Below are positions 1-43,673 of a stretch of DNA of 43,673 bases, piece after piece. The first letter of the stretch is position 1, and each line of letters begins with the position of its first letter. Position numbers and translations under genes: made by a program. Location: NCBI RefSeq assembly GCF_017168255.1, contig NZ_JABFAP010000001.1:216468-260140 (forward strand). The letters run 5' to 3'. A model generated the notes under the pieces. It ran no database searches. It was not told where the DNA came from and was given only the letters and a program-made list of their open reading frames with translations. This DNA is from Agrococcus sp. KRD186 (GTDB lineage: Bacteria; Actinomycetota; Actinomycetes; Actinomycetales; Microbacteriaceae).

Positions 1-45
1 GAGCCCGCCCGGCGCCCCGGTGGCGTGCCCATCCATGCCGCTCAT
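1..45 (-). CDS. Start of a third transporter gene (partial), probably the ABC ATP-binding subunit
   Basis: Only the first 15 codons are inside the window. An ATG at 45-43 overlaps the TGA stop (44-42) of the upstream permease in an ATGA arrangement, which suggests translational coupling. A second in-frame ATG lies at 36-34. The visible residues carry no domain signal. The assignment as ATPase is inferred only from the order lipoprotein, permease, next gene, which is usual for FecCD-type importers; the missing part should begin with a Walker A motif. Confidence 0.4.
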   Translation of the reverse strand, partial: MSGMDGHATGAPGGL

Positions 46-1328
46 GTGCGCACTCGCCCGGTGAGCATGAGCGCCGCGAACACCGGAGCGCCGATCAGCG
101 CGGTGACGATGCCGACGGGCAGCTCGCGCGGGTCGAAGGCGGCGCGCGCGACGGTGTCGGCGACCAGCAGCACGATCGCTCCGGCGAGCCCCGAGGCGGG
201 CAGCAGCAGCGCGTGCGAGGAGCCCACCACCAGCCGCACCGCGTGCGGCACCACCAGGCCGATGAAGCCGATCGCGCCCGAGACCGACACCAGCACGCCG
301 GTCACGAGCGCGCACGCCACCAGCAGCACCCAGCGGGTGCGGCGGGCGTCGACGCCGAGCGCCCCGGCCGCGCTGTCGCCGAGCGAGAGCGCATCCAGCA
401 GCCGCCCGCTCACGAGCAGCGGCAGCGCAAGCGCGGCGCCCACCAGCGCGATGAGGGCGCTCTGCCAGCTGATCGAGGCGAGCGAGCCCAGCAGCCACGC
501 CAGGATCTCCCGGTACGCATCGCCGTCGGCCCCCCAGAAGATCACCAGCGAGACGAGGGCCGAGGCGGCGGATGCGACCACGACGCCCGCGAGCACGGTG
601 CGGGTGGGCGTGGCCCCACCCGCCGCGCCCGCGAGGCCGAGTGTCGCCAGCAGCGCCAGCAGCGCGCCGGCGAACGCCGCCACCGGCAGCAGCACGCCGA
701 GTCCGGCGATCAGCACCAGCACCGCGCCGACCGACGCGCCGGAGGAGACGCCCAGCAGGTAGGGGTCGGCGAGCGGGTTGCGCACGAGCGCCTGCATGAC
801 CACGCCGACGATCGCGAGCCCGGCGCCCACCGCGCAGGCGGCGAGCACGCGCGGCAGGCGCAGCTCCACCACGATGGCGTCCTCGATCGCGCTCAGCGGC
901 GTCGTGCCGATGCCCAGCCGCGCGGCGAGCGAGGCGAACGCGTCGGCGGGCGCGATGCCCGCGGCGCCGAAGCACACCGCCGCGAGCGCCGCAGCCAAGA
1001 GCACCGCCCCCAGCGCCGGCAGCGCCCAGCGCCGCGTGCGCGCCACTCCCCGCGCGCCCCGCGCGCGCGCCGCGCCCTCCGCGCTCCGCGCGCCCTCCGC
1101 GCTCCGCGCGCCCTCCGCGCTCCGCGCGCGCCCCAGGTATCGGGCGTGTTGCGCTTCGTCGCCGCGTTCGTGAGCAACCCGCCCTATACCTGCCGCCCGA
1201 GCGGGCGCGTTCGGCCCGGTTCCGGGCGCGAGAGGTGCCGCTTGCGACCGTTCGGTCGGCGGCCGCGAGTCGGTCGGCGGCCGCGAGTCGGCGGCGGCGC
1301 CCGAGGCGCCACGATCGGTTCGCGTCAT
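42..1328 (-). CDS. FecCD-family ABC transporter permease (putative F420-0 transporter permease)
   Basis: From about residue 95 onward this is a typical BtuC/FecCD permease of roughly 330 residues with about nine to ten hydrophobic segments, including family signatures near RNPLADPYLLGVSSGAS and IGFIGLVVPHAVRLVVG. It would move a cofactor- or siderophore-sized ligand across the membrane with the lipoprotein encoded just upstream. The ATG at 1328-1326 overlaps the TGA of that gene. The first 94 codons are low-complexity, made of two 18-bp tandem repeats and a 59-bp dispersed palindrome, so the true start may be a downstream GTG such as 1046-1044, just before the first membrane segment. The F420-0 label comes from the resemblance of the partner lipoprotein and from F420-type neighbours; another cofactor or metal chelate is possible. 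Confidence 0.8.
   Translation of the reverse strand: MTRTDRGASGAAADSRPPTDSRPPTERSQAAPLAPGTGPNAPARAAGIGRVAHERGDEAQHARYLGRARSAEGARSAEGARSAEGAARARGARGVARTRRWALPALGAVLLAAALAAVCFGAAGIAPADAFASLAARLGIGTTPLSAIEDAIVVELRLPRVLAACAVGAGLAIVGVVMQALVRNPLADPYLLGVSSGASVGAVLVLIAGLGVLLPVAAFAGALLALLATLGLAGAAGGATPTRTVLAGVVVASAASALVSLVIFWGADGDAYREILAWLLGSLASISWQSALIALVGAALALPLLVSGRLLDALSLGDSAAGALGVDARRTRWVLLVACALVTGVLVSVSGAIGFIGLVVPHAVRLVVGSSHALLLPASGLAGAIVLLVADTVARAAFDPRELPVGIVTALIGAPVFAALMLTGRVRT
1072..1125. repeat. 18-bp tandem repeat, three perfect copies
   Basis: The unit GCGCCCTCCGCGCTCCGC occurs three times without mismatch. Read on the minus strand in the permease frame it encodes a repeated ARSAEG-type hexapeptide in the low-complexity N-terminal part of the open frame. 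It lies 8 bp from the 59-bp palindrome. Confidence 0.9.
1134..1192. repeat. 59-bp dispersed palindromic repeat, copy 1
   Basis: The element begins CAGGTATCGGGCG and ends CGCCCTATACCTG. Its two arms are imperfect inverted copies (consensus half CAGGTATASGGCG, two variable bases, then TTGC), so it can fold into a long hairpin. Two more copies of exactly 59 bp lie at 25232-25290 and 34023-34081. This copy falls inside the 5' part of the permease open frame, which is one reason to doubt the longest start for that gene. Confidence 0.85.
1252..1287. repeat. 18-bp tandem repeat, two perfect copies
   Basis: TCGGTCGGCGGCCGCGAG is present twice in a row, with a partial third copy following. In the minus-strand permease frame it reads as repeated DSRPPT. 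It is unrelated in sequence to the 18-bp array at 1072-1125 but has the same period. Confidence 0.85.
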
Positions 1329-2449
1329 TCCACGCCCATCGCGCGCACCGCATCCGCCACCGTCTGCGCTGCGGAGACGGTGCCGACGCCCGCCTCGGCC
1401 ATCGGGAACGGCACGACCACGAACCGCTCCTGCTGCACGGCCTCGAGCTGCGCCGTCGCGGCGTTCGCCCGCAGCCGCTCGATCTTCGACTCGGCCGTGT
1501 GCCAGGGGGCGTCGACGAGCACGATCACGTCGGGGTCGCTGGAGGCGAGCGCCTCCCACGACAGGGTCGTCCACGTCTCGTCGATGTCGGCGGCGACGTT
1601 CGTGAGGCCGGCCGCGTCGAGCACGAGCTGCGGGGCGCCCGAACCTGCGCCGACGTAGGGGGCGTCCTCGCCCGAGGAGTACCAGAGGGCGGTCAGCTCG
1701 TCGCCGGCCGCGCCGCCCGCGCCGGCCGCGCCACCCGCGCCGGCCGCGCCGCCCGCGCCGGCCGCACCGCCGCCCGCGCCACCGCGAGCCACCGGCTCGA
1801 CCGCCTCGAGCGCCGCCCGCTGCGACTCGGCCAGCGAGGCCCCGGCCTCGGGCACGCCCAGCACGGCGCCGGCGTCGGCGAACTCGCCGAACAGCGCGTC
1901 CCAGGTGAGCGGCGGCACCTCGGTCGACCAGCAGGCGGCGGGGGAGACCCACGTGGTCACGCCCAGCTGCTGCAGCTGCTCGCGGTCGCCGACCGCCTCG
2001 GGGGCGAAGGCCGACTCCCAGCCCGCCACCACCGCATCCGGCTCGAGATCGAGCACCGCCTCGCGCGAGGGCATGCCCTCGATCGTGGGCGCCTCGATGG
2101 GCGTGCCGTCGGATGCCTCCAGCGGCCCGTCGAGGAAGGCGGTCGTCACGAGGCGGTCGCCCAGGCCCAGCGCCACCACCAGCTCTGCCGCGGTCGACTT
2201 GATCGCCACGATCCGCTCGGCCGGCTGCGCCATCGGCGGCACGCTCACGCCGCAGTCGTCGACGGCAGCTGCGGCCGCAGGGGTCGATCCCGCGCCGGTG
2301 GGCTCGGTGGTCGGCCCGCCGCCGGTCGGCTGCACGCTGCACCCGGTGAGTGCGAGCACGCTGATGACGGATGCGGCGAGCACGCGGGAGCGCAGTCGCG
2401 CGTCGGCGATGAGCACTCGAGCGGGCGAGGTGCGGCGGGTTGCGGGCAT
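1325..2449 (-). CDS. ABC transporter substrate-binding lipoprotein (putative F420-0 binding protein)
   Basis: The 374-residue product starts with a basic N-terminus, a hydrophobic stretch and a lipobox (LTGC near residue 36), so it should be a lipid-anchored extracellular protein. The mature part looks like a TroA/FepB-type periplasmic binding fold: PAERIVAIKSTAAELVVALG near the front, then a second lobe containing WYSSGEDAPYVGAGSGAPQ, a pattern I associate with the putative F420-0 ABC binding-protein family. A Gly/Ala-rich insert (encoded at 1703-1771) sits between the lobes, at the place of the usual linker helix. Its stop overlaps the permease start. It is divergent from the pyrimidine operon, which includes a probable F420-dependent enzyme. 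Confidence 0.8.
   Translation of the reverse strand: MPATRRTSPARVLIADARLRSRVLAASVISVLALTGCSVQPTGGGPTTEPTGAGSTPAAAAAVDDCGVSVPPMAQPAERIVAIKSTAAELVVALGLGDRLVTTAFLDGPLEASDGTPIEAPTIEGMPSREAVLDLEPDAVVAGWESAFAPEAVGDREQLQQLGVTTWVSPAACWSTEVPPLTWDALFGEFADAGAVLGVPEAGASLAESQRAALEAVEPVARGGAGGGAAGAGGAAGAGGAAGAGGAAGDELTALWYSSGEDAPYVGAGSGAPQLVLDAAGLTNVAADIDETWTTLSWEALASSDPDVIVLVDAPWHTAESKIERLRANAATAQLEAVQQERFVVVPFPMAEAGVGTVSAAQTVADAVRAMGVE
1703..1771. repeat. 18-bp tandem repeat coding a Gly/Ala linker
   Basis: About 3.8 copies of GCCGGCCGCGCCGCCCGC with single-base variation. On the minus strand they encode repeated AGGAAG hexapeptides in the middle of the substrate-binding lipoprotein. Arrays of this kind change length easily by replication slippage while keeping frame. 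Confidence 0.85.
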
Positions 2450-2704
2450 CGAAGGGGCCTCCAGGGCAGGCTGACGCGAACGATCGTGCGGTTCGCGCGC
2501 GGAGGTGATGCCCGGCGCGCTTGCAGTCTACCCCTGCGCCGCGGTGCTGGCACCGCGCCGACGGTGCCAGCGGAACGATCCGACCTGCGGTTTTCCCGAG
2601 CGCTCTATAACGTTCGACCCCGCCCCCTACCGCTCGGCGACGGTCTGGGGTTGACTGGCCCTCCGGCGTGTGCCGGACCCCGCGACGAGGAAGTTGAGGA
2701 AAGC
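2450..2704. promoter_or_regulatory. Divergent intergenic region between the lipoprotein gene and the pyrimidine operon
   Basis: 255 bp separate the two divergent start codons. A strong ribosome-binding site, GAGGAAAG, ends two bases before the ATG at 2705. TATAAC at 2606-2611 is a possible -10 element for the rightward operon, but I see no convincing -35 partner and no clear palindromic operator, so the promoter position is uncertain. Confidence 0.4.
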
Positions 2705-3553
2705 ATGACCACAGTTCGTGCAGCGATCACCCAGACGACGTGGACGGGCGACAAGGCGTCGATGCTCGATCGCCACGAGGCGTTCATGCGAGAAGCCGCC
2801 GAGCAGGGCGCGCAGGTCATCTGCTTCCAGGAGCTCTTCTACGGCCCCTACTTCGGCATCACGCAGGACAAGAAGTACTACGACTTCGCCGAGCCGGCCG
2901 ACGGCCCCATCGTGCAGCGCTTCGCGGCGCTCGCGAAGGAGCTGCACATGGTCACGATCCTCCCCATCTACGAGGAGGAGCAGACCGGCGTCTACTACAA
3001 CACCGCGGTCGTCGTCGATGCCGACGGCACGATTCTCGGCAAGTACCGCAAGCACCACCTGCCGCACCTCGACCGCTTCTGGGAGAAGTTCTACTTCCGC
3101 CCCGGCAACCTCGGCTACCCGATGTTCGAGACCGCCGTCGGCAAGGTCGGCGTGCACATCTGCTACGACCGGCACTTCCCCGAGGGCTGGCGCGAGCTCG
3201 GCCTCTCGGGCGCCCAGATCGTCTTCAACCCCAATGCCACCAAGCCCGGCCTGTCGAACCGGCTGTGGGAGGTCGAGGGCCCCGCGGCGGCGGTCGCGAA
3301 CGGCTACTTCGTGCTGCAGCCCAACCGCGTCGCCCGCGAGGACAACGAGTACGGCGAGCTCGCCGTCGACTTCTACGGCACCAGCCAGGTGATCGACCCG
3401 CGCGGCAACTGGGTGGGCGAGCGCGGCTCCGAGACCGACGAGGAGCTGCTGATCCGCGATCTCGACATGGATCTGGTGAAGGAGATGCGCGACGACTGGC
3501 AGTTCTACCGGGATCGCCGGCCCGACTCGTACACCCAGATCGCGAAGCCGTAA
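2705..3553 (+). CDS. Nitrilase-superfamily beta-ureidopropionase / N-carbamoyl amidohydrolase
   Basis: The 282-residue protein hydrolyses a carbamoylated amine, most likely N-carbamoyl-beta-alanine, to beta-alanine, CO2 and ammonia, the third step of reductive pyrimidine breakdown. The nitrilase triad is visible: Glu43 in FQELFYGPYF, Lys116 in KYRKHHLP and Cys153 in HICYDRHFPEG. The length is normal for a bacterial family member and there is no signal peptide, so it is cytoplasmic. It is the first gene of an operon whose next gene, ten bases on, is dihydropyrimidinase, which supports this substrate over a simple nitrile. An N-carbamoyl-D-amino acid hydrolase in a hydantoin pathway is the main alternative. 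Confidence 0.88.
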   Translation: MTTVRAAITQTTWTGDKASMLDRHEAFMREAAEQGAQVICFQELFYGPYFGITQDKKYYDFAEPADGPIVQRFAALAKELHMVTILPIYEEEQTGVYYNTAVVVDADGTILGKYRKHHLPHLDRFWEKFYFRPGNLGYPMFETAVGKVGVHICYDRHFPEGWRELGLSGAQIVFNPNATKPGLSNRLWEVEGPAAAVANGYFVLQPNRVAREDNEYGELAVDFYGTSQVIDPRGNWVGERGSETDEELLIRDLDMDLVKEMRDDWQFYRDRRPDSYTQIAKP

Positions 3554-3563
3554 GGAGCGCACG

Positions 3564-5000
3564 ATGGCAACGACCCTCATCACGGGAGGCACCGTCGTCT
3601 CCGCCACCGGCCGCTCGCTCGCCGACGTGCTCGTCGACGGCGAGACCATCCGCGCCGTGCTCGAGCCCGGCAGCGAGCTGCTCGGCGTCGACCTCAAGCA
3701 GAGCGTCGACGCGGTGGTGGATGCGACCGGCAAGTACGTCATCCCCGGCGGCATCGACGCGCACACGCACATGCAGATGCCCTTCGGCGGCACGGAGGCG
3801 AGCGACACCTTCGAGACCGGCACGCGCGCGGCGGCCTGGGGCGGCACCACCACGATCATCGACTTCGCGATCCAGAAGTACGGCGAGCGGGTGGAGGACG
3901 GCCTGGCCGCCTGGCATGAGAAGGCGGCGGGCAACTGCGCGGTCGACTACGGCTTCCACCAGATCATCGGCGACGTCAACGACGAGTCTCTCCAGGCCAT
4001 GCGCGGCCTGCTCGACGAGGGGGTCTCGAGCTTCAAGCTCTTCATGGCCTACCCCGGCGTGTTCTACTCCGACGACGCGCAGGTGCTGAAGGCCATGCAG
4101 GTCTCGGCCGACACGGGCCTGATGACGATGATGCACGCCGAGAACGGCCCGGCGATCGACGTGCTCGCGCAGCAGCTGCTCGCGCAGGGCAAGACCGACC
4201 CCTACTTCCACGGCATCGCGCGCGCCTGGCAGATGGAGGAGGAGGCGACGCACCGGTCGATCATGCTCGCCAACCTCACCGGCGCCCCGCTCTACGTCGT
4301 GCACGTGAGCGCGAAGCAGGCGGTGGCGCAGATCGCCACGGCCCGCGACGGCGGCCAGAACGTCTTCGGCGAGACCTGCCCGCAGTACCTCTACCTCTCG
4401 CTCGAGGACCAGCTGGGGGCGAAGGGCGATCAGTGGGGCGGCTTCGAGGGCGCCAAGTGGGTGTGCTCGACACCGCTGCGCTCGAAGCACGAGCACCACA
4501 GCGACGAGCTCTGGACGGCGCTGCGCACCAACGACATCCAGATGGTCTCCACCGACCACTGCCCCTTCTGCATGAAGGATCAGAAGGAGCTGGGCCTGGG
4601 CGACTTCTCGAAGATCCCCAACGGCATCGGCTCGGTCGAGCACCGCATGGACCTGCTCTTCCAGGGCGTCGTCGACGGCCACCTCACGCCCGAGCGCTGG
4701 GTCGAGATCACCGCCACCACGCCCGCGCGCATGTTCGGCCTGTATGGCAAGAAGGGCGTCATCCAGCCCGGCGCCGACGCCGACATCGTCGTCTACGACC
4801 CGAAGGGCCACACCTCGATCGGCCTCGAGAAGACCCACCACATGAACATGGACTACTCCGCGTGGGAGGGCTACGAGATCGACGGCCACGTCGACACCGT
4901 GATGAGCCGCGGCCGGGTGATCGTCGATGCGGATGCGTACCTGGGCAAGGCGGGCGACGGTGCGTACGTGCGGCGCGGCCTGAGCCAGTACCTGCTGTGA
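3564..5000 (+). CDS. hydA: Dihydropyrimidinase / D-hydantoinase
   Basis: A 478-residue cyclic amidohydrolase that opens dihydrouracil or dihydrothymine (or 5-substituted hydantoins). The binuclear metal site is complete by eye: His67 and His69 in DAHTHMQMPFGG, the carboxylatable Lys158 in SSFKLFMAYPG, a His in MMHAENG, a His in YVVHVSAKQ and the Asp in STDHCPF. The size and the C-terminal beta-sandwich-type end are normal. It begins ten bases after the ureidopropionase stop, with GGAG just upstream of the ATG. Together with that gene and the later aminotransferase it defines pyrimidine ring degradation. Confidence 0.93.
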   Translation: MATTLITGGTVVSATGRSLADVLVDGETIRAVLEPGSELLGVDLKQSVDAVVDATGKYVIPGGIDAHTHMQMPFGGTEASDTFETGTRAAAWGGTTTIIDFAIQKYGERVEDGLAAWHEKAAGNCAVDYGFHQIIGDVNDESLQAMRGLLDEGVSSFKLFMAYPGVFYSDDAQVLKAMQVSADTGLMTMMHAENGPAIDVLAQQLLAQGKTDPYFHGIARAWQMEEEATHRSIMLANLTGAPLYVVHVSAKQAVAQIATARDGGQNVFGETCPQYLYLSLEDQLGAKGDQWGGFEGAKWVCSTPLRSKHEHHSDELWTALRTNDIQMVSTDHCPFCMKDQKELGLGDFSKIPNGIGSVEHRMDLLFQGVVDGHLTPERWVEITATTPARMFGLYGKKGVIQPGADADIVVYDPKGHTSIGLEKTHHMNMDYSAWEGYEIDGHVDTVMSRGRVIVDADAYLGKAGDGAYVRRGLSQYLL

Positions 5001-5049
5001 CCTGCCCGACACCGCACAGGGCCACCCCGACCCCTCGACCGATCGGAGC

Positions 5050-6105
5050 ATGATGGACTTCGGCGCCGTCTTCCAGACCAACCCGCCCGCGAGCCGCACG
5101 GTGCAGCTCGCGCAGCTCGCCGAGGTGCACGGGTTCGACAACGTGTGGACCTTCGACAGCCACGTGCTGTGGCAGGAGCCCTACGTGATCCACTCGGCCA
5201 TCCTCGCCGCCACCCGGCGGGTGACGGTCGGCCCGTTCGTGACCAACCCGGCGACGCGCGACTGGTCGGTCACCGCATCCGTCTTCGCCACCCTGAACGA
5301 GATGTACGGCAACCGCACGATCTGCGGCATCGGCCGCGGCGACTCGGCGGTGCGCGTCGGCGGCGGCAAGCCCACCACGCTGAAGGACCTGCGCCAGGCG
5401 GTGCACGTGATCCGCGAGCTGGGCTCGAGCCGCGAGGTGGAGGTGGCGGCCGCCGATGGCGAGCCCGTGACGCTGCGACTGCCCTGGTCGCACGGCTCGG
5501 AGCTGCCGGTGTGGGTGGCCGCCTACGGCCCGATGGCGCTCAAGCTCACGGGCGAGGTCGCCGACGGCTTCATCCTGCAGCTGGCCGACCCCGAGATCAC
5601 CGCGTGGATGATCGACCACGTGCGCAGCGCCGCCGACAACGCCGGCCGCGACCCGATGTCGATCAAGATCTGCGTCGCCGGGCCCGCCTACGTGGGCGAC
5701 GACATCGCCCACCAGCGCGAGCAGTCGCGCTGGTTCGGCGGCATGGTCGGCAACCACGTGGCCGACATCGTCGAGCGCTACGGCACGTCCGCCGGCACCG
5801 ACGGCGAGGCGGGCGCGATCCCGAAGGACCTGGCCGACTACATCGAGCAGCGCGAGGGCTACGACTACAACTCGCACGGCAAGGCCGACAACGACCACGT
5901 CGACTTCGTGCCGGATGCGATCGTCGACCGCTTCTGCGTGCTCGGCAGCGCCGACGACCACATCGAGAAGCTCACGCGCCTGAAGGAGCTCGGCGTCGAC
6001 CAGTTCGCCGCCTACGTCATGCACGACGACAAGGAGGAGACGCTGCGCCAGTACGGCGAGCGCATCATCCCGGCGCTGCGCGAGCACACCGCGGCCAGGT
6101 CGTGA
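5050..6105 (+). CDS. LLM-class (luciferase-like) flavin/F420-dependent oxidoreductase
   Basis: The 351-residue protein has the TIM-barrel luciferase-like pattern: N-terminal FGAVFQTNPPAS, a WTFDSHVLW segment after strand 2, a GPFVTNPATRDW strand and an NRTICGIGRGDSAVR phosphate-binding region, ending with a conserved barrel helix. I associate it with the F420-type subfamily that occurs beside dihydropyrimidinase genes. The electron donor cannot be told from sequence alone. It sits between hydA and the importer genes, so it probably acts on a pyrimidine or its reduced form; the operon has no recognisable dihydropyrimidine dehydrogenase. The start is ATG 5050 or the adjacent ATG 5053; GGAG at 5045-5048 is better spaced for the second. 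Confidence 0.85.
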   Translation: MMDFGAVFQTNPPASRTVQLAQLAEVHGFDNVWTFDSHVLWQEPYVIHSAILAATRRVTVGPFVTNPATRDWSVTASVFATLNEMYGNRTICGIGRGDSAVRVGGGKPTTLKDLRQAVHVIRELGSSREVEVAAADGEPVTLRLPWSHGSELPVWVAAYGPMALKLTGEVADGFILQLADPEITAWMIDHVRSAADNAGRDPMSIKICVAGPAYVGDDIAHQREQSRWFGGMVGNHVADIVERYGTSAGTDGEAGAIPKDLADYIEQREGYDYNSHGKADNDHVDFVPDAIVDRFCVLGSADDHIEKLTRLKELGVDQFAAYVMHDDKEETLRQYGERIIPALREHTAARS

Positions 6106-6109
6106 CTCC

Positions 6110-6985
6110 TTGCGGCTGAGCAGCAGGCAGACCCGGGCGATCGGCTTCGGCGCGCTCGGCGTGCTCTCGCTGGCCGTGCTCTGGGAGGGCTACAAGCTGC
6201 TCGGGCCCGCCGAGGGCATCTCGATCGGCGAGACCGTGCTGCTGCCGCGCACCACCGAGCTGGCGATGCCGCACGTGTGGGACTCGGTGGCGCGCGCCTT
6301 CCAGCCGGCCTCGAGCGCCAGCGACGAGCTGGTGATCGTGGCGGTCGCGCAGGCGGCGGCCTCGACGCTCGGCATCGCGGGCGTCGGCATGCTGCTGGGC
6401 GCGGTGGTGGGCGTGCTGCTGGCGCTGCTGATGCAGCGCTTCCTGCTCGCCGACCGTGCCGTGCTGCCCTGGCTCATCCTCAGCCAGACCGTGCCGCTGA
6501 TCGCGCTGGCACCCCTGGTGGTGGCGTGGGGCGGCAGGCTGCAGCTCGGGCCGTTCGAATGGGAGCGGTGGATGAGCGTGGCGGTGATCGCCTCCTACCT
6601 GGCCTTCTTCCCGGTCGCGATCGGCACGCTGCGGGGGCTCCGCAGCCCCGAGCAGGCGCACCTCGACCTCTTCCGCGCGCAGGGCGCCGGCTGGTGGAAG
6701 ACGCTGCGCTACCTGCGGCTGCCGGCAGCGGTGCCGCACCTGCTGGCCGCGCTGCGGCTGGGCACGGCGACGGCCATCATCGGCACCGTCGTGGCCGAGG
6801 TCTCCACCGGCGCCCGCGGCGGCATCGGCAGGCTGATCGTCGAGTACGCCCAGTCGGGCTCCTCCGATCCCGCGAAGGCGTGGGCGCCGATCGCCGGCGC
6901 CGTCGTGCTCGGGCTCGTCGCGGCGGGCGCCGTCGCACTCGCGGGGCTGCTGCTCCACAACTACCGAAGAGCGGAGGCGCGATGA
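6110..6985 (+). CDS. ABC transporter permease, NitT/TauT type (first of two)
   Basis: A 291-residue inner-membrane protein with about six hydrophobic helices and a BPD_transp_1 EAA-type loop around FRAQGAGWWKTLRYLRLPAAVPHLLAA (split here by position: the loop starts near residue 185). It begins with a rare TTG codon four bases after the preceding stop, without a good ribosome-binding site, so translation probably depends on coupling to the upstream gene. It ends in an ATGA overlap with the ATPase gene. It pairs with the second permease at 7824-8663 to form a heterodimeric channel for a pyrimidine or related nitrogen compound. Confidence 0.85.
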   Translation: MRLSSRQTRAIGFGALGVLSLAVLWEGYKLLGPAEGISIGETVLLPRTTELAMPHVWDSVARAFQPASSASDELVIVAVAQAAASTLGIAGVGMLLGAVVGVLLALLMQRFLLADRAVLPWLILSQTVPLIALAPLVVAWGGRLQLGPFEWERWMSVAVIASYLAFFPVAIGTLRGLRSPEQAHLDLFRAQGAGWWKTLRYLRLPAAVPHLLAALRLGTATAIIGTVVAEVSTGARGGIGRLIVEYAQSGSSDPAKAWAPIAGAVVLGLVAAGAVALAGLLLHNYRRAEAR

Positions 6986-7827
6986 GCGCGGTCGAGGTCG
7001 AAGCCGTCACGAAGGTGTTCGAGACCCGCACAGACTCGGTGCGGGCGCTCGACGAGGTGAGCCTGACCGTCGCAGACGGCGAGTTCGTGGCGCTGATCGG
7101 GCCGTCGGGCTGTGGCAAGTCGACGCTCATGCGGCTGATCGCCGACCTCGACGAGCCGAGCGCCGGCGAGGTGCGGGTCTTCGGCATGCCCGCCCGCCAG
7201 GCGCGCCTCGAGCGCGCCTACGGCATCGCCTTCCAGCAGGCGGGCCTGCTGCCGTGGCGCACCGTGCGCGCCAACGTCGAGCTCCCGCTCGAGCTGCACG
7301 GCGCATCCGCCGCCGCACGCAGGGCGCGGGCCGACGAGCTGGTCGAGCTGGTGGGGCTGGGCGACTTCGCCGACCACCACCCCGATCAGCTCTCCGGCGG
7401 CATGCAGCAGCGCGTCGCGATCGCCCGCTCGCTCGCCGAGCACCCGCGGCTGCTGCTGATGGACGAGCCCTTCGGCGCCCTCGACGAGATGACCCGCGAG
7501 CGGCTGCAGGGCGAGCTGCTGCGCATCCGCACCGAGACGGGCGCGGCGGTCGTCTTCGTCACCCACTCGATCCCGGAGGCGGTCTTCCTCGCCGACCGGG
7601 TGGTGGTGATGAGCCCGCGGCCCGGCCGCATCACCGAGATCGTCGACATCGACCGGCCGGATGCGTCGGCCGACCCCGAGTCGATGCGAGAGTCGGATGC
7701 GTTCTTCCGCTCGGTCACGGCGGTGCGGGAGGCGCTCCACGGTCGTGACACCGCTGCCGAGCGCGGCGCTACGGCGAGCGGCGCTACGGCGCCCGAGGCC
7801 GCGGCGAGGGGGGTCGAGACGCGATGA
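6982..7827 (+). CDS. ABC transporter ATP-binding protein, NitT/TauT/SsuB type
   Basis: The 281-residue ATPase has Walker A GPSGCGKST (about residues 37-45), the signature LSGGMQQR, Walker B LLLMDEP with FGALDEMTR as D-loop, and the switch His in VTHSIPEA. It overlaps the permease genes on both sides by four bases, so all three are translationally coupled. The final 30 residues or so are Ala/Gly/Thr-rich with a short duplicated RGATASGATA-like segment and look like a dispensable tail. It powers import of the ligand bound by the lipoprotein encoded at 8719. Confidence 0.92.
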   Translation: MSAVEVEAVTKVFETRTDSVRALDEVSLTVADGEFVALIGPSGCGKSTLMRLIADLDEPSAGEVRVFGMPARQARLERAYGIAFQQAGLLPWRTVRANVELPLELHGASAAARRARADELVELVGLGDFADHHPDQLSGGMQQRVAIARSLAEHPRLLLMDEPFGALDEMTRERLQGELLRIRTETGAAVVFVTHSIPEAVFLADRVVVMSPRPGRITEIVDIDRPDASADPESMRESDAFFRSVTAVREALHGRDTAAERGATASGATAPEAAARGVETR

Positions 7828-8663
7828 CCGACACGGCGACCCGGCAGATCGCGCTGGGCCAGGCGGGCGGGCGCAGGGCCGCCCGCCGGCACTGGAGCGG
7901 GCAGGGCTGGGTGCGCGTCGCCGCCCCGCTGGCGCTCGGCGCCGCAGCGCTCGGGGTGTGGGAGGCGGCCGTGCACCTGCTCGACATCCAGCCCTACCTG
8001 CTGCCGGCGCCCAGCGCCATCCTCGACCAGCTGGTCAGCGCCATCGGCGGCATCGCGCAGGCGACGATCGCCACCGGCACCAACGCCCTCATCGGGCTGC
8101 TGCTGGGCGCGGCGGTCGCCGTGGTCATCGCCGCGCTCGCCTCCCGCGTGCGCTGGATCGACCAGCTGGTGGCGCCGCTGGTGGCGGCGATCGCCGTCGT
8201 GCCGATCGTGGCGCTCGCGCCGGTGCTGCAGACGATGTACGGAGCCACCAGCGAGATGCCGCGCATCCTGGTCGTCGCGATCGCCTCGTTCGTGCCGGTG
8301 TTCATCACCACGCTCCGGGGCCTGCGGCAGGTGCGCCCCGTGCACCTCGACCTCATGCGCGCCTACGGCGCGAGCGGCTGGCAGGCGACCCGCATCGTCA
8401 CGCTGCCGGGCGCGGTGCCCTACGTCTTCGGCGGGCTCACCATCGCCTCGTCGATCGCCGTCATCTCCGCGGTCGTGGCGGAGTACTTCGGCGGCCTGCA
8501 GAACGGCCTCGGCAGCCGCATCGCCAGCGCCGCCGCGCAGTCCGGCTACCCGCGCGCCTGGGCCTACGTCGTGGCATCGATCGTGCTCGGCCTGGTCTTC
8601 TACGGCGTCACCCTGCTCGCCGAGCGGCTCGCCAGCCGCTGGGCGCACATCCCCATCACCTGA
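7824..8663 (+). CDS. ABC transporter permease, NitT/TauT type (second of two)
   Basis: A 279-residue membrane protein with a basic N-terminal tail and about six helices. The family loop contains DLMRAYGASGWQATRI followed by LPGAVPYVFGGL. It starts on an ATG overlapping the ATPase stop. Two different permeases, one ATPase and one lipoprotein in one operon is the arrangement expected for a hydroxymethylpyrimidine/THI5-like or hydantoin-type importer. Confidence 0.88.
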   Translation: MTDTATRQIALGQAGGRRAARRHWSGQGWVRVAAPLALGAAALGVWEAAVHLLDIQPYLLPAPSAILDQLVSAIGGIAQATIATGTNALIGLLLGAAVAVVIAALASRVRWIDQLVAPLVAAIAVVPIVALAPVLQTMYGATSEMPRILVVAIASFVPVFITTLRGLRQVRPVHLDLMRAYGASGWQATRIVTLPGAVPYVFGGLTIASSIAVISAVVAEYFGGLQNGLGSRIASAAAQSGYPRAWAYVVASIVLGLVFYGVTLLAERLASRWAHIPIT

Positions 8664-8718
8664 TATCCCCTCACCAGCACACCAACCAGCACCACCCTTC
8701 ACCAGAATCGAGACCACC

Positions 8719-9897
8719 ATGCAACGCAACGCAGCCACGCCCGGTCGATCGAAGCGCCGCCGCACCCTCCTCGCGGCGGCCGCGGCAGCCGCATCCGTCA
8801 TCCTCGCCGCCTGCTCGCCAGGAGCCGCACCCAGCGAATCCGAGCCGGGCGCCGAGGGCAGTGACGAGCTCACCCCCATCACGCTGCAGCTGCAGTGGTT
8901 CGCGCAGGGCCAGTTCGCCGGCTACTACGCGGCCCTCGACCAGGGCTTCTACGAGGACGCCGGGCTCGACGTGACCATCGCCGAGGGCGGCGCCGACATC
9001 GTGCCGCAGACGGCGGTCGCCAGCGGCTCGGCCGACTTCGCGATCGCGTGGGTGCCGAAGGCGCTCGCGAGCCGCGAGCAGGGCGCGATGATCACCGACG
9101 TGGCGCAGATCTTCCAGCGCTCGGGCACCCTGCAGGTGTCGTTCGCCGACGCCGGCATCGACTCGGTCGCCGACCTCGAGGGCAAGAACGTCGGCTCGTG
9201 GGGCTTCGGCAACGAGTTCGAGCTGTTCGCCGCGCTCACCGAGGCCGGGCTCGACCCGATGAGCGACGTGACGCTCGTGCAGCAGGCCTTCGACATGTCG
9301 GGCCTGCTCTCCGGCGACATCGACGCCGCGCAGGCGATGACCTACAACGAGTACGCGCAGCTGCTCGAGAGTGTCGACCCAGACACGGGCGAGCTCTACA
9401 CCGCCGAGGACTTCTCGGTGCTCGACTGGAACGACGTCGGCACCGCGATGCTGCAGGACGCCATCTGGACGGCCAGCGACCGGCTCGAGGACCCGGAGTT
9501 CCAGGCCACCACGGTCGCGTTCATCAAGGCGTCGATCCAGGGCTGGATGTATGCGCGCGACAACCCGGAGGGGACGGCGCAGATCGTCGTCGACGCGGGC
9601 AGCCAGCTGGGCGCCTCGCACCAGCAGTGGATGGTCAACGAGACCAACCGGCTCGTGTGGCCCGCAGAGGGCGGCATCGGCCTGATCGATGAGGCCGCCT
9701 GGGATCAGACCGTCGAGATCGCCATGAACACCGCCAACCAGGACGGCGCGACGGTGCTGACCGCCGAGCCCGACGAGGGCGCATGGACGAACGAGTACGT
9801 GCAGCAGGCGCTCGACGAGCTCGAGGCCGAGGGCGTCGACGTGTTCGGCGCCGACTACGCACCCATCGAGGTCGAGCTGCAGGAGGGCGGCCAGTAG
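8719..9897 (+). CDS. ABC transporter substrate-binding lipoprotein, NMT1/THI5-like
   Basis: The 392-residue product has a twin-basic N-terminus, a hydrophobic Ala-rich segment and a lipobox (LAAC near residue 32). After a short acidic linker the mature protein starts with the THI5/NMT1-type pattern ITLQLQWFAQGQFAGYYAALD, followed by FYEDAGLDVTI and later GSADFAIAW. Members of this family bind pyrimidine precursors, riboflavin or similar heterocycles, in keeping with uptake of pyrimidines or hydantoins here. The 55-bp leader is rich in C and A and lacks a clear purine-rich ribosome-binding site, which is unusual beside the strong site of the first gene. Confidence 0.88.
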   Translation: MQRNAATPGRSKRRRTLLAAAAAAASVILAACSPGAAPSESEPGAEGSDELTPITLQLQWFAQGQFAGYYAALDQGFYEDAGLDVTIAEGGADIVPQTAVASGSADFAIAWVPKALASREQGAMITDVAQIFQRSGTLQVSFADAGIDSVADLEGKNVGSWGFGNEFELFAALTEAGLDPMSDVTLVQQAFDMSGLLSGDIDAAQAMTYNEYAQLLESVDPDTGELYTAEDFSVLDWNDVGTAMLQDAIWTASDRLEDPEFQATTVAFIKASIQGWMYARDNPEGTAQIVVDAGSQLGASHQQWMVNETNRLVWPAEGGIGLIDEAAWDQTVEIAMNTANQDGATVLTAEPDEGAWTNEYVQQALDELEAEGVDVFGADYAPIEVELQEGGQ

Positions 9898-9940
9898 AGT
9901 CCGAAGACAGGCCCCGTCAGACACCACGCGAGGAGCGAGC

Positions 9941-11248
9941 ATGACCACACCCGACCCTGCTGCAGGCGACCGCGCACGCGAGCTCGACGAGCTCGTGCTG
10001 CACTCCTGGTCGAAGCACGGCCAGGTCAATCCGTTCACGATCGCGCGCGCCGAGGGCGTGCGCATGTGGGATTACGAGGGCCGAGAGTACCTGGACTTCT
10101 CCAGCCAGCTGGTCAACACGAACATCGGGCACTCGCACCCGAAGGTCGTGGCGGCGATCCAGCAGCAGGCCGCCGAGCTCGCGACGATCGCGCCGCCCAC
10201 CACGAACCTGCGTCGTGGTGAGGCGGCCGAGCGCATCCTGTCGAAGATCGACGACATGGCTGCCGTCTTCTTCACCAACGGTGGGGCGGATGCGGTGGAG
10301 AACGCGATCCGGATGGCCCGCGTCCACACGGGGCGGGCCAAGGTGCTCTCGCACTACCGCTCGTACCACGGCAACACCGGCTCGGCGATCAACGCGACCG
10401 GCGATGCGCGCCGCGTGGGCAACGAGTACGCGACCGGCCACGTGCACTGCTTCGGGCCGTTCCTGTACCGCTCGGAGTTCTGGGCGGAGACCGAGGAGCA
10501 GGAGGGCGAGCGAGCGCTGCGGCACGCGCGCCGGGTGATCGAGGCGGAGGGGCCGTCGACCTTCGCGGCCATCATCGTCGAGGCGGTGCCGGGCACGGCC
10601 GGCATCCTGCTGCCGCCGCCCGGCTACCTGCAGGGGCTGCGCGAGCTCGCCGACGAGTTCGGCATCGTGCTGATCTTCGACGAGGTGATGGCGGGCTTCG
10701 GCCGCACCGGCTACTGGTTCGCGCACCAGCACGACGGCGTCAAGCCCGACCTGGTCACCTTCGCGAAGGGCGTGAACTCGGGCTACGTGCCGGTCGGCGG
10801 CGTCGTCATCAGCGAGCAGATCCTGGCGACCTTCCGCGAGCGGGCGATCCCGGGCGGCCTCACCTACTCGGGCAACCCGCTCGCCGCCGCCTCGATCGTC
10901 GCGTCGATCGATGCGATGACCGAGGAGGGCATCGTCGAGCACGCGAAGCACCTCGGGGAGGACGTCTTCGGCCCGGCGCTGCGCGAGATGGCCGAGCGGC
11001 ACCCGATCATCGGCGAGGTGCGCGGCCGCGGCGTCTTCTGGGCCCTGGATCTCGTCAAGGACCGCGAGACCCGTGAGCCGGTCGACGCATCCGTCATCGC
11101 CTCCATCAAGGCGGCGCTGCTCGAGCGCGGCTACGTGCCGTTCGGGGCCGACAACCGCATCCACGTCGTGCCGCCGCTGGTGATCAGCGACGAGGACGCC
11201 CACGCGGGCCTCGCGATCCTCGACGAGGTGCTCGCCGCGCACGGCTGA
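9941..11248 (+). CDS. Class III aminotransferase, probably beta-alanine:pyruvate (omega) type
   Basis: A 435-residue PLP enzyme of fold type I. Visible features are FFTNGGADAVENAIRMAR (phosphate-binding region), SYRSYHG-like HYRSYHGNTG, the cofactor Asp in LIFDEVMAGFGRTG, and the Schiff-base Lys in LVTFAKGVNSGYVPVGG (about residue 275). As last gene of the pyrimidine operon it most likely transfers the amino group of beta-alanine (from uracil) or 3-aminoisobutyrate (from thymine), giving malonate semialdehyde or its methyl analogue. The ribosome-binding site GAGGAGCG precedes the ATG. I see no semialdehyde dehydrogenase in the window, so the last step must be encoded elsewhere. Confidence 0.87.
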   Translation: MTTPDPAAGDRARELDELVLHSWSKHGQVNPFTIARAEGVRMWDYEGREYLDFSSQLVNTNIGHSHPKVVAAIQQQAAELATIAPPTTNLRRGEAAERILSKIDDMAAVFFTNGGADAVENAIRMARVHTGRAKVLSHYRSYHGNTGSAINATGDARRVGNEYATGHVHCFGPFLYRSEFWAETEEQEGERALRHARRVIEAEGPSTFAAIIVEAVPGTAGILLPPPGYLQGLRELADEFGIVLIFDEVMAGFGRTGYWFAHQHDGVKPDLVTFAKGVNSGYVPVGGVVISEQILATFRERAIPGGLTYSGNPLAAASIVASIDAMTEEGIVEHAKHLGEDVFGPALREMAERHPIIGEVRGRGVFWALDLVKDRETREPVDASVIASIKAALLERGYVPFGADNRIHVVPPLVISDEDAHAGLAILDEVLAAHG

Positions 11249-11254
11249 GCGATT

Positions 11255-11317
11255 CTCAACGTGTGAGGTGGCGGTTCGCTGCATGGTGTGCGCCGAACGA
11301 GCACCTCACACGTTGAG
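11255..11317. terminator. Long hairpin after the pyrimidine operon
   Basis: Sixteen-base perfect inverted arms, CTCAACGTGTGAGGTG at 11255-11270 and its complement at 11302-11317, enclose 31 bases whose outer part (GGTTCG / CGAAC) can pair further. It starts six bases after the aminotransferase stop and could end the operon transcript. There is no run of T after it, so a REP-like element or RNA-stabilising hairpin is an equal possibility. No second copy is present in the window. Confidence 0.6.
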
Positions 11318-11346
11318 ATCTTGCCGCGGCGGCTGATCGTCTGTCC

Positions 11347-11369
11347 GTGTGCGCCCAACAGGCGTACAC
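11347..11369. promoter_or_regulatory. Probable autoregulatory operator of the DUF1778-GNAT toxin-antitoxin pair
   Basis: GTGTGCGCC (11347-11355) and GGCGTACAC (11361-11369) form an inverted repeat with one mismatch and a five-base centre, ending seven bases before the antitoxin ATG. TACACT (11365-11370) inside it resembles a -10 element, which would give a nearly leaderless mRNA. Antitoxins of this class usually repress their own promoter through such a site; the binding itself is inferred. Confidence 0.5.
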
Positions 11370-11376
11370 TCATGAA

Positions 11377-11688
11377 ATGACCGCGACTCCAGGCGCCACA
11401 GCGCGCAAGCAGGCTCGGCTTGCTGTGCGCCTCACCCCCGAGCAGGACGCGCTGATCCGCGATGCTGCAACGGCCTCTGGCCAGACGCTCACCGACTTCG
11501 TCACGGCCGCTGCCGTCGTGCGAGCGGAGGACACGCTTGCCGACCGCCGGCTCTTCCGGCTCGACGATGCCGCGTGGCAGGAGTTCGAGACGATCCTCGA
11601 CCGGCCTGCGCAGCGCATCCCGGAGCTGGCGGCGCTGCTGGGCGAGCCGAGTCCGTGGGATGCGGCCGCCGTGCCGCGGCCGGCGTGA
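11377..11688 (+). CDS. DUF1778 / TacA-type antitoxin
   Basis: A 103-residue protein with an N-terminal ribbon-helix-helix-like segment (ARLAVRLTPEQDALIRDAA, with ASGQTLTDFV following) and a C-terminal part (FRLDDAAWQEFETILDRP, then PELAALL) that matches the toxin-binding tail of DUF1778 antitoxins. It should bind DNA as a dimer and neutralise the acetyltransferase encoded next, with which it overlaps by four bases (GTGA). An upstream GTG at 11347 is in frame but lies in the operator, so ATG 11377 is preferred. Confidence 0.85.
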   Translation: MTATPGATARKQARLAVRLTPEQDALIRDAATASGQTLTDFVTAAAVVRAEDTLADRRLFRLDDAAWQEFETILDRPAQRIPELAALLGEPSPWDAAAVPRPA

Positions 11689-12182
11689 CCGTGGAGCGAC
11701 CGCGACCGATCACTGCGACGGACGTCACGGCCGGGTTCGACTCGGGTGAGGAATCGCTCGACCGCTACCTCGCCGAACGGGCGCTGGCGAACCAGCTCGC
11801 CGGTGTCGCGCGCTGCTACGTGAGCGTCGCCGGCGGTCGCGTGGTCGGCTACTACACGCTGTCGGCGGTGACGATCGCGCACTCGCAGGTTGCGGGGCGG
11901 GTCCGACGCAACACGCCCGACCCGCTGCCGGCGGTGCTGCTGGGCCGGCTCGCCGTCGACCGCAGCGCCCAGGGCACGGGGCTCGGCATGCACCTGGTCC
12001 GCGATGCCATCCTGTCGACGCTCGCGGCGGCCGACCGGATCGGAGTTCGGGTGCTGCTCGTGCACGGGCTGCACGCCGAAGCTGCTGCGTTCTACGCATC
12101 GCTGGGCTTCGTGCCGTCGCCGACCGACCCACTGCACCTGTACGTGCTGCTCGCCGACGCACGCGCGTCGCTCGGCGGCTGA
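11685..12182 (+). CDS. GNAT-family acetyltransferase toxin (TacT/AtaT type)
   Basis: The 165-residue product has the GNAT core: a VVGYYTLSAVTI beta segment, acceptor-CoA motif A VDRSAQGTGLGMHLVRDAI (about residues 88-106) and a C-terminal FYASLGFVPSP motif. Toxins of this family acetylate the amino group of charged tRNA and stop translation. It starts with GTG overlapping the antitoxin stop; a second GTG two codons later is possible. The gene order antitoxin then toxin and the overlap support a working type II module. Confidence 0.87.
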   Translation: MTVERPRPITATDVTAGFDSGEESLDRYLAERALANQLAGVARCYVSVAGGRVVGYYTLSAVTIAHSQVAGRVRRNTPDPLPAVLLGRLAVDRSAQGTGLGMHLVRDAILSTLAAADRIGVRVLLVHGLHAEAAAFYASLGFVPSPTDPLHLYVLLADARASLGG

Positions 12183-12259
12183 CGGGACTGGCGCGGGTGT
12201 CACGTGGTCAGTCGGGCGGCCGCGAGACGTCGGCGTCGCAGCCTGAGAGACTTGCCACC

Positions 12260-12970
12260 ATGAGCATTCACCTGCTGGGCGGCGGCTGGGCCGACGACGA
12301 GTCGCGCTGGACGGGCCGCTTCATCGACGAGGCGCGGCAGCGCGCCGGCGGCCCGCCGACGATCGTGGTGGTGCTGTGGGCGGCCGACGAGGCCGAGGGC
12401 GCGACGTGGCACGCCGACTACGTCGACGACCTGACCAAGCTCGGCGCGGGCACCGTCAACGTTGTGCAGCTGACCGCCGAGCGCACACTGCTGCCGACCG
12501 ACCTGGGCGGCGCCGACGGCATCTTCATCGGCGGCGGCCTGACCCCCGGCTATCACGCGGCCGTCATGCCGGCGGCCGACACGATCCGCGGGCTGGTCTC
12601 CACCGGCGTGCCCTACGCGGGCTTCTCGGCCGGCGCGATGATCGCCGGCGACGTGGCGCTGCTGGGCGGCTGGCGCATCGGCGGCGTGCCCGTCACGGCG
12701 CAGTCGAACGCCGAGGGCCTCGACGACGTCACGCTCGACGCGGGCCTGGGCCTGATCGACCTGGTCGTCGACGTGCACTGCGCGCAGTTCGGCACGCTCT
12801 CGCGCGCGGTGGCGCTGGTGCACGCGGGGCTGGCCGAGCGGGTGGTGGCGATCGACGAGAACACCTCGCTCATCATCGGCCCGGGCGGCCTCGAGGTCGC
12901 CGGCGACGGCAGCGTCTGGACGGCCGACCGCGACGGCGAGCGGGTCAGCATCGGGGTGCTCGCGGCATGA
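12260..12970 (+). CDS. Peptidase family S51 (dipeptidase E/cyanophycinase-like) protein
   Basis: A 236-residue protein with the S51 layout: LLGGGW at the N-terminus, [17 protein letters not shown], the nucleophile Ser123 in [12 protein letters not shown], and a C-terminal [15 protein letters not shown] stretch like the cyanophycinase DxHFxxRGRxxRL region but degenerate. It probably cleaves small peptides or an amide in the cytoplasm. It has only weak ribosome-binding signals and overlaps the start of ung by four bases, so the two are co-translated although no functional link is known. Confidence 0.75.
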
Positions 12971-13668
12971 GCGCCCGGCCGCTCGCCGAGCTCGTCGATG
13001 CGGGGTGGGCGGATGCGCTGGCGCCCGTCGAGCACGTCGTGCACGACTTGGGCGAGCGGTTGCGCGCCGAGGCCGCCGCCGGCAGGCCCGCGCTGCCGCC
13101 CGGCGACGCGGTGCTGCGCGCCTTCCGGCGGCCGATGGCCGATACCCGGGTGCTGGTGGTCGGCCAGGACCCGTACCCGACGCCCGGGCACTCGATCGGC
13201 CTTGCGTTCGCGGTCGAGCGGCACCTGCGGCCGCTGCCGCGCTCGCTCGGCAACATCTACCGCGAGCTGCACGACGACCTCGGCATCGAGCCCGCCGCGC
13301 ACGGCGATCTCTCGAGCTGGGCCGATCAGGGCGTGCTGCTGCTCAACCGCGTGCTGACGGTCGAGGCCGGCGTCACGGGCTCGCACCGGCGCTGGGGCTG
13401 GGAGCAGGTGACGGAGACGGCGATCCGCGCGCTGGTCGCCCGGCGCGACGCCGCGGGCGCGCGGGTGCCGCTCGTGGCGATCCTCTGGGGAGCGCACGCG
13501 CAGTCGCTCACGCCGCTGCTCGAGGGCGTGCCGGTGATCGCCTCGCCGCACCCGTCGCCGCTGAGCGCCCACCGCGGCTTCTTCGGCTCGCGCCCCTTCT
13601 CGCGCGCGAACGCGGCGCTGGCGGCGCAGGGGGCTGCGCCGATCGACTGGCGCATCCCTGACGCCTGA
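12967..13668 (+). CDS. ung: Uracil-DNA glycosylase, family 1
   Basis: The 233-residue enzyme removes uracil from DNA, starting base-excision repair. The catalytic motif is [16 protein letters not shown] with Asp68; the usual His after GQDPY is replaced by Pro, as in many actinobacterial members. The second signature [17 protein letters not shown] carries the catalytic His near residue 195. Length and order are normal. It overlaps the upstream S51 gene by ATGA. Confidence 0.93.
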
Positions 13669-13805
13669 CCCAGGGTGCGCAGAGCCGTTGCGCAGGCGCG
13701 GCTGAGCGAAGCCGCAAGGTTCTGTAACAGCGGTTGCAAACGGGTGCTCCGCGGAGCACGCTGGCTGCAGCAGCGACGAGGCTCGCCGCGGAGGAGGCAG
13801 CGATC
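13669..13805. other. Intergenic region with two small palindromes
   Basis: GCGGCT (13698-13703) and AGCCGC (13710-13715) form a short hairpin shortly after ung. A perfect 16-bp palindrome, GTGCTCCGCGGAGCAC, lies at 13744-13759. The ribosome-binding site GGAGGAGG of the next gene is at 13790-13797. Whether the palindrome is an operator cannot be told. Confidence 0.4.
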
Positions 13806-14231
13806 ATGGCCATCGCACAGCACCGGGCGCCGATCGACTACAGGGTGCCGCTCGCCTGGGCCGCCGTGATCGCCCTCGCCGTCGGCGTGGTCGCCGGCTT
13901 CGCCTTGGGGCTCGCCTCCGCGCCGGGCGGCCAGGGGCTGCAGCGCGGGCTCATCCTCGGCCTCGCGCTCGGCGTGCCCGCGTCGGTCGCCGTCGTCTTC
14001 GGCCGGCGCTTCGTCGACCAGGGGGCCCAGCCGTGGCTCGTGACCGCGCTGGGGCTCTCGGTCATGGTGCTCATCGCCGCGCTACTGTTCGCGCTCACCC
14101 AGTTCGACGTCTCCATGGCTCCCGTGGGCGCGGCGCTCGGCGTCGCGACCGGCGCCCTCTCGCTCGGCGTCGGCCTCTGGCTGGCCCAGCGCAGCGAGCA
14201 CCCGAGCCAGGCCACGCACCGACGCCACTGA
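13806..14231 (+). CDS. Small integral membrane protein of unknown function
   Basis: The 141-residue protein has four hydrophobic helices (about residues 15-35, 45-62, 75-97 and 103-122) and a short hydrophilic His-rich end. The ATG at 13806 follows a strong GGAGGAGG site by eight bases; an in-frame upstream GTG/ATG region lacks one. I recognise no family. It probably stands alone between ung and the next small gene. Confidence 0.7.
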   Translation: MAIAQHRAPIDYRVPLAWAAVIALAVGVVAGFALGLASAPGGQGLQRGLILGLALGVPASVAVVFGRRFVDQGAQPWLVTALGLSVMVLIAALLFALTQFDVSMAPVGAALGVATGALSLGVGLWLAQRSEHPSQATHRRH

Positions 14232-14299
14232 CGGCCGCGCATGCCCGGCGGATGCGTGGCATCCGTCGTCGTGTCGGTCCGGGGTGGCACGATGGTGGC

Positions 14300-14698
14300 G
14301 TGACCGAGTTCGAACAGTGGCGCGCGAAGCGCGAGCGCACCGACGCGCAGGCCGCGGCGGCCGCCGCGAGCGACGACAGCGCCACCGTCACTGATCTCGG
14401 GCCGGGCTTCTGGATGGTGTCGGTCGCCGGCGCCACGCGCGGCTTCATCGTGCAGATCGAGGTGCGGGGCGAGACGCGCTACGACGCCCGGCTGCGCCAC
14501 ATGAACCCGGGCCAGGGCACCCGCATCGGCGAGTACTGGGAGCTCGAGAAGGCCGTCACGGCGATCCTCGCCGAGCCGCCGCGGTTCGTCGGGCGAGACC
14601 CGTTCCGCGAGCTGACGAACTACGCCTCGCGCGACCAGATGCGCGAGCGCACCGAGCGCAAGCGGCTGCAGCGACGGGCGGGCCGCTTCCTGGGCTAG
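14300..14698 (+). CDS. Conserved-looking small protein of unknown function
   Basis: A 132-residue protein starting with GTG. An Ala-rich charged N-terminal helix (residues 1-30) is followed by a compact region, about residues 33-100, containing GFWMVSVAGATRGFIVQIEVRG and DARLRHMNPGQGTRIGEYWELEKAV, and a basic tail. No signal or membrane segment. I do not recognise it. Its stop codon overlaps the stop of the convergent nucleotidyltransferase gene by four bases. Confidence 0.65.
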   Translation: MTEFEQWRAKRERTDAQAAAAAASDDSATVTDLGPGFWMVSVAGATRGFIVQIEVRGETRYDARLRHMNPGQGTRIGEYWELEKAVTAILAEPPRFVGRDPFRELTNYASRDQMRERTERKRLQRRAGRFLG

Positions 14699-15156
14699 GA
14701 GCGGCTCCCGATCTCGTCGAGCCGTGCGAGATCGTGCACGTCGGCCGCGCGCGGCTCGTAGCCGCTGTGCAGCTCGCGCTGCAGCTCGACATCGATGCAC
14801 CGCACGGGTCGATCGCCGATGAGACCGGTCGTCAGGCGCTCGATCGGGTAGCACAGCTCGCCGTCGAGCACCCGCTGCACGAGCGCATCCGACCGTTCGA
14901 TCACCGGATGCAGGTCGACCCGCAGGCGGGCGCCGGCCACCTCGACGCGCACCGGGAGCCAGTCCGTCTCTACTTCGCAGCCGAGCTCGGCAAGGGCGGC
15001 GAGCGCGGCCTCGAGGCGAGCAGCGGGGACCAGCACGTCGAGGTCGCGGTGCTCGCGCGTCTGCCGCCCCACGAGCGCGTCGACCCCCCAGCCGCCCGCA
15101 ATCCACACCGGCTCGCCGATCGCGTCGAGGGCGAGAGCGACGTCGTCCGGCTGCAT
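14695..15156 (-). CDS. Aminoglycoside/lincosamide-type nucleotidyltransferase
   Basis: The 153-residue protein has the minimal nucleotidyltransferase core of ANT(2'')/LinB-like enzymes: WIAGGWGVDALVGRQTREHRDLDVLV (split: the GGWGVD motif near residue 21, the metal-binding Asp pair in HRDLDVLV), then VRVDLHPV and a RPVRCIDVELQRELH segment. Such proteins may adenylylate an antibiotic, but most chromosomal relatives have unknown substrates. The ATG at 15156 points away from the amidase gene, whose start is 31 bases off, so the two share a short divergent promoter region. Confidence 0.75.
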   Translation of the reverse strand: MQPDDVALALDAIGEPVWIAGGWGVDALVGRQTREHRDLDVLVPAARLEAALAALAELGCEVETDWLPVRVEVAGARLRVDLHPVIERSDALVQRVLDGELCYPIERLTTGLIGDRPVRCIDVELQRELHSGYEPRAADVHDLARLDEIGSRS

Positions 15157-15187
15157 CCCGCCACGGTACGCGACGTAGGCTCGAGGC

Positions 15188-16648
15188 ATGACCGCCATCC
15201 ACGAGCTCGGCGCCCTGGAACTGTGGAAGCTGCTGCACGCGCGCGAGCTGAGCGCCGTGCAGGTCGCCGAGCACTTCCTCGACCGCATCGAGCGCCTCGA
15301 CGAGGCGAACGCCTTCGTGCACGTCGATGCCGAGCTCGCCCTCGAGCGCGCCCGCGCCGCCGACGCGGCAGCCGATCGCACGGGCATCATCCACGGGCTG
15401 CCCTTCGCCGACAAGGACCTCACGCCGCGCGCCGGCCAGCCCGCGAGCATGGGCAGCCGCTGGCTCGAGGGCACGATCGCCGAGGCGACGCATCCGCTCG
15501 CGCAGGTGCTCGACGCCGGCGGCGGCGTCGTGCTGGGGCGCACCGCAGCGCCCGAGTTCGGCTTCGCCGGCTACACCCGCTCGGCGCTGCACGGCGCGAC
15601 GACGCTGCCAGGGCGCCCCGACCTGCACGCCGGCGGCTCCTCCGGCGGCGCGGCGGCGGCGGTCGCCCAGGGGCTGCTGCCGTTCGCGCCCGGCTCCGAC
15701 GGCGGCGGCTCCATCCGCATCCCGGCAGCGACCTGCGGCCTCGTCGGGCTCAAGCCCACGCGCGGCCGCATCCCCGGGCAGGGCGGCGTCGGGCAGGTCG
15801 GCGGCCTCACCACCGCCGGCGCGATCGCCCGCTCGGTGATCGACGTGGCGCTGCTCACCGACGCGCTCATCGGGCGGGTCAACGGCCGCACGCCCCACGA
15901 GCTGAGCCTGCGCGCGCCCGAGCACGACGACGGCTCACTGCTGGCGGCGGCGATGCGCGGCCAGGGGCGCTTCCGCATCGCCGTGCTGTCCGGTGGCACG
16001 CCCTGGGACGCGAGCGACGACATCCGCATCTCTCCTGAGGCCGACGATGCGGTCGCCGCCACCGTGCGCGCGCTCGAGGCGCTCGGCCACGAGGTGGGCG
16101 AGGTGGCGTTGCCGGATGCGTCGGGCGACCTGGGCGTGCCGGGAGTCGACGGGTACGCGGCGGCCTTCACCGACCTGTGGCGGGGCGGGGCGGCGACCGT
16201 GCCGATCCCGCGCGAGCAGCGGCACCTGCTCGAGCCGCTCGCCCGCTGGATCATCGACACCAGCGACGCGCTCACCGCCGGCGGCCTCGCTCGAGCCCAG
16301 CTCTGGGCGACCGAGTACGAGCGGCGCGTGATCGCGGCCTTCGCGCCCTGGGACGCGGTGCTCACGCCCACGACCGCGCTCACGCCGCGGCCGCTCGACT
16401 GGTACCCGATCGACGACGGCGAGGCCGACTTCCGCGCCCAGGTGCTGCACACGCCGCACACCTCGTTCGTGAACCTCACCGGCCTGCCGGCGATGACGCT
16501 GCCGGTGCACGAGACGGATGCGGGGCTGCCGATGGGTGCGCAGCTCATCGGCCCACCGGGGGAGGAGGCGACGCTGCTGGCGATCGGCCGCCAGCTCGAG
16601 CGCCGCATCCCGTGGACGCAGCGCGTCGTGGACCGCATGCGGCCCTGA
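15188..16648 (+). CDS. Amidase signature family hydrolase
   Basis: A 486-residue amidase. The Ser-cisSer-Lys triad is visible: Lys76 in FADKDLTP, the cis-Ser in the glycine-rich GGSSGGAAAAVAQG segment (about residue 152) and the nucleophile in GSDGGGSIRIPAA (about residue 177). The C-terminal half contains the usual TPTTALTPRPL and VNLTGLPAMTLPV motifs. The substrate is unknown; it lacks the features of the GatA subunit and stands alone rather than with gatB/gatC. Cytoplasmic, no signal peptide. Confidence 0.88.
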   Translation: MTAIHELGALELWKLLHARELSAVQVAEHFLDRIERLDEANAFVHVDAELALERARAADAAADRTGIIHGLPFADKDLTPRAGQPASMGSRWLEGTIAEATHPLAQVLDAGGGVVLGRTAAPEFGFAGYTRSALHGATTLPGRPDLHAGGSSGGAAAAVAQGLLPFAPGSDGGGSIRIPAATCGLVGLKPTRGRIPGQGGVGQVGGLTTAGAIARSVIDVALLTDALIGRVNGRTPHELSLRAPEHDDGSLLAAAMRGQGRFRIAVLSGGTPWDASDDIRISPEADDAVAATVRALEALGHEVGEVALPDASGDLGVPGVDGYAAAFTDLWRGGAATVPIPREQRHLLEPLARWIIDTSDALTAGGLARAQLWATEYERRVIAAFAPWDAVLTPTTALTPRPLDWYPIDDGEADFRAQVLHTPHTSFVNLTGLPAMTLPVHETDAGLPMGAQLIGPPGEEATLLAIGRQLERRIPWTQRVVDRMRP

Positions 16649-16680
16649 CGAGCCAGCCGAGTCGCAGCGCGTCGACGCCG

Positions 16681-16833
16681 ATGGCGCTGATGTACATCAG
16701 CCCCTACCGCTAGGAGCGGATGCTCGAGGCGTTCGAGGATGCGGAAGATGCCGCGGCCTTCGATGCGGCCATGGCTGAAGAGGGGCCGAACATCCCCTGG
16801 GATCAGGTGAAGGCCGACCTGGGCTGGCAGTGA
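16681..16833 (+). pseudogene. Remnant of a Phd/YefM-type antitoxin, N-terminal domain lost
   Basis: One frame reads MALMYISPYR, then a TAG stop at 16711-16713, then ERMLEAFEDAEDAAAF and NIPWDQVKADLGW to a TGA at 16831-16833. The C-terminal part matches the toxin-binding tail of Phd/YefM antitoxins (EDAED ... IPWEQVKADLGW). The expected N-terminal DNA-binding domain of about 45 residues is absent; the amidase gene ends only 32 bases before. GGAG at 16713-16716 stands three bases before ATG 16720, so a 37-residue tail peptide could still be made and overlaps the toxin start by GTGA. Confidence 0.7.
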
Positions 16834-17084
16834 GCTACCGGATCGAGCTGCGGCCCGCCGCCGCCCGCGCGCTGCGGAAGGTCGAGCGCCAGGACCGCGA
16901 TCGCATCCGCGGAGCGATCGCGCTGCTCGCCCAGGATTCGCGCCCGCCGGGAGCGCGAGCGCTCCAGGGAAGGCCGGGCTGGCGGGTGAGAGTCGGCGAC
17001 TATCGCATCATCTACACCGTCCGTGACGACGTGCTGCTCATCGTCGTCGTCGCGCTCGGTCACCGCCGCGACGCCTACGGCTGA
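16830..17084 (+). CDS. RelE/ParE-family toxin
   Basis: The 84-residue protein is a full-length RelE-type ribonuclease: SYRIELRPAAARALRKVERQ at the start, the ARALQGRPGWRVRVGDYRIIY core with the basic residues of the active site, and the typical RRDAYG end. RelE toxins cut mRNA in the ribosomal A site. It starts with GTG, overlapping the end of the antitoxin remnant. No inactivating change is visible, although its antitoxin has lost its N-terminal domain. Confidence 0.88.
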   Translation: MSYRIELRPAAARALRKVERQDRDRIRGAIALLAQDSRPPGARALQGRPGWRVRVGDYRIIYTVRDDVLLIVVVALGHRRDAYG

Positions 17085-17155
17085 AGTGTGCGCGTTCGGG
17101 GCGCTCGGGAGAAGATGGTATTCGCGTTGAGGAATGAGCGCTGAGCGCTGATCGC

Positions 17156-17359
17156 TCAGCGCCGCTGCCACCACCTGCGACGCGGCACCCGCGGTTCGAG
17201 GCTCGGCTCAGTCGGGCCCTCGGGTTCGAGCACCCACCGATCGTTCTCGGCGTCGTACCAGACGGTTCGACCGGCCGCCTGGAGCTTCGCGGCGGCGTGG
17301 CGCTCAAGCTTCCTGGCCAGCTCCATCGTCCTGGGGCTGAACTTCGGGGTGTCCGTCAT
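17156..17359 (-). CDS. Small basic protein of unknown function
   Basis: A 67-residue protein, MTDTPKFSPRTMELARKLER onward, with a helical front, a WYDAENDRWVLEPEG middle and a C-terminal RRRWWQRR. The ATG at 17359 has an excellent AGGAGG site five bases upstream, which decides the start. It overlaps the end of the upstream membrane-protein frame by 56 bases, so the two are likely co-transcribed. No family recognised. Confidence 0.65.
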   Translation of the reverse strand: MTDTPKFSPRTMELARKLERHAAAKLQAAGRTVWYDAENDRWVLEPEGPTEPSLEPRVPRRRWWQRR

Positions 17360-17714
17360 CGCCGCCTCCTTCGCGGTTCTCGCGATTGCGTCCAGTCTCT
17401 CGCACGTTCTCCGCGATGGCGAGTGCGAGCGTGCTGTCCTTGGCCTCGCCATCGGTCGCTCCGATCAGTGTGTCGAGCACGGTCAGCCCGAGATCGGTCT
17501 CCATGCCGGTGCTGCCGGTCACCGACATCTCGGCCGCCCACGTAAAGCGAGACCACCATTGTGCGCGGCGATCGATCGAGCGTTGCCGAGCACCCGTCAC
17601 CAGCGAAGCCCACAGATTCGCCACGCCGACCAGTGCAGCGATGGCCGCGGCGATGACAGTCGTCCAGGCGATGCCGCCGGCCGGGGCCAAGGCAACGGAA
17701 TCGAGGTGCTCCAC
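17304..17714 (-). CDS. Possible small membrane protein of unknown function
   Basis: About 136 residues from GTG 17714 (an upstream ATG at 17789 would add 25 Arg-rich residues). One clear hydrophobic helix (AWTTVIAAAIAALVGVANLW) is followed by a basic RQRSIDRRAQWWSRFTWAAEMS segment (cut here for length) and a hydrophilic tail. The topology resembles single-helix proteins with a cytoplasmic domain. The long overlap with the next gene and lack of a clear ribosome-binding site make the exact limits uncertain. Confidence 0.5.
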   Translation of the reverse strand: MEHLDSVALAPAGGIAWTTVIAAAIAALVGVANLWASLVTGARQRSIDRRAQWWSRFTWAAEMSVTGSTGMETDLGLTVLDTLIGATDGEAKDSTLALAIAENVRETGRNRENREGGGDDGHPEVQPQDDGAGQEA

Positions 17715-17846
17715 GGGCCGAAACCTACGTCGTGCTCGTCGCCCGGCGTCAGGTTCGGCGAGCGGCCTGTGGAAAGCGCGGCCGCGCACCCATATCCCGG
17801 TTAGCCCGTGTACGTGGGAAATGGCGCTCGATCGTCCTCGCTTCGC

Positions 17847-18317
17847 TCAAGGTGAGGCGGCGCCTCCTGGCGGCAGACTGCGCCGCGGCTTGTAGCCGCC
17901 CTTCTCCAGCCCCGCCTCGATCTCGAAGCGGTTCGTGTGCGCGTCCTGCCCGGCCGCGAAGTACATCGGGATGAACCACAGCCCGTAGCGCTCCCACTGC
18001 CGACGGTGCACGTCCTCGTGCTCGAGCACCGAGGGGGCGTCGGATGCGTGGGTCAGGTAGGTCGCGCCGACCGTCGTGCCGCCCCGCCCGAACGCCCACT
18101 TCGGCAGGCCGGTGATCACGTGCAGCTCGCCCTCGGTGCGCTCGTCACCGCCGAGGATGCGGCCCCAGAGTCGCGCCGCCTTCGTCGCGATGCGGGCGCC
18201 GCCGCGGGCGAGCGGGGGAGCGGTGACCAGCCGGAACGCCGGGCCGCCGAGCGTGCGGCCCATCGAGCCGAGGGCAGTGCCGGAGCGGGCGAGGAGGCTG
18301 GATCGCGAATCTGCCAT
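17847..18317 (-). CDS. Unknown protein with an HEDVH motif
   Basis: A 156-residue protein. Its second half contains ITGLPKWAFGRGGTTVGATY, then VLEHEDVHRRQWERYG and a hydrophobic LWFIPMYFAAG stretch, ending with FEIEAGLEKGGYKPR. HEDVH resembles a metal-binding HExxH with the Glu at the second position, as in small putative zinc peptidases, but no activity can be claimed. The ATG at 18317 is divergent from the glycosyltransferase gene, 34 bases away. Confidence 0.7.
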   Translation of the reverse strand: MADSRSSLLARSGTALGSMGRTLGGPAFRLVTAPPLARGGARIATKAARLWGRILGGDERTEGELHVITGLPKWAFGRGGTTVGATYLTHASDAPSVLEHEDVHRRQWERYGLWFIPMYFAAGQDAHTNRFEIEAGLEKGGYKPRRSLPPGGAASP

Positions 18318-18351
18318 GCAGTCGACGATAGCGCGCCGATACCCTGGACTC

Positions 18352-19611
18352 ATGTGCCCGGAGCCGTACGGCAATCCCGATGGGGCGCCTGCGCAGCCAC
18401 CCCTGCGGGTCGCCGTCGTGTCGATGCACACCTCGCCAGCGGACCGCCCCGGGAAGGGCGACGCCGGCGGCCTGAACGTGCTCGTGCTCGAGAGCGCGAT
18501 GGCGCTCGCCGCCCGCGGCAACCGGGTCGACATCTTCACCCGCTCCAGCGGCGCGCCGCACACCGAGTCGCTCGCGCCGGGCGTCGCGCTGCACGCGCTC
18601 GAGACCGGCGGCGGCATCGTGCGCAAGCACGAGCTGCCCAACCTCGCCGACGAGTTCGGCGACCAGCTGCAGCGGTTCGCGTTCGCTGCCGACGAGCCGT
18701 TCGACGTGATCCACGCGCACTACTGGCTCTCGGGCCTGGCGGCGCTGCCGGTCGCGCTCTCGCTCGGCATGCCGATCGTGCAGACCTTCCACACGCTCGC
18801 CGAAGAGAAGAATCGGCGCATCGGCGACGACGACCGGCCCGAGCCCGAGCGGCGGCTGCTCACCGAGCGCTACCTCGCGAACGAGGTCGATGCCATCGCC
18901 GCCGTCTCGCGCGCCGAGGTGGACGTCCTCTGCGACGGCGTGGGCGCATCCGCCGAACGCGTCTGGCTCGTGCCGCCCGCGGTCGACACCATGCTGTTCC
19001 AGCCCGCGCCGCTCGCGGCCCGGATGGATGTGCGCGCCAGGCTCGGCGTGCGCCCCGAGGACGGCCTGGTGGTGTGCGTCGGCCGCGTGCAGCCGCTGAA
19101 GGGGCAGGAGCTGGCGGTGCGCATGCTGCAGCACCTGCCCGGCGCGGTGCTCGTGCTCGCGGGCGACGCGACGCCCGGCTCGGAGCGCTATCTGGAGTCG
19201 CTGCACGACCTTGCGCGCGACCTCGGCGTCGAGGGCCGCGTGCGGCACATCGGCAGCCTCGACCGCGAGGCGCTGGCGCAGCTGCTCGACGCCGCCGACG
19301 TGGTCGTGGTGCCCAGCCGCACCGAGTCGTTCGGGCTCGTGCCGCTCGAGGCGGCGGCGTCCGGCACGCCCGTCGTCGCGTCGCGCGTCGGCGGCCTGGT
19401 CGAGTCGGTCATCGACGGCGAGACCGGCATCCTGGTCGACGGCCGCGATCCGATGGACTGGGCGCAGGCGGTGGGCTCGATCCTCGAGGACGACGACCTG
19501 CAGGTCGAGTTCGGCCTCGCCGGGCGGCGGGCTGCGAGTCGACGCGATTGGCAGGATGTCGCGCTCGAGCTCGAGGCGGTCTACCGCGCCACGGTGCGCG
19601 CCCGCCAGTAG
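18352..19611 (+). CDS. GT4-family glycosyltransferase, MshA-like
   Basis: A 419-residue GT-B enzyme. The N-terminal domain starts with VAVVSMHTSPADRPGKGDAGG, the hallmark of MshA, which joins GlcNAc to inositol-3-phosphate in mycothiol synthesis, and has IHAHYWLSGL and QTFHTLAEEKN. The C-terminal domain has VGRVQPLKGQEL and the nucleotide-sugar motif VVVPSRTESFGLVPLEAAASGTPVVA (cut: Glu in SRTESFGLVPLEA). ATG 18352 is chosen; ATG 18316 is also in frame and would add 12 residues. The true acceptor could differ, as several actinobacterial GT4 enzymes share these motifs. Confidence 0.8.
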   Translation: MCPEPYGNPDGAPAQPPLRVAVVSMHTSPADRPGKGDAGGLNVLVLESAMALAARGNRVDIFTRSSGAPHTESLAPGVALHALETGGGIVRKHELPNLADEFGDQLQRFAFAADEPFDVIHAHYWLSGLAALPVALSLGMPIVQTFHTLAEEKNRRIGDDDRPEPERRLLTERYLANEVDAIAAVSRAEVDVLCDGVGASAERVWLVPPAVDTMLFQPAPLAARMDVRARLGVRPEDGLVVCVGRVQPLKGQELAVRMLQHLPGAVLVLAGDATPGSERYLESLHDLARDLGVEGRVRHIGSLDREALAQLLDAADVVVVPSRTESFGLVPLEAAASGTPVVASRVGGLVESVIDGETGILVDGRDPMDWAQAVGSILEDDDLQVEFGLAGRRAASRRDWQDVALELEAVYRATVRARQ

Positions 19612-19652
19612 CCGGCTCGCGGGCGGTCCCGAACCGAGGAAGAATTCGCGAA

Positions 19653-19711
19653 GCGTCACGAGCAGAGGACTGAGCGTCCTCTGTTCAGCACGCGTCCTCA
19701 ATTCGTGACGC
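19653..19711. terminator. Nested hairpin between convergent genes
   Basis: An inner perfect hairpin, CAGAGGAC (19663-19670) and GTCCTCTG (19676-19683) with a five-base loop, lies inside outer arms GCGTCACGA (19653-19661) and TCGTGACGC (19703-19711). It stands between the convergent glycosyltransferase and pspA genes, so it probably ends transcription from one or both sides. The following 100 bases hold repeated GGCGCGTGA motifs and no gene that I can support. Confidence 0.55.
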
Positions 19712-19870
19712 GCGCTGGCGCGTGAAGGCGCGCGGGGCGCGTGAACGCGTGCAGGCGCGTGAGTGCTGCGTCCCGCACCAGTTTGCGCGCGAGCAGCGCA
19801 CCAGCCGCGCCCGCAGCACGCGAAGTGGGGCCGGGCGCGAGCCCGACCCCACTGCTTCGTCACCCGTGCA

Positions 19871-20656
19871 TCAGCGGTCGACGACCTCCGCGTCGACGGC
19901 ACCCGACGCATCCGCCGTCTGCGACGAACCGGCGCCCAGCTGCCCCTGCGAGCCCTGCTTGAGCGCGGCCAGGCGCGCCTCGATCTCGGTCTGCTGGCCG
20001 ACGTCCTCGAGCGCCTCGAACTGCGCGTCGAGCGACGAGGCGGCGAGCTCCTGCTGGCCCATCACCTTCGCCTCCTCGCGGCGGATCTTCTCCTCGAAGC
20101 GGCCGATCTCGCTCGTCGGGTCGAGGATGTCGATCGACTTCACGGCGTCGTGCACCTGCGTCTGCGCCTCGGCGACCTTCGAGCGCGCGATGAGCTCGGA
20201 GCGCTTCGACTTCAGCTCGTCGAGCTTGCCCTTCATCGTCTGCAGTCCGGTCTTCAGCTTGTCGACGACCTCGTTCTGCGACTGGATCGACGGCTCGGCC
20301 GAGCGGGCCTCAGACTCCGACTGCATCTGCTTGCCGATCGCGACCTTCGCGAGGTTGTCGAACTTGGCGGCTTCGCCCGAGCCCGACGCCCGCATCTCGT
20401 CGGCGCGCTGCGAGGCGGCGAGCGCCTTGCGGCCCCAGTCCTCGGCGGCGCGCACGTCCTCCTGGTAGTCCTGCTCCTGCATGCGCAGGTTGCCGATGGT
20501 CTGCGCGATGGCAGCCTCGGCGTCGGCGATCGAGTTCGTGTAGTCACGAACCATCTGGTCGAGCATCTTCTGCGGGTCCTCGGCCTGGTCGAGGAGCGAG
20601 TTGATGTTGGCCTTCGCGAGCTGCGCGATGCGGCCGAGGATGGACTGCTTGGACAT
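19871..20656 (-). CDS. pspA: Phage-shock protein A (PspA/IM30 family)
   Basis: The 261-residue protein is coiled-coil nearly throughout, beginning MSKQSILGRIAQLAKANINS (amphipathic membrane-binding helix) followed by LLDQAEDPQKMLDQMVRDY, the family signature. ESCRT-III-like PspA polymers stabilise the inner membrane under stress. The C-terminal 40 residues are a Gln/Ser/Ala-rich tail. It lies downstream of a TPM-domain gene on the same strand, a frequent actinobacterial pairing, separated by a 148-bp spacer with imperfect GGGTCGGGTCA repeats. Confidence 0.93.
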   Translation of the reverse strand: MSKQSILGRIAQLAKANINSLLDQAEDPQKMLDQMVRDYTNSIADAEAAIAQTIGNLRMQEQDYQEDVRAAEDWGRKALAASQRADEMRASGSGEAAKFDNLAKVAIGKQMQSESEARSAEPSIQSQNEVVDKLKTGLQTMKGKLDELKSKRSELIARSKVAEAQTQVHDAVKSIDILDPTSEIGRFEEKIRREEAKVMGQQELAASSLDAQFEALEDVGQQTEIEARLAALKQGSQGQLGAGSSQTADASGAVDAEVVDR

Positions 20657-20804
20657 GGTGTTCCTTCCTGCGGTTGCCGCCGGAGCGGCCGTTGGATCGT
20701 GTCGGTTCGGTGGTGGTCGATGGATGGTTCAGGTCACGCTGCTGGGTCGGGTCACGGTGGTGGGTCGGGTCATGGTGCGCATCGCTGACGGTCGGACTCG
20801 CGGT

Positions 20805-22908
20805 TCAGTCGCCGAAGCCGCCGCCTCCGCCGCCGAAGCCTCCTCCGCCGCCGCCGAAGCCGCCGCCGAAGAAGCCGCCGCCGCCGCCGCCGAACGAGCC
20901 GCCGCCACCGGAGAAGAGGTCGCCGAGGCCGCCGCCCCCGCCGCCGGAGCCGCCGGCGAAGGGGTCGGAGTAGCCGCCACCCTGGCCGCCGGAGCCGCGC
21001 ATCATGTCGCCCAGGATGTAGCCGAGCAGGCCGCCGGTGAGCATGTCCTGCCCGCGCCCGCCCGCCCCCGCCCCCGCGGCGGTCGTAGTAGGGGTTGCGC
21101 GACTGGCCGCCCCAGCCGCCGATGTCGCCCGAGGCATCCTGCATCGCCTGCTCGGCGTGCTGCGAGGCGGCCTGCGCGTACTGCGCGGCCGAAGTGTCGT
21201 CCTGGCCCTGCAGCCGCAGCGCCTGCGCGAGCTCCTGCTGCGCGGTCGCGAGCAGCTGCCGCGCGCGGGGGCCGACGCCGATGCGCCGCGTGGCGATGTA
21301 GTCCTCGGCGCGGTCGATGTTCGAGCGGGCCGAGCTGATCCAGCGTTCCAGGCCCGCCTTCGAGCGCTGCAGCTGCTCGCCCTGCACCCGCGCCTGCCCG
21401 GTCGCCTCGTCGAGCCGCTGGTTGGCGCGCTGCAGGTTCGCCAGCACGGTGAGCGTGTCGGTGGGCCGCTGCTGCGCGATGGCCACCTGCTCCTCCACGA
21501 AGCGGATGAGCGGGGTCAGGTCGGTCGTGGATGTCGCGCGCTGCGTCTTGGCCGCGGCGATGTCGCCGATCGAGTCCTGCACGAGGTCGGCGAGCTGCCG
21601 CGAGGAGTTCGCGAGGTCGCCCTCGGCGCGCTCGACGGCCGCCAGCAGGCCGGACGACTGCGCGAGCGCGGCCTCGGCCGCGTGCACGGCGAGCGCCGCG
21701 TCGGCGCCGTTCGAGGCCTGCACCGCGGCGCGGCCGGCGGCGATCGACTGGTCGATGTTGGGCAGCTGCCGCTCGGCGCCGGCGATGTTCTCGCGCACCG
21801 GGTCGATCGAGGCGCCCGAGTGCACGTCGTCGAGGCGGTCGAGGATCTGCTTGGCGTTCGCGATCCGGTCGTCGAGCGCGGCGCGCGACTGCGCGACCGA
21901 CTCGAGCACCTGCGGGGCGTTCTGCTCGAGGTCGCGCAGCTGCTCGAACGAGGTGCCGTGGCTGGCGAGCTCGGTGCCCGCGCCCTCGGCGATCTGCAGG
22001 ATGCGGCTCGACCAGTCGTGCACCTCCTGGTCGGTGTCGGGGAAGGCGTCGTCGAGCTGCTGCTGCAGCTGGAACGCCTCGGTCAGCCCGCCCCTTGCCT
22101 TGTCGAGCGCCTGCCGGTAGGGCGCGACGGCCGCCTCGCCGAACTGCGCGTTCGCGAAGGCGAGCTCCTGCTCGCTCTGCTGCACGGTGTCGTCGAGCTG
22201 CACGAGCGCGATGTCGGCGCGCTGCTTGAGCTCCTCGAGGCTGAGCTGCTGCTGCTTCTGCGCCGCCTGCACGCCCTTGCGCTTGCGGTTGGCCTTCGCG
22301 CCCCGGTAGACGAGGTAGCTGCCGCCGCCCACGACGGCCGCGCCGCCCACGAGCGCCACGACCGGCCAGACGGCCGAGCCGTCCACGTTCACCTCGGTGC
22401 CGCCGCCACCCGTGCCGCCGGTGCCGCCGTTCGCGACCGCCGCGTCGATGGCATCCGCCATCGCCATCACGCCGCCGGCGACGTCGCCGTTGTTGAGCGC
22501 CGGCACGAGCGACTGCTGCGCGACCTGGTCGACCTCGGTGGCCGAGAGCGGGTACGCGTTCGCGACCGCGCGACCCCACTGGCCGTCCTCCCAGGCGATC
22601 GTCACCAGCAGCGCATCCTGCGGCAGCCCGGAGGCCTCGGCGCTCTGCACGGCCCACTCGCCGCGGTCCATGCCGTCGAAGGTGCCGACGACGGCGACGT
22701 AGAGGTCTGCCTCCGCTTCGGCGTTGTGCTGGTCGAGGAAGGAGTTCAGGTCGCCCGCGTCGCTCGAGAACTCCCCCGTCGTGTCGACGAACGTGTCGGC
22801 GCCCAGGTCGACGGGGTCCTCGGTGACGAGCGCACCAGCCGAGAGCCCGAGCAATCCGGCAGCACCGAGTGCCACCACGGCCAACGGGCGAACGATCCGG
22901 ACGTGCAT
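20805..22908 (-). CDS. TPM-domain (YgcG-like) membrane protein with a frameshift near its Gly-rich tail
   Basis: Signal peptide (about residues 1-28), TPM phosphatase-type domain (about 35-160: DDAGDLN-like SDAGDLNSFLDQHN and VTIAWEDGQWGRAV), one transmembrane helix (about 180-202), a long coiled-coil region to about 590, then GGWGGQSRNPYYDRRGGGGG. After that the frame goes into Arg-rich nonsense, while the normal family tail (GGLLGYILGDMMRG, then a Gly/Phe-rich end) continues in another frame to a stop at 20805. The break is in a G-rich tract at about 21051-21080; removing one base gives a continuous 700-residue protein. A sequencing error, a real mutation or slippage cannot be told apart. 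Confidence 0.8.
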
Positions 22909-23050
22909 CTGTGCTCCCAGCCGCCGGCCTAGGGGTGCCGGCTTGGCGCGAGTCTAACGAGCGCACCTTGCCGCGAACCTTGGAGATCGCGACGCCGTGC
23001 ACCGCTCTCAGCGAACGGCTGTACCCCGTCGGTCGCGGCGAACGGGAGGG

Positions 23051-23875
23051 TCACTCGATCGGTGTGCCCACGACCGCGAACGGCTCGCCGCCGTCGAGCT
23101 GCACGATCACCACGGGCGCCTCGGCGGATGGCGTCCCGTCGCCGCACACACCGGCCGGCAGCACGGCGGTGGGTGCGCCGAGCACCGCCGACGCACCCGG
23201 CGCGAGCGCGAACGATGCCGCCTCACCGCCGGCGATCCGTCCGCTGACGTTCTCGATCTCGAGCGCGATGACCGGCTCGACCTCGAGCGCGACCGACCGG
23301 GTGCCGATGTTCGTCAGCTCGACGGCTGCGAAGCCGCTGCCCTGCGGCGGGTCGAGCATCATCAGCGCGAGTCCCGCGTCGCCCGCCTGTGGAAGCCCGC
23401 ACCAGGCGGCAGCGGGTTCAAGCGGCAGCGTGCGAGCATCCGCGGGCCACGAACCGGCGGCACCCGAGTCACCGGACGCACCCGTGTCGCCGGGCGCGCC
23501 CTGGTCGCCGGATGCACCGGTGTCGCCCTCGCCCGCGTCTGCTGCGCCGGACTCGTCCTGCTCGGCCGCGCCCGACTCGCCGGCGTCGGGCGCCGGCTGC
23601 TCGGCCGGCTCCTGCGCCGACTCCGGGGCAGCGCCGGAGTCGGCCACGGTGCTCATGCCGTCCGGCTGCAGCGGCGACAGCCCCGGCGCGACGAACGGCG
23701 CCACGATCAGCACGCCCGCGACGGTCGCGGCCGAGGAGAGCGCGATGGTCTTCGGCCGGCGCCGCTTCCTGGCGCCGGCGATGATCGCGTCGGTGTCGAG
23801 CCTCGCGCCCGCGGTCGGAATGTCCCGCAGGCGCCGCCGCAGCTCGTCGTCGTGGCCGGGCTCGATGCCGCTCAT
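23051..23875 (-). CDS. Anti-sigma-factor-like membrane protein with collagen-like stalk
   Basis: The 274-residue product has a cytoplasmic N-terminus (residues 1-42), one transmembrane helix (about 43-66) and an extracellular part. The stalk is acidic and Gly/Ala-rich, including eight consecutive Gly-X-Y triplets near residues 118-142, and ends in a domain of about 125 residues resembling a DUF4232-type fold (LPLEPAAAWCGLPQAGDAG; VELTNIGTRS). Its ATG overlaps the stop of the ECF sigma gene by four bases, so it is probably the partner that holds that sigma factor inactive. No zinc-binding anti-sigma motif is visible. Confidence 0.7.
   Translation of the reverse strand: MSGIEPGHDDELRRRLRDIPTAGARLDTDAIIAGARKRRRPKTIALSSAATVAGVLIVAPFVAPGLSPLQPDGMSTVADSGAAPESAQEPAEQPAPDAGESGAAEQDESGAADAGEGDTGASGDQGAPGDTGASGDSGAAGSWPADARTLPLEPAAAWCGLPQAGDAGLALMMLDPPQGSGFAAVELTNIGTRSVALEVEPVIALEIENVSGRIAGGEAASFALAPGASAVLGAPTAVLPAGVCGDGTPSAEAPVVIVQLDGGEPFAVVGTPIE
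23457..23530. repeat. Imperfect 18-bp tandem repeat coding Gly-X-Y triplets
   Basis: About four degenerate copies with an 18-bp period encode the GDTGASGDQGAPGDTGAS stretch of the anti-sigma-like protein. This is the fourth 18-bp array in the window, after 1072-1125, 1252-1287 and 1703-1771. Confidence 0.65.
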
Positions 23876-24399
23876 GCGCCACCTCCCATGGTGCGCTCAT
23901 CGCGCTCCGCCTCCTGGGTGAGCATCCCGCGCAGCTTGCCCAGCGCATCCGACAGGTACCGCTTCACTGCGCCCGCCGAGATGCCGAGCTCGGCGGCGAT
24001 CTGCTCGACGGTGCGATCCTCGTCGTAGCGCAGCACGATGCAGGCGCGCTCGCGCGGCGCGAGCTTCTGCAGCCGGTGCGCCATGTCGAGCCGCTCGCCG
24101 GTGAGCGTCGAGCCCGAGTCGACCAGCTCGCGCTCGGTCACGAGCGGGGCGATGCGCCGCCACCGCTGCCCGCGGCGGGCGCGGTCGAGGAAGCGGTTGG
24201 CGATCGCCTTCCGCACGTAGGCTTCTGCCTGCTCGACCGCGAAGCCGTTGCGCAGCCGGCCGAACGTGGCCGTCAGGGCGTCCTGCACCATGTCGCGCGC
24301 CTCCTCCTCGTCTCCCGAGAGGAGCATCGCGTAGCGCACCAGCGCCTCGCCGCGCTGGGCGACGAGCTCTGCCACGACCAGCTCCCACCTGGCTGCCAC
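23872..24399 (-). CDS. ECF-family RNA polymerase sigma factor
   Basis: A 175-residue sigma-70 family factor. Region 2 is visible as LVRYAMLLSGDEEEARDMVQ and AYVRKAIANRFLDRARRG; region 4 as LAPRERACIVLRYDEDRTVEQ with the helix-turn-helix EIAAELGISAGAVKRYLSDAL-like end. The GTG at 24399 is preferred to the GTG at 24405 because GGGAG is then five bases upstream rather than overlapping. It is translationally coupled to the anti-sigma-like gene. The SigE-like (SACE) actinobacterial subgroup fits best. Confidence 0.88.
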   Translation of the reverse strand: MAARWELVVAELVAQRGEALVRYAMLLSGDEEEARDMVQDALTATFGRLRNGFAVEQAEAYVRKAIANRFLDRARRGQRWRRIAPLVTERELVDSGSTLTGERLDMAHRLQKLAPRERACIVLRYDEDRTVEQIAAELGISAGAVKRYLSDALGKLRGMLTQEAERDERTMGGGA

Positions 24400-24449
24400 G
24401 CGCACTCCCTCTATCTACTGAGACGAACGACCGCAGTCGAAGGTTGGGG

Positions 24450-25115
24450 TCAGTCTGCCGTGGGCGCGTCGGTGCTGCCCGTCTGGCGCATGCGCGCCGC
24501 GAGCCCGGGGTTGGATGCCTCCACATGCGCGAGCACGGAAGCGCGGGTCGCGTCCGACTTGTTCTGGCTCATCTTGCTCTTGGCGTCGAAGCCGGTCACC
24601 GTCAGCCGCAGGCCGATGGTGCCCATCGCCATGCCGCGGTTGCCGTCGTCGTCGATGTCGAGGCGGATGCCGTCCTCGGGCGCGTAGGCCTGCTCGAAGT
24701 GCTCGACCAGCCGCTGCAGCGTCTCCATGTTCGCCTGTGCGTCGAGCACCTCGACGTCGCACGTGAGCGTCGCCTGCTCGAAGTTCCAGGTGGGGATCTG
24801 CCCGGCGTCGCCGCCGAGGTACCAGCTGGGGGAGATGTAGCCGTGGTCGCCCTGCACGATGACGAGCATCCGGTGCGGCTCGCCGTCCTCGCGCGGCTGC
24901 AGCAGGCCGTGCAGGCGCCCGTCGGCTCGGCCGAGGTGCGTCTCGAGCACGATCGGCTCGTTTTCACCGCCCGGATCCTGCGGCGCGAGCAGCACCGGCG
25001 AGGGCGAGGCCACCGGCCCGGATGCGGGATGCGAGATCAGCTGCATCCACGGGTTGCGGGTGATCAGCTCGCGCACGTCGGCGACGCCGAGCTTGTAGAG
25101 CGGGTTCGGCTGCAT
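24450..25115 (-). CDS. PaiB-like FMN-binding protein
   Basis: The 221-residue protein starts MQPNPLYKLGVADVRELI and contains the split-barrel FMN-binding pattern of the PaiB family: LLAPQDPGGENEPIVLETHL, VIVQGDHGYISPSWY and the signature KSKMSQNKSDATRASV near the C-terminus. PaiB proteins are described as negative regulators of degradative enzymes and sporulation, although an enzymatic role is possible. ATG 25115 is preferred; longer upstream starts would add about 69 Arg/Ala-rich residues not found in the family. Confidence 0.85.
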   Translation of the reverse strand: MQPNPLYKLGVADVRELITRNPWMQLISHPASGPVASPSPVLLAPQDPGGENEPIVLETHLGRADGRLHGLLQPREDGEPHRMLVIVQGDHGYISPSWYLGGDAGQIPTWNFEQATLTCDVEVLDAQANMETLQRLVEHFEQAYAPEDGIRLDIDDDGNRGMAMGTIGLRLTVTGFDAKSKMSQNKSDATRASVLAHVEASNPGLAARMRQTGSTDAPTAD

Positions 25116-25231
25116 GCTCTCAGTGTCTCCCACGCCCGGCCGAGCGGCCGCGAACGGCGCGACTTCGTGACCGAACCGTGCCTTCCGCGCCCGCTCCCGC
25201 CCGCTGGCGCGACCCTCCGCTGTTCGCGCGG

Positions 25232-25290
25232 CAGGTATACGGCGATTTGCTCCGGCGCTGCAGCGATAAGCGCAACCAGCCCTATACCTA
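25232..25290. repeat. 59-bp dispersed palindromic repeat, copy 2
   Basis: Begins CAGGTATACGGCG and ends GCCCTATACCTA. The arms pair imperfectly, as in the other two copies; the centre is different. It is wholly intergenic, between paiB and the ABC binding-protein gene. Confidence 0.85.
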
Positions 25291-25380
25291 CGGGTGAGGG
25301 GCTCAGCGAGAGGACGTGTCACGGCGAGCTGGCTGCATAGGCGCAGTTGCGCGGGTGCTCCGCTCTGCTAGCATCACTCT

Positions 25381-25406
25381 CAGCGATATCGTTATCAGCG
25401 ATATCG
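25381..25406. promoter_or_regulatory. Double CGATATCG operator
   Basis: CAGCGATATCG occurs at 25381-25391 and again at 25396-25406. Each copy contains the perfect 8-bp palindrome CGATATCG, the two being 15 bp apart. The pair lies just downstream of the probable -10 hexamer TAGCAT, the usual place for a repressor. The XRE-cupin regulator encoded at 30475 in the same cluster is the obvious candidate, by inference. Confidence 0.6.
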
Positions 25407-25480
25407 GCGTCGGTTCTACGTTTCGCGGAAGCCGGCCATACCACTGAGACACCAAGCAATGACGCTAAGGAGTTCCTCAC

Positions 25481-26329
25481 ATGAACCGACGCATCCTGGC
25501 CGCAATCGGCGCCGTTGGGGCGGCAGCACTCATCTCCGGGTGCTCCGCAGCCTTGCCGGTCGACGAGAGTGAAGCCCCGACCGCCGCCGAGGCCGCGGTC
25601 AGCGCACCCGAGGGTCTCAACGGCAGCCTCTCCGTGTGCATGGACATCTCCTTCCCGCCGATGGAGTACTACTCCGGCGAGGGCACGGAGACTCCTGAGG
25701 GTGTCGACGTCGACCTGGCGTACGCGATCGGGGAGCAGTTCGGCCTGCCTGTCGAGATCGAGCCGACCGGCTTCGATGGGCTGCTGCCCGCGCTCTCTGC
25801 CAACCGCTGCGACACGGTCATCAGCGGCATTCTCGTCACGGAGGAACGCACGCAGCAGGTTCCTGCTGTGGGCTACCTCGACACCCATCGAGTCATCATG
25901 GTGGCGGATGGCAATCCGCGGGGGATCACCAGTTTCGAGGACCTCTCCGGCCTGAATGTCGCGCTCGAAGGCGGAACGAGCTACGAAGCCGTCGTCGACG
26001 GTTGGAACGATGAGCTGCGGTCGGCCGGCAGCCCCGAGATCAACATCCACCGCTATCCGAAGCAGACGGACGCGGTGCAGCAGTTGCTGGTCGGTCGTGC
26101 GGATGCGGTAGTCACGCAGGACACCGAGGCCGCCTACCGGATCGGCGAGGACCCGGGCACCTTCGAGGTCGCCATCGTGCTGCCGGACACTGAGACGTTC
26201 GGGATCTACTACAGCGATCAGATCGAGGGACTCGGATCAGCGCTGGAGCAGGCCGTCGCCAACCTCTCCGAGAGTGGGGAGATCGACCGGATCGCTGCTG
26301 ACCACAATCTGCAGACGGAAGTCGACTAG
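25481..26329 (+). CDS. Amino-acid ABC transporter substrate-binding lipoprotein
   Basis: The 282-residue protein has a signal peptide with lipobox (ISGC near residue 21). The mature part is an SBP_bac_3 fold: LSVCMDISFPPMEYY, GVDVDLAYAIGEQFGL, FDGLLPALSANRCDTVISGI and a C-terminal EIDRIAADHNL. Members bind polar amino acids such as arginine, glutamine or ornithine. It is the first gene of a three-gene importer and of the larger cluster, whose enzymes suggest arginine or a guanidino amino acid as the ligand. The base composition is less GC-biased than in the genes to the left. Confidence 0.9.
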   Translation: MNRRILAAIGAVGAAALISGCSAALPVDESEAPTAAEAAVSAPEGLNGSLSVCMDISFPPMEYYSGEGTETPEGVDVDLAYAIGEQFGLPVEIEPTGFDGLLPALSANRCDTVISGILVTEERTQQVPAVGYLDTHRVIMVADGNPRGITSFEDLSGLNVALEGGTSYEAVVDGWNDELRSAGSPEINIHRYPKQTDAVQQLLVGRADAVVTQDTEAAYRIGEDPGTFEVAIVLPDTETFGIYYSDQIEGLGSALEQAVANLSESGEIDRIAADHNLQTEVD

Positions 26330-26331
26330 CG

Positions 26332-27084
26332 ATGACGCTCGATCTCCAGATCTTCATCGATGCGCTGTTCTCCCGAGTCTTCCTCGAGGGCGCGCTCATC
26401 GCGGTCGCGCTCGCGGTGCTCTCGCTCGCTGGCGCAGCGGTGCTGGGATTCGTCATGGCATTGCTGCGCGACAGCAGGATCGCGGCGCTTCGGACCTTCG
26501 CCGCGGGCTACATCTGGTTCTTCCGGGCGATTCCGACGCTCTTGCAGCTCCTCTTCACCTGGAATGCGCTTCCGCAACTCTTCCCCGCGCTTCGCGAAAA
26601 CTGGTTCTCTCCCTTCCTTGCTGCGCTCATCGCACTGATCATCAACGAGAGCGCGTATGTCGCAGAGATCGTGCGGGCAGGGTTGCTGTCGATCGATGAC
26701 GGGCAGCGTGAGGCCGGGCGCGCCGTCGGGCTGAAGCCGGGAGCGATCATCCGATGGATCCTCCTGCCTCAAGCGATCCGCGTCAGCCTGCCGCCGATGG
26801 GCAACGAGCTCATCAACATGCTGAAGCTCACGAGCCTGGCTTCAGTCATCAGCTTGCAAGAGCTCCTGACCGTCACCGCGCAGCAGGTCTCTCTGACATT
26901 CGCATTCGTCGAGCTTTACCTGGCCGCCGCCGTGTACTACCTGGTCATCGTGTCCATCTTCACGCTCATCCAGCGGCGACTCGAGCGCAATTACGAATGG
27001 ACCTCGCGAAAGGTGAGCTCGACACCCATGGGCGCCATCACTCGCGCGATCAGGTTGCCGAGTCTCACAGGGGGAAACAAATGA
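26332..27084 (+). CDS. Amino-acid ABC transporter permease (HisM/GlnP type)
   Basis: The 250-residue membrane protein has about five helices and the polar amino-acid permease signatures [35 protein letters not shown] and the loop [20 protein letters not shown] followed by [15 protein letters not shown]. It starts two bases after the binding-protein stop. Only one permease gene is present, so it likely works as a homodimer. It ends in an ATGA overlap with the ATPase gene. Confidence 0.93.
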
Positions 27085-27857
27085 ACGTCGAGCAGCCGTT
27101 CCTCTCGGTGCGCAACGCGCACAAGGCCTACGGTGACGTCGAAGTGCTCCATGGCATCGACCTCGACGTCGCGCAGGGCACGACGACCGTCGTCCTGGGA
27201 CCGTCCGGCTCAGGGAAGAGCACGATCCTCCGCTGCATGGCGTTGCTGGAGCCGCTCAGCGAGGGCACGATGCGGCTCGCAGGGGAGCTCCATGGGATGC
27301 GCGAAGACTCCAAGGGCCGAATCGTGCCTGTGGAGGAGAACAAGCTCTGGGAGCAACGTCAGCATCTGGGCATGGTCTTCCAGCGCTTCAACCTGTTCCC
27401 GCACATGACGGTCGAGCACAACGTGTCGCTCGCGCTGCGACGAACGGCGGGCCTGAACAAGCACGAGGCGCGTGACAGAGCGATCCAACAGCTCACTCGA
27501 GTGGGGCTCGGGGCGTTCGTCACCCGCTTCCCGGCAGAGCTCTCGGGGGGTCAGCAGCAGCGCGTGGCGATCGCCCGCGCCCTTGCGCTCAAGCCGAAGA
27601 TCATGTTCTTCGACGAACCCACCAGCGCGCTCGACCCGGAGCTCGTGCAGGAGGTGCTCGACGTCATGGAAGAGCTGGCGCACGAGGGCATGACGATGGT
27701 CACGGTCACGCACGAGATGTCGTTCGCGAAGCATGTCGCCGACGAGGTCATCTTCATGGATGAGGGCGAAGTCGTCGAACGGCGACCGCCAGAGGAGTTC
27801 TTCGACGACCCGCAGCACGGGCGGACGAAGAAGTTCCTTGCGCACCTCGCCAAATGA
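27081..27857 (+). CDS. Amino-acid ABC transporter ATP-binding protein (GlnQ/HisP type)
   Basis: The 258-residue ATPase has Walker [11 protein letters not shown]-loop [13 protein letters not shown], signature [15 protein letters not shown], Walker [15 protein letters not shown] and switch VTHEMSFA. A short insert after the first strand ([20 protein letters not shown]) is common in polar amino-acid ATPases. It closes the importer operon and is followed after 82 bases by the oxidase gene. Confidence 0.94.
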
Positions 27858-27939
27858 ACAGGCGAGCGGTGGGACAGCGCACCGCTGGACAGCCAAGAGC
27901 GACGCTCGAGGCCCGAACGAAGCAGAAGGGGTGGCGCTC

Positions 27940-29334
27940 ATGTCGACACCATTGAGCCCTGACTACCAGAACGGGAATGTCTCGTTCTGGCGAAGGACGC
28001 TGGAGGCGGCCGGATCGCGCCCCGCGCTCCCAGGCGACGCGACTGCAGATGTCGTCATCGTCGGCGGCGGCTACACAGGGATGTGGACCGCGTTCTATTT
28101 GAAGCAGCAGGCGCCCGACATGCGGATCGTCGTGCTCGAGTCCGAGACGGTCGGCTACGGCGCCTCGGGGCGCAACGGCGGCTGGCTGTCTGGCGAGTTC
28201 GGTGGATCGCAGGAGAAGTATGCGGCGGAGTCCTCGCCAGCCGCGGTTTCACGCATGCAGGCCCATCTGGTGGCGAGCATCGACGAAGTCATCACGATCG
28301 CAGGCGAGCGCGGGATCGACGCTGAGATCGCGCATGACGGTCTGGTCTACGTCGCGACGACGTTGAGCCAGGCGAAGCGCCTGCAGCACAAGGAAGCGCA
28401 TCAGCGAGCATGGGGTCGCACCCCCGATGACTTCCGCATCCTCTCGCCGAACGATGGGCGACCGGTGAATGTGCATGGCGCCACCGCATTCGGTTTCAGC
28501 CCGCACGGAGCGCGGATCAATCCGGCAAAACTGGTCGCCGGTCTTGCTCGAGAGGTCGAAGCGATGGGAGTGCGTATCTACGAGCACACCCCTGTCACTG
28601 AGGTGCAGCAGGGCGGCGTGATGACGACACGCAGCCGGGTTCGTGCGGAGACTGTGCTGATCGCGACCGAGGGGTTCACCGCCGGCCTGCCCGGGCGGCG
28701 CCGTGACTGGCTCCCGATGAACAGCGTGATGATCGTGACCGAGCCACTGTCCGACGCCGCCTGGAGCGAGATCGATTGGCGGGGCGATGTCCTCCTCGGA
28801 TCGATCGGCCACGTGTTCATGTATGCGCAGCGCACGCCTGATGGGCGGATCGCGATCGGGGGTCGAGGCAACCCCTATCGTTTCGGCTCCAAGACCGACA
28901 CCAACGCGATGGCCCGGCCGGAGGACGTCGACGCGCTGTGGAAGCAGCTGACGACGTTCTTCCCCGCAGTGCGCGACTCGAAAGTCGCGCATTCGTGGTG
29001 CGGGACTCTGGGAGTCGCCCGTGACTGGTGCGCGACGGTCGCCTTCGACCCGAGTACGGGCATCGGTCATTCCGGCGGGTATGCAGGCCACGGCGTCGCG
29101 CTCGCCCACCTGGGAGGACGGACGCTGGCGGAACTGGTCTTGGGCGAGCAGACCGAGCGCACGGCACTCCCGCTCGTGAATCGGCGGATCAGGAAATGGG
29201 AGCCGGAACCGCTGCGCTGGATCGGAGCGCAACTCATCTACGGGCTCTACCGCCAGGCGGATCGTCGAGAGCTGCACGGCTCAGCCAGATCCAGCTTCCT
29301 CGGAACAGCCGCAGACCGGATCTCCGGCCGTTGA
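27940..29334 (+). CDS. FAD-dependent amino acid/polyamine oxidoreductase (DAO family, PuuB-like)
   Basis: The 464-residue flavoenzyme has the dinucleotide-binding motif VVIVGGGYTGMWTAFYL (about residues 38-54), the GASGRNGGWLSGEFGG segment typical of this subfamily, and a C-terminal GYAGHGVALAHLGGRTLAEL FAD signature. Relatives oxidise the amine of amino acids or gamma-glutamyl-polyamines, giving an imine and reduced FAD. Beside a ureohydrolase and a 2-keto-acid decarboxylase it may deaminate arginine to 2-ketoarginine, which is an inference. AGAAGGGG ends nine bases before ATG 27940; GTG 27931 is an alternative start. Confidence 0.85.
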   Translation: MSTPLSPDYQNGNVSFWRRTLEAAGSRPALPGDATADVVIVGGGYTGMWTAFYLKQQAPDMRIVVLESETVGYGASGRNGGWLSGEFGGSQEKYAAESSPAAVSRMQAHLVASIDEVITIAGERGIDAEIAHDGLVYVATTLSQAKRLQHKEAHQRAWGRTPDDFRILSPNDGRPVNVHGATAFGFSPHGARINPAKLVAGLAREVEAMGVRIYEHTPVTEVQQGGVMTTRSRVRAETVLIATEGFTAGLPGRRRDWLPMNSVMIVTEPLSDAAWSEIDWRGDVLLGSIGHVFMYAQRTPDGRIAIGGRGNPYRFGSKTDTNAMARPEDVDALWKQLTTFFPAVRDSKVAHSWCGTLGVARDWCATVAFDPSTGIGHSGGYAGHGVALAHLGGRTLAELVLGEQTERTALPLVNRRIRKWEPEPLRWIGAQLIYGLYRQADRRELHGSARSSFLGTAADRISGR

Positions 29335-29374
29335 ACGCGCGAACATCGTCCAGATTGCAACAAGGAGAGAGACA

Positions 29375-30469
29375 ATGAGCACTTCGAGTGTGGAACGGGC
29401 CTTCCAGCAGGCCGAGCTTGCGGCCGAGGCGAGTGACACTCGCGTAGAGCGTCGACCTGAGCGTCTCATCGCACCGGGGGTTCCGACGTTCGCCGAAGTG
29501 GAGCATGCGACGCTCGCCGAGGCCGACAAGTTTGATGCGCTGGTCTACGGCGTCCCCTATGAAGGATTCGTCGTCAAAGACCCTCGCAATTTCTACCCGC
29601 AGGGGACCGCCCCGTGCCCCGGTCATGACGTGTACTCGCGTCCGGGCGCGTACGACGCGCCCAGAGCCATCCGGCAGGCTTCGAAGTTCTACTCGATCGA
29701 CCATTCGAACTGGTTGCTGCCCGAGCGCGGTGGCCTGACGCTCGGCGAGCACGTGCGGGTGGGTGACCTCGGTGACGCACCGATCGGCCAGCAGTCGATG
29801 GAGGAGATCCTGACCTGGTTGCCGGCCGAGATCGCGCAGATCGCTGCGGCTGGAACGGTGCCGCTGATCTTGGGCGGGGACCACAGTGTGTCGCTGCCGA
29901 CGATCGCCGGCATCTATCAGGCGAAGGGCAAGAAGCTCGGCGTCATCACCTACGACGCCCACTATGACCTGTCGTGGTATCCCAAGTATTGGGCGGGTTC
30001 GCAGTGGGCGCGGGCGATGGAGCTGGGTGCGCTCGATCCGAAGAACCTGGTGCACTTGGGCATCCGCGGGGTCCGCAATTCACAGTTCTGGCATGCGGCT
30101 GCGAAGCAGCTGCAGACCAACGTCTACACGATCGACGACTTCGACAAGCGCGGCGTGGAGGCCGTCAGCCAGGAAGCTCGCGAGCGTGCGCTGGACGGCG
30201 TGGACGCGCTCTACGTCTCCATCGATGTCGACGTCTTCGACCCGGCAGCGCTGCCGGCGCAGAAGTACCCGGAGGTGGGCGGGCTCGACACCCGCGAGAT
30301 GCTTCGTTCGCTGCGGACGGTCCTCGGCGACGGTCGGGAACTGGTCGGCTTCGACTTCTCATGCCTCGGGCCCGCGTACGATCACCAGCACCACGGTTCG
30401 GCTGTCGCCGGACGCTGCTACGTCGAGGTCATCGCAGCGATCGCGGCAGGCAGGGCAGAGGAGGGGTAG
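29375..30469 (+). CDS. Ureohydrolase (agmatinase/guanidinobutyrase family)
   Basis: The 364-residue protein has the binuclear manganese motifs of arginase-fold enzymes: LILGGDHSVSLP, ITYDAHYDLSW (usual DAHxD) and the late SIDVDVFDPAALPA. The late motif around LGPAYDHQHHGSAVAGR is also normal. The N-terminal 90 residues include a Pro/Gly-rich insert near PQGTAPCPGHDVYSRPGAYD, longer than in classical agmatinases. It removes urea from a guanidino compound; 4-guanidinobutyrate fits the neighbours best, with agmatine or another guanidino acid as alternatives. A good ribosome-binding site (AAGGAGAGAG) precedes ATG 29375. Confidence 0.88.
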   Translation: MSTSSVERAFQQAELAAEASDTRVERRPERLIAPGVPTFAEVEHATLAEADKFDALVYGVPYEGFVVKDPRNFYPQGTAPCPGHDVYSRPGAYDAPRAIRQASKFYSIDHSNWLLPERGGLTLGEHVRVGDLGDAPIGQQSMEEILTWLPAEIAQIAAAGTVPLILGGDHSVSLPTIAGIYQAKGKKLGVITYDAHYDLSWYPKYWAGSQWARAMELGALDPKNLVHLGIRGVRNSQFWHAAAKQLQTNVYTIDDFDKRGVEAVSQEARERALDGVDALYVSIDVDVFDPAALPAQKYPEVGGLDTREMLRSLRTVLGDGRELVGFDFSCLGPAYDHQHHGSAVAGRCYVEVIAAIAAGRAEEG

Positions 30470-30474
30470 GACTG

Positions 30475-31134
30475 ATGCGCGAGACAACGGAGGCCACTGC
30501 GAATTCCTCAGCCGACGACCCTGACGAGCTCGTCGACAGGAAGCTGCTCGGAAGCACCATCCAGGCGCTGCGGAAGCAGCAGGGTCTCACCATGGTGCAA
30601 CTCGCGAAGGGCGCCGGTGTCTCGCAGCCGTATATCAGCGAGATCGAGGCGGGGAAGGCGATGCCGAGCCTGTATGTGCTGTACGCGCTCGCGCAGCAGC
30701 TCGGCTCGACCCCGGTCAATCTGCTGCGCCGCACGTCCGACAGCGTGGGGGTCAATGTCGTCGCGTCCACGGAGGGGACTAGGTATCCCATCCGCACGAG
30801 CAACAACGGCGGGCACTTCCGGGCGATCCTGACGATCGGATCCATCTCGGTGACGGAGTTCAATGCCACCGAGGAGGACGACATCGAGGGGGACTTCTCG
30901 CACGAGGGCATCGAGATGGTCTACGTGGCGGAAGGAAGCCTGCAGATCACCGTCGCCGATGAGCAGCCGGTCCTACTCCACGAAGGCGACGTGATGACCT
31001 ACGCGGGCGAGCTGCCGCACTCCTGGAAGGTGGTGGGTTCGCGACAGGTTCGAGTGCTGCAGGTCGTCGACTCTCCCCACTTCCCGCAATTCACGCATCC
31101 GATGGGCAGCAATCGGGATGTCGAGCCCGAGTAG
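30475..31134 (+). CDS. XRE-family regulator with C-terminal cupin domain
   Basis: The 219-residue protein has a helix-turn-helix of Cro/C1 type (about residues 25-85: LRKQQGLTMVQLAKGAGVSQ and YISEIEAGKAMPSLYVL) and a cupin barrel (about 120-210: EGDFSHEGIEMVYVAEGSLQ, LLHEGDVMTYAGELPHSWKV). Such proteins, including PuuR-like repressors, sense small metabolites through the cupin. It lies five bases after the ureohydrolase stop, in the middle of the cluster, so it probably controls the CGATATCG-bearing promoter at 25347-25406. Confidence 0.9.
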   Translation: MRETTEATANSSADDPDELVDRKLLGSTIQALRKQQGLTMVQLAKGAGVSQPYISEIEAGKAMPSLYVLYALAQQLGSTPVNLLRRTSDSVGVNVVASTEGTRYPIRTSNNGGHFRAILTIGSISVTEFNATEEDDIEGDFSHEGIEMVYVAEGSLQITVADEQPVLLHEGDVMTYAGELPHSWKVVGSRQVRVLQVVDSPHFPQFTHPMGSNRDVEPE

Positions 31135-31280
31135 TTCGCTCAGGACGAGCAGCTCTCGACCGAGAGCGACGTGCACCAAGACAGACCTGCGGAGTGAACT
31201 GCAGTCACCGGGTTAGCGGCGCACTGCCGCAGCCACCCGTGGGTGCTGGATTTGCCACCCATTGAAAGGACGCTTCCTAT
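31135..31280. other. Spacer with short hairpin before the TPP enzyme gene
   Basis: GCTCTCG (31152-31158) and CGAGAGC (31161-31167) can form a tight stem after the regulator gene, but no T-run follows. CACCCGTGGGTG near 31236 is a small palindrome. GAAAGGA (31265-31271) is the ribosome-binding site of the next gene. I find no recognisable guanidine or TPP riboswitch. Confidence 0.4.
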
Positions 31281-33005
31281 ATGTCGATCCAAGTGCCGAC
31301 CGTGCGCACCACTGTCTCGATGCCGGTGGAACATGCCGCCATCGTGCCTGGCAGCAGTCGTGAGGAAAATGTCGGGTTCGCGATCCTGGCGCTGATCCGT
31401 GCCTACGGTGTGGACGTCGTGTTCGGTATCCCGGGTACGCACAACCTGGAGTTCTATCGGCATCTTCCGCGACTGGGCTTCCGCACGGTCACCACCCGCC
31501 ACGAACAGGGTGCAGGCTATGCGGCCGACGGCTGGCACCAGCGCACGCGGCTCCCTGGGGTGGTGATCACGACATCAGGACCGGGGTTCCTCAACTCCCT
31601 CGCGGCCGCCGGCACCGCCTACTGCGAGTCCCGTCCGCTCATCATCCTGACTCCCGGCGCCCCGCGCGGCAGCGAGGGGGTCGAGACCGGAGCCTTGCAC
31701 GCCACGAAGGATCAGCGCGCAGCCGCCGCAGGCGTCGTGGAGTGGGCGCGCCGGGTGTCCTCGGCGTCCGAAGCGATCGAAGCGGTCCATGATGCGTTCG
31801 AGCTGGCGCGCAGCAGCCGGCCGCGCCCGGTGGTGATCGAAGTCCCATTGGATCTCCTGGAAGCCTGCGCGAACTTGCCCGCAGAGGCGCTCCTGCCTCG
31901 GCAGTCGAGCGGGCTCCCGGTCGAGGTGCATGGTGCCGTGAACGCGGCGGCTCGTCCGAAACTCACACAGCCGGTCCTCGACGAAGTCGAGCAGGTGGCG
32001 ACGGTGCTCGCGGCTGCACGGCAGCCTGTGATCCTTGCAGGCAGTGGAGCCCTGCCTGCTGGCCGCGCGCTGACCGAACTCGCCGAACTGCTCGACGCGC
32101 CCGTCATCACCAGCCTGAACGCGAAGGGTGCGGTGCCCGAGTCGCATCCGCTGTCTATCGGTGCGGAGCTTCGACTCGATGCCGCGCGACGGGTCGCGAA
32201 CGGCTCGGACGCGCTCCTTGTCATCGGCTCGAAGATTGCTGAAGCCGAGCTGTGGGGCGGCGCGATCGCCCCATCCGGCGCAATGATCACCGTCGACATC
32301 CTGCCGTCGGAGGAACGTGGCCACCTCCAGTCGACGCATGCAATCATCGGCCACTCGGCGCTCCTGGTTCCTGCACTGATCGCGTCGCTTCGCGGTCGAG
32401 CGCTCAGCGCAGAACCGCAGGATGTGGAAGCTGTGCGGGTGGCATGCGCCGCTGAGTCGTCGAAGATCGCCTTGGTCGAGGATCGCCTGGCCGCGCGACT
32501 CGCAGCGGTCCTGCCTTCGGACGCGGTACTGACCGGAGACTCATCTCGGATCACCTACTACGGCATGACCAGCCGGGTGCGCTCCGAAGAGCCCGGTGCT
32601 TTCCTCTACATGGCTACCTATGCGACTCTCGGCTACGGATTGCCGGCAGCGATCGGCGCCAAGGTGGCGAGCCCAGACCGACCTGTCATCGCAGTGGTCG
32701 GCGACGGAGCGCTCATGTTCTCCGTGCAGGAGTTCCAGACCGCGGTGGAACAGCGACTGGATCTGACAGTCATCTGCGTGGACAACGGCGGCTACGGCGA
32801 GATCGAGCAGAATCAGGCCGAACGGGGCATCCCACCTATCGGGGTACGCCTCACCCAGCCTGACTGGGCCGCGCTCGTCGATGCTTTCGGCGGCACCGGA
32901 TTCCGGGTCACGGATGCGGAGGAGTTGGAAGCCGTCGTGGTGCGCGCCATCGCTCATCCGGGAGTGACGCTCGTGCACGTGCCGTTCGGGTTGTTCGGCG
33001 CGTAG
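31281..33005 (+). CDS. Thiamine-diphosphate enzyme, probably 5-guanidino-2-oxopentanoate decarboxylase
   Basis: A 574-residue member of the acetolactate synthase-like family. The PYR domain has DVVFGIPGTHNLEFYRHLP and the catalytic Glu in TTRHEQGAGYAADG; the PP domain has YATLGYGLPAAIGAK and the TPP motif VVGDGALMFSVQEFQTAVEQ ... NNGGYGE-like NGGYGEI. The GIPGTHNLEFYR and HATKDQR stretches resemble enzymes annotated as 2-ketoarginine decarboxylase (AruI) more than biosynthetic acetolactate synthase, and no regulatory subunit gene is nearby. It would form 4-guanidinobutyraldehyde. Another 2-keto-acid substrate cannot be excluded. Confidence 0.8.
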   Translation: MSIQVPTVRTTVSMPVEHAAIVPGSSREENVGFAILALIRAYGVDVVFGIPGTHNLEFYRHLPRLGFRTVTTRHEQGAGYAADGWHQRTRLPGVVITTSGPGFLNSLAAAGTAYCESRPLIILTPGAPRGSEGVETGALHATKDQRAAAAGVVEWARRVSSASEAIEAVHDAFELARSSRPRPVVIEVPLDLLEACANLPAEALLPRQSSGLPVEVHGAVNAAARPKLTQPVLDEVEQVATVLAAARQPVILAGSGALPAGRALTELAELLDAPVITSLNAKGAVPESHPLSIGAELRLDAARRVANGSDALLVIGSKIAEAELWGGAIAPSGAMITVDILPSEERGHLQSTHAIIGHSALLVPALIASLRGRALSAEPQDVEAVRVACAAESSKIALVEDRLAARLAAVLPSDAVLTGDSSRITYYGMTSRVRSEEPGAFLYMATYATLGYGLPAAIGAKVASPDRPVIAVVGDGALMFSVQEFQTAVEQRLDLTVICVDNGGYGEIEQNQAERGIPPIGVRLTQPDWAALVDAFGGTGFRVTDAEELEAVVVRAIAHPGVTLVHVPFGLFGA

Positions 33006-33086
33006 ACAGTTGGGCTAGACGACGGCTGTCCACAGCGTCGAACGCCCGACGAGCACTGCGGTACGGGCGCGGGGCACACTGCGCGC

Positions 33087-34031
33087 ATGCCAGCGCGCCG
33101 ACCGTTGCCGAAGTCGTTCCTCGACGGCCCGTTCCTCGTCGCCGAGGCCCGGCGCGCAGGCATCGGCGATGGCCGGTTGCGAGGCAGCGACCTGACGATG
33201 CCGTTCCACCGGGTGCGAGCGACATCGATCGCGAGCGTCTGCGAGCAGGCTGCGGCGTATGCGACGGTCATGGCGCCGCACCACGTCTACGGCGGCATCA
33301 CTGCCGCGAGGCTGTGGGGGCTCCCGATCGCCGAAGCGTGGACGCTCGCTGAGGAGTTGGTGATCGCGCGGCCAAATCGGACGGCAACCGGTTACGCACG
33401 CGGCACGCGGCACATCGCCGTCCACGGAGGATTGCAGCGCGACGCAATGCACGGCGTCCGTCTGCTGGCTCCGATGCCGACCGCGCTCACGCTCGCGCGC
33501 GATCTGCCGCAGGAAGCGTTGGTGCAGGTGCTCGACGCGCTGCTGACGCCGTCGCGCTGGTACCCCGGGCTGCAGCTGCCGCGAGCGGCGGGCGAGCCAC
33601 ACGCGACACCCGAGCAGTTGCGGCGCTTCATCGAGAGCTGCAGTCGTCTCGTCGGCGTCCCGGCGCTGCGCGCCGCTGCGGCGGATGCGCGCGTCGGCGC
33701 CGACTCGCGCTTCGAGACGATCACGCGGCTGCTGATCGTGGAGGCCGGGCTGCCCGAGCCAGTGGTGCATCCGCTGGTCGTGATCGACGGCATCGACATG
33801 CACCCAGATCTGGCGTATCCGGAGCTGAAGATCGCCATCGAGTACGAGGGGGATGGCCACCGCGACGAGCGACAGTGGGCCGTCGATATCGAGCGCTATG
33901 CACCGATGGAGGCGGCCGGCTGGATCACCGTGCGCGTCACGAAGGATCACATGGCGCGTCGCGGCGCGCACTTCGTGGAGCGTGTGCGGGCCGCGCTTGC
34001 CCGCCGCGCAGGTGGCCTCTCACAGGTATAG
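33087..34031 (+). CDS. DUF559-like protein with putative endonuclease-type C-terminal domain
   Basis: The 314-residue protein has an N-terminal region reminiscent of AbiEi-like proteins (YGGITAARLWGLPI) and a C-terminal Vsr/DUF559-like domain: DMHPDLAYPELKIAIEYEGD carries Asp and Glu-x-x-Glu residues at the place of a PD-(D/E)xK core, followed by GHRDERQWAVDIERYAPMEAAGW. Such proteins are common in Microbacteriaceae and of unknown function. Its TAG stop is inside the left end of the third 59-bp repeat, so the repeat supplies the last codons and the stop. Confidence 0.75.
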   Translation: MPARRPLPKSFLDGPFLVAEARRAGIGDGRLRGSDLTMPFHRVRATSIASVCEQAAAYATVMAPHHVYGGITAARLWGLPIAEAWTLAEELVIARPNRTATGYARGTRHIAVHGGLQRDAMHGVRLLAPMPTALTLARDLPQEALVQVLDALLTPSRWYPGLQLPRAAGEPHATPEQLRRFIESCSRLVGVPALRAAAADARVGADSRFETITRLLIVEAGLPEPVVHPLVVIDGIDMHPDLAYPELKIAIEYEGDGHRDERQWAVDIERYAPMEAAGWITVRVTKDHMARRGAHFVERVRAALARRAGGLSQV

Positions 34032-34081
34032 GGCGCGTTGCTCCTGCGAGGCGCCTGGGTGAGCAAACCGCCGTATACCTG
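34023..34081. repeat. 59-bp dispersed palindromic repeat, copy 3
   Basis: Begins CAGGTATAGGGCG and ends CGCCGTATACCTG; arms pair almost completely out to TTGCTC/GAGCAA. It overlaps the last nine bases of the DUF559-like gene and supplies its stop codon. Confidence 0.88.
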
Positions 34082-34107
34082 TGGGGTGGCGTAGGGGCGG
34101 GGGAGAG

Positions 34108-34148
34108 CACGAAGGGCGCGGCTCCGGTGAGGAGGCGCGCCCTTCGTG
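34108..34148. terminator. Strong hairpin between convergent genes
   Basis: CACGAAGGGCGCG (34108-34120) and its perfect complement (34136-34148) enclose a 15-base loop. It lies between the convergent DUF559-like gene and pckG and is the likely bidirectional terminator, although it lacks a long T-run. Confidence 0.65.
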
Positions 34149-34149
34149 G

Positions 34150-34215
34150 TCGCTCGGCGCTGGTCGCTCGGCGCGGGTGCTCGGCGCTTGCCGCTCGGCG
34201 CAGGCCGCTCGGCGG
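34150..34215. repeat. Short degenerate tandem repeat
   Basis: About five copies of a 13-14 bp unit, close to CGCTCGGCGCNGG, fill the space between the hairpin and the pckG stop codon. No coding function is apparent. Confidence 0.65.
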
Positions 34216-34227
34216 TGAGCCCGCGGC

Positions 34228-36105
34228 TCAGGCCGGGACGGCCTGCGCCTGCAGCTGCGTCTGCTGCATGTGCTCGAGGCGCCACCGCACGTGGTTCAGC
34301 TGGCGCACGAGACCCGTGGGCAGCGAGTGGCCGAACTGGCCGAAGAACGCCTCGACGTCGACGAGCTCCGACAGCCACGGCTTCGGGCGCACCTCGAAGA
34401 GCTCGTTCAGCGTCTCCTGGTCGAGCTCGAGGCCCTCGAGGTTCAGCGCGCCGGTGGCCGGCATGACGCCGATCGCGGTGTCGACGCCCTCGGCGGTGCC
34501 TGCGACGCGGCCCGCGATCCACTCGAGCACCCGGGCGTTCTCGCCGAAGCCGGGCCACAGGAATCCGCCGTCTTCATCACGACGGAACCAGTTGACCGAG
34601 AAGATCTTCGGCGCGTGGCGGCCGAGGCGGTGGCCCATGTCGATCCAGTGCGAGAAGTAGTCGCCCATGTTGTAGCCGCAGAAGGGCAGCATCGCGAAGG
34701 GGTCGCGGCGGATGTCGCCGACGGTGCCCTCAGCGGCGGCCGTCTGCTGGCTCGAGACCGTCGAGCCGATGTAGACGCCGTGCTCCCAGTCGCGCGCCTG
34801 CATCACCAGCGGCACCTGCGTCGGGCGGCGGCCGCCGAAGATGATCGCGTCGAGCGGCACGGCCTCCTCCCAGTCGGGGGCGATGGAGGGCGCCTGCTCG
34901 GCGCGCACGGTGAAGCGCGCGTTCGGGTGGGCGGCGGGGCCGTTGGCCGGGTCGTAGGGGCGGCCCTGCCAGTCGGTGAGGCCCTCGGGGGCCTCCTTCG
35001 TCATGCCCTCCCACCAGACGTCGCCGTCGGCGGTGAGGGCGACGTTCGTGAACATCGTGTCGTGCGTCATCATCGCCATGGCGGTGGCGTTGGTCTTCTC
35101 GCTCGTGCCGGGGGCGACGCCGAAGAAGCCGTTCTCGGGGTTGATGGCCCAGAGGCGGCCGTCGTCGCCGGGGCGCATCCAGACGATGTCGTCGCCGAGC
35201 GTCTCGACCTTCCAGCCGGGGATGGTCGGCTGCAGCATCGCCAGGTTGGTCTTGCCGCAGGCGGAGGGGAAGGCGCCGGCGAGGTGCATGACGCGGCCGT
35301 CCTCGTGGCGCATGCGCAGCAGCAGCATGTGCTCGGCGAGCCAGCCCTCGTCGCGAGCCTGCACCGAGGCGATGCGCAGCGCGAAGCACTTCTTCGCCAG
35401 CAGGGCGTTGCCGCCGTAGGCGGAGCCGAACGACCAGATCTCGCGCGTCTCGGGGAAGTGCGAGATGTAGCGGGTGCTGTTGAACGGCCACGGCACGTCC
35501 TGCTCGCCCTCGGCGAGCGGCGCGCCGATCGAGTGCACCGCGGGCACCCAGTCCTTGGTGCCGTGCATCGCCTCGAGCGCGGCCGTGCCGACGCGCGTCA
35601 TCGCGTGCATGGAGGCGACCACGTAGGGGGAGTCGGTGATCTCGATGCCGAGCTTCGAGATGGGGCCGCCGACGACGCCCATCGAGAAGGGGATGACGAA
35701 CATCGTGCGGCCGCGCATCGCGCCGTCGAAGAGGCCGCCGAGCACCTGGCGCATCGACTCGGGGTCGCGCCAGTTGTTCGTGGGGCCGGCGTCGTCGGAA
35801 TCCTCGGCGCAGATGAAGGTGCGGCTCTCCATGCGGGCGACGTCGTCGGGGTTCGAGCGCGCGAGGTAGCTGTTGGGCCGCGCCGGCACGGGCACGATGG
35901 TGCCGGCCTCGAGCATGATGTCGACCAGCCGCTGGTACTCCTCGGGCGTGCCGTCGGCCCAGACGATGTCCTTGGGCTCGGTGAGCTCGGCGATCGACGC
36001 CACCCACGAGACCACACCCGGGTCGGCGCCCTCGGGGGCATTGACCAGAGCCGGCTTGACGGGCTTGGCGGATGAGCGGGTCGGCGCGGGAGGGAGGAGC
36101 GTCAT
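34228..36105 (-). CDS. pckG: Phosphoenolpyruvate carboxykinase (GTP)
   Basis: The 625-residue enzyme converts oxaloacetate and GTP to phosphoenolpyruvate, the first step of gluconeogenesis. Visible motifs are RPNSYLARSNPDDVARME at the substrate end, FGSAYGGNALLAKKCFALR, the P-loop with reactive Cys HLAGAFPSACGKTNLAM (about residue 285), the metal-binding GDDIVWMR and the NWFRRDEDG stretch near the C-terminus. Length is normal with ATG 36105; a GTG at 36180 would add 25 unlikely residues. It is divergent from a RamB-like regulator, and both 5' ends carry related operator sites. Confidence 0.96.
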   Translation of the reverse strand: MTLLPPAPTRSSAKPVKPALVNAPEGADPGVVSWVASIAELTEPKDIVWADGTPEEYQRLVDIMLEAGTIVPVPARPNSYLARSNPDDVARMESRTFICAEDSDDAGPTNNWRDPESMRQVLGGLFDGAMRGRTMFVIPFSMGVVGGPISKLGIEITDSPYVVASMHAMTRVGTAALEAMHGTKDWVPAVHSIGAPLAEGEQDVPWPFNSTRYISHFPETREIWSFGSAYGGNALLAKKCFALRIASVQARDEGWLAEHMLLLRMRHEDGRVMHLAGAFPSACGKTNLAMLQPTIPGWKVETLGDDIVWMRPGDDGRLWAINPENGFFGVAPGTSEKTNATAMAMMTHDTMFTNVALTADGDVWWEGMTKEAPEGLTDWQGRPYDPANGPAAHPNARFTVRAEQAPSIAPDWEEAVPLDAIIFGGRRPTQVPLVMQARDWEHGVYIGSTVSSQQTAAAEGTVGDIRRDPFAMLPFCGYNMGDYFSHWIDMGHRLGRHAPKIFSVNWFRRDEDGGFLWPGFGENARVLEWIAGRVAGTAEGVDTAIGVMPATGALNLEGLELDQETLNELFEVRPKPWLSELVDVEAFFGQFGHSLPTGLVRQLNHVRWRLEHMQQTQLQAQAVPA

Positions 36106-36275
36106 GTCTCGAGTCTTGCCCGCGAGCACCGCCCGGTGTCGCCGATCCGAGAGAAGAATCCATCCATCCTTCACTTCCACGAAACTTGGACGCCCCAGGG
36201 GCGGAGCGCACCGTGTATGACGACGTTCGCGACAAATATGGCGAAGATTCGACGAAAGTTTCGTAGACTGGGCGC
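36106..36275. promoter_or_regulatory. pckG / regulator divergent promoter with two related operator sites
   Basis: ACGAAAGTTTCGT (36252-36264) is a perfect palindrome with one central base, 11 bases before the regulator ATG. ACGAAACTT (36179-36187), read on the minus strand as AAGTTTCGT, repeats nine bases of it on the pckG side. Known RamB sites in Corynebacterium are also AAAGTTTGC-like, which supports binding by the neighbouring regulator. TAGACT (36264-36269) could be the -10 element of a leaderless regulator mRNA. Confidence 0.6.
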
Positions 36276-37709
36276 ATGGTCGACGCAGCAGTCCTGGGGC
36301 ACCGCATCCGTCATTTCCGCACCGGCGCCGAGCTCACGCTCGACGGGCTGGGGGAGCGCATCGGGCTGGCGGGCAGCCAGCTGAGCCTGATCGAGAACGG
36401 GCACCGCGAGCCGAAGCTCAGCCACCTGCAGGCGATCGCCGAGGTGCTGGGGGTCACGAGCGCGCAGCTGCTCGACCCCGAGCCGCCCAGCGAGCGCAGC
36501 CGCATGGAGCTCGACCTGCAGCGGCTGCAGGAGGGCGCCAGCTACAAGCGCCTCGGCCTGCCGGCGGTGCGCCCGACGCGGTCGATGAGCGACGACCACC
36601 TGCGCGCGCTCGTCGGCCTGCACCGCGAGCTCGACCGCCGCGCCCGTGAGGCGATCGCCACGCCAGAGCAGGCGCGCCGCGACGCCACGGCCATCCGCCA
36701 CCGCATGCGCCAGCAGCACAACGCGCTGCCCGAGATCGACGAGCTCGCCGAGGAGCAGCTGCGGGCGGTCGGCTACGACGGCGGCAGCCTCACGCACCGC
36801 ACGGTCAGCGAGATCGCGGCGCGGCTGGGCTTCGAGCTCGTCTACGTCACCGACCTGCCCCATTCGACGCGCTCGGTCACCGACCTCGAGACCGGTCGCA
36901 TCTACCTGCCGCCGGCGTCGATCCCCGGCGGGCACGGCCTGCGGTCGATGGCGCTGCAGGCGATCGCGCACCGGCTGCTCGGCCACCACGAGCCGCGCGG
37001 CTACGCCGAGTTCCTGCAGCAGCGGCTCGAGATCAACTACTTCGCCGCCGCGACGCTGATGCCGCGCTCGCGGGCGGTCGACTACCTCAAGCGTGCGAAG
37101 AAGGAGCGCAACCTCGCGGTCGAGGACTTCCGCGACGCGTTCGGCGTCACGCACGAGACCGCGGCGATGCGCTTCACGAACCTCGCCACCACCCACCTCG
37201 ACCTGCGCGTGCACTTCCTGCGCGTGCAGGAGGATGGCGCCCTCTCGCGCGTGTACGAGAACGACGGCATCCCGGTGCCCGTCGACGCCTCCGGCCACGC
37301 CGAGGGGCAGGTGGTGTGCCGCAAGTTCGCCGCCCGCAGCGCCTTCGAGCGCACCAGCCGCACGACCGAGTTCTACCAGTACACCGACACGCCTGCCGGC
37401 ACCTACTGGTGCTCGACGCAGATCGGCGCCGGGCACGACGGCGAGTTCTCCATCTCGTTCGGCGTGCCCTTCGACGACGCGAAGTTCTTCCGCGGCGCGC
37501 AGACCGCCTTCCGGCAGGTCTCCACCTGCCCCGACGAGCGCTGCTGCGCCCGCCCCGACGACGCGCTCGCGGGCCGCTGGCGCCACAAGTCGTGGGCCTC
37601 GGCGCGCATGCACCAGCACACGCTCGCGCCGCTGCCGCGCGGCACCTACCCCGGCGTCGACGACGCCGAGCTCTACGAGTTCCTCGAGCGCCACGCGCCA
37701 GAGCTGTGA
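36276..37709 (+). CDS. RamB-like XRE/short-chain acyl regulator
   Basis: The 477-residue protein has an N-terminal XRE helix-turn-helix (about residues 9-66: LTLDGLGERIGLAGSQLSLI, ENGHREPKLSHLQAIAEVL), a middle IrrE/ImmA-like domain (QAIAHRLLGHHEPRGYAEFL, with the metal HExxH degenerate) and a C-terminal DUF2083-type domain with a Cys cluster (TCPDERCCARPDD). RamB controls acetate and glyoxylate metabolism and related carbon genes in corynebacteria. Its position opposite pckG suggests control of gluconeogenesis. The mRNA is probably leaderless, as no ribosome-binding site precedes the ATG. Confidence 0.88.
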   Translation: MVDAAVLGHRIRHFRTGAELTLDGLGERIGLAGSQLSLIENGHREPKLSHLQAIAEVLGVTSAQLLDPEPPSERSRMELDLQRLQEGASYKRLGLPAVRPTRSMSDDHLRALVGLHRELDRRAREAIATPEQARRDATAIRHRMRQQHNALPEIDELAEEQLRAVGYDGGSLTHRTVSEIAARLGFELVYVTDLPHSTRSVTDLETGRIYLPPASIPGGHGLRSMALQAIAHRLLGHHEPRGYAEFLQQRLEINYFAAATLMPRSRAVDYLKRAKKERNLAVEDFRDAFGVTHETAAMRFTNLATTHLDLRVHFLRVQEDGALSRVYENDGIPVPVDASGHAEGQVVCRKFAARSAFERTSRTTEFYQYTDTPAGTYWCSTQIGAGHDGEFSISFGVPFDDAKFFRGAQTAFRQVSTCPDERCCARPDDALAGRWRHKSWASARMHQHTLAPLPRGTYPGVDDAELYEFLERHAPEL

Positions 37710-37830
37710 AGGTGCGCGCATGAAGATGCGGGGGCGGATGCGTCGGCCCGCCATCCTGGGTCGCAAGGCCCTTGGCAGGCGGTCACCACCGGCCTACCCT
37801 GATCTCGCCACGTCGACCGAGGGAGCCGAC

Positions 37831-38463
37831 ATGACTGAGACACGCGATGGACTCGACTCTCCGGAGCAGACCCTGCGGCAGGGCGCCCAGCGCCTCGCGG
37901 AGCAGCACCCGGCGCTCGATGCGCAGCTGGTCGAGCGCATGGTCTTCGAGTCGCACGCGACGCTCGCTCGCGGCGCACGCATCCGCACCCATCTGCCGGC
38001 GCTCGCCCTCAGGTTCGCCGCCGACCGCCTGCGCGCGCTCGAGCGCGGCGACCGGCGCGGCGAGGGCGGGCCGGTGCGCATCCTCATCGAGTCGATCCGC
38101 AACGACGGCATCTCGCAGATGGCCGCCGCCTACCTCAACGCGCTCGGCGACGGCCGCGTCGAGGCGCTCTCCGGCGCCATCAGCCCTGCCGACGAGGTGC
38201 TGCGCAGCGTCGCCGACGTGATGGAGGAGGCGGGGGTGCCGCTCACGGACAGCTTCCCGAAGCCGGTCACCGACGATGTCGCCCGCGCCGCCGACGTGAT
38301 CGTGACGATGCTCATCGAGCACCCCTTCGAGCTCGCGCCGGGGCAGCGCATCGAGCGGTGGGACTTCGACGACCCCGCCGGCCGCGGCACCGACGAGGTG
38401 CGACGCATCCGCGACCGTGTGCGCCGCCGCGTGCAGGAGTACCTCGACGCACTGGACGGCTGA
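37831..38463 (+). CDS. Degenerate low-molecular-weight phosphatase / ArsC-type protein with three-helix domain
   Basis: The 210-residue protein has an N-terminal three-helix bundle (about residues 15-75: PALDAQLVERMVFESHATLA, ARIRTHLPALALRFAAD) as in actinobacterial arsenate-reductase fusions, then a LMW-PTP fold. The place of the catalytic CX5RS loop reads ILIESIRNDGISQMAAAYL: Cys and Arg are both gone while the flanking residues remain. The second Cys region (TMGCGD in the family) is TMLIEHPFEL. The end WDFDDPAGRGTDEVRRIRD is intact and strongly family-like. So the fold is kept and the phosphatase/arsenate reductase chemistry should be lost. GGGAG precedes the ATG. Confidence 0.82.
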   Translation: MTETRDGLDSPEQTLRQGAQRLAEQHPALDAQLVERMVFESHATLARGARIRTHLPALALRFAADRLRALERGDRRGEGGPVRILIESIRNDGISQMAAAYLNALGDGRVEALSGAISPADEVLRSVADVMEEAGVPLTDSFPKPVTDDVARAADVIVTMLIEHPFELAPGQRIERWDFDDPAGRGTDEVRRIRDRVRRRVQEYLDALDG

Positions 38464-38541
38464 CGCTTCGCCGGTCAGCCCGACCTGCTGGTCGAGCCGC
38501 GGTGCGCGGCCGCTCGCGCCCTGTGCCGCTATCTTTTCGCC

Positions 38542-39822
38542 ATGACCACCGACGCCGAGCAGAAGCTCGCCTCCCGCGACCTCACGCTCGACCTCGCGCG
38601 CGTCGCGGCGGTGCTGCTGGTGGTCGTGGTGCATCTGCTGTTCGTCGGCGTCGGGCGTGCCGCTGACGGCTCGCTCGTCATCGAGCGCACGGTCGAGGCG
38701 CAGCCGTGGTTCGCGGCAGCCACCTGGGTCGGCGACATCATGCCGCTGTTCTTCGTGGTCGGCGGCTTCGCGGCGATGGCCGGGTGGCAGAGCCTCGAGC
38801 GCCGCACGCCCGCGGGCACGCCGGTCGGTGCGAGCGCCTTCGTACGCACGCGGCTCGCGCGGCTGGCGCGGCCAGCGCTGCCGCTGTTCATCTTCCTCAC
38901 CGTCGCGCTGTTCGCCGCGTGGGCGCTGGGCGTCGACGCCGCCCTGGTCGACACGGTCGCGATCGGCATCGGCTCGCCGCTGTGGTTCCTCGCCGCCTAC
39001 GTGCTGGCGCAGGCGCTCGCGCCCGTCATGATCGGGCTGCACCGGCGCCGGCCGGTCGCGACGATGCTGGCGCTGACGCTCGCGGTGGTCGCCGTCGATG
39101 CCGTGCGGCTGCTGTCGGGCATCGAGCTGCTGGGTCTGCCGAACGTGGTGCTCGTGTGGGTGGCGGTGCAGCAGCTCGGCTTCTTCATGCACGACGGATG
39201 GTTCCGGTCGCATCCCCCATGGATGCTCGCGCTCATCATCGTGGTCGGCTTCGGCGCGCTGCTGGTGCTCGTGCCGTGGGCGGGCTACTCGTGGAGCATG
39301 CTCTCGAACCAGTACCCGCCGACGCTGCCGATGCTCGTGCTCGGCCTTGCGCAGGCGGCGGCGCTCACGCTGCTGCATCGCCCGCTCAGCGCGCTGATGC
39401 GCACCAAAGCAGCTCGCGGCCTTGTATGGTTCGCCGGCAGCCGGCTGATGACCATCTACCTCTGGCACCTGCCGGTGATCATGCTGCTGGTCGGCGTGCA
39501 GCTGCTGCTGCCGATGCCGCTGCCCGAGCCGGCGACCGGCGCCTGGTGGCTGACGCGCATCCCGATGCTGCTGCTGGTGCTGGGCGTCGTGTGGCTGCTC
39601 TCGCTCGCGCTGGTGCGCTACGAGCAGGGGCCGGCGCACCTGGTGGGCCCGAGGCATCCGGGTCTGCCCGTCACCGTCGTGGCGGTGCTGCTGTTCGCGG
39701 CAGGCCCGTTCCTCATCATGGTGCTCGGCCTCGACACGCTGCTGGCGGCGCTGAGCGTGGCCGGCACGACGGCCGCGATCTGGCTGATCCGCGGCCGCCG
39801 CGCCAAGCTCGTCGCGCCCTGA
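38542..39822 (+). CDS. Acyltransferase-3 family integral membrane protein
   Basis: The 426-residue protein has ten to eleven hydrophobic helices. It starts with the acyltransferase-3 type SRDLTLDLARVAAVLLVVVV, followed by PLFFVVGGFAAMAGW, FVRTRLARLARPALPLFIFL and the late YLWHLPVIMLL motif. Members O-acylate sugars or envelope polymers at the membrane. The His in the family's first helix region (VVVVHLLFVG) is present. No linked polysaccharide genes are nearby, so the substrate is unknown. Confidence 0.85.
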   Translation: MTTDAEQKLASRDLTLDLARVAAVLLVVVVHLLFVGVGRAADGSLVIERTVEAQPWFAAATWVGDIMPLFFVVGGFAAMAGWQSLERRTPAGTPVGASAFVRTRLARLARPALPLFIFLTVALFAAWALGVDAALVDTVAIGIGSPLWFLAAYVLAQALAPVMIGLHRRRPVATMLALTLAVVAVDAVRLLSGIELLGLPNVVLVWVAVQQLGFFMHDGWFRSHPPWMLALIIVVGFGALLVLVPWAGYSWSMLSNQYPPTLPMLVLGLAQAAALTLLHRPLSALMRTKAARGLVWFAGSRLMTIYLWHLPVIMLLVGVQLLLPMPLPEPATGAWWLTRIPMLLLVLGVVWLLSLALVRYEQGPAHLVGPRHPGLPVTVVAVLLFAAGPFLIMVLGLDTLLAALSVAGTTAAIWLIRGRRAKLVAP

Positions 39823-39936
39823 GGACTGTTTCTCGGCGCTGGGGTGCGGTCAGTCGGTCGTTGGGATCTCTGCGGCGATGGCTGCAACGTAAGCGCGCTG
39901 TCCTGGCCTCCGCTCACGATCGGGTTAACCTCAAGC

Positions 39937-40797
39937 ATGACCAGCCAGGTGCCTCCCGATTGGTATCCGGATCCGTTCGGCCGCTACCAGCATCGCTATT
40001 GGGATGGCGTGCGCTGGACGGAGCATGTCGGCTCGCAAGGCTCGCAGTCGTTCGACCTACCAGTGGTCGCTCCCCCTGCGCCTACGCCTCGATCCACGGA
40101 CAACGCAATTCGACGCCAAGTGCGCGATCTGGGAGTGAGCCAGCACGTCAATGCCGTCGGGAGCCCGATTCTCACAGAGCCGGTGCTGATCATCAACCAG
40201 CGTGGAAAACTCTTCGAAGTGACCGTCGAGTTCGCGATCTACGACCAGGCGGCTCGCCAGATCGGCTCAGTGAAAGAGATCGGCCGCAATGCGTTCACCA
40301 AGGCAATCAGCGGGCGCTCCGACGCGACGAGGCGATACCGCTTGCAGGTGCAGGACGAGCGTGGACAGGTCGTGCTCAGCCTCGACAGGCCGGCGACGTT
40401 GATCCGCTCGAAGATGATCGTCGCGTGGCCGGACGGTCGTCCAATCGGACAGATTTCGCAGAAAAGCCTCGGACTCGGGAAGGACCGGTTCGTCCTGACC
40501 ATCGACGGTCGGGATGCCGCAACGCTGCAGTCGGACGGCTGGCGCTCGCGAACCTTCGGCATCGAAGATACGACCGGTGCCGAGATCGCTCGAATCACAA
40601 AGCAGTGGGCAGGAGGCCTCAAGGAGCGATTCACCTCTGGAGACCACTACGCACTGCAGGTGCACGAGACGCTGGAGCCGCGCCTGCGAGCGCTCGTGGT
40701 TGCTGCCGCACTCGCTCTGGATACGACGCTGTTCGAGGAGGACGCTGCAGCGCGGAGCAACAGAAGGCGTCGGGGCCGGAGCCGCTGGAGCCGGTAG
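39937..40797 (+). CDS. DUF2510 protein with tubby/LURP-one-like C-terminal domain
   Basis: The 286-residue product starts with a WYPDPFGRYQHRYWDGVRWT DUF2510 motif, a short actinobacterial sequence with a W...W...W pattern. After a Pro-rich linker a region of about 190 residues, beginning LTEPVLIINQRGKLFEVTVE, shows the alternating strands and repeated D-x-G turns of the tubby-like/phospholipid-scramblase (LURP-one) fold. Its role is unknown, perhaps membrane-lipid binding. Codon third positions are less GC-rich than in adjacent genes. Confidence 0.75.
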   Translation: MTSQVPPDWYPDPFGRYQHRYWDGVRWTEHVGSQGSQSFDLPVVAPPAPTPRSTDNAIRRQVRDLGVSQHVNAVGSPILTEPVLIINQRGKLFEVTVEFAIYDQAARQIGSVKEIGRNAFTKAISGRSDATRRYRLQVQDERGQVVLSLDRPATLIRSKMIVAWPDGRPIGQISQKSLGLGKDRFVLTIDGRDAATLQSDGWRSRTFGIEDTTGAEIARITKQWAGGLKERFTSGDHYALQVHETLEPRLRALVVAAALALDTTLFEEDAAARSNRRRRGRSRWSR

Positions 40798-40843
40798 TAC
40801 CCCGTTGCGCTGGCGCTGCCTCCGCATTTCGCTGCGCCGTAGC

Positions 40844-43051
40844 TTATGACGTGGGCCGGAACCCCCGCAGCGTCAGCGAGTGCAGCACCACGAACACGCT
40901 CGAGAATGCCATCGCGGCGCCGGCGATGAGCGGGCTCAGCAGACCCAGCATCGCCAGTGGGATCGCGGCGGTGTTGTAGGCGAAGGCCCAGAAGAGGTTG
41001 CCGCGAATGGTGCGCAGCGTGCGGCGTGACAGCGCGATCGCGTCGGCGGCACCGGCGAGGTCGCCGTGCACGAGCGTGATGTCGGCGGCCTGCTGGGCGG
41101 CGTCGGTGCCCGTGCCCATCGCGAGCCCCAGGTCGGCGGCGGCGAGCGCGGCGGCGTCGTTCACACCGTCGCCCGCCATGGCCACCCGCGCGCCGCGAGC
41201 CTGCTCGGCGACGACCGCGTCGACCTTCTGCGCCGGGCTCACGCCGGCGATCACCCGGCGGATGCCGACCTCGGCCGCCACCGCCTGCGCGGCGCGCTCG
41301 TGGTCGCCCGTCAGCATCACGACGTCAATCCCGAGCGAAGCCAGCCGCTCGACGGCGGCACGGCTGGTGGCCTTGACGGTGTCTCGCACGGCCACGACGG
41401 CGCGCATCCGCCCGTCCCAGGCGATCGCGAGCGCGGTCGCGCCCTTCGCCTCGGCGGCCTCGAAGGCGTCGGCGAGGTCTGCCGGCATCGGCACGCTCCA
41501 GTCGGCGGCGAGCCAGGCGGGCTTGCCCACCTGCACGGCGCGCCCGTCGACGACGCCGACGACGCCCGCACCCTGCGCGGCTCGCACGTCGGTTGCCACC
41601 TCCACCGAGGAGACGGCCTCGACGATCGCCCGCGCGATCGGGTGCTCGCTCGCGCGCTCCACGGCGGCGGCGACGCGCAGGGCCTCGTCGGCCGACTCGC
41701 CAGACGCGGCGACGACGGTCTCGACGCTCATGCGGCCCTCGGTGACGGTGCCGGTCTTGTCGACGAGCACCGTGGTGATGCCGCGGCTCGACTCGAGCAC
41801 GCGCGCGTCGCGGATGAGGATGCCGAGCTCGGCACCGCGGGTCGTGCCGGCCAGCAGCGCGGTCGGGGTCGCGAGGCCGAGGGCGCACGGGCAGGCGATG
41901 ATGAGCGTCGCGACGGCGGCGGTGAAGGCAGCGGGCACGTCGCCGGTGATGAGCAGCCAGCCCACGAGCGAGAGCAGCGAGAGCACGAGCACGGTCGGCA
42001 CGAAGTACTGCGAGACCCGGTCGGCGAGCCGCTGCACGTCGGCCTTGCCCTCCTGCGCGCGCTGCAGCAGCGAGGCGATGCGCGAGAGCTCGGTGTCGGC
42101 GCCGACGCGGGTGGCCTCGACGACGAGCATGCCGTGGCCGTTGATGGTGGCGCCCACGACCTCGGAGCCCTCGGTCACCTCGACCGGCAGCGACTCGCCG
42201 GTCAGCAGCGAGGCGTCGATCGCCGACGCGCCCTCGACGACCACGCCGTCGGCGGCGATCTTCTCGCCCGGCACGACGCGGAAGCGGTCGCCCACGACCA
42301 GGTCGCTCACGGCGATGCGCGACTCGACGCCGTCGCGGATGACGCTCGCCTCCTTCGCACCCAGCCGCGCGAGCGAGCGCATCGCCTGCTGGCTCGAGCG
42401 CTTGGTGCGGTGCTCGATGTAGCGGCCGCCGAGCAGGAAGACGGTCACGATCGCGGCGACCTCGAGGTAGAGCTCGTCGCCGTGGCCGCCGAACCACTGC
42501 ATCTCCATGCGCATGCCGATCTCGCCTGCGCTGCCCCAGATGAGCGCCCACAGCGACCAGCCCATCGCGGCGATGACGCCGAGCGAGACGAGCGTGTCCA
42601 TGGTGGCTGCGCCGTGGCGCAGGTTGACGGCGGCCGCGCGGTGGAACGGCCACGCGCCCCAGATCGCGATCGGCAGGGTGAGCGCGAGCGCCACCCACTG
42701 CCAGCCCGCGAACTGCAGCGACGGCACCATCGAGAGCACACCCACCGGCACACCGAGAATGGCGGATGCGATGAGGCGCGTCTTGAGGCTCGCACCGCGG
42801 GCGTCGTGGTCGTCTTCGGTCGCCGGCTCGGGCAGCGCGGCGGTGTAGCCGGTCGCCTCGACCGTGCGGATGGCGTCGTCGACCGACACGCCCGCCGGCA
42901 GCGACACGTGCGCGACCTCGGTGGCGTAGTTGACGCTCGCCTCGACGCCGGGCAGCTTGCTGAGCTTGCGCTCGATGCGGTTGGCGCACGAGGAGCAGGT
43001 CATGCCGCCGATCTCGAGATCGATGGTGGTCGCGAGTGCAGTGTCCGTCAT
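40844..43051 (-). CDS. copA: Copper-translocating P-type ATPase
   Basis: The 735-residue pump has an N-terminal heavy-metal-associated domain with GGMTCSSCANR (CxxC at residues 19 and 22), eight predicted helices, the transduction motif IACPCALGLATPTAL, the phosphorylation site VLVDKTGTVTEG and the hinge MAGDGVNDAAAL. It exports Cu(I). The ATG at 43051 is preferred to the GTG at 43060, because the TATAGT -10 element (43064-43059) ends only seven bases upstream, pointing to a leaderless mRNA starting at that ATG. A CsoR-type palindrome overlaps the promoter. Confidence 0.95.
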   Translation of the reverse strand: MTDTALATTIDLEIGGMTCSSCANRIERKLSKLPGVEASVNYATEVAHVSLPAGVSVDDAIRTVEATGYTAALPEPATEDDHDARGASLKTRLIASAILGVPVGVLSMVPSLQFAGWQWVALALTLPIAIWGAWPFHRAAAVNLRHGAATMDTLVSLGVIAAMGWSLWALIWGSAGEIGMRMEMQWFGGHGDELYLEVAAIVTVFLLGGRYIEHRTKRSSQQAMRSLARLGAKEASVIRDGVESRIAVSDLVVGDRFRVVPGEKIAADGVVVEGASAIDASLLTGESLPVEVTEGSEVVGATINGHGMLVVEATRVGADTELSRIASLLQRAQEGKADVQRLADRVSQYFVPTVLVLSLLSLVGWLLITGDVPAAFTAAVATLIIACPCALGLATPTALLAGTTRGAELGILIRDARVLESSRGITTVLVDKTGTVTEGRMSVETVVAASGESADEALRVAAAVERASEHPIARAIVEAVSSVEVATDVRAAQGAGVVGVVDGRAVQVGKPAWLAADWSVPMPADLADAFEAAEAKGATALAIAWDGRMRAVVAVRDTVKATSRAAVERLASLGIDVVMLTGDHERAAQAVAAEVGIRRVIAGVSPAQKVDAVVAEQARGARVAMAGDGVNDAAALAAADLGLAMGTGTDAAQQAADITLVHGDLAGAADAIALSRRTLRTIRGNLFWAFAYNTAAIPLAMLGLLSPLIAGAAMAFSSVFVVLHSLTLRGFRPTS

Positions 43052-43058
43052 GCCGTTC

Positions 43059-43078
43059 ACTATACCCCCAGGGGGTAT
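43059..43078 (-). promoter_or_regulatory. Copper-responsive promoter/operator of copA (CsoR type)
   Basis: ATACCCCC-A-GGGGGTAT (43062-43078) is a perfect palindrome with a single central base, the recognisable CsoR operator form. On the minus strand its edge forms the -10 hexamer TATAGT (43064-43059). A bound repressor would block polymerase. No csoR gene is in the window. Confidence 0.85.
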
Positions 43079-43565
43079 CTATCGCAACGGGGACCGGCTC
43101 TCAGCGCGGGCTGCCGAGGTGTCGAGGGCAGCGGAGAGGCTCGGCCGCGCGAGGAATAACCAGTAGCTGCTGACCGAGGCTGCCGCAAATGCGACTAGGG
43201 ACACGGTGGGACCTGTGATGCCAAGCACGATGGATGCATGAAATGCGACGCCGACCAGCACTGCGAGCACCCGCAGCTTAGGAACCCAGAGTGCGAACGC
43301 CAGAAATAGCTCGGTGAGAATGGTGGCGACAGACAGTGCCGGGAAAATCCAGTCAGGTAAGTCGAGCCAGAGCCAGCCCTGGAGAGGCCTGCCGGAGAGG
43401 AACACGGGGTTTATCTTCGATAACCCTGCGAACAGGTATAGGACCGTCACTTGCGTGAGCATCAGCAGTTGCGGCCACCACGGCACCGTCGGCGGTGCGG
43501 ATGGCCCTAGTGCGGCCACACCCCAACGGCCGCCGCTGCGGCTGAAGGGTCTGCTGCACGGATAG
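43079..43565 (-). pseudogene. HTTM-domain membrane protein, cut by an insertion element
   Basis: The last 160 or so residues resemble the C-terminal part of HTTM (vitamin-K-carboxylase-like) membrane proteins: LTQVTVLYLFAGLSKINPVF, LPDWIFPALSVATILTELFL and three more helices. The N-terminal half with the family's catalytic-type motifs is missing, because the frame runs backward into the IS element. It ends 18 bases before the CsoR site. Confidence 0.6.
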
Positions 43566-43673
43566 GTGACATCTGAGTTGGCTAGCCCGGAGGGCTGGCC
43601 TGGAAGGATGTCATCATGCCCAAGCCGTTTCCCAAGGAGTTTCGCGACGACGTGGTCCGTGTGGCGCAGCACC
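43566..43673 (+). mobile_element. IS3-type insertion sequence, left end (partial)
   Basis: The transposase start at 43616 defines an insertion element that continues beyond the window. The left end is probably near TGACATCTGAG at 43567. A small hairpin, AGCCCGGAGGGCT (43584-43596), lies between the end and the transposase. The terminal repeat and target duplication cannot be verified, since the right end is absent. Confidence 0.6.
43616..43673 (+). CDS. IS3-family transposase OrfA (partial)
   Basis: The 19 visible residues, MPKPFPKEFRDDVVRVAQH, are the characteristic start of actinobacterial IS3-type OrfA helix-turn-helix proteins. GGAAGGA lies eight bases before the ATG. The rest is outside the window. 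Confidence 0.8.
   Translation, partial: MPKPFPKEFRDDVVRVAQH

Follow-up and report, generated by a model that had tools for sequence, protein, structure and literature searches.

What are the three palindromes of identical length that lie dispersed in this 43,673-nucleotide stretch of Agrococcus sp. KRD186 DNA (the window, by which we mean the whole stretch that was analysed), and which resident gene goes with them? The earlier note had described them as an undescribed REP/MITE-like family or a regulatory hairpin. As detailed below, genes for a putative Vsr/DUF559-like nuclease, one of which lies in the window, are in about half of the cases flanked by a matching pair of such palindromes. We propose, with a probability of roughly 0.6, that the palindromes form the non-coding part of a two-part, REPIN/REPtron-like system that works with an unrelated nuclease. 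The features concerned are listed in Table 1.

Table 1. Palindromes and genes of the window that bear on the argument (positions within the window)
Feature	Position	Strand	Context
Palindrome copy 1	1134..1192	.	Between periplasmic-binding-protein gene and FecCD permease gene
Palindrome copy 2	25232..25290	.	Adjoins FMN_bind_2 gene; in relatives, the upstream flank site of the nuclease gene
Palindrome copy 3	34023..34081	.	Downstream flank of the nuclease gene; includes its TAG stop (34029-34031)
FMN_bind_2 gene	24450..25115	-	Adjoins the nuclease locus on the left; conserved there
Later insertion, 7.8 kb	25291..33086	.	GC about 0.63-0.67 vs 0.71; transporter and amine-catabolism-type genes
Vsr/DUF559-like (PD-(D/E)XK) nuclease gene, 314 aa	33087..34031	+	Proposed palindrome partner
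GTP-type PEP carboxykinase gene (pckG)	34228..36129	-	Conserved right neighbour of the nuclease locus

Anatomy, placement and gain of the palindromes

Each of the three palindromes is exactly 59 bp long, as the earlier note had reported, and its half-site also held, with all six arms matching AGGTATANGGCNNNTTGC at 0-1 mismatch; at ≤3 mismatches the expected mean number of half-sites in the window is 0.76, and six were reached in 0 of 100 shuffles. Further copies were readily found in the own genome (3.10 Mb in 25 contigs), where a search with the whole 57-base pattern, the arms being held at a fixed distance and ≤3 mismatches allowed, recovered 18 complete copies and the reversed control pattern none. 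A covariance model trained on 25 copies added two diverged ones (C1:2107389 and C1:895249), bringing the family to 20, a total that leaves out a weaker model match with other arms (C1:985712; E = 0.0035). One more copy is split by rearrangement, its halves now lying 32 kb apart. In the 18 copies found by pattern, the 36 arms follow the consensus (C)AGGTATA[GC]GGCG NN T[T/C]GC(T)C, and the inner 17 bases are unconserved among the same copies despite their near-identical arms; the claim that the centres differ while arms and spacing stay fixed thus stood. The polarity that had been read from TATAC in one arm and TATAG in the other found no support: which of C or G stands at position 8 varies independently between the arms of a copy (6 G/G, 5 C/C, 6 mixed and 1 T/G among the 18 copies). 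When 60 genus copies, taken at 59 bp by a selection that prefers this length and leaves out a copy of 61 bp (L124), were rescanned with register and length free, the centre was unchanged in 60/60. A GTAG/CGTC-type tetranucleotide is absent at the foot of the window-dialect arms (profile of the 36 arms and their flanks), and GTAG occurs inside the arm in some other dialects. There was no Rfam match at gathering scores in the window. With a chromosome-organising site as a further candidate, the positions of the own copies look mildly clustered by eye.

By our own gene calls, 19 of the 20 own copies are non-coding, mostly close to the ends of genes: 11 lie between convergent, five between tandem and three between divergent genes, and one lies inside a gene. 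Convergent pairs are enriched (11/20 copies, compared with 5/40 gene pairs of the window; Fisher p = 0.0012). For the window itself, the contexts given earlier were correct in that copy 3 supplies the stop codon of the gene at 33087; copies 1 and 2, one of which had been placed in a doubtful gene 5' end, are by these gene calls both intergenic. The in-gene copy is in frame in an ABC-transporter gene (Pfam ABC_tran), which we take to be CydC-like, and stands at the same place in six Agrococcus species with several arm dialects. It falls between Walker A and the Q-loop of the ATPase (L042, L051, L097, L103, L111, L122).

The window contains one other palindrome, of 65 bp (11254-11318, TCTCAACGTGTGAGGTG...), which lies 5 bp beyond an aminotransferase stop and precedes a TacA-like/GNAT pair (11425-12182) by about 100 bp; it is probably the operator of this toxin-antitoxin-like pair.

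The enrichment between convergent genes would be expected if the palindromes were terminators or mRNA-end hairpins that share sequence by chance. Of the three window copies, two have single-strand RNA folds whose stability exceeds that of most shuffles (z = -2.65, -1.02 and -4.09 for the three), and the centres pair above chance, at 0.406 versus 0.284 in 60 copies (reached by 0/500 shuffles) and 0.362 versus 0.288 in the own 20 (reached by 15/500), which may point to a hairpin role. The arms of the 25-copy set behave differently: 80.0% of positions are paired versus 78.7% in shuffles, a value reached by 42/500, and the covariation score is reached by 94/500. The compensatory changes between arms that the earlier note had suggested seeking are thus in no excess over shuffles, its regulatory hairpin is not favoured in spite of the slight excess of centre pairing, and selection on an RNA hairpin is not supported as the sole cause. 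Because pairing and covariation barely exceed shuffles, the arms look instead like two separately read half-sites. A terminator, moreover, would need no genome-specific arm sequence, would hardly be expected within an ABC-transporter reading frame, and would leave unexplained why matching pairs surround one gene family. We therefore regard this explanation as very doubtful.

Comparison with the near relative Agrococcus baldri IAM 15147 (G001) bears on how copies are gained. At two own copies between convergent genes (C1:1384085 and 1858943), the corresponding genes of G001 are only a few bases apart, and G011 is likewise empty at the first; the own genome holds the palindrome together with about 50-90 bp of other DNA. 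Target-site duplications, sought in these two comparisons, were not clearly seen beside this extra flanking DNA. As judged from the aligned sequences, the empty sites support gain of the palindrome in the own lineage, and leave the inserted unit undefined. Much of the spread is nevertheless old, since some copies share their locus in several species: copy 1 has an ortholog in G001 (L050), a palindrome stands at the copy 2 site also in G013 (L098), G011 (L114), G004 (L124) and G015 (L169), and the copy 3 site is occupied in G013, G015 and G001 (other arms).

Presence in one genome and absence in a close relative, together with short inverted repeats that are unconserved inside, would also suit ordinary MITEs, whose arms would be the terminal inverted repeats of a DDE-type IS, with the nuclease gene often carried along or standing nearby by chance. 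At ≤2 mismatches, the half-sites outside whole copies in the own assembly (contig gaps uncovered) amount to the split copy and two weak matches, and with stray half-sites so nearly absent no element with single-arm ends is seen there. Whole palindromes rather than single arms flank the nuclease gene, and the arm sequences go with that gene, as described below; we consider a MITE origin highly improbable.

The split copy (C1:445070-477191 in G000; L053, L054) is interrupted by a 32-kb segment. One edge of this segment carries a fragment of an ISL3 transposase, and the inverted ends of the segment lie next to a shared GCAAGA. The segment holds what we take, from their sequences, to be core-type genes, and the genes around the split copy are presumably der and pdxY, between which G001 has an intact palindrome (L052). 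The single arms (C1:445070 and 477174) were considered as prophage or ICE att sites bounding a 32-kb island, a candidate rejected on the core-type genes, the ISL3 edge and the intact G001 site. For the same reasons we read the split as an IS insertion followed by rearrangement: going by sequence, an IS apparently entered the palindrome and the rearrangement came afterwards.

A nuclease gene with palindromes on both sides

In G013, two palindromes lie on either side of the ortholog of the window's nuclease gene, and the order found in G013 and G015 (FMN_bind_2 gene, palindrome, nuclease gene, palindrome, pckG) is also that of the window, except for the 7.8-kb insertion after copy 2. This insertion, which separates copy 2 from the nuclease gene, contains genes for a solute-binding protein, an ABC transporter, a DAO oxidoreductase, an arginase-family protein, an HTH-cupin regulator and a TPP enzyme; its two flanks are 1.7-1.8 kb apart in G001, G011 and G015.

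The window protein matches PF18741 (REase_MTES_1575) at E = 1.4e-5, which is below the curated cut-off, and among 36 aligned homologs PF18741 was found in 32 and DUF559 (PF04480) in 14 at E ≤ 0.01. PF18741 bears the name of the Vsr-type nuclease domain described in PMC3710099. Eight residues are invariant in the 36 homologs (E210, R214, E224, D241, E252, G255, H258 and D267), among them acidic and histidine residues of catalytic type. Weak matches to nucleases of known structure were obtained in the PDB (3hrl, E = 0.0076; PvuRts1I, E = 0.02), and in NCBIfam the window protein had no match, with two sub-cut-off DUF559 matches among four homologs. A single-sequence AlphaFold2 model reached a pLDDT of 35, too low for a reliable structure. 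These matches suggest a putative nuclease with a C-terminal Vsr/DUF559-type PD-(D/E)XK domain and a variable N-terminal half. The latter has a motif that we take to resemble AbiEi-type proteins; an N-terminal AbiEi-like domain was nonetheless rejected, as no AbiEi family is among the Pfam matches of the 36 proteins at E ≤ 0.01.

All 24 Agrococcus genomes contain homologous matches to the nuclease (2-6 per genome), and 87 such loci were inspected, of which 86 had enough flank and 80 had flanks of at least 300 bp. A matching pair was defined as a palindrome on each side of the gene, the arms agreeing at no fewer than 13 of 16 bases. Such a pair surrounds 44 of the 86 genes, compared with 1.9% of 2895 cross-genome pairings. 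With flanks of at least 300 bp, the count is 42/80 nuclease genes versus 1/130 other genes (Fisher p = 1e-20, the homologs of related genomes being non-independent). The window's own gene was scored as a miss because of the 7.8-kb insertion. About half of the homologs are without a matching pair; some of these are near contig ends or have stops, and some may have another role. One subfamily, at 28-33% identity and present in many Agrococcus genomes, has no palindromes beside its genes (L239, L240, L241, L243, L244, L246, L247, L250, L252, L254, L262) and can thus be used as an internal control; it is possibly domesticated.

The pairing extends beyond the genus. In other genera of the Microbacteriaceae, homologs at E ≤ 1e-15 were found in 29 of 30 genomes, and 17 of the 30 best loci (29 genomes) have a matching pair, compared with 0.6% of 868 cross pairings. 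In a class-wide sample, homologs at E ≤ 1e-30 are present in 56 of 118 genomes. The scan covered 27 new loci there, of which three were unusable at contig ends and one belonged to the same family; among the 23 usable loci outside the Microbacteriaceae, 13 have a matching pair. Several GTTGATC-type palindromes per genome were seen around homologs in large-genome actinobacteria (L307, L308, L312 and L314; family f20). Clusters of 4-5 palindromes of one dialect, similar to REPtron clusters, lie near nuclease genes at L190 (G003), L204 (G011) and L195 (G012). A search for viral carriers returned 95 pattern matches in viral contigs, none of them a relative by tblastn.

Many of the nuclease genes have a palindrome no more than about 200 bp from their start, as would be expected if the protein were mainly a DNA-binding autoregulator and the palindromes its operators, some of them scattered or recruited without mobility. 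The inverted arms with near-fixed spacing and free centres resemble the site of a dimer, and the independent variation of the two arms agrees with such a site as well. The operator model is, however, at odds with the second matching palindrome downstream of about half of the genes, with the 11/20 own copies (5/40 window pairs) between convergent genes and with the copy inside a reading frame in six species, and it would require another reason for the conserved nuclease residues. Taken together, these points make it unlikely that operators account for the family, and we continue with the two-part reading.

Arm dialects and their relation to the protein

Copies with the strict window pattern were found in 3 of 24 Agrococcus genomes and, in a family-wide sample of 398 genomes that included ten Agrococcus, in two, both Agrococcus; the model search, with 150 candidates scored per genome, matched in 11 of the 24 at E ≤ 0.01. 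Relatives have palindromes of the same geometry with other arms, for example CAGGTATAGGGCGAGTCGCTC, CAGATGTAGGGCCAGTGGCT, CAGATGTGTGGCGATCGGCT and CAGAGATGTGGCGAT, and many palindrome sites are orthologous across Agrococcus. Among the 60 copies, the likeness of arms is 0.788 within a genome (293 pairs) versus 0.726 at orthologous sites (36 pairs), and that of centres shows the reverse (0.399 versus 0.539); the arms are closer to their paralogs than to their ortholog in 23 of the 36 orthologous pairs, a modest majority. These genome comparisons lean to window-like copies, since the model was built mainly from the own genome. At one orthologous locus, the own genome (L057) and G001 (L115) have window-type arms and G011 (L158) and G015 (L165) have CAGAGTGCCG-type arms.

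Dispersal was counted for three dialects, those of the window, G009 and family f20, and ranges from 4 to 20 copies per genome. In G009 (19-base arm, ≤2 mismatches), 12 half-sites make up six palindromes, all spaced 36 bp, and the gene stands between two of these. Such half-sites number 0-4 in each of the remaining 23 Agrococcus genomes, and the reversed control gave 1 in all. In f20, our own pairing of the half-sites gave 15 palindromes in G475, nine in G506, eight in G447 and four in G462, spaced 38-40 bp, with 5, 1, 6 and 6 half-sites, respectively, left unpaired (18/90); in G447, G506 and G462, the gene is bracketed by two of these palindromes. The same dialect is represented by 3 and 2 half-sites in two other f20 genomes and by 0 or 1 in six outside genomes.

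Arm sequences differ between lineages of the gene and match most often between close proteins: all 4 pairs whose proteins are ≥75% identical have matching arms, compared with 36% of 28 at 60-75%, 4% of 27 at 50-60%, 15% of 39 at 40-50% and 1-3% of 892 below 40%. The overall correlation between protein and arm likeness is weak (Spearman 0.116; reached by 26/2000 permutations). G001 offers a natural experiment: its coding DNA near the copies is 86-97% identical to the own genome over 18 flank pieces, yet its nuclease is 60% identical, compared with 73% for G015 and 72% for G011, although these genomes are more distant over the same pieces. The single palindrome beside the G001 nuclease has other arms (GAAATGGGTCACGATCTGCTC). 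In addition, the window-type copies of G001 score 0.871 versus 0.926 in the comparison with the own consensus (p = 0.004; p = 0.06 in eight orthologous pairs), a test that again favours window-like copies because the consensus is the own genome's. The nuclease gene of G001 thus appears, from these identities, to have been replaced or to be evolving fast.

A gene with this behaviour might be a selfish cut-and-protect element, akin to homing or addiction, in which the nuclease would cut a target and the palindromes would be the copied-in or protected product. EDxHD homing enzymes have a domain of the same fold, which would suit such an element. So would the apparent replacement or fast evolution in G001 (60% identity) and a nuclease domain of the Vsr type (PMC3710099). 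The palindrome, however, is not split by the gene, and the copies stand at unrelated sites that share no wider flanks; this possibility seems to us very unlikely.

A proposed two-part system and its comparison with known systems

In the two-part reading, the nuclease would probably recognise the palindrome that belongs to it and be what drives or maintains the copies. That gene and palindrome go together is an observation; from it we infer binding, cleavage and movement. The nuclease, probably as a dimer, would read both arms of its own palindrome and would nick or cut there, perhaps when the palindrome is extruded or single-stranded in replication. Repair of the cuts, or replication of the cut DNA, would then re-copy or spread palindromes. 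The nuclease gene may, in addition, be controlled by the pair that flanks it. With divergence of the protein, the recognised arm sequence would shift and old copies would decay. An enzyme of another fold must work by chemistry other than the HUH mechanism. We see about an even chance that these pairs represent an unrecognised class of genomic parasite, or a domesticated system, throughout the actinobacterial class, in which a lone Vsr-type nuclease propagates a private palindrome without an HUH, DDE, tyrosine or serine recombinase and in which protein and palindrome specificity change together so fast that close species have different dialects at the same loci.

Several known systems share single traits with this arrangement. 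EDxHD homing enzymes share the Vsr-type nuclease fold. The nuclease described here is related in fold class, and possibly in selfish behaviour, to the EDxHD/Vsr-like homing endonucleases (PMC6083498), but no intron or intein was seen around it, and its gene does not interrupt the palindrome. AbiEi-type regulators bind inverted repeats as well, whereas the palindromes here lie on both sides of the gene and genome-wide; what sets them apart from MITEs, which are also short, dispersed elements with inverted repeats, is that the own assembly holds no parent with single-arm ends and that the inside is unconserved despite near-identical arms.

The closest likeness in layout is to REPIN/REPtron systems. 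In these, as described in PMC3116915 and PMC6006769, conserved inverted arms enclose a less conserved spacer of set length, the RAYT gene is flanked by its own repeat type, a genome may have several types, each with a gene, and the mostly extragenic, dispersed REPs, attributed to the RAYT gene, reach hundreds of copies. The palindromes described here likewise have inverted arms, a variable spacer of set length and dispersed extragenic copies, and about half of the nuclease homologs lie between repeats of their own type. They differ in the enzyme, which is a Vsr/DUF559-like nuclease rather than an HUH-Y1 transposase, in the number of copies (4-20 per genome in the three dialects, compared with hundreds for REPs) and in the 2-6 homologous nuclease matches per Agrococcus genome. 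The REP-associated tyrosine transposase that the earlier note had proposed to look for (HUH-Y1/RAYT, PF01797) was found in 0 of 24 Agrococcus genomes, with 5 of 14 control genomes positive. Membership of the RAYT/REP family was accordingly rejected, and because the Y1 enzyme is missing the system is REPtron-like in layout only. The description as an undescribed REP/MITE-like family therefore holds for the palindromes, which are dispersed, mostly non-coding, enriched between convergent genes and endowed with other arms in relatives, but not for the expected transposase.

To our knowledge, a single enzyme family, that of the HUH-Y1 transposases, has so far been taken to give rise to REPIN-RAYT pairs. 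Among the open-access literature matches listed, none links DUF559/MTES_1575-type nucleases with palindromes, and on balance we think that a REPIN/REPtron-like arrangement on a non-homologous enzyme is new here. If the two-part reading holds, DUF559/MTES_1575-type proteins would gain a testable role, the many gene-palindrome pairs would form a natural data set on how such a nuclease reads DNA, and the question of why bacteria keep REP-like repeats would become testable in genomes without RAYT. Overall, a second, non-homologous enzyme with the same layout would indicate convergence on one solution, in which a resident caretaker gene accompanies dispersed palindromes.
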